A program made the translations under genes and the position numbers. A stretch of DNA of 64,000 nucleotides from Gammaproteobacteria bacterium (lineage in GTDB: Bacteria > Pseudomonadota > Gammaproteobacteria > Pseudomonadales > Halieaceae). Position 1 is the first letter of the stretch. Each line of letters opens with the position of its first letter. Location of the stretch: NCBI GenBank assembly GCA_030427085.1, contig JAUHXH010000005.1:248001-312000 (forward strand). Reading direction: 5' to 3'. Below the pieces are notes generated by a model that saw only the letters and a program-made list of their open reading frames with translations, ran no database searches and was not told where the DNA came from. Of the stretch, positions 1 to 64,000 are shown one piece after another.

Positions 1-155
1 AGCACCGTAGACTTACCGCAGCCCGAGTGCCCAATCAGGGACACAAACTCACCCTGCTGGATCTTCAGGTTAACGTTACGCAGGGCGCGAAATTTTTCGC
101 CGTTGGTATCGAATTCGATGCCAACATCACTCAGTTCAAGATATGACATGCTCAT
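1..155 (-). CDS. nrtD: Nitrate ABC transporter ATP-binding protein (partial, cut by window start)
   Basis: Only the first 51 or so codons are present. The N-terminus leads into a Walker A motif, GHSGCGKST, typical of ABC ATPases, so this subunit would energise import on the cytoplasmic face. Family assignment to NrtD/CmpD/SsuB rests on the preceding NrtA-like and NrtB-like genes. The start at 155 (MSMSYLELSD) is chosen because AGGAGGG lies 5 bases upstream; a second Met two codons in (149) is possible. The gene follows nrtB by about 10 bases, so it is in the same transcript. The Walker B and signature regions lie outside the window. Confidence 0.85.
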   Translation of the reverse strand, partial: MSMSYLELSDVGIEFDTNGEKFRALRNVNLKIQQGEFVSLIGHSGCGKSTV

Positions 156-165
156 GCTAACCCTC

Positions 166-1155
166 CTAGCGTAGTACTGCTTGTTTGTCCCAGCTCACCC
201 GGCGCTGCACCAGCAGCATCAGGCGATCAAGGATGAAACCAATGAAACCGATGGTAAGAACCGCCACCATAATGCGTCCCAGTGAATTGGAACTGCCATT
301 CTGGAACTCGTCCCAGACGAACTTGCCGAGCCCGGGGTTCTGCGCCAGCATCTCCGCGGCAATCAGCACCATCCAGCCAGTGGCCAGAGACAGGCGCAGG
401 CCGGTGAAGATCATCGGCACTGCGGCCGGCAACACGATCTTGCGCACATGCACCAGCGGCGACAGGGACATCACGCGACTAACGTTCACCAGATCGCGAT
501 CGATACCGGCCACGCCGACGGTGGTGTTGATCAGGGTCGGCCACAGACAACAAAGCGCCACGGTGATAGCCGAGTTCAGGAACGACTTTTCAAAGAAGGG
601 ATCTTCGGCGGTATAGGTCGCGCTCACCACCATGGTCACCAGCGGCAACCAGGCCAGCGGCGAAACCGGCTTGAAAATCTGGATGATGGGATTCATTGCA
701 CGATAAAAGCCACTGCTCAATCCACATAACAAGCCAAGTGGAATGGCAACCAGATTTGCTATAAAAAACCCTGCGGCAACAGTCACCAGGCTGGTAACAA
801 TCTGGTCAAGATATGTGGGCTTACCGGTGTAGCTACGAATTTTGATTTCCGCATCCGGATTGGCAGCGAGCTTTTTCGCGTTGCGCGCTTCCTGGCGCTC
901 ATAGAAGGCAACTTCCTTTTCCTGCTCGCGCTGATACTCCTGCGCCAGGTTGCCCACCTGCTCCCATACCTGCACCGGGCCGGGAAATTGGCCCAGTGAC
1001 GTGTCGATTCGATTGGCACCGAATTGCCACAGCAGCAGGAAACACAGAATGCCCAGGATCGGAAAAACTGCGGTTTCCACCACGCTGCGAACTTTCGGCA
1101 GTGAGAAGGGAATCGTGAGCGGCCGGGAGGCCGCTGACGTGCTTGATTCTGACAT
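166..1155 (-). CDS. nrtB: Nitrate ABC transporter permease
   Basis: Inner-membrane permease of a nitrate/nitrite-type ABC importer, about 329 residues. A first membrane segment lies near residues 30-50. A charged spacer rich in Glu/Arg/Lys follows, as seen in NrtB proteins. The binding-protein-dependent permease domain then carries the cytoplasmic EAA-like loop around GLRLSLATGWMVLIAAEMLA, which contacts the ATPase. The start at 1155 (MSESS) is preferred because AGGA sits 9 bases upstream; an in-frame ATG at 1176 has no clear ribosome site. It lies between nrtA and nrtD in one operon. Substrate choice between nitrate and related anions is inferred from the NasST neighbours. Confidence 0.9.
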   Translation of the reverse strand: MSESSTSAASRPLTIPFSLPKVRSVVETAVFPILGILCFLLLWQFGANRIDTSLGQFPGPVQVWEQVGNLAQEYQREQEKEVAFYERQEARNAKKLAANPDAEIKIRSYTGKPTYLDQIVTSLVTVAAGFFIANLVAIPLGLLCGLSSGFYRAMNPIIQIFKPVSPLAWLPLVTMVVSATYTAEDPFFEKSFLNSAITVALCCLWPTLINTTVGVAGIDRDLVNVSRVMSLSPLVHVRKIVLPAAVPMIFTGLRLSLATGWMVLIAAEMLAQNPGLGKFVWDEFQNGSSNSLGRIMVAVLTIGFIGFILDRLMLLVQRRVSWDKQAVLR

Positions 1156-1180
1156 GACTGATATTCCTGCGCTCATGGGC

Positions 1181-2572
1181 TTACAAGGTCTCGCTGCCTT
1201 TCAGGCCAATCGGGAACTGTTCCAGATAGGCGTTGGGCTTGGTGCCATCGAAAGTAATGCTGTCGATGAATTCGCTCTGCGGCGGACGGAAGCCGGTCTC
1301 GCTGGCAAACGTCGGGAACTCAGCCGCCGTCATTTCACCCTCTTCGATCAGTGCCTTGGCGGCCTTTTCATAGATGTCCGGGCGATAAACTTTCTTGGCT
1401 ACCTCGAAGTACCACTCATCGGATTTCGGCTCGGAAATCTGGCCCCAGCGACGCATCTGGGTCAGATACCACACTGCGTCGGAGTAGTAGGGGTAGGTAG
1501 CGTAGTAGCGGAAGAACACATTGAAGTCGGGAATCTCACGACGGTCGCCCTTCTCGTACTCAAAGGTGCCCGTCATGGAGTTGGCGATCACATCGTAGTC
1601 GGCACCCACGTACTCAGAGCGCGACAGGATCTCCACGGCGTCAGGACGGTTGGCGTTGTCGTTTTCATCCAACCAGCGCGCTGCACGCAGCAGGGCTTTT
1701 ACTACGCGAACCGTAGTGTTGGGGTATTTTTCGGTGAACTCCTTGTTCAGGCCGAATACTTTTTCCGGGTTGTTCTTCCAGATTTCGTAATCGGTGATCA
1801 CCGGCACGCCGATACCCTTGAACACTGCCTGCTGGTTCCAGGGCTCGCCCACGCAGTAGCCGTAGATGGTGCCCGCCTCCAGTGTGGCCGGCATTTGGGG
1901 TGGCGGGGTTACTGACAGCAGCGCCTCGGCACTGATCTGGCCGGAAATATCGCCTTTATGAGGCGCGTAAAAACCGGGGTGGATACCACCAGCCGCCAGC
2001 CAGTAACGCAGTTCGTAGTTGTGGGTGGATACCGGGAATACCATGCCCATATTGAAGGGCTTGCCTTCGCTGCGGTACTTCTCCACCACCGGCTTCAGGT
2101 AATCGGCCTTGATGGGATGCACCGGCTTGCCGTCTTCCATCGGCACGTACTCTTTCATGGCCTCCCACACGGCATTGGAGACGGTAATACCGTTGCCGTT
2201 CAGGTCCATGGAGAAAGGGGTCACGATGTGCGCTTCCGTGCCGAAACCGATGGTCGCAGCCAGAGGCTGGCCCGCCAGCATGTGCGCGCCATCGAGCTGG
2301 CCGTCAATAACACCGTCCAGCAATACTTTCCAGTTGGCCTGCGCTTCCAGAGTGACATAGAGCCCCTCGTCTTCGAAGTATCCGTTTTCGTAGGCGACCG
2401 CCAGGGGAGCCATGTCCGTCAGCTTGATGAAGCCGAACTTCAGCTCGTCTTTTTCTGGTTCACCCAGCGTTTCAGCCAGTGCAAGCTGGCTGGCGCCAGC
2501 GCTGATCAAGAGACTGCTGGCAAGCAGCCCCAGGCCGCGCCGAACAGTGGAAAGCAGTTGTGTGTGGTTCAT
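1181..2572 (-). CDS. nrtA: Nitrate ABC transporter periplasmic substrate-binding protein
   Basis: CmpA/NrtA family protein of about 463 residues that delivers nitrate (or a similar anion) to NrtBD. It begins with a signal peptide ([20 protein letters not shown], cleavage probably after ALA near residue 34). The mature part has family-typical stretches such as [19 protein letters not shown] and [13 protein letters not shown]. The start at 2572 is preferred over an upstream in-frame ATG at 2605 because GAGGGAG stands just upstream and the signal peptide then begins correctly. A long leader with hairpins and a candidate sigma-54 promoter precedes it, suggesting control by nitrogen status and NasT. 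Confidence 0.93.
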
Positions 2573-2605
2573 GCGTACTCCCTCGTGGCATGTGCTCGAT
2601 TGCAC

Positions 2606-2656
2606 TGGCGCCCTCCCGCAGACTCAGTCTCGAAAGACCGAAGCTGCGGGGCGCCA
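2606..2656 (-). promoter_or_regulatory. Long GC-rich stem-loop in the nrtA leader
   Basis: The arms at 2606-2613 (TGGCGCCC) and 2649-2656 pair perfectly. After a small bulge a further GCAG/CTGC segment pairs, and an inner stem closes on a TTCG-like loop near 2629-2634. The structure ends about 34 bases before the nrtA start, and no T-run follows it, so it is not a standard intrinsic terminator. In nitrate operons controlled by NasR or NasT (ANTAR proteins), leader hairpins are the RNA target. That role is inferred here; the conserved ANTAR hexaloop pattern was not clearly found. Confidence 0.5.
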
Positions 2657-2669
2657 TTACCCCGGGGAG

Positions 2670-2686
2670 AACACCGGTGCGGTGTT
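2670..2686 (-). promoter_or_regulatory. Short leader hairpin upstream of nrtA
   Basis: AACACCG at one arm pairs perfectly with CGGTGTT around a three-base loop; a shorter stem with a larger loop is also possible. It lies between the candidate sigma-54 start site (about 2710) and the long stem-loop, so the leader would hold two hairpins in series, the general layout of ANTAR-controlled leaders. Function is inferred. Confidence 0.4.
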
Positions 2687-2720
2687 GGGTTTGTGGTTAA
2701 ACTAAATCTACTTTTTGGAT

Positions 2721-2736
2721 TACAAGTCCCGTGCCA
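2721..2736 (-). promoter_or_regulatory. Candidate sigma-54 (RpoN) promoter for nrtABD
   Basis: On the minus strand the bases read TGGCACGGGACTTGTA. This matches the -24/-12 consensus TGGCACG-N4-TTGCW except for T instead of C at -12. Transcription would start near 2710, giving a leader of about 140 bases before nrtA. The element is embedded in a perfect inverted repeat at 2722-2750 (AGTCCCGT and ACGGGACT arms). Nitrate assimilation operons in Klebsiella and Azotobacter use sigma-54 promoters, which supports the call. No convincing NtrC site was fixed upstream. Confidence 0.55.
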
Positions 2737-2804
2737 AAAAACGGGACTGTCTTAAAAATCAATTACTTAGGCTATTTTTGCAGTATTTTGCACACTGCAC
2801 AGCG

Positions 2805-4013
2805 TCACGCGCGCGATCCGCTTCGGTGCACGTTGGCGTGCAAAGGCACCAAATCGGTTCCCCAGTCGCCGCTGTTGTTGGGCGACCAGGGGGCGTTCTG
2901 CTGGCGTACGGTCTGGTAATCCCGCTGCGGGCAAGGCAGTTGCAGCATGCGGGCTGCCTCCCGGTAGAGATCAGTGCGATACGACTGCTGAACGATGCTC
3001 TGCGACGTATCTGCGTCCAGCGACTTGCCCAACAGGTCGCCGATCTGCTGCAGGAACCAGTCGCCACTGGAACGCCAGGGGAAACCGGCCTGATAGCGGC
3101 CAAACACATGAAAATCGGGCAGGTGTTGCGGCGGGCGATTGCGGGAAAAGGCGAAACGTCCACTGAGTGACGGCAGCAACTGCTGCTCCGGCATGTCGAG
3201 ATATTCCGGGCGCGCCAGCACTTTGGCACAAGCCAGGCGGCGATCTGGATGCGCGAGCCACAGGCTAGCCTCCATCACCGCCAGGCGCAGGCGCAGATGT
3301 GTGGCCGGATGCCGCTGGTGCCAGCCCGCCATCACCGCCAGTACTTTCTCTATTCCCTTGTGCCACAACTGGCAGGCGGTGGCCTGCACCTCACCCACGC
3401 CGTGTTGCACGGCGATACTGTTCCAGGGCTCACCAACGCAGTAACCGTCGATGATCCCCCGCGACAGGCTGTCCACCATTTGCTCCGGCGGCAGCACGAT
3501 GACACGTACATCCCGGTCCGGATCAATCCCGGCGCTAACCAACCAGCTTCGCAATAAAAAGGTATGGCAGGAGAAAGAATGTACTGCGGCGAAGGTGAGC
3601 TGCGCGCCCTCCTCCTCGATGTACTGGCGCAGGGCAGTCGCGGAACTGCGTGCGCTCAGTTCCGGTTGCGCCCCGCGTTTACGCAGTTCACTCGAGAGGC
3701 TGGTACTCACCGTGATGGCATTGCCATTGAGGCTGAGCGCCAGCCCGCTGAGAATTTCGGCTCGCAACCCACCCGCGCCCAGCGACGTTGCCAGGGGCAG
3801 GGGTGCGAGCATTTGTGCCGCGTCGAGATCGCCGGTAATCAAGCGATCGCGTAGATTCGCCCAGGACACTTCCCGCTGTAGCGTCACGTCGAGTCCATAC
3901 TTTTCGTAAAGCCGCAGTTCCTTTGCCATGACCAGTGGCGCTGCGTCGGTGAGACGCAGATAACCGATACTCAGGGAGCGCTGCTCCAGTGGTGGTAGTC
4001 GACTCAGGTCCAT
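2805..4013 (-). CDS. nasS: Nitrate sensor NasS (NrtA-like, cytoplasmic)
   Basis: About 402 residues, related to the NrtA binding protein ([20 protein letters not shown]) but without a signal peptide, as expected for cytoplasmic NasS. In the known NasS-NasT system NasS binds and silences the ANTAR protein NasT; nitrate binding releases NasT. The nasT stop overlaps the ATGATG start region, so the two are translationally coupled. The second ATG (4013) is preferred because AGGAGG then sits 5 bases upstream; the first (4016) would be only 2 bases away. The gene ends about 70 bases before the candidate sigma-54 promoter of nrtABD. Confidence 0.9.
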   Translation of the reverse strand: MDLSRLPPLEQRSLSIGYLRLTDAAPLVMAKELRLYEKYGLDVTLQREVSWANLRDRLITGDLDAAQMLAPLPLATSLGAGGLRAEILSGLALSLNGNAITVSTSLSSELRKRGAQPELSARSSATALRQYIEEEGAQLTFAAVHSFSCHTFLLRSWLVSAGIDPDRDVRVIVLPPEQMVDSLSRGIIDGYCVGEPWNSIAVQHGVGEVQATACQLWHKGIEKVLAVMAGWHQRHPATHLRLRLAVMEASLWLAHPDRRLACAKVLARPEYLDMPEQQLLPSLSGRFAFSRNRPPQHLPDFHVFGRYQAGFPWRSSGDWFLQQIGDLLGKSLDADTSQSIVQQSYRTDLYREAARMLQLPCPQRDYQTVRQQNAPWSPNNSGDWGTDLVPLHANVHRSGSRA

Positions 4014-4627
4014 CATGCCCTCCTGCGCTGCGTTCCGGCACAGCTCAGAATCTCAACCACCTCCTGGGCCGTTTCACCCAGGGTCCGGTTGCGATCCATC
4101 GCCAACTTGCGCAAGGTGGCAAAGGCTTCGTTTTCAGCGATTTTGTGCACATCCATCAACATGCCCTTGGCCTTCTCAATCAGTTTGCGTTCCTCGAGTT
4201 GGCGCCGCGTCTTGCTCAACTCGCACTTCAGTTCGTTGTACGTGGTGAATTGGGCCATCGCCACATCCACCGCTGCCCGCACGCGCACGGGGTTGATGTC
4301 TTCCGCCTGATAGGCGGTCACGCCGGCACGAATAGCATCGGTGATGAAGTCCTTGTCACCGGCCTCGGAAAACATCACCACGGGGCGCGGGTTATGTGAC
4401 GACACCACTGACAGGCTATCGAGAACATCGCGATCGGGAGAATCCAGCGCAATGATCACAGCGTCCGGTTCGTGCTGGGACATCTGATAGAGCAGACCGG
4501 CGGCAGTGGGAATGACCGAAATAACGGTAAAACCCACCTGCCCCAGCCCATCGGCCACCGCGGCAGCCCGTTCCCGGTCGTCGTCGACCAGAATCAGGCG
4601 TAACAGTTCGGTGGCCGCGTTTGGCAT
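4013..4627 (-). CDS. nasT: ANTAR-domain transcription antiterminator NasT
   Basis: 204 residues. The N-terminal receiver-like domain has the acidic cluster LVDDD (15-17) and an Asp at about 62 in the acceptor region. A helical linker leads to the ANTAR domain (roughly 135-197, with LEERKLIEKAKGMLMD). ANTAR proteins bind paired RNA hairpins in the leader of nitrate genes and let RNA polymerase pass a terminator. NasT activity is normally set by NasS rather than by a kinase, which fits the adjacent nasS. Its ATG overlaps the stop of the upstream porin gene (TGATG), so all three are probably cotranslated. Confidence 0.92.
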   Translation of the reverse strand: MPNAATELLRLILVDDDRERAAAVADGLGQVGFTVISVIPTAAGLLYQMSQHEPDAVIIALDSPDRDVLDSLSVVSSHNPRPVVMFSEAGDKDFITDAIRAGVTAYQAEDINPVRVRAAVDVAMAQFTTYNELKCELSKTRRQLEERKLIEKAKGMLMDVHKIAENEAFATLRKLAMDRNRTLGETAQEVVEILSCAGTQRRRA

Positions 4628-5862
4628 CAGAGTTTCAGCATCACCGTCATCCAGACCTTGCTGGTGTCGGTGTAACGGCTGCTGTCATCAGTGGAGAATT
4701 CGGCGTATTTGAGCTGCAGATTCAGGAGTTTATTGACGGGCCAGGTGGCCACCAGGTCGATTTCAGAACCGAAATCAGCACTGGAATCGGACGCCTTGAA
4801 GTCGTGGTAGAACGCGCCCAGTTTGACTGGACCTAGCGCCCCATTCACACCGACATACAGATCTTCGACGCCGTCACCGGGGGTCACCAGAAACTTGTCC
4901 GCCCAACCCTGGAACTTGTGCAGGGTAGCCAGTGGCGTTTTGAAGCCCACGCCATCACCCGCGCCCAGCACTTCATAACCCACCACGCCGGTTACGCCGG
5001 CGATTTTCATCCCCCCTTCCAGGAAGTAGTAGTCGGCGTCGTAGGTCAGCTGACTTTCACCCGCGTCCGATTGGGTAGCGTAGGCTGCCTTGGCTGTGAC
5101 GGGCCCCAGTTTGCCGCTGTACTCCACGCCAAAGGTGTCGCTGGAATTATTGGCGGAAACGTTGGGGGAGTAACCCTCGATCAGATCGATGTCCAGACCG
5201 TAGTAATAGGCGGCAAGGCTGTGGTTTTCAGCGATCTTCCAGTCCAGTCGGGCCAGGTTATTGGCACCGTGCCAATTGGCCGGTTGGGCGCCGTCATCAG
5301 GGCCGAAGATACGGTTCACGTTATAGACATAGGCGTAATCGAGTTTGAGGCCAGCCGGGCCCTGCCACAGCGCGCGGAAGCCATCGTAGGTCTGCTCGTT
5401 CTGACGCCAGGCCACGCCACCCACGAAGCGCTGGCTGCCGTGCAGGATGCGCTGGCGGCCGTAGGTACCGGAAGCGTCGCTGAAGGCGTATTTCACCCAG
5501 GCCTGGTTAACTTCGGTGCCTTCGGGGTCGGCCACTACGGGGTATTGGGTTTTACCATTGGTGGTGCTGTTGAAGTCATCGTCCCCGACGTAACTCACAT
5601 CATCAAATTCCGCCAGGAATGAAAATCCTTTGTAGACCGCGGAATTCAGCGTCAGACGGCTGCGTGCAGTAGAGGCCTTGGCATCATTGGCAATGCCGTC
5701 CTGGTCAACCCACTCGTAGCGGTACCGCACGTTTACGCTTGCCTTCCCTTTGCTGACCATACTCGCCAGATCTTCAACCTCTTCGGCACCGGCAGGGGCC
5801 GACAAGGCTGCACCGATCATTGCGGCAAGCGTGGTAACGTTAATTTTGGCTCGACTGGACAT
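4627..5862 (-). CDS. Outer-membrane porin, alginate-export/OprD-like barrel
   Basis: About 411 residues starting at MSSRAKINVT with a signal peptide cut near APAGAEE. A better-placed GAGGAG precedes 5862 than any upstream start, so a longer in-frame extension is rejected. The mature part consists of alternating short beta-strands with aromatic girdle residues (VRYRYEWVDQ, LKLDYAYVYN) and a final strand ending MTVMLKL, as in outer-membrane barrels. Close families are alginate_exp-type porins. Its place as first gene of the nitrate operon, with its stop overlapping nasT, suggests passage of nitrate or another small anion, but the substrate is not shown by sequence. The 289 bases upstream, to the divergent lipoprotein gene, hold no clear operator. 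Confidence 0.8.
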   Translation of the reverse strand: MSSRAKINVTTLAAMIGAALSAPAGAEEVEDLASMVSKGKASVNVRYRYEWVDQDGIANDAKASTARSRLTLNSAVYKGFSFLAEFDDVSYVGDDDFNSTTNGKTQYPVVADPEGTEVNQAWVKYAFSDASGTYGRQRILHGSQRFVGGVAWRQNEQTYDGFRALWQGPAGLKLDYAYVYNVNRIFGPDDGAQPANWHGANNLARLDWKIAENHSLAAYYYGLDIDLIEGYSPNVSANNSSDTFGVEYSGKLGPVTAKAAYATQSDAGESQLTYDADYYFLEGGMKIAGVTGVVGYEVLGAGDGVGFKTPLATLHKFQGWADKFLVTPGDGVEDLYVGVNGALGPVKLGAFYHDFKASDSSADFGSEIDLVATWPVNKLLNLQLKYAEFSTDDSSRYTDTSKVWMTVMLKL

Positions 5863-6151
5863 TGCATTTTCTCCTCTGGACACAGATAGCCCGCACTCAC
5901 CATCACAGGGATGGAGATGCAGGCTTCGTTGCCGTATCGCATAGTCGGGCCGAGTTGTTGGTGCGCTTACGCGCTCTCTGTAATTAGCTTTAGCAAGCAT
6001 CGGGCCAACTCGTGAATTAGCCCGTAAACTGTGGGGATTTCCAAATTTTGTGGGCTGAAGAAGATTTGGATTTGACCCAGGCTGGTGCAGGCACGCACCA
6101 TATCGCGACATATTGACGACAATTCAAACAATAAAACGAGGGTCTACTGGA

Positions 6152-7228
6152 ATGCGCAATCCACTCGCCGCCGCTGTACTGGCATCGGCTGTTCTCACCG
6201 GCTGCGGGCAGGCCCTGCCCCCCATCACCGATTGCAAGGCAGTGGGGGATATCACCCCCTACTGCGAAATGACGACCCCGGAAGACATCGCTGCCCTGCC
6301 CGATGGACGCCACCTCCTGCTGGCTCACTTTGGCGCCATGGGTGAAGCCAGCGGCAGCATCAGCCTGTTCGATACCAACACAGCCGAGCACGAGACCCTG
6401 TTCCCGCTAGACAACCCACCCGGCACGGTATCAACGGCAGTTTGGGGCGAAGCGAGCTGCACCTCACCGCCGGACGCCAGCTTCAGCCCCCACGGCACGC
6501 ACTTGCACCAGTTAGCCGATGGCCGCTGGCGCTACCTGGTGGTCAATCACGGTACACGTGAAGCAATAGAACTGTTCGAATGGCAAACGGCCGGGCCCAA
6601 TGCGGGGCTGCACTGGCGCGGTTGCGTGGAGGCGGCCCCCGACACTCTGGCCAACGATGTGGTGGGCCTGTCCAACGGCGACCTGCTGTACAGCCGCATG
6701 TATCACGTCAGCGACTCCCTGGCCATTCCCAAAGCCCTGTTGGGATTCAACACCGGTGAACTATGGCGCTGGAACCGGGAGCAGGGCCTGAGTGCGCTGC
6801 CCGACACGGCCGCAGCCATGCCCAATGGTCTGGAAGTCAGTGCCGACGAGCAGTTTGTGTTTGCCAATATGTATATGGAGCAGGAAGTCTGGCAGGTGCG
6901 GTTGAGCGATGGATCAGTGGTGGCGCGCTTTGAGGCCCGTCATCCCGACAACTCCGCATGGGGCTCCGACGGCCGCCTGTGGATTGCCTCACACGACATG
7001 CAATTCGCCGACATCATGAGCTGCATTCGCCACCCGGAAGTACCCTGCCCCGGTCATTTCGACATTCTGGGGCTCGACCCCGACAGTGGCGAGGTGAGCA
7101 AACTGTTCAGTCACGAGGGCGCACCGATGGGCGGTGCCACCGTGGCAGTTCCGCAGGGGGGCAAGGTCTACATGGGCTCCTTTGCGGGCGAGCGGATGAT
7201 ATCCGTACCCGACCTCGCGGCGCCCTGA
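6152..7228 (+). CDS. Lipoprotein with SMP-30/paraoxonase-like beta-propeller
   Basis: About 358 residues. The start MRNPLAAAVL gives a lipoprotein signal with lipobox LTGC (Cys18), so the protein is anchored to a membrane, probably facing the periplasm. An ATG further upstream (6113) would spoil the signal. The rest reads as repeated four-stranded blades with family-like phrases (AMPNGLEVSADEQFVFANMY, SAWGSDGRLWIASHD), as in SMP-30/gluconolactonase and arylesterase propellers. The likely role is hydrolysis of a lactone or ester, but no substrate can be named. It is followed by an exported dehydrogenase-like gene on the same strand. Confidence 0.65.
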   Translation: MRNPLAAAVLASAVLTGCGQALPPITDCKAVGDITPYCEMTTPEDIAALPDGRHLLLAHFGAMGEASGSISLFDTNTAEHETLFPLDNPPGTVSTAVWGEASCTSPPDASFSPHGTHLHQLADGRWRYLVVNHGTREAIELFEWQTAGPNAGLHWRGCVEAAPDTLANDVVGLSNGDLLYSRMYHVSDSLAIPKALLGFNTGELWRWNREQGLSALPDTAAAMPNGLEVSADEQFVFANMYMEQEVWQVRLSDGSVVARFEARHPDNSAWGSDGRLWIASHDMQFADIMSCIRHPEVPCPGHFDILGLDPDSGEVSKLFSHEGAPMGGATVAVPQGGKVYMGSFAGERMISVPDLAAP

Positions 7229-7330
7229 TCCTGGCCGGCCAGCGCACCGGGGGCGCACGCCAACTCCCCACTGTGGCTAGCCCGCCGTTCAGGGACTAAA
7301 CTCGACCTGATATCCCACACCGGAGTCACC

Positions 7331-8467
7331 ATGTCATTGCGTGTAGTTTGCTGCCTGCTTTTATCCCTGTTTTCGCTCGCTGCTGTTGCGGGCCCGCCCC
7401 CGGCTCCCGAAGCGCTGGCCATCATCGAACGCCTGCAATTGCGCGCTGCCAGCGAACGCATGGATTCACATGCCAACTGGGCTCCCAAACGGGTTATCGT
7501 GTCAGCGCCACCCCTGTTCACGCAGCTGGTGCCCGACTTCGCCGAGCGACTGCGTGCAGCGGCACCGGGCATCGAGCTTGATATCGACCAGTCGGGTCAG
7601 TGGGTGCCATCAAAGGAACAGCTGACCGGTGCTGACGCGCTGATCGGCCTGTGCATTCCACAGACCATCGCCCAGGTGGACAGCAACTTCCTCTGGCTGC
7701 ATTCGTACTTCGTCGGCATGGACCGCTGTGCCACCCTGACGGACGCCCAGATTACCAATCGGGTATTCACCAACGGCAAGCGTCTGTCCGGCCCCACCAT
7801 CGCCGAGCACGCCATCGCCATGATGTTTGCTATCAGCCGCGGTTTGCCGGCCTACCAGCGGGCGCAGGCCGAACACACCTGGGCGCGCGATGTTGCCGAC
7901 GATGTGCGCTTTGGCGAATTGGAAGGTAAAACCCTGCTGGTGGTCGGCCTGGGTGGCATTGGCACCGAAGTGGCGCGCCGGGCCCATGGCGTGGGCATGC
8001 GTGTTATCGCCACTCGCAACTCCTCCCGCAACGGCCCTGATTTCGTCGACTACGTTGGCCTGAGTGACGAACTCCATAAACTGGCCGGCGAGGCTCATGT
8101 GATCGTGAACGCACTGCCGCTCACGGAGAAAACCACAGGCCTCTTCGATGCTGAGTTCTTCGCCGCCGCACGCAAGGGCGCGATGTTCCTGTCGGTGGGA
8201 CGTGGCAAGAGTACGGTCACCACCGATCTGGTGGCGGCGCTTGAATCCGGACAGCTCTACGGTGCCGGCCTCGATGTTACCGACCCCGAACCCCTGCCCG
8301 CCGACAGCCCCCTGTGGGATATGCCCAATGTGATCATCACACCCCACACCTCCGCCGCCGGTGCGGACAGCTTGCGCCGCGGCGCCACTATCGCCATTGA
8401 AAACCTGCGGCGTTATGTTGCGGGCGAGCCCCTGCTCAATGTGGTGAACATGCAGGCGGGTTACTGA
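7331..8467 (+). CDS. D-2-hydroxyacid dehydrogenase family protein with signal peptide
   Basis: 378 residues. After an N-terminal hydrophobic signal (MSLRVVCCLLLSLFSLAAVA) comes a D-isomer 2-hydroxyacid dehydrogenase. The NAD-binding Rossmann motif is VVGLGGIGTEVARR (near 206), followed by the catalytic Arg in SVGRGK, the acidic site in DVTDPEPLP and the catalytic His in ITPHTSAAG. Family members are cytoplasmic NAD(P) enzymes reducing 2-ketoacids, so an export signal is unusual. All key residues look intact apart from Ser in place of the usual Asn before the Arg motif. It lies between a lipoprotein propeller and a DDN-family gene, and a shared pathway is possible but unproved. Confidence 0.85.
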   Translation: MSLRVVCCLLLSLFSLAAVAGPPPAPEALAIIERLQLRAASERMDSHANWAPKRVIVSAPPLFTQLVPDFAERLRAAAPGIELDIDQSGQWVPSKEQLTGADALIGLCIPQTIAQVDSNFLWLHSYFVGMDRCATLTDAQITNRVFTNGKRLSGPTIAEHAIAMMFAISRGLPAYQRAQAEHTWARDVADDVRFGELEGKTLLVVGLGGIGTEVARRAHGVGMRVIATRNSSRNGPDFVDYVGLSDELHKLAGEAHVIVNALPLTEKTTGLFDAEFFAAARKGAMFLSVGRGKSTVTTDLVAALESGQLYGAGLDVTDPEPLPADSPLWDMPNVIITPHTSAAGADSLRRGATIAIENLRRYVAGEPLLNVVNMQAGY

Positions 8468-8501
8468 CCACACGGCCCCGAATACGATCAGGAGACACAC
8501 C

Positions 8502-8954
8502 ATGGAACAAAGCATTCCCGATTACCTGCCCGACTGGATCCGGGACCACGTTAAACGCTACATCGAAAGCGACGGTGCAGATGGCCACTACTGGGACGCC
8601 TCACTCGGCGGCGGCGAGGGCATGATCGCGACTCTGCTGCTGACCACCACCGGGCGCAAATCCGGCAAAACACTGACCATTCCGCTGATCTACGGTCGTG
8701 CCGGCAACGGCTACTGCGTGATCGCCTCCAAGGGCGGCGCGCCAGCCCACCCGGCCTGGTATCTCAATCTGGAAGCCGACCCCGAGGTGCATGTGCAGGT
8801 GGCCGCCGACAAATTCACAGCCCGTGCCCGCGTTGCGCAGGGCGAGGAACGGCAGGCCTTGTGGGATCAAATGGTCGGGATTTACGCTCCCTACACAGAC
8901 TACCAGGCCGCTACCGAGCGCCTCATCCCGGTGGTGGTTCTGGACCCGGTGTGA
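8502..8954 (+). CDS. Nitroreductase/DDN (F420-type) split-barrel family protein
   Basis: 150 residues, close to the usual size for the deazaflavin-dependent nitroreductase (DDN, DUF385) family. The phrase LTTTGRKSGKTLTIPLIYGR and the following KGGAPAHPAWYLNLEADPEV are family hallmarks: the first strand pair, and the segment near the cofactor. In actinobacteria these enzymes use coenzyme F420; proteobacterial homologues may use another flavin or bind lipids. It follows the dehydrogenase gene by 34 bases and has AGGAGA before the ATG. The reaction and cofactor in this organism are unknown. Confidence 0.8.
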   Translation: MEQSIPDYLPDWIRDHVKRYIESDGADGHYWDASLGGGEGMIATLLLTTTGRKSGKTLTIPLIYGRAGNGYCVIASKGGAPAHPAWYLNLEADPEVHVQVAADKFTARARVAQGEERQALWDQMVGIYAPYTDYQAATERLIPVVVLDPV

Positions 8955-9019
8955 TTCTCCAGCCGTGCGCCCATGACTGCGCTTAACACTGCTCGACAAA
9001 CGTCAAGGGACTGACTGTT

Positions 9020-11410
9020 ATGCCAGAGGAACAACTCAGCGACGAGGCCGAATGGCGTTTTGCCAACTACACCCTCGATCTGGCACGGCGGGAACTTCGT
9101 CATGGTGACGAAGCTGTAGACATTCAGCCGCGCGCGTTTGACCTGCTGGTGTACCTCGCGCGGCATCACAGCCGGGCGGTCGACAAGGACGAATTACAGG
9201 ACGCGATCTGGCCGGGTCAATTCATCACCGAAACCGCCCTTTCCCGCGCGGTGATGAAAGCGCGCAAGGCAGTGGGTGACGACGCCACTCAGCAAGCCAT
9301 CATCAAAACCGTTCACGGCCACGGCTACCGATTTGTCGCCGATATTGAACAGGCAGAGGTGAACGAGGCGGCGGAAGATACCACGACTCCAGCCCCCATA
9401 CCCGTAACCGCACCCAGCCGGCCATCCACACGCAAACGCGTCCCCCTCGCAATTTTCGCGGTGGTGGCACTGGCGGCAGCACTGCTGCTCGGACTCTGGA
9501 CCTGGCAGCGGCCCACGCCGGAGCCGGCCAATCTGCGGGTGGCAGTGTTACCCCTGAACAACGCCACCGGCAACACCGAGTTGGCCTGGACCCGGCTAGG
9601 CTTGATGAGCTACGTCAGCTCCGCTCTGCAGGCCAACAGCCACTTGTCGGTGGTGGCCGATGGCCCGGTGGTCAACCTGGCCGACAGCATGGACTGGCAG
9701 GGATCGCTGGAATCAGCGCACGCAGACGAACTGGTCGATCGCCTGCGCGCCGTGTTCGGTGCCACTCATATCCTCGGCATGGAACTCACCAACGAAGGCC
9801 CCGCGCTGCGCATGAATTACCGGGTGCTGGGGCCGGCGGACAAAATCCAGCGCGGCACCATGGTGGGCGAAGAGGGCATCCAACTGGCCGAGGGCGTACT
9901 GCAGGGCGTATTCGGTGCCCTGCTGGGGCATCGTGGCCAGTTGCCACCAGCGCCGCTGGTGTCGGAGGATGCGTTTACCAATGAAGCCTTTGCCCGCGGC
10001 ATGGATCTGGTGCTGCGCGGGCAGTGTGCCGACGCCGAATCCTACCTGGAACTGGTAATCGCGGCCGAACCGGATGAGTTCGCGCCACGTTATCAATACG
10101 CCAGCTGCCAGCGTATTCTCGGCCAGACCGCCGAAGCGGAAGAGTTATTGGGCGAGTTGATCGCCGAACAGCGCAACGGCCCACCCCGCCGTGAACTGGC
10201 CCAGGCCCTGATGACCCTGGGCATTCTCTACAATCGCTCTGGCCGACTCGACCCAGCTGAAGCAAGTCATCAGGAAGCGCTGACCATTGCGCGAGAAGTC
10301 GAGGATCACGACCTCACCGCGCGCGTGTTACAAAACCTGTCCATCGTGGAGGAGGACCGCGGCAATTTCGCCCAGGCGGAGGATTACCTCGACCTCGCCG
10401 TGCTGTCCTACCAATCCGCCGATCGCCAACACCTGCCTGGCCAACTCTACTCCGCGCGGGCCAACCTGTGCATGGATCGCGGCGAATTGGTGCAGGCGCG
10501 CGAATGGTTGGAGCAGGCGCTCACGGCATTCCGCGAAGCCGGAGACCGCCGCAATGAAGCGATGATGCTGAACAATACCGGCTATCTTCTACGGCAACTG
10601 GGTCGTGTGGAGGAAGCACTCGACTACCATCAACGCTCGCTGGCCCTGCGCAGTGAGATCGGCGACCGGGTGGGTGTTGGCCGGGTTTACGGGCAACTCA
10701 GCGCCGCTTATGAAACTCTGGGGCGCTATGCCGATGCAGAGGAGGCCGCGAAGCAGGCGCTGGCGGTGGCTCGGGAAACCCAGGACCGTCTCTTTGAGGG
10801 CACCGCTCTGGCCCAACTTGCGCAGGCACAATTCGAGCAGGGTTTGCTCGACGAAGCCGAGTCGAACCTGCAAGCCAGCCGGGCTGTGATGGTGGCGATT
10901 CAGGACCGGATGCGCACCCTGCAGGTGGATATTCGCCTGGCTCACATCGCCCTGGCCCGCGAATCGGCGGGGCAGGCCGAGGACACCGCCCGCATGGCAC
11001 TGCAGGAGGCGCTGGCGGCGGACCTGATACAACCGGAGATCGAAGCCCGGGAGCTGCTGGCGAAAACCGCCCTGGCGCGGGGCGATCTGGCGGGCGCCAT
11101 TGCCGCCTACCGCGCTGGCCTCGACCGACTGTCGGACGCCAGCTGGGCCGCCAAGGAGGCCGATTTCCGGGTGCAACTGGCCAATGCCTATCTGGACGGC
11201 GGCGCCTTTGACGATGCCGCACCACTGGTGGGCAGCCTCGCCAACTACCCGGTGCGCCCCGACATCCTGCAGACCCAGGCCCGCTACGCAGCCGCCCAGG
11301 GCGACCCCGCTCGGGCGGTGAATTTGATGGAACAGGCGCGAGAATTGTCGGGTGAACAATGGGATGAGAGCAGTGAACAGGCCCTCTCCCGCCTCCGAAA
11401 GCAACTCTAG
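9020..11410 (+). CDS. CadC/ToxR-like membrane regulator with TPR repeats
   Basis: 796 residues. Residues 10-105 form an OmpR/ToxR-type winged helix (FDLLVYLARHHSRAVDKDEL, then IKTVHGHGYRFV). A Pro/Thr-rich linker leads to one membrane segment at about 141-162. A periplasmic part follows, with a TolB-like domain (LRVAVLPLNNATGNTELAW) and then many TPR repeats (about 330-780, e.g. YNRSGRLDPAEASHQEALTI). Such one-component regulators sense a periplasmic cue and bind DNA from the membrane. Target genes are unknown; the adjacent downstream methyltransferase-like gene is one candidate. Confidence 0.85.
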   Translation: MPEEQLSDEAEWRFANYTLDLARRELRHGDEAVDIQPRAFDLLVYLARHHSRAVDKDELQDAIWPGQFITETALSRAVMKARKAVGDDATQQAIIKTVHGHGYRFVADIEQAEVNEAAEDTTTPAPIPVTAPSRPSTRKRVPLAIFAVVALAAALLLGLWTWQRPTPEPANLRVAVLPLNNATGNTELAWTRLGLMSYVSSALQANSHLSVVADGPVVNLADSMDWQGSLESAHADELVDRLRAVFGATHILGMELTNEGPALRMNYRVLGPADKIQRGTMVGEEGIQLAEGVLQGVFGALLGHRGQLPPAPLVSEDAFTNEAFARGMDLVLRGQCADAESYLELVIAAEPDEFAPRYQYASCQRILGQTAEAEELLGELIAEQRNGPPRRELAQALMTLGILYNRSGRLDPAEASHQEALTIAREVEDHDLTARVLQNLSIVEEDRGNFAQAEDYLDLAVLSYQSADRQHLPGQLYSARANLCMDRGELVQAREWLEQALTAFREAGDRRNEAMMLNNTGYLLRQLGRVEEALDYHQRSLALRSEIGDRVGVGRVYGQLSAAYETLGRYADAEEAAKQALAVARETQDRLFEGTALAQLAQAQFEQGLLDEAESNLQASRAVMVAIQDRMRTLQVDIRLAHIALARESAGQAEDTARMALQEALAADLIQPEIEARELLAKTALARGDLAGAIAAYRAGLDRLSDASWAAKEADFRVQLANAYLDGGAFDDAAPLVGSLANYPVRPDILQTQARYAAAQGDPARAVNLMEQARELSGEQWDESSEQALSRLRKQL

Positions 11411-11579
11411 ACACCTGCCCGAATATTTTTAAGGCACTGTTTTTATTAGATAATTCCGATGGTCAGGGAATGGTCATGACATAGTCAGCCCGCGATCAAG
11501 TCTTTTCAACCGCCACTGGGCACAGTAGCACTTCACCGGCACACGGGCCGGCCAAGATAACTGTTCGGAGAGCTACACC

Positions 11580-12344
11580 ATGCAACGCATCCTCATCTTT
11601 ATGTACGGCCTGGTTTCCTATGGGCTGTTTTTTGTCACCTTCCTGTACGCCATCGGATTCGTCGGCAACCTGTTTGTGCCCAAGGGCATCGATTCGCCGC
11701 CCGAGTTGCCCCTGATGGAGGCATTTGTAGTTAACCTGGGGCTGCTGGCACTGTTCGCCGTTCAGCACAGCCTGATGGCACGCCCCTTCTTCAAGCGCTG
11801 GCTGACCCGCTTCATTCCCGAAGCGGCGGAGCGCAGCACCTACGTGATGGCATCCAGCCTGGCGTTGATTGTGTTGTTTGTGTTCTGGCAGCCGATGGGC
11901 GGCGTGATCTGGTCCGTGGAGACTGCCTGGGCCCAGATGGTCCTGCACGGATTGTTTGTGCTGGGTTGGTTGATCGTGTTCTACAGCAGTTTCCTGATCA
12001 ATCACTTCGACCTGTTCGGCCTGCGTCAGGTGTGGCTGAACCTGCGCAACAAGCCCTACACCCAGCTGGATTTTGGCACGCCGTTCCTCTACAGCCTGGT
12101 GCGCCACCCCCTTTACCTGGGCTTCCTGTTGGGCTTCTGGGCCACGCCCCTGATGACGGTCGCCCACCTGGTGTTCGCCGTGGGTACGACCGCTTACATC
12201 CTGATTGCGATTCAGCTGGAAGAGTACGACCTGATCACCGCTCACCCGGAATATCGCGCCTACCGCGACAAGGTACCGATGATTGTGCCGCTGCTGAAGC
12301 TGCGTCCGAAGCCAGACACCACACACAAGGCAGCACGCGCCTGA
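11580..12344 (+). CDS. mddA: Methanethiol S-methyltransferase-like membrane protein (MddA/NnrU family)
   Basis: 254 residues with about five membrane segments. The core stretch INHFDLFGLRQVWL followed by TPFLYSLVRHPLYLGFLLGFW is characteristic of the isoprenylcysteine-methyltransferase fold. It matches the MddA subgroup, which methylates methanethiol with S-adenosylmethionine to make dimethyl sulfide. The RHP..G..L and E..D..HPEY..Y motifs that bind the cofactor are present. NnrU proteins share the fold, so a different methyl acceptor is possible. The gene stands alone, 169 bases after the CadC-like regulator, in which gap no clear operator was seen. Confidence 0.7.
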   Translation: MQRILIFMYGLVSYGLFFVTFLYAIGFVGNLFVPKGIDSPPELPLMEAFVVNLGLLALFAVQHSLMARPFFKRWLTRFIPEAAERSTYVMASSLALIVLFVFWQPMGGVIWSVETAWAQMVLHGLFVLGWLIVFYSSFLINHFDLFGLRQVWLNLRNKPYTQLDFGTPFLYSLVRHPLYLGFLLGFWATPLMTVAHLVFAVGTTAYILIAIQLEEYDLITAHPEYRAYRDKVPMIVPLLKLRPKPDTTHKAARA

Positions 12345-12376
12345 TTGAATTCCCAGGGCTGAAGCTATCAAGGAAA

Positions 12377-12397
12377 GCGGGGTGCCAGGCACCCCGC
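12377..12397 (-). terminator. Probable terminator of the PDZ gene
   Basis: A GCGGGGTG arm pairs perfectly with CACCCCGC around a CCAGG-type loop between two convergent genes. On the minus strand it is followed by TTTCCTT, so it best serves the PDZ gene; the plus strand lacks a T-run. Confidence 0.6.
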
Positions 12398-12407
12398 CAA
12401 GCGTGGT

Positions 12408-13154
12408 TCAACGGGTGATGGTATAACCCTGCTGCTCCAGCACGAAGCGATCCTCGCCCATACTACCGGCCCAGATCACCTTGCCGGCATCGTCAAACAC
12501 AAAGCGATTGATTACCCGCTCAGTGTATTCGATGCCGGTATCTTCCTCGGTTTCGGTGTAGTTGCTGACCACGTAGACCACGTTGCCCTCGCCGATGACC
12601 TCGTCGATCTCATGGCGGTCCACCGGCCACTCTTCGGGGTCGCCCATCGAGATGTTATTTAACGCCGTATCCTTGGAGTTGTAGGTGGAAATAACACCGC
12701 GGCGGACTTCTATGGGCATTTCCTTGCCATCGCGCTTGATCACCGCTTTTACCGGTTGCCCCGGCTTGCCACGGAAATTCAGGCGGTCCCGGTTTTCACG
12801 GGTAGCCGGCACACCGGCGACAGACACGAAAGTGTCGCCCGCCTTGAGTACTTTCGAAGCCGGTGTATCCGGAGTGACCCGTGCAACAACCATTTCATCG
12901 TCATTTTCCGGGTCGAACAGGAAGCCAAAGCCCACATAACGCGGGGGAGAGAAAACACCTTCGGCTGCCATGTTCTCCTTCACCATGGCGGCGAGTTCGG
13001 CCTGGCCGGTATAGGCGGCCTTGATCCACGCCACGGCCAGCGTTTTATTGGCCGAGTCTTTCAGGCCGTGAACCTTGCCGTGACCATCTGCCAGGCCATA
13101 GGCACTGACTGAACACAATACCGCTACTGCTAACACATTCTTGAGCACTTTCAT
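12408..13154 (-). CDS. Exported PDZ-domain protein with NTF2-like halves
   Basis: 248 residues with a signal peptide (MKVLKNVLAVAVLCSVSAYG). Residues about 35-70 (KTLAVAWIKAAYTGQAELAA) and the C-terminal part from about 170 (VVYVVSNYTETEEDTGIEYT) resemble the two halves of a SnoaL/NTF2-like ester-cyclase fold. Between them lies a PDZ-like segment, about 75-145 (VARVTPDTPASKVLKAGDTF). PDZ domains bind peptide ends, and NTF2-like folds bind small ligands or dimerise. No protease residues are visible. The function is unknown; the location is probably periplasmic. GAGAGGA precedes the start. Confidence 0.7.
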   Translation of the reverse strand: MKVLKNVLAVAVLCSVSAYGLADGHGKVHGLKDSANKTLAVAWIKAAYTGQAELAAMVKENMAAEGVFSPPRYVGFGFLFDPENDDEMVVARVTPDTPASKVLKAGDTFVSVAGVPATRENRDRLNFRGKPGQPVKAVIKRDGKEMPIEVRRGVISTYNSKDTALNNISMGDPEEWPVDRHEIDEVIGEGNVVYVVSNYTETEEDTGIEYTERVINRFVFDDAGKVIWAGSMGEDRFVLEQQGYTITR

Positions 13155-13195
13155 CGCTCTGATCCTCTCGTTCTGGAAAGTTACAGCGTGAACAG

Positions 13196-13210
13196 CAGGG
13201 TTTAACCCTG
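13196..13210. promoter_or_regulatory. Perfect 15-base palindrome upstream of the PDZ gene
   Basis: CAGGGTTTAACCCTG lies between queC and the PDZ gene, 42 bases before the latter's start. It could be an operator or a weak stem between the two minus-strand genes. No T-run follows on the minus strand. Confidence 0.3.
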
Positions 13211-13253
13211 AACGAAGTGTAGTAGAGACTATGCTTTCGGCCAGCAGGTGAAT

Positions 13254-13946
13254 TCAGTCGAGCAGCGGCCGGAAGTAGCGGGTTGGGTCGGGTACGCCCG
13301 CTTCCACGAAACCCTGGCGGCGCAGGCGGCAGCTATCGCAACGCCCGCAGGCTGCTCCAGAATCGTCGGCCTGGTAGCAGGACACGGTGAGGCTGTAATC
13401 CACGCCGAGCGCATGACCCATGCGGATAATGTCGGCCTTGCCCAGATCCATCAGCGGCGTGTGGATACGCAGTCGCTGGCCTTCCACGCCGGCGCGCGTG
13501 GCCAGATTGGCAAGGGTTTCGAAAGCGGCGATGAAGGGCGGGCGACAATCGGGGTAGCCCGAGTAGTCGACGGCATTCACGCCAATGAAGATATCCTGGG
13601 CACCCAGCACCTCAGCCCACCCCAACGCGATGGAGAGGAACACCGTATTGCGGGCGGGCACGTAAGTGACCGGAATGCCACTGGTTTCTTCTTCCGGCAC
13701 GTCAATGTCGGTATCGGTCAAAGCCGAGCCGCCAATGGCGTCCAGGTTCAGGTGTACAACCTTGTGTTCCACGTCGTGCATGGCGTCGGAGACGCGCTGC
13801 GCGGCATCCAGTTCGGCCCGGTGGCGCTGGCCGTAATCAAAGCTGAGGGTGTAGCAGTCGTAGCCCTCGTTCTGGGCGTGGGCCAGAACGGTGGTGGAAT
13901 CCAGCCCGCCAGACACCAGGATAACGGCTCGTTTGCGCTCGCTCAT
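13254..13946 (-). CDS. queC: 7-cyano-7-deazaguanine synthase
   Basis: About 230 residues. QueC converts carboxy-deazaguanine to preQ0 with ATP and ammonia, in the queuosine tRNA pathway in the cytoplasm. The N-terminal PP-loop SGGLDSTTV (about 12-20) binds ATP. Near the C-terminus a four-cysteine zinc site is seen ([18 protein letters not shown]). The start at 13946 ([10 protein letters not shown]) leaves one base after the queE stop; an upstream in-frame ATG would run into queE. It is the last gene of the long ruvC-to-queC run. Confidence 0.96.
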
Positions 13947-13947
13947 G

Positions 13948-14616
13948 TCAGTGCCCCGGCTCGTCGTTCCATAACAGTTTGTGCAACTGCAATTGCAGGC
14001 GAACTGGCAGATTGTCCTGAATGATCCAGTCCGCGAGCTCGCGTGCATTCAGTTCCCCGTGACTGGGGGAGAACAATACGTCCGAGACCTTGCCAGCCAG
14101 ACCGTATTCGTCCAGCTTGAAGCGCGCCCACTCGTAGTCAGCCCGGTCGCAGATCACGAACTTTACCTGGTCATTCGGCGTTAGCAGCGCGATATTGCCG
14201 TAGTCGTTGCGCTCCATTTCTTTCGAGGCGGGCGTTTTCAAATCCAGCACTTTCACCACACGCGGATCCACGTTGGCGACCGACATTGCACCACTGGTTT
14301 CCAGCGACACCTCATAGCCGGCATCACACAACTGGCTCAGCAGAGGGATGCAATTGGGCTGGGCAAGCGGCTCGCCACCGGTCACCGTGACGTAGCGCGG
14401 CCGATGACTGGCCACCTCGGCGGTGATCTGCGCCAGCGTGTACTGCTCGCCGCCAGAGAAGGCATAGGCCGTATCGCAATACACACAGCGCAGCGGGCAG
14501 CCGGTGAGGCGCACAAACACGGTAGGCAGGCCCACCGTACGCGCCTCACCCTGCAGGGAGTAGAAAATCTCGGTGATGCGCAGTTGCTCATCACCGACGT
14601 CGATTGCTGGAATCAT
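13948..14616 (-). CDS. queE: 7-carboxy-7-deazaguanine synthase (radical SAM)
   Basis: 222 residues. QueE is a radical-SAM ring-contracting enzyme that makes 7-carboxy-7-deazaguanine, the substrate of the adjacent QueC. The iron-sulfur ligands Cys40, Cys44 and Cys47 form [13 protein letters not shown] (about 83) contacts SAM, and LQGEA near residue 21 is family-typical. The 222-residue length fits this family. It follows cpoB by 22 bases and is nearly joined to queC. Confidence 0.96.
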
Positions 14617-14638
14617 GGGGTCAGTTAGTCGCGAGGAC

Positions 14639-15589
14639 TCAGAAGTTTTCGGCGAGGAAGTCCCGCGCCAGACCCACGGCGGGGGAATTGGTGCTGCCGT
14701 AATCGCGGATCAGTCGGTCCAGGTATTCCCTGGAGCGATCACGATTGCCCTTCAGGAACTGTACCTTACCCAGTTTGAACAAGGCGTCTGGCACCTTGGA
14801 GTTGTCGGGATACTGGGACAATAACAAGCTGAACGCCTGCCGTGATGCTTCCAGATCCTGCGGTGTGATCACCAGGTACAACTCGCCCAGCCAGTAATGT
14901 GCATTGGGGGCATAACGGCCATCCGGATAATCGCGCAGGAACTGCTGGAAGGCGCTTACCGCCTGATCAAACTGCTGGCTGCGCACCAGCGCATAGGCCG
15001 CGCGATAGGCTTCGCCTTCGCCAGGCTGCTCCGCCACATTGGCGGCGCCACTGGTGGGTCGTGAAGTGCCGGTACTTGCCGCCGGCACCGTGCTGGCAGC
15101 CGCCCCTGTGGCCGCGCCGGCCACTGCCGCGCCTGCGGTACCGCCGCCGGCCATCGCACCAAGGCGACGATCCAGGTCGAGATAGCGTTCAAGGCTCTGT
15201 TCTTTCAGCATGCGCAGTTCATGCGCCTGCTCTTCCAGCTGGCCATTCAGGGTCATCACCTCGCGCTGCAATTGTTGTACTTGCATTAGCAGGGCGCCCA
15301 GGTTGCCTCCCGACTCGGGACCGGCAACCGGAACCGGCTGCGGTGACGCGAGACTGGTGGGAGTACCCGCAGGCGCTGCAGGAGCGGAGTTCACCCCGTA
15401 GGACGTGGCGGGATAACTGCCCGGAACCCGATTGCCGTAAGGATCGGACGGACTGGTGGAAGTATCGGGATACTGAGCGTCGCGAGCCCGCTCCGCCTCA
15501 AGGTCGATGTAGTCCTGACTGAAAGCGGAGGGAGCGACGAGGGATAAGGCAAGGGCGCCGCCAAGCAGCGCCCGATCAAACCGCATCAT
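14639..15589 (-). CDS. cpoB: Cell division coordinator CpoB (YbgF)
   Basis: 316 residues, periplasmic. A signal peptide (up to about SAFSQ) precedes a Pro/Ser/Thr-rich linker. A trimerising coiled coil follows near 110-140 (QVQQLQREVMTLNGQLEEQA), then an Ala/Gly/Thr-rich hinge. Three TPR-like repeats lie at the C-terminus (from about 190, YRAAYALVRSQQFDQAVSAF). In the Tol-Pal machine CpoB links outer-membrane constriction to PBP1B-driven wall synthesis. Its position after pal is the standard one. The start is MMRF; the second Met is equally possible. Confidence 0.94.
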   Translation of the reverse strand: MMRFDRALLGGALALSLVAPSAFSQDYIDLEAERARDAQYPDTSTSPSDPYGNRVPGSYPATSYGVNSAPAAPAGTPTSLASPQPVPVAGPESGGNLGALLMQVQQLQREVMTLNGQLEEQAHELRMLKEQSLERYLDLDRRLGAMAGGGTAGAAVAGAATGAAASTVPAASTGTSRPTSGAANVAEQPGEGEAYRAAYALVRSQQFDQAVSAFQQFLRDYPDGRYAPNAHYWLGELYLVITPQDLEASRQAFSLLLSQYPDNSKVPDALFKLGKVQFLKGNRDRSREYLDRLIRDYGSTNSPAVGLARDFLAENF

Positions 15590-15595
15590 GGGCTA

Positions 15596-16129
15596 TTACT
15601 GGTACTTGATAACCACGCGGCGGTTCTGGGACCAGTTGCTTTCGCCGGAACCGTAAGCAGCGGGCTGCTCTTCACCGTAAGACACAGTTTCGATGCGGTA
15701 GCTGGCGATGCCGTTGATGGTCATGTAGTCACGCACCGCATTGGCACGACGCTCACCCAGTGCCATGTTGTACTCGCGGGTGCCGCGCTCGTCGGTGTGG
15801 CCTTCAAGGCGCACTTTGACGTCGTTGGTTTGCAGCAGTGCGATGTGCGTGTCCAGTGCCGCAGTGGCATCTGCGCTCAGGGTGTAGCTGTCGAAAGCGA
15901 AGTACAGCACGTTGCCGGCAGCATCAACCGCTGCCTGCAGCTGCTGGATACGCGCCTCTTCAGCCGCTTGTTGCTCCATAGCCGCCTGGCGGGCTGCTTC
16001 TTCGGCGGCGCGCTGGGCGGCCGCTTCGGCTTCAGCCTGCTCTTTTTCCTTGTTGCCGGAACATGCGGCAAGGAATGCCGCGGCAAACAACACGGTAAGC
16101 GCCTTGCTGGCCACTGACAAATTTTTCAT
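15596..16129 (-). CDS. pal: Peptidoglycan-associated lipoprotein
   Basis: About 177 residues. The start at 16129 (MKNLSVASKA) is favoured by AAGGA eight bases upstream. The lipoprotein signal ends in LAAC (Cys23). A charged Ala/Glu helical spacer follows (about 28-70), longer than in many Pal proteins. The C-terminal OmpA-like domain holds the peptidoglycan-binding NMALGERRANAVRDYM segment and the conserved GHTDERGT. Pal ties the outer membrane to peptidoglycan and binds TolB. The gene order tolB-pal-cpoB is conserved. Confidence 0.97.
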   Translation of the reverse strand: MKNLSVASKALTVLFAAAFLAACSGNKEKEQAEAEAAAQRAAEEAARQAAMEQQAAEEARIQQLQAAVDAAGNVLYFAFDSYTLSADATAALDTHIALLQTNDVKVRLEGHTDERGTREYNMALGERRANAVRDYMTINGIASYRIETVSYGEEQPAAYGSGESNWSQNRRVVIKYQ

Positions 16130-16179
16130 AGATCGCATCCTTTATATACTTTGGTATTCACTCTGGTGTTCGGACTCGC

Positions 16180-17478
16180 CTAGGGGCGGCCCATATAGGG
16201 TGACCACGCAGGCTCCCGCACGTCGCCTTCCCGCGACGGAAGCCGGAATTTCACTCCCCCGTCCGCCGAAACTGCGGCCAAAATACCGCGATCGCCGGAC
16301 TTGGTTGCGTACAATATCATAGAGCCATTAGGCGCGATACTGGGAGATTCATCAAGGGCCGTAGAAGTAAGTATTTGCAAACGGTTGCGCTGCAAATCCA
16401 TCAGTGCAATGTGGAACTGACCACTTTGCTGATGCACCACAACCATGTTGCGGCCGTCCTGGGCCACCCGGGCACGAGCGTTGTAGGGGCCTTCATACGT
16501 TACGCGTTCGGTCAGACCGGTGGTCAGGTCGTAGCGGTAAATCTGCGGGCGGCCGCCGCGGTCCGACGTGAACAGAAGCGATTTGCCGTCCGGCATCCAG
16601 GTCGGCTCTGTGTCGATGGCATAGTGGCGGGTAACGCGGGTCAGGCGCTTGGTCGCCAGGTCCATCAGGTAGATATCCGGACTACCATCCTTCGACAGCA
16701 CCATGGCCATGGAATTACCGTCCGGTGACCAGGCCGGCGATCCGTTCAGCCCGGTAAAATTGGTGAGCTGCTCGCGCTGCCCGGTGGCCAGTTCCTGACG
16801 GTAAATGGCCGGCCGGGTGGTTTCGAAGGAGACGTAGGCGATCTCCCGTCCATCGGGAGACCAACTCGGCGCCAGGATGGGCTCGCGGGATTCCAGCAGC
16901 ACAATCGGCCGAACGCCGTCGGAATCCGCCAGCGTCAGACGGTAAAAATCGCGATCGTTGGCTACCCGGGTTACCGACACATAAAGCAGGCGCGTGGCAA
17001 AGGCGCCGGGAATACCGGTGAGTTTGGCGTACACCGCATCGCTCACACGGTGAGCAATCATGCGCGCTTCGCTGACTGGGCCGGTTTCTGAACCCTGCAA
17101 TACGCGGTTCTGGCGCAACACGTCGAAAACTTCGAAGTCCACCTGCAGTGTTTGCGGATCCACCAGGCGCACACGGCCAATGGTGACGTACTCGGTTTGC
17201 GTAGCACGCCAGTCGCGGTAAAAGATTTCCTGCTCGGTGCTGGGGCGGCTCAACATATCTTGCCGCGCCACCGGGTCGAACAGGCCACTGCGGCGCAGGT
17301 CATCCTGCACCACCTGGGCCAGATCTTCCGGTGCCACGCCGGCCTCACCCCAGGCAAAGGGCACAACCGCGATGGCCGTGGGGTTATCGCTCCCCTGGGT
17401 GATTTCAATTACCAGCTCGGCACGCAGCGGGTTTACCACCGCCAACAAACAACAGAACAACAGGGCCAGGCGCATCAT
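16180..17478 (-). CDS. tolB: Tol-Pal system beta-propeller protein TolB
   Basis: 432 residues, periplasmic. A signal peptide (to about LRA) is followed by the N-terminal alpha/beta domain and then a six-bladed propeller with repeated SPDG-type turns ([45 protein letters not shown]). TolB binds Pal and receives TolA. Its start overlaps the tolA stop in TGATG, so translation is coupled. Either of two adjacent Met codons could start it. Confidence 0.97.
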
Positions 17479-18242
17479 CAGTATCTCAAGTCCTCGGGTT
17501 TAAACAGCAGGCGGAAGCGCCGGAACTGGCGCTCAAACACCCGCGGGGGTAATTTTTGCAGCTCGGGGAAGCGATCGGCTTTCTCCACGGCGTTGATGGC
17601 GGAACGGTCGAAGGCGGCATCACCACTGCTGCGCAGTACGGTCACGTTAATGACCTCGCCGGTGGGAATCAATTGCAGCGACAGCAATACTTCCATGCCG
17701 TTGCGGGCGCTGGGCGGGCGGCTCCAGTTGTTGGTGATCACCGACTGGATCAGTGCCGCGTAGCTGTCGGCCATCTGCGATTCGCTGAGCGCCTGCTGCT
17801 GCGCTGCCGATTGCTCTGCCTCTTCCTCAACTGCCTTGGCAAGGTCGTCACGGGCGATGGCCGCGAGTTCCTCGGGCGTCAGCGCCGGTTCGGGTTTGGG
17901 CTCAACCTTGGGTTCCGGTTTCGGCTCCACCTTCGGCTGTGGCTTGGGCTCTACCTTCGGTTTCGGCTTGGGTTTTTCGACCGGTTTGGGTTTGGATTGC
18001 GCCTTGGGCTTCGGCTTGGGTTTCTCGACCGGCTTGGGCTTCGGTTTGGGCTTCAGGGCCTCGGCGTCGATCAGGGTGGCATCGATCACGCGCGTGACCT
18101 TCTTCGGCGTGATGGTGACGTCGGGTTCGGACTCCCAGTGCGCGGTCATGGCGAAAATCACCGCCGCGTGCAGCGCCAGGGTTACTACCAGCGGCCGCAC
18201 CACAATGTTGGGCCCGGCATTGTAGTGGGAGGAGGCCGCCAT
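17478..18242 (-). CDS. tolA: Tol-Pal system protein TolA with Lys-Pro rod
   Basis: 254 residues; it spans the periplasm and transmits the proton-driven motion of TolQR. One membrane segment (about 15-33) is followed by a rod at 63-120 made of repeated KPKP and VEPKP units. The C-terminal domain (about 150-254) carries [17 protein letters not shown] and binds TolB or Pal-side partners. The rod is TonB-like rather than the long Ala/Lys helix of E. coli TolA, which is unusual. The start at 18242 overlaps the tolR stop (TGATG). Upstream in-frame Met codons fall inside tolR and are rejected. Confidence 0.92.
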
Positions 18243-18661
18243 CAGGGGTTCTCGGTTACCAGGCCAACACTCGGCGCACCCGCTTCCTGCAGGGCGGCCA
18301 TCAGGGTCACCACTTCGCCGTAAGCCACCGCGCGATCGCCCCACACCAGCACAGGGGTATCCGGCTTGCGGCGCATCACCACACCCACCCGCTGCTTGAT
18401 GGTTGCCAGGCTCAGGGCCTGTTCCTGCTGCTCCCCGAGATTGAGGAACAGCTGCCCAGTGCTGTTCACCGACACGATCAGCGGCTCGCTGTCCTGGTTG
18501 TCCACCGGTTCGGCATTGGCTTCGGGCAGGTCCACCTGCACGCCCTGCATCAGCATCGGCGCGGTGACCATAAAAATGATCAGCAGTACCAGCATCACGT
18601 CGATGTAGGGCACCACGTTGATGTCCGCCATGGGGCGATGTTTATTGCCGCGACCCGCCAT
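18242..18661 (-). CDS. tolR: Tol-Pal system protein TolR
   Basis: 139 residues, ExbD/TolR family. A short cytoplasmic tail is followed by the membrane helix with the proton-relay Asp (DINVVPYIDVMLVLLIIFMV). A periplasmic domain (about 45-139) follows. With TolQ it uses the proton gradient to drive TolA. It starts one base after the tolQ stop and overlaps tolA at its own stop. Confidence 0.97.
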   Translation of the reverse strand: MAGRGNKHRPMADINVVPYIDVMLVLLIIFMVTAPMLMQGVQVDLPEANAEPVDNQDSEPLIVSVNSTGQLFLNLGEQQEQALSLATIKQRVGVVMRRKPDTPVLVWGDRAVAYGEVVTLMAALQEAGAPSVGLVTENP

Positions 18662-18662
18662 C

Positions 18663-19376
18663 TCAGTCGTCCTTGCGGCGCCCGCGGCCAGAGGCGCGCA
18701 GGGTCAGGGCCTGGCGATAGAGGATGCCGGCAAACTCATCGGCGAAGGTGTCGTAGCGATTGGCCAGCACATCCACCTTGGCGGCAAAACGGTTATACGC
18801 CAGTACCGCCGGAATCGCGGCGAACAGCCCCATGGCGGTAGCTACCAGCGCTTCGGAAATACCGGGAGCCACTGTGGCCAGAGTAGCCTGGGTTGCATTG
18901 GCCAGCCCCCGGAAGGAGTGCATGATGCCCCATACGGTGCCGAACAGGCCGATGTAGGGGCTGGTGGAGCCGACCGAGGCGAGGAAGGCGAGGTGGCGCT
19001 CCAGGCGTTCTTCTTCGCGCAACATGGCCACGCGCATGGCACGGCGGCTGCCTTCAACCACGGCTTCCGAGTCGGTGTCCTGTTGCTGTGCCAGCCGGGA
19101 GAACTCCTTGAAACCGGCGCGGAAGATGTTCTCCATCCCGCCACCACCATTGGCCGCACGCTCATTGCCGTCGCGGTAAAGTTGCGACAGGTCCACCCCA
19201 GACCAGAAATGCTCTTCGAACTCCAGCGCGTCTCGCCGCGTGTTGCGGAAGTAAATGAAGCGCTGCGCGATCATGTACCAGGACAACACCGAGGCGAGCA
19301 ATAGCAGCAGCATGACCAACTGCACGGTGATACTGGCATTGAGCACCAGGTCGATTAGGCTAAGTTGCTCTTCCAA
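18663..19376 (-). CDS. tolQ: Tol-Pal system protein TolQ
   Basis: 237 residues, MotA/TolQ/ExbB family inner-membrane channel subunit. Three membrane helices are seen: near 15-38, and the pair around 135-160 and 170-195 (GLFGTVWGIMHSFRGLANAT, then IPAVLAYNRFA). It forms the stator with TolR. The gene sits 24 bases after ybgC and directly before tolR in the usual order. Confidence 0.97.
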   Translation of the reverse strand: MEEQLSLIDLVLNASITVQLVMLLLLLASVLSWYMIAQRFIYFRNTRRDALEFEEHFWSGVDLSQLYRDGNERAANGGGGMENIFRAGFKEFSRLAQQQDTDSEAVVEGSRRAMRVAMLREEERLERHLAFLASVGSTSPYIGLFGTVWGIMHSFRGLANATQATLATVAPGISEALVATAMGLFAAIPAVLAYNRFAAKVDVLANRYDTFADEFAGILYRQALTLRASGRGRRKDD

Positions 19377-19400
19377 GTCGGGACTCCCCTGTTCAGTGTT

Positions 19401-19814
19401 TTATGTTTCGCCCTGGGCGCGCAGGACGTCCAGCATGGCGGGTGGCATTTTACGCGGCTTGAGCGTGGCCTGATCCACGCAGACGATGGTGACATCCCCC
19501 GCCGCCAGCACCTGCCGGTCGCGCCGCACCTCCTGCCGCATCACTATATTCGCTCCGCCGAGTTTGGCAATGCAGGCGGTTGCTTCCAGTTCATCATCCA
19601 AGCGGGCTGGTGTCCGGTAGTTTACGGCCACATCCTTGACCACAAACATCAATTCTTTGTTGAAAATGAACGTCTTATCGAAACCCAGCTGGCGCATGAA
19701 CTCGGTGCGGGCACGTTCCATGAACTTCAGGTAATTGACGTAGTAGACAATGCCCCCGGCGTCGGTGTCCTCGATATAGACCCGCAGCGGCAGGGAAAAT
19801 TCCGGTGTGTTCAC
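19401..19814 (-). CDS. ybgC: Tol-Pal-associated acyl-CoA thioesterase
   Basis: 137 residues, hotdog-fold thioesterase. The N-terminal motif [20 protein letters not shown] contains the catalytic Asp region of the 4-hydroxybenzoyl-CoA thioesterase type. YbgC acts on acyl-CoA or acyl-ACP and associates with the Tol-Pal locus. Its first four bases overlap the end of ruvB (ATGA), so the ruv and tol parts are joined in one transcript. Confidence 0.95.
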
Positions 19815-20869
19815 GCCTCGCCCGGCTCCCCACCGTCCAGGGCGAGATCTCCCTGGGCCACCGCGGTAGCGGGTTGCAGCCCAAAATGGAGATACGCGTT
19901 GCGCGTTACCATGCGCCCGCGAGGGGTGCGTACCATGAAGCCCTGCTGAATCAGGAAGGGTTCCAGCACATCCTCAATGGTGCCACGCTCCTCGGAAATG
20001 GCCGCCGCGAGGCTGTCCACCCCCACCGGGCCGCCGTCGAACTTTTCGATCATGGCCAGCAGCAAACGCCGGTCCAGATGGTCGAAGCCCTGATTGTCCA
20101 CGCTGAGCATATCCAGCGCCCTGTCCGCGATATCCGCACTGATGCGGCCATCGCCTTTCACTTCGGCAAAGTCGCGCACCCGGCGCAGCAAGCGGTTCGC
20201 AATGCGCGGCGTACCACGGGAGCGGCGCGCCACTTCGGTGGCTCCCTGAGGATCGATATCGATACCGAGAATACCAGCGGAGCGCGCCACAATGTGGGCG
20301 AGATCCGCTACTTCGTAGAACTCCAGCCGCTGCACGATGCCGAAACGATCCCGCAGCGGAGAAGTCAGCAGGCCGGCGCGGGTGGTGGCCCCCACAAGGG
20401 TGAAGGGCGGCAGATCCAGCTTGATGGAACGAGCTGCTGGCCCCTCGCCGATCATGATGTCCAGTTGGTAGTCTTCCATCGCCGGGTAGAGCACCTCTTC
20501 CACATAGGGGCTCAGGCGATGAATTTCATCGATAAACAGCACATCCCCCGGCTCCAGGTTGGTCATCAGGGCGGCGATGTCACCGGCCTTTTCCAACACG
20601 GGCCCGGAAGTGGTTTTCAGGGATACGCCCATCTCATGGGCGATGATATTGGCCAGCGTGGTCTTGCCAAGGCCGGGGGGGCCGAAGATCAGGGTGTGAT
20701 CCAGCGGTTCACTGCGCCCCTTCGCCGCTGCCACGAAGATGGCCATCTGCTCGCGCACCGTGCGCTGGCCGACGTAATCCTCCAGAGAGCGCGGGCGAAT
20801 GGCCCGGTCCAGAGCTTCTTCTTTGCCGCCATTGTCAGCGGCAGTGATCAAGCGATCAGTTTCAATCAT
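19811..20869 (-). CDS. ruvB: Holliday junction branch-migration helicase RuvB
   Basis: 352 residues. RuvB is the hexameric AAA+ motor that drives branch migration with RuvA. The Walker A segment is [13 protein letters not shown] (about 60-72), Walker B is [10 protein letters not shown], and GATTRAGLL is sensor 1. A C-terminal winged helix (about 270-340) binds DNA. It follows ruvA by 16 bases and overlaps ybgC. SOS control through the LexA box before ruvC is likely. Confidence 0.98.
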
Positions 20870-20885
20870 GGTCGGCCTAACTCTC

Positions 20886-21497
20886 CTAGCCGCTTACCAT
20901 GGACTTCAAGGCGCGGCGGATCAACTCCTCGGAGCTGTCTACCGAATCGTCCTGCACCGCAGCCACGGCGCGACTGGCCTCTGCCGGTTTGTAACCCAGG
21001 GCGATCAAAGCGCCCTCTGCGTCGGCGGCGAAGTCCGGAGCAGCGCCTGGCATCGGCGCTGACGGCAAGGCGGCCGCATCTACCGGATGTAGCCAGTCTT
21101 TCAGGCGGTCACGCATTTCTACCAGCAGGCGTTCCGCCGTTTTCTTGCCCACCCCGGGCAAGCTGACCAGAGCGGCGGTGTCGTCGCGTTGCACACAGCG
21201 CACAAACTCGTCGGCATCCATGCCCGAGAGAATAGTCAGTGCCAACTTCGGGCCCACACCATTGACCCGAATCAATTCGCGAAACAGGGCGCGATCGCGC
21301 TCGCTGCTGAAGCCGTACAGCAGCTGGGCATCGTCGCGCACCACAAAGTGGGTATGCAGCGTTACCGCCTCGCCGAGGGCGGGTAACTGGAACAGGGTGG
21401 TCATGGGTATCTGCAGTTCGTAACCCACACCGCCAACGTCGACAAGGATATCGGGGGGCTGCTTGTGCAGGAGTGTGCCGCTGATTCGGCCGATCAT
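20886..21497 (-). CDS. ruvA: Holliday junction DNA-binding protein RuvA
   Basis: 203 residues, starting at [10 protein letters not shown]. The N-terminal OB-fold is followed by the helix-hairpin-helix pair (INGVGPKLA-type at about 71-80 and [12 protein letters not shown] at about 107-118). The C-terminal domain III (about 150-203) contacts RuvB. RuvA holds the four-way junction open and loads RuvB. The upstream in-frame Met at 21542 would overlap ruvC and is rejected. The gene lies 10 bases after ruvC. Confidence 0.98.
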
Positions 21498-21507
21498 GGG
21501 ATATTCC

Positions 21508-22026
21508 TCAACGCATTCTGCGCCGGCGCACGCTGTGGGCACCGGCCATATTGATCATACTCTGTTGGGTGTGGGCGTGGCACAGGGCTGCAGCCAATGC
21601 GTCGGCCGCATCCTCGGCAGGCTCGCCGGGCAGCTTCAGCAGGACTTTGACCATGTGTTGTACCTGGGTCTTTTCCGCAGCCCCGGTACCCACGACCGAC
21701 TGCTTGATCTGGCGCGCGGAGTATTCGAACACATCCATCTCCTGGGCGGCACAGGCCACAATAGCAGCGCCGCGAGCCTGCCCCAGTTTCAGCGCCGAAC
21801 CGGCGCTACGCGCCATAAACACCTGCTCCACCGCCAGTTCCTGCGGGCAGTATTGTTCGACCAGTTCAGTCACGCTGCGATAGATGATTTTCAATCGCTC
21901 GGGCAACGCGCCCGAAGGCAGGCGAATCACGCCACTGGTGACGTATTCACTTTTGCCACCGACGTAATTGATGATGCCGAAACCGGTTTTGAGTGAGCCC
22001 GGATCGATACCGAGAATCAGCGCCAT
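21508..22026 (-). CDS. ruvC: Holliday junction resolvase RuvC
   Basis: 172 residues, typical length. The first catalytic Asp is in [11 protein letters not shown] (Asp7) and a second acidic residue lies in LAVEQVFM (about 67-74). The C-terminal acidic pair is in [15 protein letters not shown]. RuvC cuts Holliday junctions. It heads the ruvCAB-ybgC-tol run, and a LexA box sits about 24 bases before its start. Confidence 0.98.
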
Positions 22027-22049
22027 GAACGCCCCGCCGCCATTTTATT

Positions 22050-22065
22050 CTGTACAAATATACAG
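22050..22065 (-). promoter_or_regulatory. LexA (SOS) box of the ruvCAB operon
   Basis: The minus strand reads CTGTATATTTGTACAG, a perfect CTG-N10-CAG LexA site with the usual AT-rich middle, 24 bases before ruvC. In E. coli the SOS box lies before ruvA, not ruvC. Here it would bring all three resolution genes under damage control. Confidence 0.8.
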
Positions 22066-22066
22066 C

Positions 22067-22100
22067 AATGCCCGACGCGGTGGGAGCCGCGGCGGGCATT
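22067..22100 (-). terminator. Hairpin between yebC and ruvC
   Basis: The arms AATGCCCG-A-CGCGG and CCGCG-G-CGGGCATT form a 13-pair stem with one A/G mismatch around a six-base loop. On the minus strand only a weak T-rich stretch follows, so it probably slows or ends yebC transcription just before the LexA-controlled ruvC promoter. Confidence 0.6.
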
Positions 22101-22119
22101 TAATCGGGAATGGTAAGCG

Positions 22120-22163
22120 CGTGAGGCTTACGTGAGGCCTATGTGAGGCCTATGTGAGGCTTA
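22120..22163. repeat. Four tandem 11-base repeats over the yebC stop
   Basis: Units of the form YGTGAGGCYTA repeat four times head to tail, with C/T changes at two positions. The last unit contains the yebC stop codon (TAA on the minus strand). Copy-number change would alter spacing in the yebC tail or the coding end. Confidence 0.85.
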
Positions 22164-22907
22164 GCCGAGCTGTTCCAGCACCTCGTCCGGGATGTCAGCG
22201 TTGGTGTAGACGTTTTGCACATCGTCCAGATCTTCCAGGGCATCCACCAGACCAATAACAGTTCCGGCAGAGTCCACATCCAGAGGGACGGTGGTAGACG
22301 CGACCATGGTCACTTCGCCACCGGCCGGTTCCAGTCCGGCTTCTTTCAGCGCTTCCTTCACTGCACCAAACTCTTCCCAGGCGGTGGTGACGTCCACGGA
22401 GCCATCGTCATTGCCCACCACGTCTTCGGCCCCGGCTTCCAGTGCCGCTTCCATGATCTGGTCTTCATCAGCGCCAGGCTCGAAGGCGATCTGGCCCACG
22501 CGGGTAAACAGGTAGGCCACGGAGCCGTCGGTCCCGAGGTTGCCGCCGCGCTTGGTGAAGGCGTGGCGCACTTCGGCAACGGTGCGATTGCGATTGTCGG
22601 TCAGGCATTCCACCAACACCGCGATGCCGCCGGGGCCGTAGCCTTCGTAGGTGGCGGCTTCGTAGTTGTCGTCGTCGCCGGTGCCGGCGCCCCGAGCGAT
22701 AGCCTTGTCGATGGTGTCGCGCTTCATATTGGCGCCCAGCGCCTTGTCGATCACCGCGCGCAGGCCCGGGTTGTCCTCCGGGTTGGGGCCGCCGTTTTTG
22801 GCCGCCACCACGATTTCCCGAATGATTTTGGTGAACACCTTACCGCGCTTGGCATCCTGGGCCGCTTTACGGTGCTTGATATTGGCCCATTTACTGTGAC
22901 CTGCCAT
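22161..22907 (-). CDS. yebC: YebC/PmpR family regulator
   Basis: 248 residues, full length for YebC. It has the family signature [20 protein letters not shown] and the middle segment [20 protein letters not shown]. Family members act as DNA-binding regulators (PmpR of Pseudomonas), and some aid translation of proline-rich stretches; which role applies here is not visible. It lies after aspS by 42 bases. Its stop codon is inside a tandem repeat. Confidence 0.96.
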
Positions 22908-22949
22908 GACTCTCTCCTACTACGCTCCTGCTACTTCTATGCCGCCAAA

Positions 22950-24749
22950 TCAGGCGGCGCTGCTATCTGCCGCCGGGCTGGCCTGCGCCGGGGTCTCGCG
23001 CAGGCGAATATTCAGTTCCCGCAATTGTTTGGCATCCACCGCACCCGGGGCATCGGTCATCAAACAGGCCGCACTCTGGGTTTTGGGGAAAGCAATCACA
23101 TCGCGAATGGATTGGGCACCGGTCATCAACATCACCAGGCGATCCAGGCCGAAGGCCAGGCCACCGTGGGGCGGCGCACCGTATTTCAGCGCGTCCAGCA
23201 GGAAGCCAAACTTCTCGTTGGCTTCCTCTTCGCCGATACCGAGGATGCGGAACACCGACTCCTGCATGTCGCGGGCGTGGATACGGATGGAACCGCCACC
23301 CAGCTCGGTGCCGTTGAGCACCATGTCGTAGGCGCGTGACAGGGCCTCACCCGGGTTCGATTCCAGTTCTTCCGGGCTGCAAGAGGGCGCGGTGAAGGGG
23401 TGGTGCAGCGGCGTCCAGTTGCCGTCGCCAGCTTTCTCGAACATTGGAAAGTCCACCACCCACAGGGGCGCCCAACCTTCAGCGACCATGCCCAGGTCTT
23501 CGCCCACTTTCAGGCGCAGGTGGCCCAGGGACTCGTTGACCACATTGGTTTTGTCGGCGCCGAAGAAGATGATGTCGCCGTTGGCCGCATCCAGGCGTTG
23601 CATGAGTTGCGCCACCACATCATCCGGCATGAATTTCAGGATCGGTGACTGCAGCCCCTCGATACCGGCATCGATATCGTTGACCTTGATCCACGCCAAA
23701 CCACGAGCACCAAAAATGCTGATGTACTTGGTGTAATCGTCGATTTCCTTACGGCTGATGCTGGCACCACCGGGTACGCGCAGTGCCGCCACGCGGCCGT
23801 CCGGGTCTACTGCCGGGCCGTGGAACACCTTGAATTCAACCTGGGCCATGAGGTCATCGATGCTGACCAGTTCCAGCGGAATGCGCAGGTCCGGCTTGTC
23901 GGAACCGAAACGCTCCATGGCCTCCGAGTAAGGCATGTGTGGGAAGTCGCCCAGGTCCACGTCCAGCACAGACTGGAACAGATCCCGCACCATGCGCTCA
24001 GTGATGGCCATGATCTCGTCTTCTTCCAGGAAGGAGGTTTCGATATCAATCTGGGTAAATTCCGGCTGGCGATCGGCCCGCAGGTCTTCGTCGCGGAAGC
24101 ATTTGGCGATCTGGTAGTAGCGATCAAAACCGGACACCATCAATAACTGCTTGAACAGCTGCGGTGACTGGGGCAAGGCAAAGAATTGCCCGGCGTGGGT
24201 GCGGCTCGGCACCAGGTAGTCGCGGGCCCCCTCGGGGGTGGCGCGGGTCAGGATCGGTGTTTCGATGTCGAGGAAGCCCTCGCCATCGAGGAAATTGCGC
24301 ACGGCATTGGTAATTTTGGAACGCAACACCAGGCGCTGCTGCATTTCCGGGCGACGCAGGTCCATGTAGCGATAGTGCAGGCGCACATCCTCACCCACCG
24401 CAGTGTGCTCGTCGAGCTGGAAAGGCGGTGTGGCGGCCTGATTGAGGATCTCCAACTGTTTGCCCAGCACTTCGATTTCACCGGTGGCCATATTCGGGTT
24501 CACGGTGCCTTCGCCCCGCGCCCGCACGCGGCCGGTAACTTTCAGCACATACTCGCTGCGCACCCGGTCGGCGCGCTCGAAGTGCTCCTCGGTGTCGGGG
24601 TCAAAGACCACCTGCACAATGCCTTCCCGGTCTCGCAGGTCGAGGAAAATCACGCCGCCATGATCGCGACGGCGGTCTACCCAACCGCAAAGGGTGACCG
24701 TTTCATCGATCCGTTCTGTACTCAGGGTGCCACAATAATGACTGCGCAT
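22950..24749 (-). CDS. aspS: Aspartate--tRNA ligase, probably non-discriminating
   Basis: About 599 residues, starting at [10 protein letters not shown]. It has an N-terminal OB-fold anticodon domain ([18 protein letters not shown]), class II motif 2 (about 215-230, [16 protein letters not shown]), an inserted GAD domain, and motif 3 near the end ([16 protein letters not shown]). His30 and Gly81 match the residues linked to the non-discriminating P. aeruginosa enzyme; discriminating E. coli AspRS has Leu and Lys there. It may thus also charge tRNA-Asn. An upstream Met at 24782 is less likely. Confidence 0.96.
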
Positions 24750-24791
24750 GTGTCGTATCCGTTTCGAGGGGCTTAGGGCCAATCGGCCCGA

Positions 24792-25082
24792 TCAAGCAGT
24801 ACTGGTTGTTGTACTGGTGCCACCGGACGATTTGTCGCCGGTGCTGTTACTCTTACTATCGGTTTTGCCGGCTTTGTCGCCGGCCAGATTCTTCTTGCCC
24901 CCGGTTTTGAAGTCAGTCTCGTACCAACCGCCGCCTTTCAGACGGAAAGCGGCCGCAGAGACCTTTTTCTTCAGGGCGTCCTGCTCACAGGCAGGGCAAT
25001 GCACCAACGGCGCGTCGCTGATTTTCTGCAGGGCTTCGAGCTGGTGCTCGCAAGCCTGACACTGATATTCGTAGATTGGCAT
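24792..25082 (-). CDS. FmdB-family zinc-ribbon protein
   Basis: 96 residues. The N-terminal MPIYEYQCQACEHQLEALQK and HCPACEQDALKKKV give two CxxC pairs for a single zinc ribbon (about 8-35), the FmdB/putative-regulatory type. The C-terminal tail is Lys/Ser/Thr/Gly-rich and probably disordered. FmdB homologues often sit before aspS in Pseudomonas relatives, as here (42 bases). The molecular role is unknown. Confidence 0.9.
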   Translation of the reverse strand: MPIYEYQCQACEHQLEALQKISDAPLVHCPACEQDALKKKVSAAAFRLKGGGWYETDFKTGGKKNLAGDKAGKTDSKSNSTGDKSSGGTSTTTSTA

Positions 25083-25276
25083 CGCCAGAACTCGTCAGAA
25101 AGGTCCGCCACAGGGGCGGGGGACAAAAATCGAGGCGCGGATTTTACCGCAACGGGCTTGACAGGCCAAGACGGGGTAAAACAGTGAGAACTAGAGCGGG
25201 CCGGGGATTGACGGCCTCAATCTGAAGGAATTGTGTGGGCCCGGCCCAACCGGGCCAGACCCTCACCGGGCTGCTA

Positions 25277-25723
25277 TCAGGAGGCAGCGAACTCCTTGAG
25301 TTTCTTCAGCGGACGAATCTTGACCGCGATGCTCGCAGGCTTGGCCTTGAACGTGGTCTCTTCGCCAGTGAAGGGGTTGATGCCCTTGCGCGCTTTGCGA
25401 GCGGGCTTCTTCACCGTGGTGACCTTCATCAGGCCAGGCAGAGTGAACTCACCCACAGAGCGCTTCTTGATGCTGCGCTCGATCAGCGACTCCAGCTCGC
25501 CCATCACGGCGCCGACTTCTTTCTTGCTCAAGCCAGTGCTCTCGGAGATGTTCGCCACGATTTGACTCTTGGTGAGCTTCTCGCGAAGTGCAGTGGCTTT
25601 TTTAGCCGGTGCTGCTTTTTTCGCTACTGCTTTTTTAGCCGGTGCCTTTTTCTTGGCCGGTGCCTTCTTTGCTACCGCCTTCTTGGCCGGTGCCTTTTTC
25701 TTGGCTGCTTTTTTAGTCGCCAT
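25277..25723 (-). CDS. HU-family DNA-binding protein with histone-H1-like Lys/Ala tail
   Basis: 148 residues. The first 45 or so residues are a low-complexity run of KKAPAKKAVAKK-type repeats, like histone H1 or AlgP tails. A complete HU/IHF domain follows from about residue 52 (LTKSQIVANISESTGLSKKE), with the DNA-wrapping arm around NPFTGEETTFKAKPASIAVK. HU domains bend DNA, and the basic tail should raise affinity or compact the nucleoid. The repeats make the DNA at about 25580-25715 repetitive. A strong GAAGGAAGG site precedes the start, and a 16-base palindrome lies 30 bases upstream. Confidence 0.93.
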   Translation of the reverse strand: MATKKAAKKKAPAKKAVAKKAPAKKKAPAKKAVAKKAAPAKKATALREKLTKSQIVANISESTGLSKKEVGAVMGELESLIERSIKKRSVGEFTLPGLMKVTTVKKPARKARKGINPFTGEETTFKAKPASIAVKIRPLKKLKEFAAS

Positions 25724-26041
25724 TTTTTGTTTGCCCTTCCTTCATGTTGGTATTTGAACGCGTTCAAAGTAAGCGAATTCAGCATCGACACAATGTCGCA
25801 CGGCCGGTCCCCAACCCGCTCGGAAACAAGGTATAAAACATGAAACGCTGTAATACAAGGCTTTTTGGAAGTCGGCGGCGAAAAAAGCCCTGCATATGCA
25901 GCAAAAACTTAATGGCGGCCACATTTCGCACCAAAATAGTTCTGAAAAAAAGCGCGCGCAACACACTGGCGCTCGCTGTACCGGTCGCTGCTAGCGGCGT
26001 AAACTAGCGCCTGTTTTTCAGCACAGTTCCCGGATTGATTC
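25724..26041. other. Intergenic region between HU gene and proS
   Basis: 318 bases between divergent genes. It must hold both promoters. Two perfect palindromes are seen (25753-25768 and CTGCATATGCAG at 25890-25901). A possible minus-strand promoter for the HU gene has a weak TTGTAT and a TATACC 17 bases apart, near 25830-25860. For proS only a TAAACT-like -10 near 26000 was noticed. No ORF or RNA gene was recognised. Confidence 0.5.
25753..25768. promoter_or_regulatory. 16-base palindrome in HU gene leader
   Basis: TTTGAACGCGTTCAAA is a perfect palindrome, 30 bases before the HU start and upstream of its GAAGGAAGG site. It could be a TetR-like operator or a leader hairpin. No cognate regulator is in the window. 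Confidence 0.4.
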
Positions 26042-27748
26042 ATGCGCACCAGCAACTTTCTCATCGCCACACAAAAAGAAGTTCCTTCAGACGCGGAAGT
26101 CATCAGCCATCAGTTGATGCTACGCGCAGGACTCATTCGCAAACTTGCCGCTGGCCTCTACACCTGGTTACCGATGGGGCTGCGGGTGTTACGAAAAGTA
26201 GAACAAACTGTGCGTGAGGAAATGGACGCAGCGGGTGCGCAGGAAGTGTCCATGCCAATGGTGCAACCGGCGGAATTGTGGCAGGAGTCAGGCCGCTGGC
26301 AGGAATACGGCCCGGAACTGCTGCGCATCCAGGACCGTCATCAACGGGATTTTTGCCTGGGGCCAACGCACGAGGAAGTGATTACTGCGCTGATCCGCGA
26401 CGAAATCAAAAGCTACAAGCAGCTACCGATCAACCTGTACCAGATCCAATCCAAAGTGCGCGACGAAATTCGCCCGCGCTTTGGCATCATGCGCTCACGC
26501 GAATTCCTGATGAAAGACGCCTACTCCTTCCATCAGGACATGGACAGCCTGGGTGAGACCTACCAGGTGATGCACCGCGCCTACAGCAATATCTTCACCC
26601 GGCTCGGTCTTGAGTTCCGCCCCGTCATGGCCGATTCCGGTTCTATCGGCGGCAGCACCTCCCACGAGTTTCACGTGCTGGCAAATTCCGGTGAGGATGA
26701 CATCGCCTTCAGCGACAGCAGCGACTACGCGGCCAATGTGGAAATGGCCGAAGCAGTGGCGCCCGCAGGTGAGCGCCCGGCACCTTCCGCTGAACTTACC
26801 GAAGTGGCCACCCCCGGCGTACGCACTATCGAGGGCGTGGCCGAATTCCTGTCAATTGACGCTACAGCTACCGTCAAGACACTGCTGGTGGCCGGTGAAG
26901 AAGAAGGTCAGCTGGTGGCCCTGGTACTGCGAGGCGACCACAACCTGAACAGCATCAAGGCAGAAAAACTTGAGGGCGTTGCCAACCCGCTGGTGATGGC
27001 AGAGGAAGCGGCTGTGCGCGCGGCGCTGGGCGCTGGCTTCGGCTCGCTCGGCCCTGTAGGCCTGGACGTACCGACCATCGTGGATCGCAGTGCAGCACAG
27101 CTGGCCGACTTTGTTTGCGGCGCCAACCGCGACGATATGCACCTGACCGGCGTGAACTGGGAGCGGGACTGCCCGTTGATGCGCGTAGAAGATATCCGCG
27201 ACGTGGTAGAAGGGGACCCCAGCCCCGACGGCAATGGCACACTGCAAATCAAACGCGGCATCGAAGTTGGCCACATCTTCCAACTCGGCACCAAATACAG
27301 TGAGGCCATGAAGGCCAGCGTGCTCGACGAAAATGGCCGTCAGGTGAACATGCCCATGGGTTGCTACGGTATCGGTGTTTCGCGCATCGTTGCCGCCGCT
27401 ATCGAACAAAACCACGATGACAACGGCATCACCTGGCCAGCCGCGATGGCACCGTTCCAGATTGCCATCGTGCCGCTCAACATGAAAAAGTCTGAGCATG
27501 TCGCCGCTGCTGCCGAGTCGCTGTATGCCGATCTCAGCGCCGCGGGCGTGGAAGTATTGCTGGATGACCGCGACGAGCGCCCCGGTGTCAAATTCGCTGA
27601 CATGGAGCTGGTTGGCATTCCTCACCGCGTGGTGATTGGCGACCGCGCCCTGGCCGAAGGCAAACTGGAATACAAAGGTCGCCAGGACAGCGATTCAGAG
27701 TTGGTCCCCGCCGACCAGATCCTGCCCTTCCTGCAAGAACGCCTCTGA
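26042..27748 (+). CDS. proS: Proline--tRNA ligase
   Basis: 568 residues, the usual bacterial length with the editing insertion. Class II motif 1 lies near [20 protein letters not shown]. Motif 2 is [20 protein letters not shown]-like ([16 protein letters not shown]). The INS editing domain spans about 230-390 ([20 protein letters not shown]). The anticodon domain is at the C-terminus. It charges tRNA-Pro and clears Ala-tRNA-Pro. No strong ribosome site precedes the ATG. It is followed after 5 bases by the transglycosylase gene. Confidence 0.97.
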
Positions 27749-27753
27749 GTCTG

Positions 27754-28374
27754 ATGCAGAACGGCACCCGCTTGCCAGCCGCAGGGCTGTTCTGCGCCTG
27801 TCTGGCGGTGCTGATGACGCTGGCTGCACGGCCAGCGCTGGCCCAGGCTGACGACGAAGAACGCCAGGCGCTGCGCCAGTTCCTGGAACACACCATCAGC
27901 CAGGCCGACAGTTTTGACGATCGCTTTGACGCCGAAGTCTGGCTGGTGGATATGTCCAATCGCCTGGCGCGCTATGTAAAGGACGAGACCTACCGCCTCA
28001 ATCTGCTGCGCCAGATTCACCAGGCCGCCAGCCGCAGTGACTTGCCGCCCGAATTGGTGCTGTCGGTGATTGAGGTGGAAAGCCACTTCGACCGCTTTGC
28101 AGTCAGTCGCGTGGGCGCACAGGGCATGATGCAGGTGATGCCGTTCTGGAAAGACGAGTTGGGGCGGCCCGACGACAACCTGACCCACACGCCCACCAAT
28201 CTCAACTACGGCTGCCGGATACTGCAGTTTTACCTGCAGCGAGAAGACTACGACCTGCATCGCGCGCTTGCCGCCTACAATGGCAGCAGCGGCAGTCGGC
28301 GTTACAGCAATAAGGTTTACCGCGCGTGGCGCAACCACTGGCGTACGTCGCCGCTGGACTGGTCTGCCCGCTAA
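27754..28374 (+). CDS. SLT-domain lytic transglycosylase
   Basis: 206 residues. A signal peptide (to about ALAQA, residue 31) leads to a soluble lytic transglycosylase domain. The catalytic Glu lies in LPPELVLSVIEVESHFDRFA, followed by SRVGAQGMMQVMPFW and a closing LAAYNGSSGSRRYSNKVYR segment, all typical of GH23. It cleaves peptidoglycan to 1,6-anhydro products in the periplasm. It starts 5 bases after proS and is probably cotranscribed. Confidence 0.92.
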   Translation: MQNGTRLPAAGLFCACLAVLMTLAARPALAQADDEERQALRQFLEHTISQADSFDDRFDAEVWLVDMSNRLARYVKDETYRLNLLRQIHQAASRSDLPPELVLSVIEVESHFDRFAVSRVGAQGMMQVMPFWKDELGRPDDNLTHTPTNLNYGCRILQFYLQREDYDLHRALAAYNGSSGSRRYSNKVYRAWRNHWRTSPLDWSAR

Positions 28375-28395
28375 GGCAGCGCTGGCAGTAACACC

Positions 28396-28926
28396 CTATA
28401 TCAGCGGCGCAATTTCTATTTGCCGCGCTTCCAGTGCATAGTGGTATAGCGAAGCCATCTCCGCAGAAAAACACGCGAACACAATCTGCTGAACGCTGCT
28501 ACAAACTTCAGCCGCGTGCACCAACTCCGCCACCGCAATGGCCACCGCGTCCTCCAGCGGATAACCGTAAACTCCGCAGCTGATGGCGGGAAAGGCCAGC
28601 GATTGCAGGCGGGACTCTTCTGCTACGGCGAGGCTGTTGCGATAGCAGGCGCGCAACAGTTCAGCCTCTCCGGCACCACCGCCCTGCCACACCGGGCCCA
28701 CCGTATGAATCACACAACGCGCCGGCAACGCGAAGCCCGGCGTCAGTTTCGCCTCCCCGGTGGGACAACCACCCAATCCCCGACAGAACTCCAGCAGTTC
28801 CGTCCCGGCAGCGCGATGGATCGCGCCGTCCACGCCCCCGCCACCCAGCAGGCTGTTATTGGCCGCATTGACGATGCCATCTACTTGCAGGGTGGTGATA
28901 TCGCCTTCATAGACGCTGTAGCGCAT
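28396..28926 (-). CDS. Macrodomain protein (O-acetyl-ADP-ribose deacetylase-like)
   Basis: About 176 residues, starting at [10 protein letters not shown]. The macrodomain hallmarks are [20 protein letters not shown], then [13 protein letters not shown] (phosphate loop) and [15 protein letters not shown]. Such MacroD/YmdB-type proteins remove acetyl or ADP-ribose groups. It is a single gene convergent with the transglycosylase, so no pathway can be assigned. An in-frame Met six codons upstream is less likely. Confidence 0.93.
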
Positions 28927-29055
28927 GGCACAGCCCTCCCTCATCGATTTCTATCAGTGTAATGCAGCGCATCGTCATCGTTTGAGCCGTGAGCAAGCTC
29001 ACAGCGGCCGCGCGCGAGATACCGATTTTAATCAGGGTGGGGCTATACTCAGCGC

Positions 29056-29787
29056 ATGACACACGATGACAAACTGGTCGCCTCTCGTCTGGTGGCACAC
29101 CGGGGCCTGCAGGCTCACTACCCGGAAAACAGCATCGCGGGCATCGCCGCCGCACTGGAAGCGGGTGCACGGGCCGTGGAAGTGGACGTACAGATCTCTT
29201 CGGACGGCGTGGCCATGCTCTATCACGACCTGGACATGGAACGGATTTCCGGGCTTGCAGGAACGGTCACTGAGCTGGATGCAACAACCCTCTCCGAAAT
29301 ACCCGCCCACGAACCTGGCCGGCTCGGCGATCGCTTCGCAGGCCTCACCATCAGCCCGCTATCTGAACTGGTACCCCTGCTGGAAGACTGGCCCAATATC
29401 ATTTGTTTTGTGGAAATGAAGCCGCAAAGCGTGAAGGCCTTTGGCGCTGCCGCCTGCTGGGCAGCCCTGGAAGCAGCCCTGCAGCCCGACATGAACCACT
29501 GCATTTTTATCAGCTTCGACGAGGATTTCCTTGCGGAAGTGAAAAAGCAGAGCGCCTACCGGGTGGGCTTCATCGTTGAGGAATGGTGCCAGGTGGCAAA
29601 GCCCCCCATCGCGGTGGATGTGATCTTCTGCGACAAGCACCTGCTGCCCACTGAAGGTGAACTGCGCGACCCACAAACCCCGCTGGTGGTGTATGAGGTG
29701 GTCGAGCCTGATGAGGCCCGCGATCTGCTGCGACGGGGCGCCACCATGGTCGAAACACACAACCTGCCGGGCCTGCTGCTGGACTAA
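29056..29787 (+). CDS. Glycerophosphodiester phosphodiesterase
   Basis: 243 residues, GDPD family (UgpQ-like, cytoplasmic, no signal peptide). The active-site phrases are present: LVAHRGLQAHYPENSIAG, then AVEVDVQISSDGVAMLYHD with the metal ligands, and FVEMKP. It hydrolyses glycerophosphodiesters to glycerol-3-phosphate and an alcohol. It is divergent from the macrodomain gene and precedes a LuxR regulator. Confidence 0.93.
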   Translation: MTHDDKLVASRLVAHRGLQAHYPENSIAGIAAALEAGARAVEVDVQISSDGVAMLYHDLDMERISGLAGTVTELDATTLSEIPAHEPGRLGDRFAGLTISPLSELVPLLEDWPNIICFVEMKPQSVKAFGAAACWAALEAALQPDMNHCIFISFDEDFLAEVKKQSAYRVGFIVEEWCQVAKPPIAVDVIFCDKHLLPTEGELRDPQTPLVVYEVVEPDEARDLLRRGATMVETHNLPGLLLD

Positions 29788-29810
29788 CTGCCTAACAGTA
29801 CAGCCTTCGA

Positions 29811-29839
29811 TTGACAAGCCAATACCCCCACCCCATTAT
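29811..29839 (+). promoter_or_regulatory. Candidate promoter for the LuxR-family gene
   Basis: A perfect -35 TTGACA (29811-29816) and CATTAT (29834-29839) are separated by 17 bases, 44 bases before the ATG at 29884. Confidence 0.5.
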
Positions 29840-29883
29840 GGTCAGCAGGGGCGTCACTGCTACAACAATAACGCTGGCAATTA

Positions 29884-30729
29884 ATGACCAACACTGAGCA
29901 ACTAAGCCGGTGGAACCGCGAACTGGCCCGCGCAATTGCGGCACTGGGCAGCGAGAGGTTTTTTCCTGCACTTTTCGAAGCGATCCGTGGCCAACTGCCG
30001 GTGGACTACCCGCAAGTGTGGCTGTACCACAAAGATATTCCGCCACAGTTATTGCATCACGACATTCCCCCGAAAGCGTATCGCCGGCAAGTCGACGATT
30101 ACCTGGCCGGCCCCTATCGCGAAGACCCCTTCTATCGCACATCGATGGATCGCCCGCTGTCGAAGCTCTACCGCCTGGACCGGGTGACCAGCGGCAAGCT
30201 GGAACAATCAGAGTATTACCACCGCTACTACGCCAAAACCGGCACCGTAGACGAGTGTATTTTCCTGGCCCGCCTGGAGGGCAGTCACGTGCTGAATCTC
30301 AGCATCATGCGCCTGCCGAGCAAGGGCCCGTTTACTGAATCTGAACATGAACGGCTCTACCTGATGGCGGAACCGATCTCAGAACTCCTCAAAACGCACA
30401 CCGAACACCCCGAATTCGCCACCAAGCACCTGATCCAGCCCGGTATCGATCACCATGTGAATACCGCGTTTCGCACCTTCGGTTCGTCGCTGCTGTCGCC
30501 ACGGGAGAAAGGGGTGCTGGAATTGATGCTGCGCGGTTACGGTACCGACACCACCGCAGAGCGCCTGAAAATTGCGGTGGAAACTGTGCGCCGGCACCGC
30601 AAGAGCATCTACAAAAAGCTCGACGTCAGCTCCCAGACAGACCTGTTTTCGCTGTTCATCAACACCCTGTCCTGTATCTCTGAAGCCGGGGGCTCCGACC
30701 CTCTGGCGGTGTACATGTCACCCCGCTGA
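29884..30729 (+). CDS. LuxR-family transcriptional regulator
   Basis: 281 residues. The N-terminal part (about 20-170) is a sensor-like region with LYHKDIPPQLLHHDIPPKAY and YLAGPYREDPFYR, without clear similarity to acyl-homoserine-lactone domains. The C-terminal LuxR helix-turn-helix is at about 200-260 (LSPREKGVLELMLRGYGTDT, then KIAVETVRRHRKSIYKKLDV). The gene downstream encodes a glutamine-synthetase homologue, a natural candidate target. Its signal is unknown. Confidence 0.85.
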   Translation: MTNTEQLSRWNRELARAIAALGSERFFPALFEAIRGQLPVDYPQVWLYHKDIPPQLLHHDIPPKAYRRQVDDYLAGPYREDPFYRTSMDRPLSKLYRLDRVTSGKLEQSEYYHRYYAKTGTVDECIFLARLEGSHVLNLSIMRLPSKGPFTESEHERLYLMAEPISELLKTHTEHPEFATKHLIQPGIDHHVNTAFRTFGSSLLSPREKGVLELMLRGYGTDTTAERLKIAVETVRRHRKSIYKKLDVSSQTDLFSLFINTLSCISEAGGSDPLAVYMSPR

Positions 30730-30809
30730 AACCTGCCCCAGCCGGGGCATTGAGCCGCCCGGTGCTTGCGTAGATAGTGTCCGCTACTGGACGAATAGAC
30801 GATTAGCGC

Positions 30810-32156
30810 ATGTCGGTTGAAGCCGATTGGTTCCTCAAGGCCCACCCCGAAATCACCACCATCGAAGCCCTCCTGCCGGACTGTAACGGCATCATGCGCG
30901 GGAAGTGGTTGCCACGACACAAACTCACGAAAGTCTTCGAAGGGGAGCTTAAGCTACCCCTCACTGCCTTGAGCCTGGACGTGTGGGGCCGGGACGTCGA
31001 AGAACTGGTGTTTGCATCCGGCGACGCCGACGGCATCTGTCGCCCAGTGGAAGGTTCACTACTGCCCTGCCCCTGGATGGCCAATGGGCAACACGGCCAG
31101 CTCATGTTGTCGATGTTCAACACCGACGGCAGCCCCTATGCGGGCGACCCGCGGCACGTGCTGAAAAAAGTCCTGGCACAATTCACCAGCGCCGGCTGGA
31201 GGCCGGTGGTGGCAGCGGAACTGGAATTCTCCCTGGTCCGCTGGGATGAGCAGCAATTACCCCTGCATACCTGCCCGGTACCCGCCGCTGGCTCTCCGGT
31301 GGGCGGCAATACCTACGGTGTGGACGTGCTCAACCAGCACAGCGAAATGCTGGAGGATCTGCGCCTGGGCTGCGAACTGCAGGACCTACCGTTTGATGGG
31401 GTCGTCAAGGAGTCGGCGCCTTCCCAGTACGAAATCAACATGCAACACGTGGACAACCCGGTACTGGCCGCCAAACAAATCCTGCAAATGAAGCGGCTGA
31501 TCAAGGGTGTCGCTCACAAGCACGGCCTGGTGGCGAGTTTCATGTCCAAGCCCTTCGAGGAAGAGTCGGGCAACGGCATGCATGTGCATTGCAGCATCCT
31601 CGACGAGGCTGGTAACAACATCTTCGACGACGGCACCGAACGCGGCACCGACCTGTTGCGCCAGGCTATCGCCGGTTGCTTGTGCTACATGTCCGACGGC
31701 ATGGCGGTATTCACCCCCAACTTCAATGCCTACCGCCGCCTGCAACCTGGCTGCCACGCGCCCACCTCGCCCACCTGGGGCTACGAAAATCGTACCGTTG
31801 CGGTGCGCGTACCCACCGGCGGCCCACGCGCGCGCCGCCTGGAGCACCGGGTGGCCGGCGCCGACGCCAATCCCTACCTGCTGTTTGCGGTACTGCTCGC
31901 CTCAATTTTTGAGGGCCTGAAACAGGAAATGGATCCGGGCGAGCCGATTTCCGGTGACGGTTACGAGCAGGTGGATGAACTGTTGCCCCAGTACATGCCC
32001 GATGCGGTGCGTCGCTGGCGCAATTCCGACTTTATCCGCTCCCAGCTCGGGGAGGAAATCCAGCGTATCTTCACGCTCACCAAGGAACAGGAGTTTGAGG
32101 AGTTTCGCCGCCGCATCACCACGCTGGAATACCAGACTTACCTGGAGCGCCTGTAG
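30810..32156 (+). CDS. Glutamine synthetase family protein (gamma-glutamylputrescine-synthetase-like)
   Basis: 448 residues. Key glutamine-synthetase features are seen: VAAELEFSLV (metal-binding Glu), a SGNGMHVHCSIL segment for the His/Glu metal site, NAYRRLQPGCHAPTSPTWG (glutamate contact) and NRTVAVRVP. The lack of regulatory-site features and the resemblance to PuuA suggest ligation of glutamate to an amine such as putrescine. The substrate is inferred only. It follows the LuxR-family gene by 80 bases and may be regulated by it. Confidence 0.85.
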   Translation: MSVEADWFLKAHPEITTIEALLPDCNGIMRGKWLPRHKLTKVFEGELKLPLTALSLDVWGRDVEELVFASGDADGICRPVEGSLLPCPWMANGQHGQLMLSMFNTDGSPYAGDPRHVLKKVLAQFTSAGWRPVVAAELEFSLVRWDEQQLPLHTCPVPAAGSPVGGNTYGVDVLNQHSEMLEDLRLGCELQDLPFDGVVKESAPSQYEINMQHVDNPVLAAKQILQMKRLIKGVAHKHGLVASFMSKPFEEESGNGMHVHCSILDEAGNNIFDDGTERGTDLLRQAIAGCLCYMSDGMAVFTPNFNAYRRLQPGCHAPTSPTWGYENRTVAVRVPTGGPRARRLEHRVAGADANPYLLFAVLLASIFEGLKQEMDPGEPISGDGYEQVDELLPQYMPDAVRRWRNSDFIRSQLGEEIQRIFTLTKEQEFEEFRRRITTLEYQTYLERL

Positions 32157-32219
32157 CCCCGTTGCGCCGCCCACAATTGCGCTACACTGGTTGCCCTTGT
32201 TTGGCGTTTACCCAACGAC

Positions 32220-33071
32220 GTGAAACTGCTACTGAGAATTCTGCGTACTACCGGCCTGCTGATTTTGATCCCCTTGGTGGGAGTATTGATCTACGGTCTG
32301 CTGGCCGCGCCCCCCGGTATCGGTCAGGCCCGCGCCGAGGCGGATCGCTGTGCTGAGGAACTGGGCTCCGCTTCCACCCGCCCCGTCGGCGAGGGCCTCC
32401 CCCACACTCTGGAAGTTCTGGTGTGGAACATCCAGAAGGGCGGCGACCCGGACTGGCGCCGTGACTACCTCGCCCTCGGGGCCAACGCCCATCTACTGAT
32501 GCTGCAGGAAGCGACGCATGAAGCCGAGTCCACTGGCCTGCTGCCGCAAATTCTGTACGGCACTTTCTCGGAGGGTTACCGGGCCGGAGAGTTACACACC
32601 GGAGTATTGACCCTGAGCACGGTGGAGCCCCTGCTACACTGCTCGCTGGTGGCCTGGGAACCCTGGCTGGCCACCCCGAAAGTGGCCAACGTGTCCGAAT
32701 ATCCACTGGCAGACAGCAACGTACGCCTGCTCACTATTAACTTGCACGCGGTGAATTTCACGGTGGGCATGGAGGAGTTCAGGGCACAAATGGAAGCACT
32801 GGATATTCTGCTGCACACTCATCAGGGGCCGGTGCTGGCCGCTGGTGACTTCAACACCTGGGGGCCGCGCCGCCTGCGGGTGGTGGCGGAATTCATGGCC
32901 AGCAATGCGCTGCGACCGGTACACTTCGAACCCGACCGGCGGACCAAAATCCTGAAGCGGCCGCTGGATCACATTTACCTGCGTGATCTACGCGCAATCC
33001 ACAGCGAGGTGGTAGAAGTGGACAGCTCAGACCACAACCCGCTGCGCGTTCGCCTGGTGTGGACACCGTGA
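32220..33071 (+). CDS. Membrane-anchored endonuclease/exonuclease/phosphatase family protein
   Basis: 283 residues, starting at a GTG. A membrane helix at the N-terminus (LLRILRTTGLLILIPLVGVL) is followed by the EEP fold: VLVWNIQKG, LLMLQEATHE (metal Glu), LTINLHAV, AAGDFNTWG and SDHNPLRVRL at the end, where the catalytic Asp and His lie. The domain hydrolyses phosphodiesters (nucleic acid or lipid); the specific substrate is unclear. Its stop overlaps the next gene in GTGA, so they are coupled. Confidence 0.85.
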   Translation: MKLLLRILRTTGLLILIPLVGVLIYGLLAAPPGIGQARAEADRCAEELGSASTRPVGEGLPHTLEVLVWNIQKGGDPDWRRDYLALGANAHLLMLQEATHEAESTGLLPQILYGTFSEGYRAGELHTGVLTLSTVEPLLHCSLVAWEPWLATPKVANVSEYPLADSNVRLLTINLHAVNFTVGMEEFRAQMEALDILLHTHQGPVLAAGDFNTWGPRRLRVVAEFMASNALRPVHFEPDRRTKILKRPLDHIYLRDLRAIHSEVVEVDSSDHNPLRVRLVWTP

Positions 33072-33433
33072 AGCTTTGCCTCCTGCTGCTGGCATTGGTG
33101 TTTGCCGGGTACGCAACAGCCGAACCCGACGCCGAAACGGAAGCGGAAATCGAGCGTTTGCTACAGCAAGTTGCGGGGAGCGGTTGTGAATTCCAGCGCA
33201 ATGGACGCGATCACGACGCTGCATCGGCAGCGCAGCACCTGCGCCTTAAGTTGCACAACGGCAGCCGCTATGTGAACAGCACCGAACAGTTCATTGACCG
33301 TCTGGCCACACGCAGTTCCTGGTCTGGCAAGGCCTACACCGTCACCTGTGAGGGCAACACACAGCCCAGCGGTGAATGGTTGCATACCCTGCTCGAGCAA
33401 CAGCGCAGCGCCACGCCTGACGCCACCCCCTGA
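33068..33433 (+). CDS. Exported DUF5329-like protein
   Basis: About 121 residues with GTG start at 33068, overlapping the previous stop (GTGA). This start gives a tidy signal peptide, MKLCLLLLALVFAGYATA; a GTG at 33059 is three codons longer. The mature part has paired Cys (GSGCEFQRNG and YTVTCEGN) that probably form a disulfide, and YVNSTEQFIDRLATRSSWSG, a family-typical stretch. The function is unknown. Convergent with the MATE gene. Confidence 0.75.
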   Translation: MKLCLLLLALVFAGYATAEPDAETEAEIERLLQQVAGSGCEFQRNGRDHDAASAAQHLRLKLHNGSRYVNSTEQFIDRLATRSSWSGKAYTVTCEGNTQPSGEWLHTLLEQQRSATPDATP

Positions 33434-33446
33434 CCCACCGCTGGTA

Positions 33447-34895
33447 TCAGGTATCGCCCTTGGCCGCAGTAGTCACGTTGGCCAGTTCCGTCTGACTGAG
33501 GGAAGAACCATAGCGAGCACCCTCCTCCGCTACCGCCTGTTCGGGTGTATCGTCCTGCAACTGTGAATCGTGTTCCTGCGCCAGGCGGCGCACCAGCGCC
33601 AGCGCGGTCAACAATCCCAGCACACCGAAAATTACCGAGCTGACTGCCTCACCCGCCATCACGCCCCGCGCGCCATACCACTGAGCGCCCAGCCAGACAC
33701 AGGGAATCGTACCCAGCAGCGCCTTGGAAAAATTGAACATCGTTGCCCAACGGGGCCGATGCAGGTTGTTGAAGCTGGCATTACAGACAAACAGCATGCC
33801 GCTGAAGATAAACGCCGGAGCGAGATAGCGGGTATAGAACAGCAGCAGATCCGCCGCCTCTTCGCTGGCATTGAACATCCGCACCAGCAGTTCGCCCGAC
33901 AACCAGAGGATGCCCCAGATCACCAGCACGTAGGCCGCATTGAACAGCATGGCATCGCGCAAGGTACTGCGCACCCGGTGGAACAGGCCCGCACCGGCGT
34001 TCTGCCCGATAATTGGCCCCACGGCGCCCGACAGGGCGAAAATGGCAGCAAAGGCGACCGGCGTAATCCTGCCGGTGATGGCCGCACCCGCCACCGCGGC
34101 ATCACCAAACTGCGCCATGGTGCGCAGCACAAAACTGCTGCCGATGGGCGTGGCGAGATTGGTCAGCATCGCTGGCAGCGCAATGCCCATAATGGGCGAG
34201 AGCGCCGTGCGGAACTGCGCCGTATTTACCGGCTGCGGCAAGCGGTGCACGATGAAAATGGCGTAACAGGCCACACCAAACGTGACGCAGCGCGCCACCA
34301 CTGAGGCCGCCGCGGCACCTTCCAGCCCCCAACCAAAGGTGAAGATGAACAGGGGGTCCAGTGCGGCGTTGACGAAGGAGCCGGACAGGCTGGCCCACAT
34401 GGACCGACGCGCATCGCCCACCGCGCGGGTAGCGGCAGCGGCACACATGCCCATCGCCAGGATGGCGGTGTTCGGTAAGAGGATACGGGTATAGCTTTCG
34501 GCGTAGGCCAGTGTTTTACCCGTGGCCCCCAGCAAGCTGAGCAGCTCCGGCAGAAACACCCAGGTCACCACACTGGCCAGGCCCGCGATCAAGCCGCTAA
34601 AAATCAGCGCCGTGGTGCAATAGCGTCCGGCCAGTTCATGCTCGTGGGCACCCTCCGCCCGGGCCACCAATGCACCCATGGCAATCTGCAGGCCGATGCT
34701 GATGGCCACCAGAAAGAACAGCAGCGTGCCGGCGAAGCCCACTGCCGCCGCCAGTTCCTGCTCGCCCAACAGGGTGAGGAAATACATGTCCACCATGTCC
34801 ACGGTGAACATGCCCACCAGTCCCACCGCGCTGGCGCCCGTCATCACCATGACGTGGCGGCCGGTGGAGCCGCGGGTGAAAACGGCTCGAGCCAT
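33447..34895 (-). CDS. MATE-family efflux transporter
   Basis: 482 residues, about twelve membrane helices. Family signatures are spread through the two six-helix halves, such as FTVDMVDMYFLTLLG near the start and ITGRITPVAFAAIFALSGAV in the middle. MATE pumps exchange organic cations or drugs for sodium or protons. A charged C-terminal tail (HDSQLQDDTPEQAVAEEGAR) ends it. It lies in a convergent position with the DUF5329 gene and 13 bases after the M1 peptidase gene, so the two may be cotranscribed. Substrate unknown. Confidence 0.88.
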   Translation of the reverse strand: MARAVFTRGSTGRHVMVMTGASAVGLVGMFTVDMVDMYFLTLLGEQELAAAVGFAGTLLFFLVAISIGLQIAMGALVARAEGAHEHELAGRYCTTALIFSGLIAGLASVVTWVFLPELLSLLGATGKTLAYAESYTRILLPNTAILAMGMCAAAATRAVGDARRSMWASLSGSFVNAALDPLFIFTFGWGLEGAAAASVVARCVTFGVACYAIFIVHRLPQPVNTAQFRTALSPIMGIALPAMLTNLATPIGSSFVLRTMAQFGDAAVAGAAITGRITPVAFAAIFALSGAVGPIIGQNAGAGLFHRVRSTLRDAMLFNAAYVLVIWGILWLSGELLVRMFNASEEAADLLLFYTRYLAPAFIFSGMLFVCNASFNNLHRPRWATMFNFSKALLGTIPCVWLGAQWYGARGVMAGEAVSSVIFGVLGLLTALALVRRLAQEHDSQLQDDTPEQAVAEEGARYGSSLSQTELANVTTAAKGDT

Positions 34896-34908
34896 AAGCT
34901 ACCTTAAT

Positions 34909-36753
34909 TTAATTGTCGAACAGGGCCTCGACAGTATTGCGCGCCACTACCTGATAACCGGGGGCGGCCCGTTCGTAGATTGCCGTGGCCCGTTGTCGCC
35001 CACTCTCGCTTTCCAGTAAGGCCTGGTAGAGCGGCACGATCAATTTGCGGCGGCCAATTTCGACCAGATAGCTATCCACCCGAGGCCAGGCAGGGGCGTA
35101 GCTGTGGCGAATCGCGATCAGTAACCAGCTGTGGGCAATCTCGGCATTACTGGAGGCGGTGAGACCAAAAGCCGCATCCAATTCAGCGAGCTGTTGCTCT
35201 GACAAACCGCGAGGCAGATTGTTCAGAAAAAAGCGCCACTGGTCCACCGTCCAACTTTCGGTGTTTAGTGCTTCGGCGGATTTTTCCCCCGCCAGCCAGG
35301 CTTTCGCTTCTGCAGCGACACGGTCAAAGGCGTCGGAACTGGGCACCGGCGCGCCCTCGGGAATACCCGGTTCAAAGATCCACTGGCGCAGGCGCTTCAT
35401 GGTGATCTTGCCGCCGGAAGGTTTTACCAGATGCTGATCCGCATAGGCCAGGAACTGGTCGGTAGTCAGGCTCTGGAAGGCAAAGTCCTGGAAGTAGTTA
35501 CGCAGGAACTCGTCAAACGCCTCGCGGCCCACGCGGTGTTCCATTTCAGTGACAAACAGCGCGCCTTTCTCATACGGCACATCGCTGAAGGCGGCGTCCG
35601 GGTCGCGCCCGGTGAGATCCGGCAGCAGGCGTGTATCGGGCGCGGGCATGCTGGCGATGTCGGCTTCCAGATCCTGGTAGCCCAACACCCGCTCCATGTC
35701 AGCGCGGCGCTCGCCGTAAACCAGTTCCATGATGCGGTAAGTCAGATAGGTGGTGAAACCCTCGTTGAGCCAGATATCAGGCCAGGTGGCGTTGGTCACG
35801 GTGTTGCCGGACCAGGAGTGTGCCAGCTCGTGGGCGATCAGACTGACCAGGCTGCGGTCCCCGGCGATAACGGTTGGCGTGATGAAGGACAGGCGCGGGT
35901 TTTCCATCCCGCCCCAGGGAAAGCTCGGGGGCAAAATCAGCAGGTCGTAGCGATCCCACGTGTAGGCGCCGTAGAGCTTTTCCACTTCCTCCAGCATGGA
36001 TTCGGTATCGGCAAATTCCCAGGCGGCGCGTTCCAGAATGGCCGGCTCGGCATACACGCCGGTACGCTCTCCCATGGGTTGAAAATCCAGGTCACCCACG
36101 GCCAGCGCCAGCAGATAGCTGGGGATGGGCTGGGGCATGTTGAAATTAAATACGCCGTCCTTGGGGGCCGTGGGGTCGTTGGAGGCACTCATCACCGCGC
36201 GCAAGCCCTTGGGCACTCGCAAGGTAGCGTCGTAGGTGATACGCACGGCGGGCGTGTCCTGCAGGGGGACAAAACTCCGGGCATGAATGGCCTGGGCCTG
36301 ACTGTACAGGAAGGGGTGTTTCTTGCCCGCTGTCTGGGCCGGTTCCAGCCACTGCAGACCGCTGGCGCCTGGATCTGATTCATATACAACCTTCACCTGA
36401 TCGGCTTCAGTGGCCAACTGCACAGTCAACGACGCACCAAAGTCGGGTGAGGACTTACCCACCTCGAAAGCCGCATTTTTCCAGATTCCCGCCACGCGTT
36501 GCTGAACGGCTTCGATGGTCAGGTCGCGAGTGTCCAACACCAGTTCAGCGGCCTCGGGCGCCACCCGTTTGAAGTCGAGCACGACGCTGCCCCGCAGCCG
36601 CTGGGCATCAAAGTCCGCGGTTAAATCGAGCGTCAGATGGGTAACCAGCACCTGGTCCGGGTTGCTGTAGGAATGCTGGTCCCGGGCGGCATTGGCTGCG
36701 AGCGGGAGCACCAGAACGCAGGCCAGTAGCCAGCGTGTCAGGGTTGTAAACAT
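34909..36753 (-). CDS. M1-family aminopeptidase (leukotriene A4 hydrolase-like)
   Basis: About 614 residues. The start at MFTTLTRWLL gives a signal peptide ending near NAARD. The zinc site HELAH-18-E lies at about residue 305 (SLIAHELAHSWSGN, then DIWLNEGFTTYLTY). The substrate-binding GGMEN precedes it, and YEKGALFVTEMEHRVG carries the catalytic Tyr region. The C-terminal helical domain (about 460-610) matches the leukotriene A4 hydrolase subgroup. It trims N-terminal residues from peptides outside the cytoplasm. The MATE gene follows closely. Confidence 0.92.
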   Translation of the reverse strand: MFTTLTRWLLACVLVLPLAANAARDQHSYSNPDQVLVTHLTLDLTADFDAQRLRGSVVLDFKRVAPEAAELVLDTRDLTIEAVQQRVAGIWKNAAFEVGKSSPDFGASLTVQLATEADQVKVVYESDPGASGLQWLEPAQTAGKKHPFLYSQAQAIHARSFVPLQDTPAVRITYDATLRVPKGLRAVMSASNDPTAPKDGVFNFNMPQPIPSYLLALAVGDLDFQPMGERTGVYAEPAILERAAWEFADTESMLEEVEKLYGAYTWDRYDLLILPPSFPWGGMENPRLSFITPTVIAGDRSLVSLIAHELAHSWSGNTVTNATWPDIWLNEGFTTYLTYRIMELVYGERRADMERVLGYQDLEADIASMPAPDTRLLPDLTGRDPDAAFSDVPYEKGALFVTEMEHRVGREAFDEFLRNYFQDFAFQSLTTDQFLAYADQHLVKPSGGKITMKRLRQWIFEPGIPEGAPVPSSDAFDRVAAEAKAWLAGEKSAEALNTESWTVDQWRFFLNNLPRGLSEQQLAELDAAFGLTASSNAEIAHSWLLIAIRHSYAPAWPRVDSYLVEIGRRKLIVPLYQALLESESGRQRATAIYERAAPGYQVVARNTVEALFDN

Positions 36754-36883
36754 GGGAAGCCTCGGCAAGAGTGTGAATCAGCTCAGGGGCGCAGATGATA
36801 ACCGGCTGGAAAGCCCTTGAAAAACAAGACTTCACCCCCAAAAAAAGCTACCCTTCGCGAGTCTTTCCCCTTTGTGTGTCACT

Positions 36884-38053
36884 ATGACTGAAAAACAGAG
36901 CAAACCGCCCTTTGACCCGGTCAATGTCGCGGTATTCGTCGGCCTGCCCCTGCTGGCCCTGATCCTGGTACCCGCCTGGGGCGTTTACCACGGTTACGAC
37001 GCCTTCGAATGGGGTTGGGCGCTGGCCCTGCTGTACCTCAACGGCATGTCCATCACTGGCGGCTATCACCGACTGTGGGCCCACAATGCCTACAAAGCCC
37101 ACCCGGCACTGAAGTGGTTTTATGCCTTTTGGGGCGCCGGTGCACTGCAGAACAGCATCCTGATCTGGGCTTCCGATCACCGCCGCCACCATCGTCATGT
37201 AGACGATAACGAGCTCGACCCCTACTCCGCCGGCCGCGGCCTGTGGTTCAGCCACATGGGCTGGATGCTGCGCCAGTACCGCACCAATAACCCCGATTTC
37301 AGCAATGCCCAGGATCTGGAGCGCGATCCGGTGGTGATGTTCCAGCACAAGCACTATCTGGCCTTCACCCTCACCGCCAACATCGGTGTTCCGCTGGCCC
37401 TGGGCCTGTGGCACGGCGACGTCATCAGCGCTCTGCTGCTGGTTGGTCTGGCGCGCCTGGTGGTCAACCACCACGTGACCTTCTTCATCAATTCCCTGGC
37501 GCACTACTGGGGCCGCCGCCCCTACACCGAGAGCAACAGCGCGCGGGACAACGACATTCTGGCCTTCCTGACCTACGGCGAGGGCTACCACAACTATCAC
37601 CACATCTTTCAGAACGACTACCGCAACGGCATCCGCTGGTATCACTGGGATCCCACCAAGTGGATGATCAATCTGTGCGCCCGCGTGGGACTGGCCAGCA
37701 AGCTCAACCGCATTCCGGATTTCCGTATTCAGCGAGCGATTCTGGACACCCAGTTCGAACGCGCCAGCCGTCAGATCGCCACCACCAACGCCTGTGACAA
37801 CCTCAAGGCCCGCCTGGAGCGCGAATACCAGTTGTTCACCGAGTCGGTAAATGCCTGGAAGGAACTGCAGTCGGAACGCTACGAGCGCAAGAAAGCCGAG
37901 TTTGGCGGTGCCCTGGAGCAGCACAAACAGCAGTTGCAGAACAAGTGGGAGCGCGCTGCCTTCCGCACCAAGTTCAAGGAACTGGAATACTCCCTGAAGA
38001 TGCAGAACAAGCGCCTCAGCCTGCTGATGCGTGAAGCGGCTGCCGCAGCATGA
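36884..38053 (+). CDS. Acyl-CoA delta-9-type fatty acid desaturase with coiled-coil tail
   Basis: About 389 residues. The ATG at 36884 is preferred over a TTG four codons upstream. The three histidine boxes are complete: HRLWAH (62-67), HRRHHRH (99-105) and HNYHH (236-240), set among membrane segments, as in acyl-CoA desaturases that insert a double bond with di-iron and oxygen. From about 290 onward a long charged helix follows ([20 protein letters not shown] and onward), probably a coiled coil and not part of the catalytic core. The last four bases overlap the glutathione peroxidase gene. Confidence 0.93.
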
Positions 38054-38529
38054 GTGTTTTCGAGTTCAGCGCAGCGACCGCCGGCGGTACCGAGCGGCCG
38101 CTGTCCGAGTTTCAGGGCAAAGTATTGCTGATCGTCAACACCGCCTCGAAGTGTGGTTTCACACCCCAGTTCGAGGGGCTGGAAAAATTGTACGAAAACT
38201 ACCGCGACCGCGGCCTGGAAATTCTGGGCTTCCCCTGCAACCAGTTCGGCAAGCAGGACCCGGGCAGCAACGACGAAATTCAGGAGTTCTGCCAACTCAA
38301 CTACGGCGTGAGCTTCCCCATGTTCGGCAAGATCGAGGTGAACGGCAGCGATGCCAGCCCGCTCTACCAACACCTGAAGTCAGAAGCACCGGGCGCCCTG
38401 GGCACCAAGGCCATCAAGTGGAACTTCACCAAGTTCCTGGTAAACCGTGAGGGCGAGGTGGTGCGCCGTTACGCACCCAAGGACAAGCCCGCGGATATCG
38501 CCGCTGATATCGAGGCCCTGCTGGGCTGA
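38050..38529 (+). CDS. Glutathione peroxidase family protein
   Basis: 159 residues, thiol peroxidase of the GPx type with Cys35 at the active site ([20 protein letters not shown]). The partner residues Gln ([13 protein letters not shown]) and Trp ([10 protein letters not shown]) are present. Enzymes of this kind reduce hydroperoxides, usually with thioredoxin in bacteria. The ATGA overlap with the desaturase gene means the two are cotranslated, so it may protect newly made unsaturated lipids. That link is inferred. Confidence 0.95.
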
Positions 38530-38555
38530 CCAGCCACCCTCAGCATCAGCCCGAT

Positions 38556-38582
38556 CCCAGCTACTAGCGCTAGCTGGGTTTA
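38556..38582. terminator. Terminator between convergent genes
   Basis: CCCAGCTA pairs with TAGCTGGG around a seven-base loop and is followed by TTT on the plus strand. It lies between the peroxidase gene and the end of the LRR gene, serving at least the former. Confidence 0.6.
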
Positions 38583-38587
38583 CATCC

Positions 38588-40672
38588 TCAATGGCGCAAC
38601 CCGCGTATCCTCAGGTTGTAAAACGCCACCATCATCAGCGACAGCACCGTTAAAACCAGAGCAGGTAGCGACCAGAAGGGGACCGGGCGGGCCGGTGCCA
38701 CGGCGGTACTGACGCAAGTCACGCTCACATTGGTCACATCCGCGCCAGCCAGCGTCCCACTGCCATTGCTTACAGAGCAGGATTGACTCGCTGGCTGAGT
38801 AGCCACTGTCACCGTGTACGATGACCCATCAGCCAGAGAAGAAAACGTGAAGTTGCCATCGGCGGTCAGGGTCTGGTCGTCGGCGCCGTTGATCTGTAGC
38901 ACCAGAGTTTCGCCCCCCGTCAGACCACTCACGGTACCGCCGACGGTAAACTCATTCAGGGCGCAGACCACACTCACATCATTGAGGCTGGCGGGCGGCA
39001 TCGTACCGGAACCTTTCTTCACGTTACAGGACTCGCTGGGCGCGGCAGGCTGGGTCAGAACGGTCACAGCATAGGCAGTGCCAGCTAACACCGGCGTAGC
39101 GAAAGTGAACGCCCCATTGGCGCTCAGGGTCAGATCGTCACCGCCGTTAACCTGCAGCACTACCGTGTCACCAGGCACCAGACCGGAGAGCAGACCCCCC
39201 AGGGTGTAGCTCACACCTGTACCTTGCAAATTCACACTCACCGGCCCGCTGGGCAGGGTACTACTGATATTGATCGTCTGACTGGCAGCGCCGACAGCAG
39301 TTGGACTGAAGGAGTACTCCAGGGTGCAACTGGCGGACGGAGCGAGGGTGAAAGGCGCGCTGGCGCAGGTGCCTCCACTTAGCGTGAACGGCGCGGCAGC
39401 GGCATCGATGGCAGAGATATCCACATCGCTAAAGCCGGTATTGCTGAGGGTCACACTTTGGGTCGGGCTGGTGATGCCCACCTCGATGTCGCCAAAATCC
39501 AGGGCGTTGGTGCTCAGTGCCAATACGACATAGGCGCTAAGGCAGTCATCGGCGCTTTGAGCACCCACAGCGTTGGCAGCGATGGCTACAGTCCCGCCCA
39601 CCGAATCGGTGCCTGGGTTGTGGGGTATGGTCGGCCAGCCCAAAACAGGCGCAAGGGCTGCACAGTTGGTCAGCGCAGTATTGGCCTGAACACGCAAATC
39701 TGTCCCCACGCTGGTCAGAGCGGCAAAACCATTCAGATTGGACAGAGCCGGATTCTGGAGCAGAAACACCCGCCCCCCAATAGTTGTCAGGGCTGAAAGA
39801 CCGTCCACGTTAGCCAACGCGTTGTTTACGGCTATATCCAGGTTACCACCGACACTGTTAAGGGTGGACAGACCATCCAGTTGGGATAGAGCGGGATTTT
39901 GCGTGATGTTCAACAATCCACCAACGGTGGTCAGGGCGGACAGCCCATCAAGGTTACTCAAGCTGGCATTCTGGCCCACTCGAACCGTGTCACCAACACT
40001 GGTCAATGCGGAAAGCGCACTGATATCCGTTAAGAGTGCGTTGTCAGTTATGACCAGATCATCGCTCAGCGATGAGAGCAGGGGCAGGCCTGAGAGATCA
40101 GCAAGACTGCCATTTCCGGTAATGTGTAATCCGCCCACCCCAGTGATTGCAGACAGGCCACTGAGATTGGTCAGGGCGTCGCTCCCTGAGATCGTCACCG
40201 ATGTCGCACTGGAGAGGGCAGAGAGGCCATTCAGGTTCGTCAGCATAGTGCTACCTGACACAACTAGCCCCGCCCCCACACTGGTCAGGCCGGACAAAGC
40301 ATCCAGATTGACCAGCGCACCATTGGAAGAGATTTCCAGATTATCGCCCACGCTGGCCAATGCATTCAGGCCCGTGAGATCTGTCAGGCCAGAGTTGTTC
40401 AGTATTTCCAAGCGCCCCCCTACGGCAATCAGGGCAGACAGGCCGTTAAGGTTGACGATGGGGTCAGCCACGCCGGCACCCGTATTAATCCGCAGAAGGC
40501 CAATTACTGTGTCACATGGGCCGTGGTCTGTCTGAAATTGATCAACGTGGGCCTGCGTTTGCAGTGTGATGTCAGCCGAACTGCAGTCCACGGCCTGCGC
40601 TTCCGGGACCATCAGGCCGCTCGACAGGAAGAGCAACAACGCGCCTAATCGGGACATGGGTTTCGACTGCAT
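38588..40672 (-). CDS. Exported leucine-rich-repeat protein with IPTL-CTERM-like tail
   Basis: About 694 residues starting at MQSKPMSRLG, where AAGGA stands 5 bases upstream. A signal peptide (to about EAQA) is followed by about eleven 24-residue receptor-L-type leucine-rich repeats (NLNGLSALIAVGGRLEILNN and similar). Then comes a choice-of-anchor/ASPM-SPD-2-Hydin-type domain (LDFGDIEVGITSPTQSVTLS), and two similar modules with VLQVNGGDDLTLSANGAFTF. The end, VPFWSLPALVLTVLSLMMVA plus a basic tail, resembles an IPTL-CTERM sorting signal. The protein is probably surface-exposed or secreted by a dedicated sorting route; its binding partner is unknown. Confidence 0.8.
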   Translation of the reverse strand: MQSKPMSRLGALLLFLSSGLMVPEAQAVDCSSADITLQTQAHVDQFQTDHGPCDTVIGLLRINTGAGVADPIVNLNGLSALIAVGGRLEILNNSGLTDLTGLNALASVGDNLEISSNGALVNLDALSGLTSVGAGLVVSGSTMLTNLNGLSALSSATSVTISGSDALTNLSGLSAITGVGGLHITGNGSLADLSGLPLLSSLSDDLVITDNALLTDISALSALTSVGDTVRVGQNASLSNLDGLSALTTVGGLLNITQNPALSQLDGLSTLNSVGGNLDIAVNNALANVDGLSALTTIGGRVFLLQNPALSNLNGFAALTSVGTDLRVQANTALTNCAALAPVLGWPTIPHNPGTDSVGGTVAIAANAVGAQSADDCLSAYVVLALSTNALDFGDIEVGITSPTQSVTLSNTGFSDVDISAIDAAAAPFTLSGGTCASAPFTLAPSASCTLEYSFSPTAVGAASQTINISSTLPSGPVSVNLQGTGVSYTLGGLLSGLVPGDTVVLQVNGGDDLTLSANGAFTFATPVLAGTAYAVTVLTQPAAPSESCNVKKGSGTMPPASLNDVSVVCALNEFTVGGTVSGLTGGETLVLQINGADDQTLTADGNFTFSSLADGSSYTVTVATQPASQSCSVSNGSGTLAGADVTNVSVTCVSTAVAPARPVPFWSLPALVLTVLSLMMVAFYNLRIRGLRH

Positions 40673-40849
40673 GGGCATCCTTCCTCGCGATCCAGGGTAC
40701 GAAAACAGGGGCATCACATGGGGGTATTCTAGGCCAAGCGGAACGATGTGTCCCCGAAGCTTTTCACCCCTGTATGGCGACTACTGCGCCCCTGCCATTG
40801 CTCGACGCACCCAGCAATCACAAGCTCGCCAAGCCAGTGTCGATTTCGC

Positions 40850-42433
40850 TCAGTGTTCCCGCGTAGCCCGGAAATCCAGATCGGGCCAGCGCTCCTCCAT
40901 CAGGTTCAGGTTCACCCGCGTTGGCGCAAGATAGGTCAGGTGGCCACCCCCGTCGATAGAAAGCTGATCCGCTGCTTTCTTACGGAAGTCTTCCAGCTTG
41001 CGTTCATCATCGCAGCTGATCCAGCGTGCGGTGTAAACATTCACCGGCTCGTAGATCGCCTCCACCTTGTACTCGTCCTTCAGGCGGTAAGCCACCACAT
41101 CGAACTGCAGCTGGCCTACGGCACCCACAATCAGATCTGTGGAATTAATGGGGGCGAATACCTGGGTAGAGCCCTCTTCCGATAACTGCTGCAATCCTTT
41201 CTGTAACTGCTTGGATTTCATCGGGTCAGTCAGGCGGATGCGGCGGAACAGTTCCGGCGCGAAATGAGGAATGCCGGTAAATTGCAGCTCCTCGCCCTCA
41301 GTGAAGGTGTCGCCGATCTGGATGGTGCCGTGGTTGTGGAGGCCGATGATGTCGCCGGACACGGCGTTTTCCACCAGCACTCGCTCACCCGCTTTGAATG
41401 TCACCGCGTCGGCGATTTTCACATCCTTGGCGATGCGGGTGTGGCGCATTTTCATGCCCTTGCCGTAGCGACCGGAACAGATGCGCATAAAGGCGATCCG
41501 GTCCCGGTGGCGCGGATCCATATTGGCCTGGATCTTGAACACAAAGCCGCTGAATTTATCTTCGCGGGCGCTCACTGCGCGGGAGGTCGCCTCGCGATCC
41601 TGTGGCGGCGGCGCCCACTGCACAAAGTCGTCCAGCATTTCCCGCACACCGAAGTTGGCCAGCGCGGTGCCGAAAAACACCGGAGTCAGTTTGCCCGCAA
41701 GGAAGGCGTCCAGATCCCACTCGTGGCTGGCGCCGCGCACCAGTTCGATTTCTTCGAGAAAGTCGTCGTAATCCTCACCAAGCAGAGCGCGCGCTTCGTC
41801 GCTTTCCAGGCCCTCAATGCGCTTGTCGTCCGGCAGGATCGCGCCCTGGCCCGGGGTAAAACAGTGGATGGTGTCGGTGTAGAGGTTGTACACGCCCTTG
41901 AAAAAACTGCCCATGCCGATGGGCCAGTTCACCGGCGCCGCTTCAATGCCGAGCACTTCCTCGATTTCGTCCAGCAGTTCAATGGGGTCGCGAATGTCCC
42001 GGTCCATCTTGTTGACGAAACTGATGATGGGCGTGTCACGCAGCCGGCACACGTTCATCAGTTTGATGGTGCGGTCTTCCACACCCTTGGCGCCGTCGAT
42101 CACCATCAGGGCCGAATCCACGGCGGTGAGTGTGCGGTAGGTGTCCTCGGAAAAGTCCTCGTGCCCGGGCGTATCCAGCAGATTGACCACGCGATCCCGG
42201 TAGGGGAACTGCATCACCGAGGAAGTGACCGAGATACCCCGCTCCTGCTCCATACTCATCCAGTCGGAGGTGGCATGGGGGCCCTTCTTGCCTTTCACCG
42301 TACCTGCTACCTGAATCGCCTGCCCCAGCAGGAGCAGTTTTTCCGTGATGGTGGTTTTACCGGCGTCCGGGTGCGAGATGATGGCAAAGGTGCGGCGGCG
42401 TGCGATGTCGTTGCTGAGGCTGGTGTCGCTCAT
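40850..42433 (-). CDS. prfC: Peptide chain release factor 3
   Basis: About 527 residues, starting at [11 protein letters not shown] translational GTPase with G1 in [21 protein letters not shown]3 as DTPGHEDF and G4 as NKMDRD. RF3 frees RF1 and RF2 from the ribosome after termination. An ATG five codons upstream is possible but weaker. It is divergent from regB, with about 220 bases between them that hold no clear operator. Confidence 0.97.
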
Positions 42434-42654
42434 GATGTCCTGGCGCAATGCAATTTGGGGCCGTGGCGGGAATCGACCGCGCCAGAGGCGAAAAACGGGG
42501 CATTATACGCGCTGCGGCGAGGATGTGCGCTCCCGTGCGTCGCCTGCTGCGACACATCGCCGCAGGGATCGAGTACACGCCTGTGAGCCTTTATACTGCG
42601 CCCCCAATCGCCACTCAGAACGCCGAGCCTGCACAGCGGGTTACACTTGCCACC

Positions 42655-43968
42655 ATGACCACCCCTCAAGCTCCTACAGCGGAGCGCTACAGCCCCAGCG
42701 TGGAGAACCTGCGCAGCCTGATCTGGATCCGCAGTATCGCCCTGCTCGGCCAGACCGGCGTACTGGCCTATGTGGTCATATTCAGCCGCACTACCGAGTC
42801 GCCCTGGGGCCTGGCAATGGCGCTGGTCGCATTTGCAGCTGTGACGCTGCTCAGCCTGTGGCGAACGACTCGACCGTGGCCGGTGTCGGATGGCGAATTT
42901 CTCCTCCAGCTGTTCGTCGATGTGCTGGGCTGGGCTGCACTGATGTATTTCAGCGGTGGTGCCAACAACCCCTTTGTGTCCTACCTCATCGTGCCACTGG
43001 TGATCGCGGCGGCGGTGCTGTCCTGGGCCTCGGCCTGGCTGGTCACTGCCGCCTGTTTGTTGGCCTACAGCGGCCTGGTGTACTTCTACCAACCCTTTCC
43101 GCTATTCACGCCCCATGCGGCCATGGGCCACGGCGATGCCGGGCAGGTGCATGTACTGGGCATGTGGTTTAACTTCCTCTTCAGCGCCGGCCTGATCACC
43201 TTTTTTGTCATCCGCATGGCGGCGCAGTTGCGGCGGCGGGAAGCGCGAACTGTGGCGCGCAAGGAAGACAAACTCCGCAATGAACAGATCATTGCGGTGG
43301 CCGGTCTGGCCGCCGGCACCGCCCACGAGTTGGGCACGCCCCTGGGGACCATGACCTTGCTGGTGGACGAAATGCTGGCGGACCCCGAATTAGGCGACCA
43401 GACGCGCAAGGACTGCGAGGGAGTGAAAAAACAGCTCGACCAGTGCCGGGGCATCCTCGCCAATCTCACCGCCACCGCCCGCCTGAGTTCGGTGGAGGAA
43501 AAGCAGCGGTTTGACCTCGAGGACTATCTCCACCAGGTGATCGACACCTGGGCCGTGCGGCGCCCCGACATTGCCCACGATTTGCTACTCGTGGGAACGG
43601 GAAACTGCCCGCAAATCGCCGTCGACCCGACCTTGGCACAAGCCATCGAAAATCTACTCAACAATGCCGCCAATAGCGGCAGTGAGCGCGTGGAACTGGG
43701 CGCCGACTGGAACAGCGAGAGCATCATTCTCACCGTCAGGGACTGGGGCTCCGGCATCTCCACCGACCGACTGGAACAGTTGGGCAAGCCTGAAGTCGTT
43801 ACCAGTAAAACCGGCCTGGGACTCGGACTGCTGTTGAGCCACGCCACGGTGGAGCGCTATGGCGGACGCATCGCCGTGCGCAATCATCCCGAGGGTGGCG
43901 CCGTGGCGACCCTGGTTTTGCCACGGATCGCATTGAGCCCGGAACAGGGAGAACACCCCGCGTCATGA
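42655..43968 (+). CDS. regB: Redox-sensing histidine kinase RegB/PrrB-like
   Basis: About 437 residues, starting at MTTPQAPTAE; longer in-frame starts would run into the prfC promoter region and lack the family start. About six membrane helices span 22-190, including the quinone-contact motif GGANNPF (101-107). The kinase core has His224 in AAGTAHELGTPLG. Cys264 is in QCRGILANL and matches the redox-box Cys of RegB. The ATPase end has NAANSG and GLGLGLL. RegB senses the quinone pool and phosphorylates RegA. It is coupled to regA (ATGA overlap). Confidence 0.92.
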   Translation: MTTPQAPTAERYSPSVENLRSLIWIRSIALLGQTGVLAYVVIFSRTTESPWGLAMALVAFAAVTLLSLWRTTRPWPVSDGEFLLQLFVDVLGWAALMYFSGGANNPFVSYLIVPLVIAAAVLSWASAWLVTAACLLAYSGLVYFYQPFPLFTPHAAMGHGDAGQVHVLGMWFNFLFSAGLITFFVIRMAAQLRRREARTVARKEDKLRNEQIIAVAGLAAGTAHELGTPLGTMTLLVDEMLADPELGDQTRKDCEGVKKQLDQCRGILANLTATARLSSVEEKQRFDLEDYLHQVIDTWAVRRPDIAHDLLLVGTGNCPQIAVDPTLAQAIENLLNNAANSGSERVELGADWNSESIILTVRDWGSGISTDRLEQLGKPEVVTSKTGLGLGLLLSHATVERYGGRIAVRNHPEGGAVATLVLPRIALSPEQGEHPAS

Positions 43969-44501
43969 GTGAACCGCATTCCCACGTGTTACTGGTCGAC
44001 GATGACGAGGCCTTCACCGATGCGATGTCGCGGGGCTTCCAGCGGCGCGGCTTCAGTGTGACTGCCGTACACAGCGCCGACGAGGCGCTGGTCCGATGTC
44101 CCACGGTAAAGCCCAGCCATATCGTGCTCGACCTCAACATGCCTGGCACCTCGGGCTTGCGTGCGCTGCCGGATCTGGTACGGGCAGCGCCGGACGCACG
44201 GGTGTTGGTCCTAACGGGGTATTCGAGCATTGCCACCGCAGTTGAGGCGATGCAGGCAGGCGCGGTGAACTACCTGTGCAAGCCGGCTTCGGTTGAGGAA
44301 GTTATCGTAGCCTTCGACGGGCCACAGAGCGGGTCGGCGGAAGTCCCCCACCAGCCCCCCTCGGTGGATCGCCTGGAATGGGAGCACATCCAACGGGTGC
44401 TCGGTGAACACGAGGGCAATATCTCCGCCACCGCGCGCGCGCTGGGCATGCACCGGCGCACGCTACAACGCAAACTGCAAAAACGTCCGGTTAAGCGCTG
44501 A
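43965..44501 (+). CDS. regA: Redox response regulator RegA/PrrA-like
   Basis: 178 residues. The receiver has acidic residues at 12-14 (LVDDDEAF) and the phosphoacceptor Asp56 in IVLDLNMPG, then a Lys in NYLCKPAS. A short linker leads to a Fis-type helix-turn-helix ([20 protein letters not shown]), which is diagnostic of RegA. It controls genes of respiration and nitrogen use under low oxygen in relatives. It overlaps regB by four bases, and its 3' end overlaps lipB tail to tail by 11 bases. Confidence 0.93.
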
Positions 44502-45123
44502 TTTCGACCGCCGTCAGCCGGCGCTCCAGAATCTCCAACAGTGCTTCGCCAACGGCGTCGATATCGAAGTCGAGGTCTGGCCGGCAGCGAGCCATGGACG
44601 TGGCCTGCAAACCTTCATAGCCACAGGGGTTGATGCGGCTGAAGGGCTCCAGATCCAGATCCACGTTCAGCGCCAGCCCGTGGTAACTGCAACCGCGCCG
44701 CACGCGTAAACCCAGTGAAGCGATCTTGTCCTGTTCCACATAAACGCCCGGCGCCTCGGGCCGCGCGGCCGCATCGATCTGCCACTGGGCCAGCAATTCC
44801 ACGATGGCATCCTCAATCAGGGTCACCAGCGCGCGCACGCCGAGCCCGCGCCGCTTCAAATCAATTAACAGATAAACCACCCACTGGCCGGGGCCGTGAT
44901 AAGTCACCTGGCCGCCGCGGTCGGCCTGAATCACCGGGATATCGCCGGGCATCAGCACGTGTTCCGCCTTGCCCGCCTGCCCCTGGGTGAATACTCGGGG
45001 GTGTTGCAGCAGCCACAGCTCATCGGGCGTATCTGCATTGCGCGCGTCGGTGAAGGCCTTCATCTGGTCGAGCGCCAGCGAGTAATCGACCTGCCCGGGG
45101 CGGCGAATGTTGATGGGGAGCAT
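44491..45123 (-). CDS. lipB: Octanoyl-[acyl-carrier-protein]:protein N-octanoyltransferase
   Basis: 210 residues. LipB moves octanoate from ACP to lipoyl domains. The family segments are [20 protein letters not shown], the catalytic Lys in [10 protein letters not shown] and the Cys in RINPCGYEG. It ends the envelope block. In Pseudomonas lipA usually follows lipB; here regA lies convergently instead and no lipA is seen in the window. The last 11 bases overlap regA. Confidence 0.96.
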
Positions 45124-45130
45124 CGAGGGC

Positions 45131-45400
45131 TCAGATCACCATCTGCACCGCGCCGGTGGCGAGCAGGTCCTGGTGCAGCGCTTCCAGTTGCTCTTTACCG
45201 GTGGCGGTAATGGTAATGGTGATGGCACAGAAGGTGCCCTTGGCGCTGTCGCGGATGGTAATGGTCTCGCGGTCGAAGCCCGGGGCGTGGCGCTCAAATA
45301 CCTCCATCACCACACCGTGGAAGTCGTCACTCTGGCGACCGAGCACCTTGATCGGGTAGTCGCAGGGAAATTCAATTTTTGGGGGGTCTACTTCGGCCAC
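45131..45400 (-). CDS. ybeD: YbeD/DUF493 family protein
   Basis: 89 residues, full length for the DUF493 family, with the family opening [17 protein letters not shown] and closing beta-strand. It has a ferredoxin-like fold of regulatory type with no known reaction. It stands between dacA (11 bases) and lipB (8 bases) as in Pseudomonas and E. coli. Confidence 0.94.
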
Positions 45401-45410
45401 AGCGCGTTCC

Positions 45411-46586
45411 TTACACCGGCGCGAAGATGCTGGCGATCCACATCAGGATCATGTCCCACAGGCGGGCGAAGAAGTTGTTCTCCTCCACCGCTTCCAGCGC
45501 TACCAGCGGCAATTCAGCCAACACCTCACCGCCCGACACCACTTTCACCGTACCAACGCGATCACCCAGGGCGATGGGAGCTTCCAGCGGAGAATCCTCC
45601 TCCAACTGGGTGTCGAGGTTTTTGCGCTTGCCGCGGGGTACCGTTAATACCACCGGCTCGCTGACGCCAACAGACAGGTAATCCGATTTGCCCTTCCAGA
45701 CGCGGGGTTTATCGAGTTCCTCGCCACCGGCGAACAATTCCAGTGTTTCAAAGAAGCGGAAGCCGTAATTGAGCAGGCTGCGGGTTTCGTTCTTGCGGGC
45801 ATTGGCGCTGCTGGTGCCCATCACCACCGAGATCAAGCGCATTCCGCGCCGCTCGGCGGAGGCCACCAGGCCGTAGCCCGCCTCCTGGGTATAGCCGGTT
45901 TTCAGGCCATCCACACTGGGATCTTCCGCGAGCAGCGTATTGCGGTTGTACTGCTTGATGTCGTTGTAGGTGTACTCGCGAATTTTGTAGAGATCGTAGT
46001 GCTCGGGATAATTGTTGATCAGCGCTGCAGCAAGCGTAGCGAGATCGCGCGCAGTAGTGATGTGATCCGGATCCGGCAGGCCGTGGGAGTTGACGTAGTA
46101 GGTGTCCTGCATACCGAGCGCGCGGGCATGTCCGTTCATCATGTCGGCGAAGGCCGATTCGCTGCCCGCCAGATGCTCGGCGATGGCCACAGTCGCGTCA
46201 TTGCCGGAAGATACCACCACCCCCAGGTGCAACTCACCCAGCGTCACTGGCTTGCCGGGCTCAATCCACATCAGGGAAGACCCCTGGAAAATCGGGTTCT
46301 GGGACCAGGCATTTTCGCTGATGTTCACTTCGTCGTCGTCACTGGCCCGCCCCGCGGCAACTTCGGCCGAGAGCACATAGCTGGTCATCATTTTGGTCAG
46401 GCTGGCCGGCGGCAGCGGCATATCCGCATTCTCTTCGGCCAACACCGCGCCACTGTTGGCATCGATCAGCAGGAAGGCTTTGGCACCCAGTTGCGGGGGT
46501 GACGGCACAATGGTGGCGGCAGTGGCTGTGACAGCCATGCTTGAAAGAGCGATACAAAATGCGGCGATGCGGGCAATTCGGGTCAT
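45411..46586 (-). CDS. dacA: D-alanyl-D-alanine carboxypeptidase (PBP5/6-type)
   Basis: 391 residues. A signal peptide (to about TAA, residue 24) precedes the penicillin-binding domain. The SxxK motif is Ser62-Lys65 (SLTK), SxN is at 127-129 (SGN) and KTG at 229-231. The C-terminal beta domain is followed by an amphipathic membrane anchor (LWDMILMWIASIF). It trims the terminal D-Ala of peptidoglycan side chains. It follows rlpA by about 78 bases in the wall-synthesis block. Confidence 0.97.
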   Translation of the reverse strand: MTRIARIAAFCIALSSMAVTATAATIVPSPPQLGAKAFLLIDANSGAVLAEENADMPLPPASLTKMMTSYVLSAEVAAGRASDDDEVNISENAWSQNPIFQGSSLMWIEPGKPVTLGELHLGVVVSSGNDATVAIAEHLAGSESAFADMMNGHARALGMQDTYYVNSHGLPDPDHITTARDLATLAAALINNYPEHYDLYKIREYTYNDIKQYNRNTLLAEDPSVDGLKTGYTQEAGYGLVASAERRGMRLISVVMGTSSANARKNETRSLLNYGFRFFETLELFAGGEELDKPRVWKGKSDYLSVGVSEPVVLTVPRGKRKNLDTQLEEDSPLEAPIALGDRVGTVKVVSGGEVLAELPLVALEAVEENNFFARLWDMILMWIASIFAPV

Positions 46587-46663
46587 ACGGCGGGACGTTC
46601 CGTGGCGGGTGTAATGGCAGCGAAATACTAACGCATGCCATTAGTGAACGAAAGAAAGCAGGT

Positions 46664-47446
46664 TCAGGGCAGAGGTTGGGCAGTACCGTAACCGCGGCTC
46701 TGTAGCAATTGCAGGGTAGATTGCAGGCGGGCGCCGCTGTCCATCGGACCAATGCGCACCCGGTGCATGGTATTGGCACCGACCTGCACCGGGCTCAGGA
46801 ACACGGGCTCGCCCACCAGTGCCTGCAACTCCCGTTGCAAGCCTTCGGCGGCGGAGCGAGATCCGAACGCACCCACCTGCAAGTAGCGATATTGCCCGTC
46901 GGTACTACCACGGCGATCGTCAACCCCGGCGATGTTCAGGGCTTCCACCTGGACACGAGCGGTGCCCTGCTCCATGAAGCCGAGCTTGACCGCCGCACCG
47001 TAGGACAGGTCGATCACCCGGTCCGGGTGAAAGGGGCCACGATCGTTGACCCGAACCACCACGCTGCGGCCGTTGGCCTTGTTGGTCACGCGCACATAGC
47101 TGGGGATGGGCAGGGTCTTGTGGGCGGCGGTTGCCGCGTACAAATCGAAGACCTCACCGTTGGAGGTCTTGCGCCCATGAAACTTGGTGCCATACCAAGA
47201 GGCGATGCCCTCCTCCTGGTAGCCATGAGCGCTGGGCATTATGTGGTAGGTCACACCGCGCACGGTGTAGGGACTCTTGTTGCCGGCGCTGAGGATGGGA
47301 TCAGCCCGGGGCACCGCGTCCTTCACCTCCCAGGGATGAATGCTGCGGATGGGGGCGCCATCGGCAGTCTGCGGCGGGGCCGTGGGTCGTTGGGCACAGG
47401 AAACCAGGATCAACAGTGCGCCCAGCGCCGCCAGAACACGCATCAT
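46664..47446 (-). CDS. rlpA: Septal-ring lytic transglycosylase RlpA
   Basis: 260 residues. A lipoprotein signal ends at LVSC (Cys17). The double-psi beta-barrel domain lies at about 75-170, with ASWYGTKFHGRKTSNGEVFD and VRVNDRGPF carrying the catalytic Asp. A SPOR domain closes the protein from about 185 (YRYLQVGAFGSRSAAEGLQR). RlpA cleaves denuded glycan strands at the septum. It overlaps the mltB stop by four bases (ATGA). Confidence 0.96.
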   Translation of the reverse strand: MMRVLAALGALLILVSCAQRPTAPPQTADGAPIRSIHPWEVKDAVPRADPILSAGNKSPYTVRGVTYHIMPSAHGYQEEGIASWYGTKFHGRKTSNGEVFDLYAATAAHKTLPIPSYVRVTNKANGRSVVVRVNDRGPFHPDRVIDLSYGAAVKLGFMEQGTARVQVEALNIAGVDDRRGSTDGQYRYLQVGAFGSRSAAEGLQRELQALVGEPVFLSPVQVGANTMHRVRIGPMDSGARLQSTLQLLQSRGYGTAQPLP

Positions 47447-48420
47447 TGGGCGAAACGCCGGGCGAGATTCTGGCTCAATTGATACACCGACATGGCGTAC
47501 ATTGCGCTGTGGTTGTAACGGGTGATCACGTAGAAATTGTGCAGCCCCAGCCAGTATTCCCAGCCGGCGGCGCCTTCAAAAGCCAGCGGCGTGACCGGGG
47601 TATCCTCGGGCAGGTTACGGTAAGCCGTCACGCCCTTGTCTTTCAGTTGCGCCAGTGTGAGCTCGGGCTTCAGGCCGCTCTCGAACACCTCCAGGTCAAC
47701 ACCTTCGGCCAACACTGCTGCGGAAACTACCGGCTGGCCGGTGCGCCAGCCGTGGGCCTTGAAGTAATTCGCCACACTGCCGATAGCATCCACCGGATTG
47801 TTCCAGATATCCGTCTTGCCATCGCCGTCGAAGTCGATGGCGTAGTGGCGGTAGCTCGACGGCATGAATTGCCCATAGCCCATAGCGCCGGCGTAGGATC
47901 CCTTGGGATCGCGCGGGTCCACGTTCTGGTCACGAGTCAGAATCAGGAAGTGCTTCAGCTCGCTGGTGAAGAAAGGGGAGCGCTTGGGGTAGTCGAAGGC
48001 CAGCGTAGAGAGTGCGTCGAGTACGTGATAGCTGCCGGTAATACGGCCGTAGTAGGTTTCCACCCCGATAATGGCCACGATGATTTCCGCCGGCACACCC
48101 AGTTCGGTTTCCGCCCGCAACAGGGCCTCGCGGTGCTCGTTGTAGAACTCCACGCCCTGGTTTTCGCGCTTCTCGGTGACGAAGATCTTGCGATAGTCAT
48201 ACCACGGCTTGGTTTTCTCCGCCGGGCGGGCGATCGCCTTGAGGATGGACTCCTGCCGCTCGGCGTCGGCGAGGATCGCATTCAGTGACTCTGCGTCGAA
48301 ACCCTCCTCTTCTACCAACTCGGCGATAACGGCCTGGGCGGCAGGGTTGTCCGCGTAACCCGCGGCAAACAAGGGGGCGGCAACCAGTGTAGTAATGAGC
48401 AGGAGAGCAAAACGCAGCAT
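47443..48420 (-). CDS. mltB: Membrane-bound-type lytic murein transglycosylase B
   Basis: 325 residues, GH103 family. A signal peptide (to about FAAG) has no lipobox Cys, so it may be soluble in the periplasm. The catalytic Glu is in IVAIIGVETYYGRITGSYHV. KGSYAGAMGYGQFMPSSYR is the family signature. It cuts glycan strands to anhydromuramyl products beside RlpA and the elongation enzymes. It lies 29 bases after rodA. Confidence 0.95.
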   Translation of the reverse strand: MLRFALLLITTLVAAPLFAAGYADNPAAQAVIAELVEEEGFDAESLNAILADAERQESILKAIARPAEKTKPWYDYRKIFVTEKRENQGVEFYNEHREALLRAETELGVPAEIIVAIIGVETYYGRITGSYHVLDALSTLAFDYPKRSPFFTSELKHFLILTRDQNVDPRDPKGSYAGAMGYGQFMPSSYRHYAIDFDGDGKTDIWNNPVDAIGSVANYFKAHGWRTGQPVVSAAVLAEGVDLEVFESGLKPELTLAQLKDKGVTAYRNLPEDTPVTPLAFEGAAGWEYWLGLHNFYVITRYNHSAMYAMSVYQLSQNLARRFAQ

Positions 48421-48449
48421 AAAGTCTCGTTCCGGTATCAGCGGGTAGG

Positions 48450-49589
48450 TCAGGAGTTGGCCACTGTGCGCTTTTCGGTGCCGACAGCCATCAGCACGCC
48501 AAAACCCAGCATTAAAGTGACCACCGAGGTGCCGCCGGCACTGACCAGCGGTAGCGGCACGCCCACTACCGGCAACAAGCCTGCGACCATCCCCATGTTA
48601 ACAAAGATGTAGACGAAAAAGGTTAGTGTCAAACTGCCTGCCGCCAGGCGACCAAAGGTGGTTTGGGCGCGCAGGCCAATCCAGAAACCGCGCAGCAAAA
48701 TCAGCAGATACAAGCCCAGCAGCACCAGCACTCCGCGCAGGCCAAACTCCTCCGCCAGCACGGCGATGATGAAGTCGGTATGGCTCTCGGGGAGGAAGTC
48801 GAGCTGCGACTGAGTGCCGTTCAACCAGCCTTTGCCCGGCCAGCCGCCTGAGCCGATGGCGGTTTTCGACTGAATGATGTTCCAGCCAGCACCGAGTTTG
48901 TCGCTCTCGGGATTTAGCAAGGTCAGGATACGCTGTTTCTGATAGTCCTTGAGTACGAACATCCACGCCGGCCAGGCGGAGGCAATGGCCAGCACCACCG
49001 CGCCAATAATGTAGCGCCAGCCGATGCCAGCCAGGAACAGAACGAACAGCCCACTGGATGAAATCAGCAGGGCGGTCCCCAGGTCCGGCTGGAGCAGGAT
49101 CAACACCGCGGGTAGCGCCAGAATGGCCAATGCGACCAGAACATAGCGGAAGGCTGGCGGCAGCGAGCGGTCCGCCAAATACCAGGCCACCGTGAGCGGC
49201 ACCATCAATTTCATGATTTCCGAGGGCTGGAAACGAAAACCGCCCAGCGACAGCCAGCGCTGGGCACCCTTGGCACCTACGCCGAAAAACATCACGCCAA
49301 GCAGCGCCGCCACGCCCACCAGGTAGCCCAATGGCGCCCAGCGGCGATAGGTGGTGGGATTGAACTGGGCGGCGACCAACATCACCAGATAGGCCACAAG
49401 GAAGTAGCGCCCCTGTCGCACCACAGCGCCCATCTCCTGCCCGCTGGCGCTGTACAGGATGAACAGGCCATAGGCCGTGAGCAACATCAGCAACACCAGC
49501 AGCGGTAGATCGATGTGAACCCGTTGCCAGACACTGGGGCGCCGGGTGAAGGCGCCCGCATCGGGCATCTGGCGGACATAATCTCCCAT
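48450..49589 (-). CDS. rodA: Peptidoglycan glycosyltransferase RodA
   Basis: 379 residues with about ten membrane helices of the SEDS type. Conserved phrases include LQPDLGTALLI, GSGGWPGKGWLNGTQSQLDF and LPESHTDFIIAVLAEEFG near the active Asp. RodA polymerises glycan for lateral wall growth with its partner PBP2. Its start overlaps the mrdA stop by one base, so production is coupled. The order is as in Pseudomonas. Confidence 0.97.
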   Translation of the reverse strand: MGDYVRQMPDAGAFTRRPSVWQRVHIDLPLLVLLMLLTAYGLFILYSASGQEMGAVVRQGRYFLVAYLVMLVAAQFNPTTYRRWAPLGYLVGVAALLGVMFFGVGAKGAQRWLSLGGFRFQPSEIMKLMVPLTVAWYLADRSLPPAFRYVLVALAILALPAVLILLQPDLGTALLISSSGLFVLFLAGIGWRYIIGAVVLAIASAWPAWMFVLKDYQKQRILTLLNPESDKLGAGWNIIQSKTAIGSGGWPGKGWLNGTQSQLDFLPESHTDFIIAVLAEEFGLRGVLVLLGLYLLILLRGFWIGLRAQTTFGRLAAGSLTLTFFVYIFVNMGMVAGLLPVVGVPLPLVSAGGTSVVTLMLGFGVLMAVGTEKRTVANS

Positions 49590-51457
49590 CAGGGTTCCTC
49601 CACCAGGCCGAGCACTTCCGGCGCGAACAAACTGAAGTAGGCGTCCAGTATCTGCCGGGCGATGGGCGCGGCCACCGAGCTGCCGCCACCTCCATTTTCC
49701 GCCACCACTGCCAGCGCAACCGTGGGGTTTTCATAAGGAGCGAAGGCAATGAACAATCCATGGTCGCGGTGCCGCTCGTCGATCTCGTCGGCGTTGTAAC
49801 GCTCACCCTGGGCAATGCCGATCACCTGCGCCGTGCCGGTTTTGCCCGCCATGGTGTACTGGATGTCCTTCGACTGAGCCCGGGCGGAGCCTTTCTCACC
49901 GTGGACCACATCGCGCATCGCGGCATGTACCACATCCCAGTTCGCCGGATCGGCCTGCACCGGTTCCAGGTCCGGCGTGGGCTGCGGCTGACCATCCACC
50001 GCGCGTAACATACGCGGAATGCGGCGCTCTCCGCGTGTGGCGATAACACTGGTTGCCACGGCCAACTGAACGGGCGTGGTCACCATATAGCCCTGACCGA
50101 TGCCTACGCTCAGGGTTTCGCCGGGATACCAGGGTTCCGCGCGAGCGTCGCGCTTCCAGCGGGTGGAAGGCAGTACGCCGCGCCGTTCGTGGGTGGTATC
50201 CACGCCAGTGCGATCACCGAGGCCGAAGGGGCTGAGGAAGTCGTGGATACGATCGATTTCCAGTTTGTGTGCGAGATCGTAGAAGTAAACGTCACAGGAC
50301 TCTTCAATGGCACTGTGCAGGTCCACTGCGGCGCCGTGCCCGCGACCGAATTTAAGGGTCCAGTCCCGGTAGCGATGCCGGTCCCCCGGCAGGGAGTACC
50401 AGCCCGGATCGGCGATCGTGCTTTGCGCAGTGACCACGCCCAGTTCCAGTCCGGCCAGACCAACAATGGGTTTAACCGTGGAACCAGGCGGATACTGCCC
50501 CTGAATCGCCCTGTTGAACAGGGGCAGATCGGGCGAATCGCGCAATGCGCTGTAGTCTTTGGAGCTGATGCCGTTGACGAACAGGTTGATATCAAAACCC
50601 GGCTTGGACACCAGTGCCAGAATACCGCCGGTGCGGGTATCGATTGCTACTACCGCACCACGCTGCTCGCCGAGCGCATCCAACGCCGCCTGTTGCAGCC
50701 GGCTGTCCAGGTGTAGATAGATGTCGGCACCGGGCATAGGGTCGCTGCGCTCCAGCACCCGCAGAACGCGCCCGTGGGCGTTGGTTTCCACGTTCTGGTA
50801 GCCCACCTGCCCGTGCAGGATGTCCTCGTAGAATTTTTCCACGCCGATTTTGCCGATGTGGTGAGTGCCGCGGTAGTTGGTTTCATCCACCTCCCACAGC
50901 TCCTGCTCGGAGATGCGGCCCACGTAACCCAGCGCATGGGAAAACAGTTCACCCTGGGGGTAGTGGCGCAGTAACTGGGCGTCCACCACCACTCCCGGCA
51001 GGCGGTAACGATTGACCGCCAGTTTGGCGCGCTCTTCTTCAGTGAGTCGAAAACGCAAGGGAACCGCTTCGTAGGGGCGCCGCCGCTGCAATCGCTGGTG
51101 GAATTTCTCCAGATCGTTCTCGGACACCGGCAGCAGTGTTTCCAGTTCGGCCAGCGTGGCCTCGAGATCGGGCACCCGCTCGCGCACAATCGAAAGCAGA
51201 TAGCTGGGACGATTGTCCGCCAGCAGCACGCCGTTGCGGTCATAGATCAACCCGCGCTTCGGCGGCAGCGGCTGCAGTTGCACCCGGTTGCGATCCGATT
51301 CGGTGCGATAGATTTCGTATTCGGTGATCTGCAGACTGAAATAGCGTGCCAGCAACAGACCCAGCAGCATCACCACCAGCAGCATGGACAGCAGCGTACG
51401 CATGGTGAAGATATGCGCTTCGCGGGATGGGTCCTTGAGAGTTACTACTGGCGACAT
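49589..51457 (-). CDS. mrdA: Penicillin-binding protein 2 (transpeptidase)
   Basis: 622 residues. A short cytoplasmic tail and one membrane helix (about 19-42) are followed by the pedestal domain. The transpeptidase has catalytic Ser326 in PPGSTVKP, an SxD in EESCDVYFYD and KTG in AGKTGTAQV. It cross-links lateral wall made by RodA. It lies 30 bases after rlmH. Confidence 0.97.
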   Translation of the reverse strand: MSPVVTLKDPSREAHIFTMRTLLSMLLVVMLLGLLLARYFSLQITEYEIYRTESDRNRVQLQPLPPKRGLIYDRNGVLLADNRPSYLLSIVRERVPDLEATLAELETLLPVSENDLEKFHQRLQRRRPYEAVPLRFRLTEEERAKLAVNRYRLPGVVVDAQLLRHYPQGELFSHALGYVGRISEQELWEVDETNYRGTHHIGKIGVEKFYEDILHGQVGYQNVETNAHGRVLRVLERSDPMPGADIYLHLDSRLQQAALDALGEQRGAVVAIDTRTGGILALVSKPGFDINLFVNGISSKDYSALRDSPDLPLFNRAIQGQYPPGSTVKPIVGLAGLELGVVTAQSTIADPGWYSLPGDRHRYRDWTLKFGRGHGAAVDLHSAIEESCDVYFYDLAHKLEIDRIHDFLSPFGLGDRTGVDTTHERRGVLPSTRWKRDARAEPWYPGETLSVGIGQGYMVTTPVQLAVATSVIATRGERRIPRMLRAVDGQPQPTPDLEPVQADPANWDVVHAAMRDVVHGEKGSARAQSKDIQYTMAGKTGTAQVIGIAQGERYNADEIDERHRDHGLFIAFAPYENPTVALAVVAENGGGGSSVAAPIARQILDAYFSLFAPEVLGLVEEP

Positions 51458-51487
51458 GGAAGACGTGGCGCGGTGGCCCGCGAAAAC

Positions 51488-51958
51488 TTACTGGCGATGA
51501 TAAGGGTGCTTAACGGTGATTGTCCAAGCCCGATAGAGCTGTTCGGCCAATACCACCCGCACCAGCGGGTGCGGCAGGGTCAGCGGGCTCAGGGACCACT
51601 GGTTCGCAGCGCGATCGCGACACTCCTGTGACAGTCCGTCGGGGCCGCCGATGAGGAAACTCACGTTGTCGCCAGACATCTGCCAATCTTCCAGCTGTTC
51701 GGCCAGCTGTTCGGTGGTCCAGGGCTTACCGCGCACTTCCAGCGCTATGACACGATCCCCATCAGGGATGCTCTTCAGGATTTGCTGACCCTCTTTCTGC
51801 CGCAATTGCTCCGGCTGACTGCCCTTGCCACGTTGGGCCAGGGGCAGATCCTTCCAGTGCAGGGAGAGCTCGCGCGGCAGTCGCTTGGCGTATTCGGCCA
51901 CGCCGGTGTCGACCCAGCCGGGCATCCGGCCGGCGATAGAAATGATGGAGAGGCGCAC
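51488..51958 (-). CDS. rlmH: 23S rRNA (pseudouridine1915-N3)-methyltransferase
   Basis: 156 residues, SPOUT family, full length. Near the end VSFLIGGPDGLSQECRDRAA and SLSPLTLPHPLVRVVLAEQL give the knotted SAM site. It methylates pseudouridine 1915 in helix 69 of the large subunit. Its start overlaps the rsfS stop by one base, the usual pairing. Confidence 0.97.
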   Translation of the reverse strand: MRLSIISIAGRMPGWVDTGVAEYAKRLPRELSLHWKDLPLAQRGKGSQPEQLRQKEGQQILKSIPDGDRVIALEVRGKPWTTEQLAEQLEDWQMSGDNVSFLIGGPDGLSQECRDRAANQWSLSPLTLPHPLVRVVLAEQLYRAWTITVKHPYHRQ

Positions 51959-52299
51959 TACTGCTCGGCGGGCGGCGGCGACACGCCCCAGAGGCGTTCC
52001 AGGTCATAAAAATCGCGCGTGGCCGGCAACATGACGTGAACCACCACATCGCCAAAGTCCACCAACACCCACTCGGCGGTCTGCTCACCCTCCACCCCCA
52101 GCGGGCGTACGCCGGCCTTCTTGGCTTCCATGCACACATTGTCCGCCAGCGACTTCACATGGCGGTTGGAGGTACCACTGGCAATCACCAGATAATCCAT
52201 CACGTCCGTCAGTGCCGTCACGTCCAGTTCGACCGCATTGACCGCTTTCAGGTCATCGAGGGCAGCCAGTGCCAGTTCTTTCAGTGCTTGTGCTTCCAT
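51958..52299 (-). CDS. rsfS: Ribosomal silencing factor
   Basis: About 113 residues, starting at [10 protein letters not shown] with GGAG just upstream; an upstream Met would lie inside the nadD end. The family segment is [20 protein letters not shown], followed by [15 protein letters not shown]. RsfS binds uL14 and keeps the 50S subunit from joining 30S in starvation. It is followed directly by rlmH. Confidence 0.96.
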
Positions 52300-52324
52300 T
52301 AACTCCTGTTCCTTGCTGTCGGGA

Positions 52325-52984
52325 TCAATCCCGATACAGCCCATGTTCCTCTATATAGTCCAAAACCGGATTCGGGGTCAGATAGCGCGCGGAGCGCCCC
52401 TGACCCAGCAGGGTTCGTATTTCCGTGGATGAGATAGCCAACGGCCGCAATTGCAGCACCGCCACACCACCGCAGGGTGCCTGCCCTACTGCCTCCGGGC
52501 GGGCCAGGCGATGCTCCGCCAACCACTGGGCGAGCGCATTGCCCGCCGGCAACTCCCATCCGGGTCGCGCCAGTACCACGATATGTGCCAATGACAACAG
52601 CGTGTCCCAGCGATGCCAGGTGGGCAAGCCGAGCAAGGCATCACATCCAATCACCATGCTCAAACTACGCTCAGCTCCCAGTTCTTGCCGCAGCTCCGCC
52701 AGCGAATCCACCGTGTAGGAGGGCCCTTCACGGGATAATTCGCGCCGGTCACATAACAATTGCGCCTCACCGGTAACCGCCCGTTCCACCATCCGGGCAC
52801 GGGCCTCGGCGCTGCGCTGAGGTGCGTCCCGATGAGGCGGGCTGGCAGCGGGCATCAGTGCCAGTGCTGACAAGCGCAAGGCCTCCACCAGTTCCAGAGC
52901 GGAGCGCAAGTGCCCGTAATGCACCGGATCAAAGGTACCGCCGAACACAGCCACCGGGCCGCTGGCGGGATAAATGCTACTCAA
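52325..52984 (-). CDS. nadD: Nicotinate-nucleotide adenylyltransferase
   Basis: 219 residues. The nucleotidyl-transfer motif is [18 protein letters not shown] and the second ATP contact is [10 protein letters not shown]. NadD adenylates nicotinate mononucleotide in NAD synthesis. Its first four bases overlap the proA stop. In many relatives holA lies just before nadD, but here proA does. Confidence 0.97.
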
Positions 52985-54243
52985 GTGCGGACCTGGCCTT
53001 CACCCAGTACCACGTACTTTTGCGAGGTCAGCCCTTCCAGGCCCACCGGGCCACGAGCGTGAAGCTTGTCGGTAGAAATACCGATTTCAGCGCCCAGGCC
53101 ATATTCAAAGCCGTCCGCGAAACGCGTGGACGCATTGACCATCACCGAGCTGGAATCCACTTCCCGCAGGAAGCGCATGGCCCGGCCGTGGTCGTTAGTG
53201 ACAATGCTTTCGGTGTGCGCCGAACTGTAGCGGGCGATATGCGACATGGCCTCATCCAGTGTTTCGACCACTTTCACCGCGAGAATCGGCGCCAGGTACT
53301 CCTCGCCCCAGTCGGCATCGCTGGCCGCAACGGCCCGCGGCAGGATGGCGCAGGTCTGGCTACAGCCACGCAGTTCTACGCCCGCGGCCGCGTAGTGCTC
53401 ATCCAGCAAGGGCAGTAATTCCTGCGCGCGGCTTGCGGCCACCAGCAGGGTTTCCATGGTATTGCAGGTGCCGTAGCGCTGGGTTTTGGCATTGACGGCG
53501 ATCGACACCGCCATGTCCGTATCCGCTGCGTCGTCGAGGTAGACGTGGCAAACACCGTCCAGATGTTTGATCACCGGCACTTTGGCCTCGCGACTGATGC
53601 GCTCGATCAGGCCCTTGCCGCCTCGTGGCACAATCACATCAACGTATTGCGGCATGGAAATCAGTTGCCCCACCGCAGCCCGATCAGTGGTACCTACCAC
53701 CTGCACCGCCGCCGCGGGCAAACCGGCTGCCGCCAGACCCTGTTCGATACAGCGCGCAATGGCCTGGTTGGAAGCCAGGGCCTCGGAGCCGCCGCGCAGG
53801 ATGGTCGCATTGCCGGATTTCAGGCAGAGACTGGCCGCTTCCACAGTTACGTTGGGGCGGGATTCGTAAATGATGCCGATAACACCCAGGGGCACACGCA
53901 TCTGGCCCACGCGAATGCCGCTGGGCATGGTACGCATGTTGTCGATGGCGCCCACGGGATCGGGCAGGCCTGCCACTTGCGTCAGGCCTTCCAGCATATT
54001 GTCGATGCGCGCCGGGGTCAGCTCGAGTCGATCCAGCAGGGGCGCGTCCAGATTGTTGCTGCGCCCGCGGGCCAGGTCCTCGGCATTGGCCTCGGCCAGG
54101 GCGGTACGCGCGCCGTCCAGGGCATCGCGCGCCGCCAGCAGGGCGTCGTTGCGCTGCGCCGTGGTGGACGCCGCCACGGCTCGCGCCGCCTGGCGTGCGG
54201 CCGCACCCATCTCGAGCATCAATTGCGTTACATCCATTTGCAT
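52981..54243 (-). CDS. proA: Gamma-glutamyl phosphate reductase
   Basis: 420 residues, aldehyde-dehydrogenase-like. The catalytic Cys is in [18 protein letters not shown], and the NADP-binding region includes [20 protein letters not shown]. ProA makes glutamate semialdehyde in proline synthesis. It is the first gene of the nadD-to-lipB block; proB is not in the window. A Met two codons in is equally possible as start. Confidence 0.97.
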
Positions 54244-54388
54244 AGTGCCGGTTCAAGCATCTCAGAAAAATCAGGGGCGGAATTATACCCCGAAGCGCGG
54301 TGCGGGCGGGATGCACAAATAAGAAAGGCGCTGGAGTCGTCCAGCGCCTTGCATGGGTAGCCGGCAGAGAGGCTGCCGACAGTGCGCT

Positions 54389-54991
54389 TTACAGCGCTTC
54401 GGCTTTCTCCGCCAGGTAGGAAGCAACGCCTTCCGGGGAAGCATCCATACCCTTGTCGCCCTTGTTCCAGCCTGCGGGGCACACTTCACCGTGCTCTTCG
54501 TGGAATTGCAGGGCTTCAACCAGGCGAATCAGCTCGTCGATGTTACGGCCCAGGGGCAGGTCATTCACCAGCTGCGAGCGCACCATGCCTTCCTTGTCGA
54601 TCAGGAACGCACCGCGGAAAGCCACGCCACCGTCGGCCTCAACGTCGTAGGAGCGACAAATATCGTGACTGACGTCAGCCGCCATGGTGTAGCTCACGGC
54701 GCCGATGCCACCTTTGTCGACGGGGGTGTTGCGCCAGGCGTTGTGAGTGAACTGGGAGTCGATGGACACGGCCACCACTTCCACACCCAGCTCACGGAAT
54801 TTGTCCATGCGGTGATCCAGCGCGATCAGCTCGGAGGGGCAAACAAAGGTAAAGTCCAGCGGGTAGAAGAATACCAGGCCGTATTTGCCCGCCATCGCTT
54901 CAGACCGCTTGAAGGAATCGACGATTTCACCCGTACCCAGTACCGCGGCCACGTCAAAATCCGGTGCCGGTTTGCCAACTAATACGCCCAT
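54389..54991 (-). CDS. 2-Cys peroxiredoxin (AhpC/Prx1 type)
   Basis: 200 residues, starting at MGVLVGKPAP after AGGAG. The peroxidatic Cys51 is in FTFVCPSELIALDH and the resolving Cys171 in GEVCPAGWNKGDKG, so it is a typical two-Cys enzyme that removes hydrogen peroxide and organic peroxides. A longer in-frame start at 55105 would cover the intergenic region and is rejected. It is divergent from bfd. Confidence 0.95.
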   Translation of the reverse strand: MGVLVGKPAPDFDVAAVLGTGEIVDSFKRSEAMAGKYGLVFFYPLDFTFVCPSELIALDHRMDKFRELGVEVVAVSIDSQFTHNAWRNTPVDKGGIGAVSYTMAADVSHDICRSYDVEADGGVAFRGAFLIDKEGMVRSQLVNDLPLGRNIDELIRLVEALQFHEEHGEVCPAGWNKGDKGMDASPEGVASYLAEKAEAL

Positions 54992-55303
54992 GTTCAGTCT
55001 CCTGATTGTGTTGCTGTGAGAAATGCGGCAACCCGATCCGGCCACCGTGCGGAGCTTTCCTGCCGCCGGTGAGTCCGGGGCGTCCCGCGCCGAAGGATGA
55101 TACACAGGGTCCGTGAAAAGTCACAGCGTTGGAGCGTATTTAGCCGTTGATGACGCCGCTGGCCGCCCACTCTTTGAAACCGGTTTTGCACCCCAGCGCA
55201 TTTGGGCTATTTTGTATCGGAACTATGTTGACAATCATTCTCATTAGCAATACAGTTCGATCTCCACGCCCGCCAGTGGGCAGACATAAGTACCGGTACT
55301 TCG
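54992..55303. other. Intergenic region between peroxiredoxin and bfd
   Basis: 312 bases between divergent genes. The bfd promoter with a Fur-like site is at its right end (55228-55256). For the peroxiredoxin, AGGAG is at the left end, and a possible minus-strand TATCAT -10 is near 55097-55102 with a poor -35. No ORF or RNA was recognised. Confidence 0.5.
55228..55256 (+). promoter_or_regulatory. bfd promoter with overlapping Fur-like box
   Basis: A perfect -35 TTGACA and TACAGT are spaced by exactly 17 bases. The spacer and flanks hold TGACAATCATTCTCATTAGC (55229-55248), close to the Fur hexamer pattern. Fur with iron would cover the promoter and block bfd. Confidence 0.7.
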
Positions 55304-55507
55304 ATGTACGTATGCATTTGTAAAGGCATTACCGACACCCAGATCCGCGCCGCCGTTCAGGATGGCGCCAGCTCCGTACGCGAAGTACGCAATACTCTGG
55401 GCGTTGCCAGCCAGTGCGGCAAATGCGGGATCGTTACCCGCGAGATCGTGCGCGAATCACTGGATAACCTGGAACAGAGCGAACAGCTTTTCTACGCCGT
55501 TTCCTGA
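55304..55507 (+). CDS. bfd: Bacterioferritin-associated ferredoxin
   Basis: 67 residues with the [2Fe-2S] ligands Cys4, Cys6, Cys38 and Cys41 (MYVCICKGIT and ASQCGKCGIV). Bfd donates electrons that release iron from bacterioferritin. Its Fur-like promoter fits induction when iron is scarce. It is convergent with grxD through a shared terminator. No bacterioferritin gene is in the window. Confidence 0.95.
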   Translation: MYVCICKGITDTQIRAAVQDGASSVREVRNTLGVASQCGKCGIVTREIVRESLDNLEQSEQLFYAVS

Positions 55508-55527
55508 GTTTTACCCCCCCAATTACC

Positions 55528-55565
55528 AAAAAGCCCGAGCCGGTATCACCGCCTCGGGCTTTTTC
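55528..55565. terminator. Bidirectional terminator between bfd and grxD
   Basis: AAAAAGCCCGAG and CTCGGGCTTTTT form a 12-pair stem with a short loop. Each end has a T-run on its own strand, so it ends both convergent genes. Confidence 0.9.
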
Positions 55566-55583
55566 CTGTTGGAGGAAGCCAGT

Positions 55584-55922
55584 TCAGCTGGCTTCGGCTT
55601 CCTCTCCACTGGCGGCCGCTTCGTCAATCAGCTGCTTCAGTTCACCGCTTTCATACATTTCAGTAACGATATCGCAGCCACCGATCAACTCACCCTTGAC
55701 CCACAGCTGGGGGAAGGTTGGCCAGTTCGCGTAGACCGGCAGGTTGGAGCGGATCTCCGGGTTCGACAGGATGTCCACGTAAGCGAAACGCTGGCCGCAG
55801 GCCATCAGGGCCTGCACGGTGCGCGCTGAAAAGCCGCACTGGGGCTGATTGGGCGAGCCTTTCATGTACAGCAGGATATCGTTGTTGGCGATCTGTTCTT
55901 TAATGGTCTCGATAATGTCCAT
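55584..55922 (-). CDS. grxD: Monothiol glutaredoxin (GrxD-type)
   Basis: 112 residues. The active-site CGFS is at 29-32 and the glutathione-binding TFPQLWVKGELIGGCD region is complete. Such glutaredoxins carry [2Fe-2S] clusters and pass them to targets, in line with the neighbouring bfd. The gene is divergent from argD. Confidence 0.96.
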   Translation of the reverse strand: MDIIETIKEQIANNDILLYMKGSPNQPQCGFSARTVQALMACGQRFAYVDILSNPEIRSNLPVYANWPTFPQLWVKGELIGGCDIVTEMYESGELKQLIDEAAASGEEAEAS

Positions 55923-56021
55923 ATCACACCTGAATTGGGGGCCTGGGTAGCCCGCGAGTTAGCGAATGTTGAAAAAGGGCACATATTGTAACGTTTTTGC
56001 CCGGCCAATGCCCGCCGGTAA

Positions 56022-56051
56022 TTGCGACGCGAAGGGCGGATTGGCTATAGT
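56022..56051 (+). promoter_or_regulatory. Candidate argD promoter
   Basis: TTGCGA and TATAGT are 18 bases apart. Transcription would begin near 56058, about ten bases before the leader hairpin. Confidence 0.5.
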
Positions 56052-56067
56052 GGCGGGTTCAGTCACC

Positions 56068-56098
56068 GAGGCAGCAACCGTGCTGCCTCTTTTTATTT
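56068..56098 (+). terminator. Intrinsic terminator inside the argD leader
   Basis: GAGGCAGCA pairs perfectly with TGCTGCCTC around a four-base loop and is followed by TTTTTATTT, a strong rho-independent terminator. It ends 16 bases before argD, with a GGAG ribosome site between. No upstream plus-strand gene is close enough to need it, so it may attenuate argD-argF or end a short RNA. Confidence 0.75.
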
Positions 56099-56113
56099 GC
56101 ACGGAGAAAGACC

Positions 56114-57301
56114 ATGACCAGCCCGCTGATGCCGACCTATGCCAGGCTTCCGATTACCTTCGCCAGCGGCGAAGGAATCTACCTGCAGGACGAGCAGGGC
56201 CGACGTTACCTGGACGCCATTGCCGGGATCGGGGTCAACAATCTTGGCCACTGCCACCCGGCCGTTACAAAAGCTGTCGTGGATCAGGCCCAGACCCTCG
56301 TGCACACCTCCAATATCTACGGCATCGGGCTGCAGCAGACCCTGGCGGAAAAGCTCTGCGCCCTGTCCTGCATGGAGTCGGTGTTTTTCTCCAACTCTGG
56401 CGCGGAAGCCAATGAAGCCGCAATCAAACTGGCCCGCCTGTACGGCCACCAGCGCGGCGTGGAGCGCCCCACCATCATCGTGATGGAAAACGCCTTTCAC
56501 GGCCGCACCCTGGCGACCCTGACTGCCACCGGCAACCGTAAAATCCAGGCCGGCTTCGAGCCCCTGGTCAGCGGTTTCACCCGCGCGCCGTTGAACGATA
56601 TCGACGCCCTGCGCGCCATCGCGGCCAACAACCGCGACGTGGTAGCCGTATTGGTGGAACCGATCCAGGGCGAGGGCGGAGTGCGCCCGGCCGAGGAAGA
56701 GTATCTGCAAGCCCTGCGCCAGCTCTGCGATGAGCACCAGTGGTTGATGATGCTGGATGAAGTCCAGACCGGTAACGGTCGTTGCGGCCACTATTTCGCC
56801 TACCAGGGCCTGGGCTTCACGCCCGACGTCGTCACCACCGCCAAAGGACTGGGCAATGGTGTACCCATTGGTGCCTGCCTGGCCCGCGGCCCGGCTGCCG
56901 ACGTATTCAAAGCCGGTCACCATGGCTCTACCTATGGCGGCAACCCGCTGGCGTGCGCCGCGGCCATCGCCGTGCTGGATACGCTGCAAAACGAAGGCTT
57001 GTTCGACCACGCCCAGGCTATGGGTGAGCTACTCCGCGACCTGCTGGCTCAGCGCCTGGGCAGCCTGCCCGGCGTTCGCGACATTCGCGGCCGCGGCCTG
57101 ATGGTGGGCGTAGAACTGGATCAGGACTGTGGCGAACTGGTGGCCCGCGCGCTGGAGGCCGGCCTGCTGATCAATGTGACGGCTGGCAAAACCATCCGCC
57201 TGCTGCCGCCATTGATCATCGACGAGGCGCAAGTGCGCGAACTGGCAGATGGCATTGCCAGCCTGGTGGAAACCTGGCTGCTACCCGCCCAGTCGGCCTG
57301 A
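56114..57301 (+). CDS. argD: Acetylornithine aminotransferase
   Basis: 395 residues, class III PLP aminotransferase. The PLP Lys is in [17 protein letters not shown]; other conserved parts are [33 protein letters not shown] and [13 protein letters not shown]. It makes N-acetylornithine in arginine synthesis and often also serves lysine synthesis. It is 17 bases before argF in one operon. An intrinsic terminator sits in its leader. Confidence 0.96.
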
Positions 57302-57317
57302 GCAAGGAGCGAACACC

Positions 57318-58238
57318 ATGGCATTACGGCACTTTCTCAGCCTGCTGGACCTGAGCCCCGCAGAATTACAGACCGTGATTGATCGCGCTATCGAGATGAA
57401 AGCCGAGCACTACGCGCGGCGCGACCAGCAGCAATTTCCCGGCCATGTGCTGGGCATGATTTTCGACAAGGCCTCAACCCGCACGCGGGTCTCCTTCGAG
57501 GCCGGCATGGCGCAACTGGGCGGGCACGCCATGTTCCTTGCCCCCACCGACACTCAGCTGGGCCGGGGCGAACCCGTGGAGGACAGCGCCCGCGTGATTT
57601 CCTCCATGGTCGACATTGTCATGATCCGCACCTTCGGCCACGACATCATCGAGCGCTTCGCCGCCCACTCCTCAGTGCCGGTGATCAACGCCCTTACCGA
57701 CAGCTTCCACCCATGCCAGCTGCTGGCCGACATCCAGACCTGGCAGGAGCACCGCGGCAGCATCGCCGGCAAAGTGGTGACCTGGGTGGGGGACGGCAAC
57801 AACATGTGCCAGTCCTACATCAATGCCGCGCGGCAGTTCGACTTTGAGTTGCGCGTGGCATGCCCGCCCGGTTTCGAACCCGACGCTGAACTCGTCGCCG
57901 CCAATGCCAGCCGTGTGAGTGTCGGCAACGACCCCCACGCGGCGGCAAAGGGCGCCGACCTGGTGGTGACCGATGTGTGGGCTTCCATGGGGCAGGAATC
58001 CGAGCAGGACGAGCGCGCCGAGCAATTCACCGGTTTCCAGGTCAATCGCGAACTGATGGACCTGGCCGCCCCGGACGCGCTCTATATGCACTGCCTGCCG
58101 GCCCACCGCGGCGAGGAAATCAGCGCCGAGCTGATGGACGCACCGGATACGGTAATCTGGCAGGAGGCGGAGAATCGTCTCCACGCCCAAAAGGCCCTGA
58201 TGGAATTCCTGCTGCTGGCCCACCAGAGTGACGCCTGA
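57318..58238 (+). CDS. argF: Ornithine carbamoyltransferase
   Basis: About 306 residues, starting at [10 protein letters not shown] with AAGGAG upstream; an upstream in-frame Met lies inside argD and is rejected. The carbamoyl-phosphate site is STRTRVSFE and the ornithine site includes [10 protein letters not shown] and [10 protein letters not shown]. It makes citrulline from ornithine. It forms an operon with argD. Confidence 0.97.
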
Positions 58239-58243
58239 TGTCT

Positions 58244-58275
58244 GCCCGCCACCCATCGACATGATGGCGGCGGGC
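58244..58275 (+). terminator. Hairpin after argF
   Basis: GCCCGCC and GGCGGGC arms with an inner CATC/GATG pair form an imperfect stem just after the argF stop. It lacks a strong T-run, so termination is uncertain. Confidence 0.4.
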
Positions 58276-58455
58276 GTCAATGGCCATGCACCATTTGCCC
58301 ATTAACTATATGACCCTTAACTATATAAACAGCCTGCCTTTATAAAAATTTAATTGAAGGCTTTCTCCCTCCCAAAAACCCTCGATGAACGCCGCCCAGC
58401 CCCAAGAATGTGGCCTGCAAGGTTAGTGCTTACACTCGGCCCACCTATACACACC

Positions 58456-58464
58456 TTATCCACA
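58456..58464 (+). promoter_or_regulatory. DnaA box upstream of nrdA
   Basis: TTATCCACA is a perfect DnaA box. E. coli nrdAB is also controlled by DnaA, so this may tie nucleotide supply to replication. Confidence 0.6.
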
Positions 58465-58503
58465 AAAAAATCCCAAGATCATGCTATTGCAATCTCACAG
58501 GGG

Positions 58504-58551
58504 GCGCATTATCTTGTATTCCGATCGGCGACTGACCCCTATATGTAGGTT
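58504..58551 (+). promoter_or_regulatory. Pair of NrdR-like boxes
   Basis: Two 16-base elements, 58504-58519 (GCGCATTATCTTGTAT) and 58536-58551 (CCCCTATATGTAGGTT), each match about 11 of 16 positions of the NrdR consensus. They start 32 bases apart, the usual three-turn spacing of paired NrdR sites, which strengthens the call. Confidence 0.6.
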
Positions 58552-58663
58552 TTCAAGGTCACGCCGCAACGCCGAACAGGTGTTCAAGAACGGATCAAGA
58601 TAATAAGGTGCAACAGAGCACCGGGGAGCCAAAGACCATGAAAATGCTCCAAAAATCTCTCAT

Positions 58664-58685
58664 TTTGCCGACAAATGTCGGCAAA
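58664..58685. promoter_or_regulatory. 22-base inverted repeat before nrdA
   Basis: TTTGCCGACA and TGTCGGCAAA are perfect complements separated by two bases, 115 bases before nrdA. It may be an operator or a leader hairpin; no T-run follows. The cognate protein is unknown. Confidence 0.5.
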
Positions 58686-58799
58686 TGGCCCACGCTTGAC
58701 AACTTGTGAAGAATTAACGACGACGCTGGAGTCCACCGTGACAACAGCGCCGTCACTTGTGCATCACTACCTATAGGCCCTGGGGCCCCTGACAACGGA

Positions 58800-61694
<2,895 letters not shown>

Positions 61695-61752
61695 GTGCCA
61701 ACTGACAACCATTGACCAATTTGACCAAGCGATACCAGGGGAACGAAACGAG

Positions 61753-63018
61753 ATGCTGAACTGGGATGATTACCACAAGGAAGAGTCCACCGGCGACGCG
61801 GCCGTCGCCGCCAAGGCCGCTGCTGCACAGCAGGTAGCCGAATCACCGGCGGCGGAAGAATCACCGGCGCCTGTGCCGGCAGCAGAAACCATGGAAGACA
61901 CCACCTCCGTGGCCGCACCCAGCGATGCCGTCGCCGCAGCAGCCAAAGCGATTGAGGAAATGGACGTTGCCCCGGGCCTGGAAGAGTTGGAAATGGGCGC
62001 TGCTCGTGTGTCTGTCGACGAGAAGGCGATGATCAACTGTCGCGCCGACCTCAACCAGTTGGTGCCGTTCAAATACGACTGGGCCTGGCAGAAGTATCTG
62101 GATGGCTGTGCCAACCACTGGATGCCCCAGGAAATCAACATGACCGCCGACGTGGCAACCTGGAAAAGCAGCGATGGCCTGACCGAAGACGAACGCCGTA
62201 TCGTCAAGCGCAGCCTAGGTTACTTCTCCACCGCCGACTCTCTGGTGGCCAACAACCTGGTGCTGGGTATCTACCGCCTGATCACCAACCCCGAGTGCCG
62301 CCAGTACCTGCTGCGCCAGGCTTTCGAGGAAGCGATCCACACCCACGCCTATCAGTACTGCATCGAGTCACTGAGCATGGATGAGGGCGAAATCTTCAAC
62401 ATGTATCGCGAAGTGCCTTCGGTCGCCAAAAAGGCCACCTGGAGCCTGTCTCACACTCACCATCTGTCGGACCCGAACTTCAAGACGGGCACCACAGAGG
62501 CAGACCAGACCCTGCTGCGCAACCTGATCGGCTTCTACGCCGTCACCGAAGGCATCTTCTTCTACTGCGGCTTCACCCAGATCCTGTCCATGGGTCGCCG
62601 CAACAAGATGACCGGCGTAGCGGAACAGTTCCAGTACATCCTGCGCGATGAGTCCATGCACCTGAACTTCGGCATCGACGTGATCAACCAGATCAAGCTG
62701 GAAAATCCGCACCTGTGGACCGACGAGTTCAAGCAGGAAGTCATCCAGATGATTCTGGAAGGCACCCAGCTCGAAATCGAATACGCGCGCGACACCATGC
62801 CGCGCGGTGTACTGGGCATGAACGCGGCCACGATGGAGGAGTACCTGCACTTCATCGCCAACCGCCGCTTGTCCCAGTTGGGCCTGCCCGAGCAGTTCCC
62901 GGGCGCCAAAAACCCCTTCCCCTGGATGTCCGAAATCATGGATCTGCGCAAGGAGAAAAACTTCTTCGAGACCCGTGTAATTGAATACCAGACCGGGGGC
63001 GCGCTGAGCTGGGATTAA
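61753..63018 (+). CDS. nrdB: Class Ia ribonucleotide reductase small subunit
   Basis: 421 residues. The first 80 or so residues are an Ala/Glu/Pro-rich extension ([20 protein letters not shown]). The di-iron core has Asp in [10 protein letters not shown], Glu193 and His196 (EAIHTHAY) with the radical Tyr200, Glu in [11 protein letters not shown] and Glu/His in [10 protein letters not shown]. It generates the tyrosyl radical for NrdA. It follows nrdA by 58 bases. Confidence 0.96.
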
Positions 63019-63061
63019 CCCAGCTCTGCCTATCACAAAGATCTGCGAGAGGGATCACTGT

Positions 63062-63256
63062 ATGACTGACAGTAACAAGACCCCAAAGGACAGCGAGACC
63101 ATCATGATGGCGCTGGACCAGATCAGCCAGACCATTGACGTGATGAACAGCGTAGTGGGCCGCCTACGGCACCATGTGCAGAAGCAGGAAGCGGCTGCCG
63201 CAGAATCCATCGTCGATATCCAGGCGGAGATGCACTCGGACCGAGTGCTGCACTAA
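63062..63256 (+). CDS. Small hypothetical protein downstream of nrdB
   Basis: 64 residues, preceded by GAGAGGGA, 43 bases after nrdB and in the same direction. It is acidic-basic mixed and mostly helical (MALDQISQTIDVMNSVVGRL), and looks coiled-coil-like, with no Cys or membrane segment. Its product is not recognised. Placement suggests cotranscription with nrdAB and ending at the hairpin at 63265-63285. Confidence 0.6.
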   Translation: MTDSNKTPKDSETIMMALDQISQTIDVMNSVVGRLRHHVQKQEAAAAESIVDIQAEMHSDRVLH

Positions 63257-63264
63257 GCCAATCA

Positions 63265-63285
63265 GGGCCGGCGATGGGCCGGCCC
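63265..63285 (+). terminator. Hairpin after the small ORF
   Basis: GGGCCGGC pairs perfectly with GCCGGCCC around GATGG, nine bases after the small ORF stop. A clear T-run is missing, so it is a likely but not certain end of the nrdAB transcript. Confidence 0.5.
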
Positions 63286-63378
63286 CATTCCTCTACCCTC
63301 CCCGGTCATCTGGATCGGGCGCATGCGGCTCCGCCATTTAAGCGTTTTTCAACAGTGGTGACCTGACGGCTCCGGGCT

Positions 63379-63609
63379 TCAATGCAACAGTGCGCGGCCA
63401 CCACTTACATTAAACGCGGAAGTTCTGGTGGTGTCAGAAAGCGGTATCGCTGCCATGTCTCGTTCACTCCCCCACCGCGACCAGATACTGGCCGGCTTGG
63501 GTGTACCTCCTGAAATCTGTTCAAAATGCCGGGGGTTAACGGGCTGTGCTCCCATACCTGCAGATTCAATATTCGGCACCGGGGCCTGGATCAACGATTC
63601 CTTGTTCAT
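63379..63609 (-). CDS. Candidate double-glycine leader peptide ORF 1
   Basis: 76 residues with AAGGA about 9 bases before the ATG. Residues 28-35 read HFEQISGG, like the end of a double-glycine leader cut by C39-type ABC peptidases. The remaining 41-residue segment (TPKPASIWSRWGSERDMAAI and on) is polar with two Trp, and contains a second VSGG. It matches no family I recognise. It is on the same strand as the second such ORF 68 bases upstream, and an overlapping plus-strand ORF (63428-63625) lacks this pattern. Confidence 0.45.
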   Translation of the reverse strand: MNKESLIQAPVPNIESAGMGAQPVNPRHFEQISGGTPKPASIWSRWGSERDMAAIPLSDTTRTSAFNVSGGRALLH

Positions 63610-63677
63610 CGGGCGTTTTCCTTAACGTGAATGTGGGTAGTAGCACCGACTGACTGATGCCAACCGGTGCGAGTGGT

Positions 63678-63983
63678 TTACTGAGATACGGTTTTGTTTT
63701 TGGGGCGGGGTGATGTGCCGCCGCCCCCAACTGTACTCGCGGCTCCTATTGAAGTTCCAACTCCTTGCAAAGTTACCGCAGCAACCTTGGAAACATTCCA
63801 CAGTGCACCGCCCGCTGCAAGAAAGCCTCCGGAAACGACGCCAAGCGCGGCACCCACGTATGGATTGCCACCGGAAACATAATTGCTCAGCGCACCAATG
63901 GCACCACTGGCTACCAGACCGGCGAAAGCCAGCGGGACGCCTCCTCCTGATACCAAGTCAAGGTGCTCCTGATTCAGAGGCAT
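63678..63983 (-). CDS. Candidate class II microcin-like precursor with double-glycine leader
   Basis: 101 residues from the ATG at 63983. The first 14 residues, MPLNQEHLDLVSGG, follow the leader pattern of class II microcins such as colicin V. The predicted core of 87 residues is rich in Gly, Ala, Ser and Val with GxxxG-type spacing (GAIGALSNYVSGG, GFLAAGGALW) and no Cys, as in pore-forming microcins, and ends in a basic, Ser/Thr-containing tail. The reading frame stays open upstream to the window edge without another ATG, so a longer start cannot be excluded. No immunity or export gene is in the window. Confidence 0.6.
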   Translation of the reverse strand: MPLNQEHLDLVSGGGVPLAFAGLVASGAIGALSNYVSGGNPYVGAALGVVSGGFLAAGGALWNVSKVAAVTLQGVGTSIGAASTVGGGGTSPRPKNKTVSQ

Positions 63984-64000
63984 GATGCCTCTGCTATCTT

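Follow-up and report, generated by a model that had tools for sequence, protein, structure and literature searches.

Class II microcins are recognised by a double-glycine (dG) leader of 15–18 residues ending in GG or GA, hydrophobic residues at leader positions −4, −7, and −12, a glycine content of 12–26%, a linked C39-ABC exporter (PCAT), and antibacterial activity (PMC11494933). Only ten have been characterised by experiment, most of them from E. coli (PMC9746304, PMC11494933); one published microcin survey covered Enterobacterales, Vibrionaceae, and Pasteurellaceae. In the open-access literature searched, Halieaceae and bacteriocin were not paired in any title or abstract, and microcin and Halioglobus occurred together in no paper.

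Microcin V (CvaC with CvaA–CvaB–TolC) resembles ORF1, the gene described below, and its putative exporter in the dG leader with hydrophobic residues at −12/−7/−4, the Gly-rich core, and the C39-ABC and HlyD exporter with the same spacing of the catalytic triad. Moraxella catarrhalis, like the organism analyzed here, is assigned to Pseudomonadales in current taxonomy. Its McbC (mcbABCI, PMC2761928) is similar in that its dG precursor, about 100 aa in length, carries a long leader (GG motif at residues 25–39, comparable to the long leaders of the Halieaceae relatives of ORF1), and in having a C39-type ABC exporter with an adaptor and a small immunity protein without recognisable relatives. However, mcb is a single transcribed four-gene operon, whereas exporter and peptide are unlinked here; the comparison covers organisation and leader. 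The nap island of Neisseria is likewise a small acquired region of low GC content that encodes a number of short cationic GG peptides; unlike the present locus, it includes a C39 peptidase and an outer-membrane channel, and the gonococcal Nap peptides promote autolysis and showed no antimicrobial activity (PMC11798529). GG-motif small proteins of Synechococcus, involved in biofilm control, are likewise non-antibacterial (PMC4997328).

Two Reading Frames with Double-Glycine Leaders

The window, i.e., the whole analyzed stretch of 64,000 nucleotides, corresponds to positions 248001–312000 of contig C6 in a genome of 4.19 Mb and 8 contigs from a marine bacterium assigned to Halieaceae. The two minus-strand ORFs with SGG leader ends reported in the initial annotation were present at 63678–63983 (ORF1) and 63379–63609 (ORF2). 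Read from the ATG at 63983, ORF1 encodes 101 aa with the leader end HLDLVSGG; the C-terminal 14 leader residues, MPLNQEHLDLVSGG, occupy 63942–63983. An alternative ATG lies 39 nt upstream, at window position 64022 (L002 6023), 22 bp past the window edge, so that ORF1 occupies 63678–64000 within the window. Since a GGGAG ribosome site is well placed before it, the ATG at 64022 is probably the true start; the leader, MYTESSIQDSRGIMPLNQEHLDLVSGG, would then comprise 27 residues rather than the 14 first annotated, and the precursor 114 aa in all. The predicted mature peptide (63681–63941, minus strand) has 87 aa, a mass of 8.0 kDa, a charge of about +3.8, and no Cys; glycine makes up 21.8% of this core and 19.3% of the precursor.

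ORF2, a candidate second dG precursor, lies on the same strand 68 nt behind ORF1, is preceded by the ribosome site AAGGAA, and has the leader end HFEQISGG. Its 76 aa consist of a 35-residue leader and a polar cationic core of 41 aa with 7.3% Gly, outside the class II microcin range. The residues at −12/−7/−4 are hydrophobic in both ORFs, L/L/V in ORF1 and V/F/I in ORF2, as in class II microcins.

A scan for a strict dG-leader pattern in the ORFs of 88 kb of the contig found four matches, while a second-order Markov null gave a mean of 1.0 and four or more matches in 1 of 60 simulations. From the null rate, we estimate the chance of a second same-strand match within about 400 nt at roughly 0.5%; two such neighbouring ORFs are unlikely to have arisen by chance. 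Codon scores of ORF1, ORF2, and the 91-aa membrane ORF described below fell between those of typical genes and shadow ORFs. Both ORF1 and ORF2 outscored the rival plus-strand ORFs on a coding measure; on synonymous codon use they did not, and codon statistics are neutral on whether they are genes. The plus-strand frames (63428–63625, 63710–63985, and 63694–63882), one of which the initial annotation had considered as the possible real gene, were rejected on their lower coding scores and on the existence of a homolog of ORF1.

Good scores from a first leader model were discarded because it included peptides of the same genome. In the leave-out version, built without them, ORF1 ranked second in the genome but with a weak score (E 0.95), and ORF2 was not reported. 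Searches of plasmids, Pfam, and NCBIfam, and a single-sequence search of genome_contigs, gave no homologs of ORF1; neither ORF matched any NCBIfam model at E up to 1, including TIGR03949, and ORF1 matched no family model. In the PDB, ORF1 matched designed armadillo proteins, which we took as artefacts of Ala/Gly composition, and its structure model (mean pLDDT 55) was too poor for a fold search.

Relatives, Exporter, and Cassette

Among 140 genomes of the family, one good homolog of ORF1 was found, in G065 (41% identity, E 4.9e-9), with a local alignment score of 131 against a shuffled mean of 45.5 (sd 7.5) and the shared block GGxxWNxSKVxxVTLxGxGTSIxAxS. The homolog immediately follows HlyD and C39-ABC genes. 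When the family was searched for C39 domains and the neighbourhoods of exporters of the C5 type (see below) were inspected, nine further genomes (G075, G015, G150, G152, G057, G055, G018, G008, and G074) proved to have dG peptides next to the exporter, most of them rich in Gly. Because the G065 homolog adjoins HlyD and C39-ABC genes and these nine loci are similarly organised, ORF1 is very probably a real dG secreted peptide. Leaders of the Halieaceae relatives have 22–31 residues; a more distant ORF1-like peptide from another family of the order (G154) has a leader of 15.

Several other observations were made during these searches. At the exporter locus of G075 (L075 12093–14180), three distinct dG peptides are encoded, two of which lie on the opposite strand. 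Genomes of another family of the order have dG peptides that are very short, with a leader of about 15 residues and a core of about 35 aa (L019, L020, L024, and L030, around position 1500). The best-scoring C39 matches in the family fall within frames of ~1030 aa (G048, G050, G002, and G001; L031–L034), compared with the usual exporter of 700 aa. Matches at L013, L014, L021–L023, L025, L027, and L028 were set aside, either because they belonged to frames that were long, broken, or overlapping or because they matched no leader.

ORF2 had no clear homolog among the 140 family genomes (best E 0.008). This result, its absence from the output of the leave-out model, codon scores near those of shadow ORFs, and the frequency of chance dG-like ORFs (~1 per 88 kb) speak for a chance reading frame, with ORF1 alone being a gene, an explanation that we regard as the less probable one. 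Against it are the ribosome site, the −12/−7/−4 pattern, the position behind ORF1, the short polar dG peptides with cores of 40–41 aa at three other exporter loci (G075, G057, and G055), and a weak ungapped similarity to the G055 peptide (p 0.0005, six pairs tried). On balance we lean towards ORF2 being a real secreted-peptide gene, a plausible reading with weak support; motif, ribosome site, and position fit this second peptide of the initial annotation, which lacks a clear homolog.

No exporter or HlyD gene was detected near ORF1 in the 24 kb fetched past the window edge, for the first 14 kb of which ORFs were listed. A genome-wide search with PF03412 gave one match, a C39-ABC exporter of 707 aa on contig C5 (L006 8901–11024), preceded by an HlyD adaptor gene (L006 7681–8919). 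Its Cys/His/Asp triad is intact (ECGLACL, HWDLNHF, and IVDPARG) and matches the triad spacing of CvaB (PMC3335142), the His-to-Asp distance being identical. We found no dG peptide beside this exporter. A third dG precursor of the genome is encoded on the plus strand of contig C3 (L011 9568–9849), near an IS3-type transposase; it matches TIGR03949, the class IIb bacteriocin model of the lactobin A/cerein 7B family (29.2 bits, cut-off 21.5), and its homologs (38–57% identity) adjoin exporters in five other Halieaceae genomes. On this gene content, a single exporter is available to two or three unlinked putative precursors, although its natural substrates could be others, including the C3 peptide alone.

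The initial annotation had suggested that an exporter, an HlyD-like protein, and an immunity gene might lie beyond the window edge, and that the lack of an exporter within about 15 kb would speak against the locus. Only a small membrane ORF appeared at the position guessed for immunity; the exporter is indeed missing over that distance. As a refutation, this is too strict, because the G065 homolog stands beside an exporter and an unlinked exporter is present on C5.

The left flank of the ORF1 cassette comprises a plus-strand gene at 61753–63018, which we take from its sequence to be an nrdB-like gene for the ribonucleotide reductase small subunit, and a linked 64-aa ORF (63062–63256, plus strand). 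On the minus strand past the window edge, just upstream of ORF1, comes a 91-aa ORF that contains several hydrophobic stretches (L002 6125–6400; ribosome site AAAGGTAGG), followed by an 83-aa ORF inside the same cassette with a good ribosome site (L002 6418–6669), yqcC/DUF446, and a DinG-like helicase. Neither the 91-aa nor the 83-aa ORF had a detectable homolog in the fetched loci, and homology of the former to the small membrane ORF of G065 is not claimed, since at 23% identity and a shuffle p of 0.028 the match ranked below that of another membrane protein used as a control. Small membrane-type ORFs adjoin dG peptides in most relatives too, and the 91-aa product is a candidate immunity protein.

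Genome G006 retains the order nrdB, the conserved 64-aa ORF, yqcC, dinG without the cassette; the gap between the 64-aa ORF and yqcC is about 90 bp there versus about 1.5 kb in our genome. The cassette interval has a GC content of 51% compared with 60.5% for the window. The cassette was probably acquired as a unit by horizontal transfer; the comparison rests on one relative, G006, which may instead have lost it.

Class Assignment and Possible Function

Measured against class II microcins, ORF1 has the GG end, the hydrophobic leader positions, and a glycine content within 12–26%, whereas its exporter is on another contig (C5 versus C6); the G065 homolog has the linked exporter. The leader, for which class II microcins have 15–18 residues, would have 14 or, judged by the ribosome site, 27, depending on the start. 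ORF1 also has what characterises the broader kind of dG peptides with C39-ABC exporters: a dG leader, a small precursor, kinship to an exporter-adjacent peptide, and, in the same genome, an exporter with an intact triad and an HlyD adaptor. We assign it to this broader kind, as a peptide predicted to work like a class II microcin and not filed as a strict member. The class II microcin-like character initially proposed is borne out by the homolog beside a C39 exporter, the conservation of the leader type in relatives, and the Gly-rich Cys-free core. The kind of system is already known, the sequence of ORF1 is new, and its relatives occur across Halieaceae.

We consider it likely that the locus is a class II microcin-like cassette that has no exporter of its own and relies in trans on the one encoded on C5. 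The cassette of ~1.5 kb, inserted between the 64-aa ORF next to nrdB and yqcC, would encode ORF1, the candidate immunity protein, and possibly ORF2. The leader of the ORF1 precursor would dock in the peptidase domain of the only C39-ABC protein of the genome and be cut off after SGG; the exporter, together with the adaptor and an outer-membrane channel of the TolC type, would then release the cationic, Gly/Ala-rich, Cys-free peptide of 8 kDa. The most likely target of the peptide would be the inner membrane of related competitors, into which it would insert, and the 91-aa membrane protein would protect the producer. ORF1 with its leader features, the exporter-adjacent homolog, the intact-triad exporter in the genome, and the cassette-free relative are supported directly; processing, export in trans, membrane or antibacterial activity, and immunity we infer from sequence. 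The unlinked exporter, for which the C3 precursor could be the sole dG substrate, the single clear homolog of ORF1, the weak leave-out leader score, the neutral codon statistics, and the 91-aa ORF without detectable homologs in the fetched loci or significant similarity to the G065 membrane ORF all count against this reading.

Alternatively, the peptides might be secreted through the dG pathway but, instead of serving as weapons, affect the producer population itself by controlling biofilm or causing autolysis. Non-antibacterial GG peptides are published (PMC4997328, PMC11798529), and the Naps, too, are a set of short cationic peptides encoded in an island of low GC content; the Gly/Ala-rich core with its adjoining small membrane ORF, the examples of McbABCI and the class II microcins, and the match of related same-genome peptides to bacteriocin models nevertheless fit bacteriocins better, and we judge action on the producer unlikely. 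The absence of an exporter here, while the G065 homolog has one beside it, would also be expected of a decayed remnant, a full microcin cluster that lost its exporter and whose peptide is no longer secreted. Yet neither ORF1 nor the membrane ORF is disrupted, both have good ribosome sites, and the genome retains a complete C39-ABC/HlyD pair, which makes such decay quite improbable.

Beyond the trans-served cassette, we tentatively propose, as a rather doubtful extension, that Halieaceae have a recurring two-type system in which a Gly-rich microcin-like peptide and a short polar cationic dG peptide share one exporter that can also serve scattered exporter-less cassettes in trans. If so, the short polar partner (ORF2 and the peptides of G055, G057, and G075) would act either as a signal or as a second effector. 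Given cassettes without an exporter, members of this kind will escape any search that demands a linked one, and the ORF1 locus together with its relatives suggests that marine Halieaceae possess a repertoire of such peptides throughout the family.
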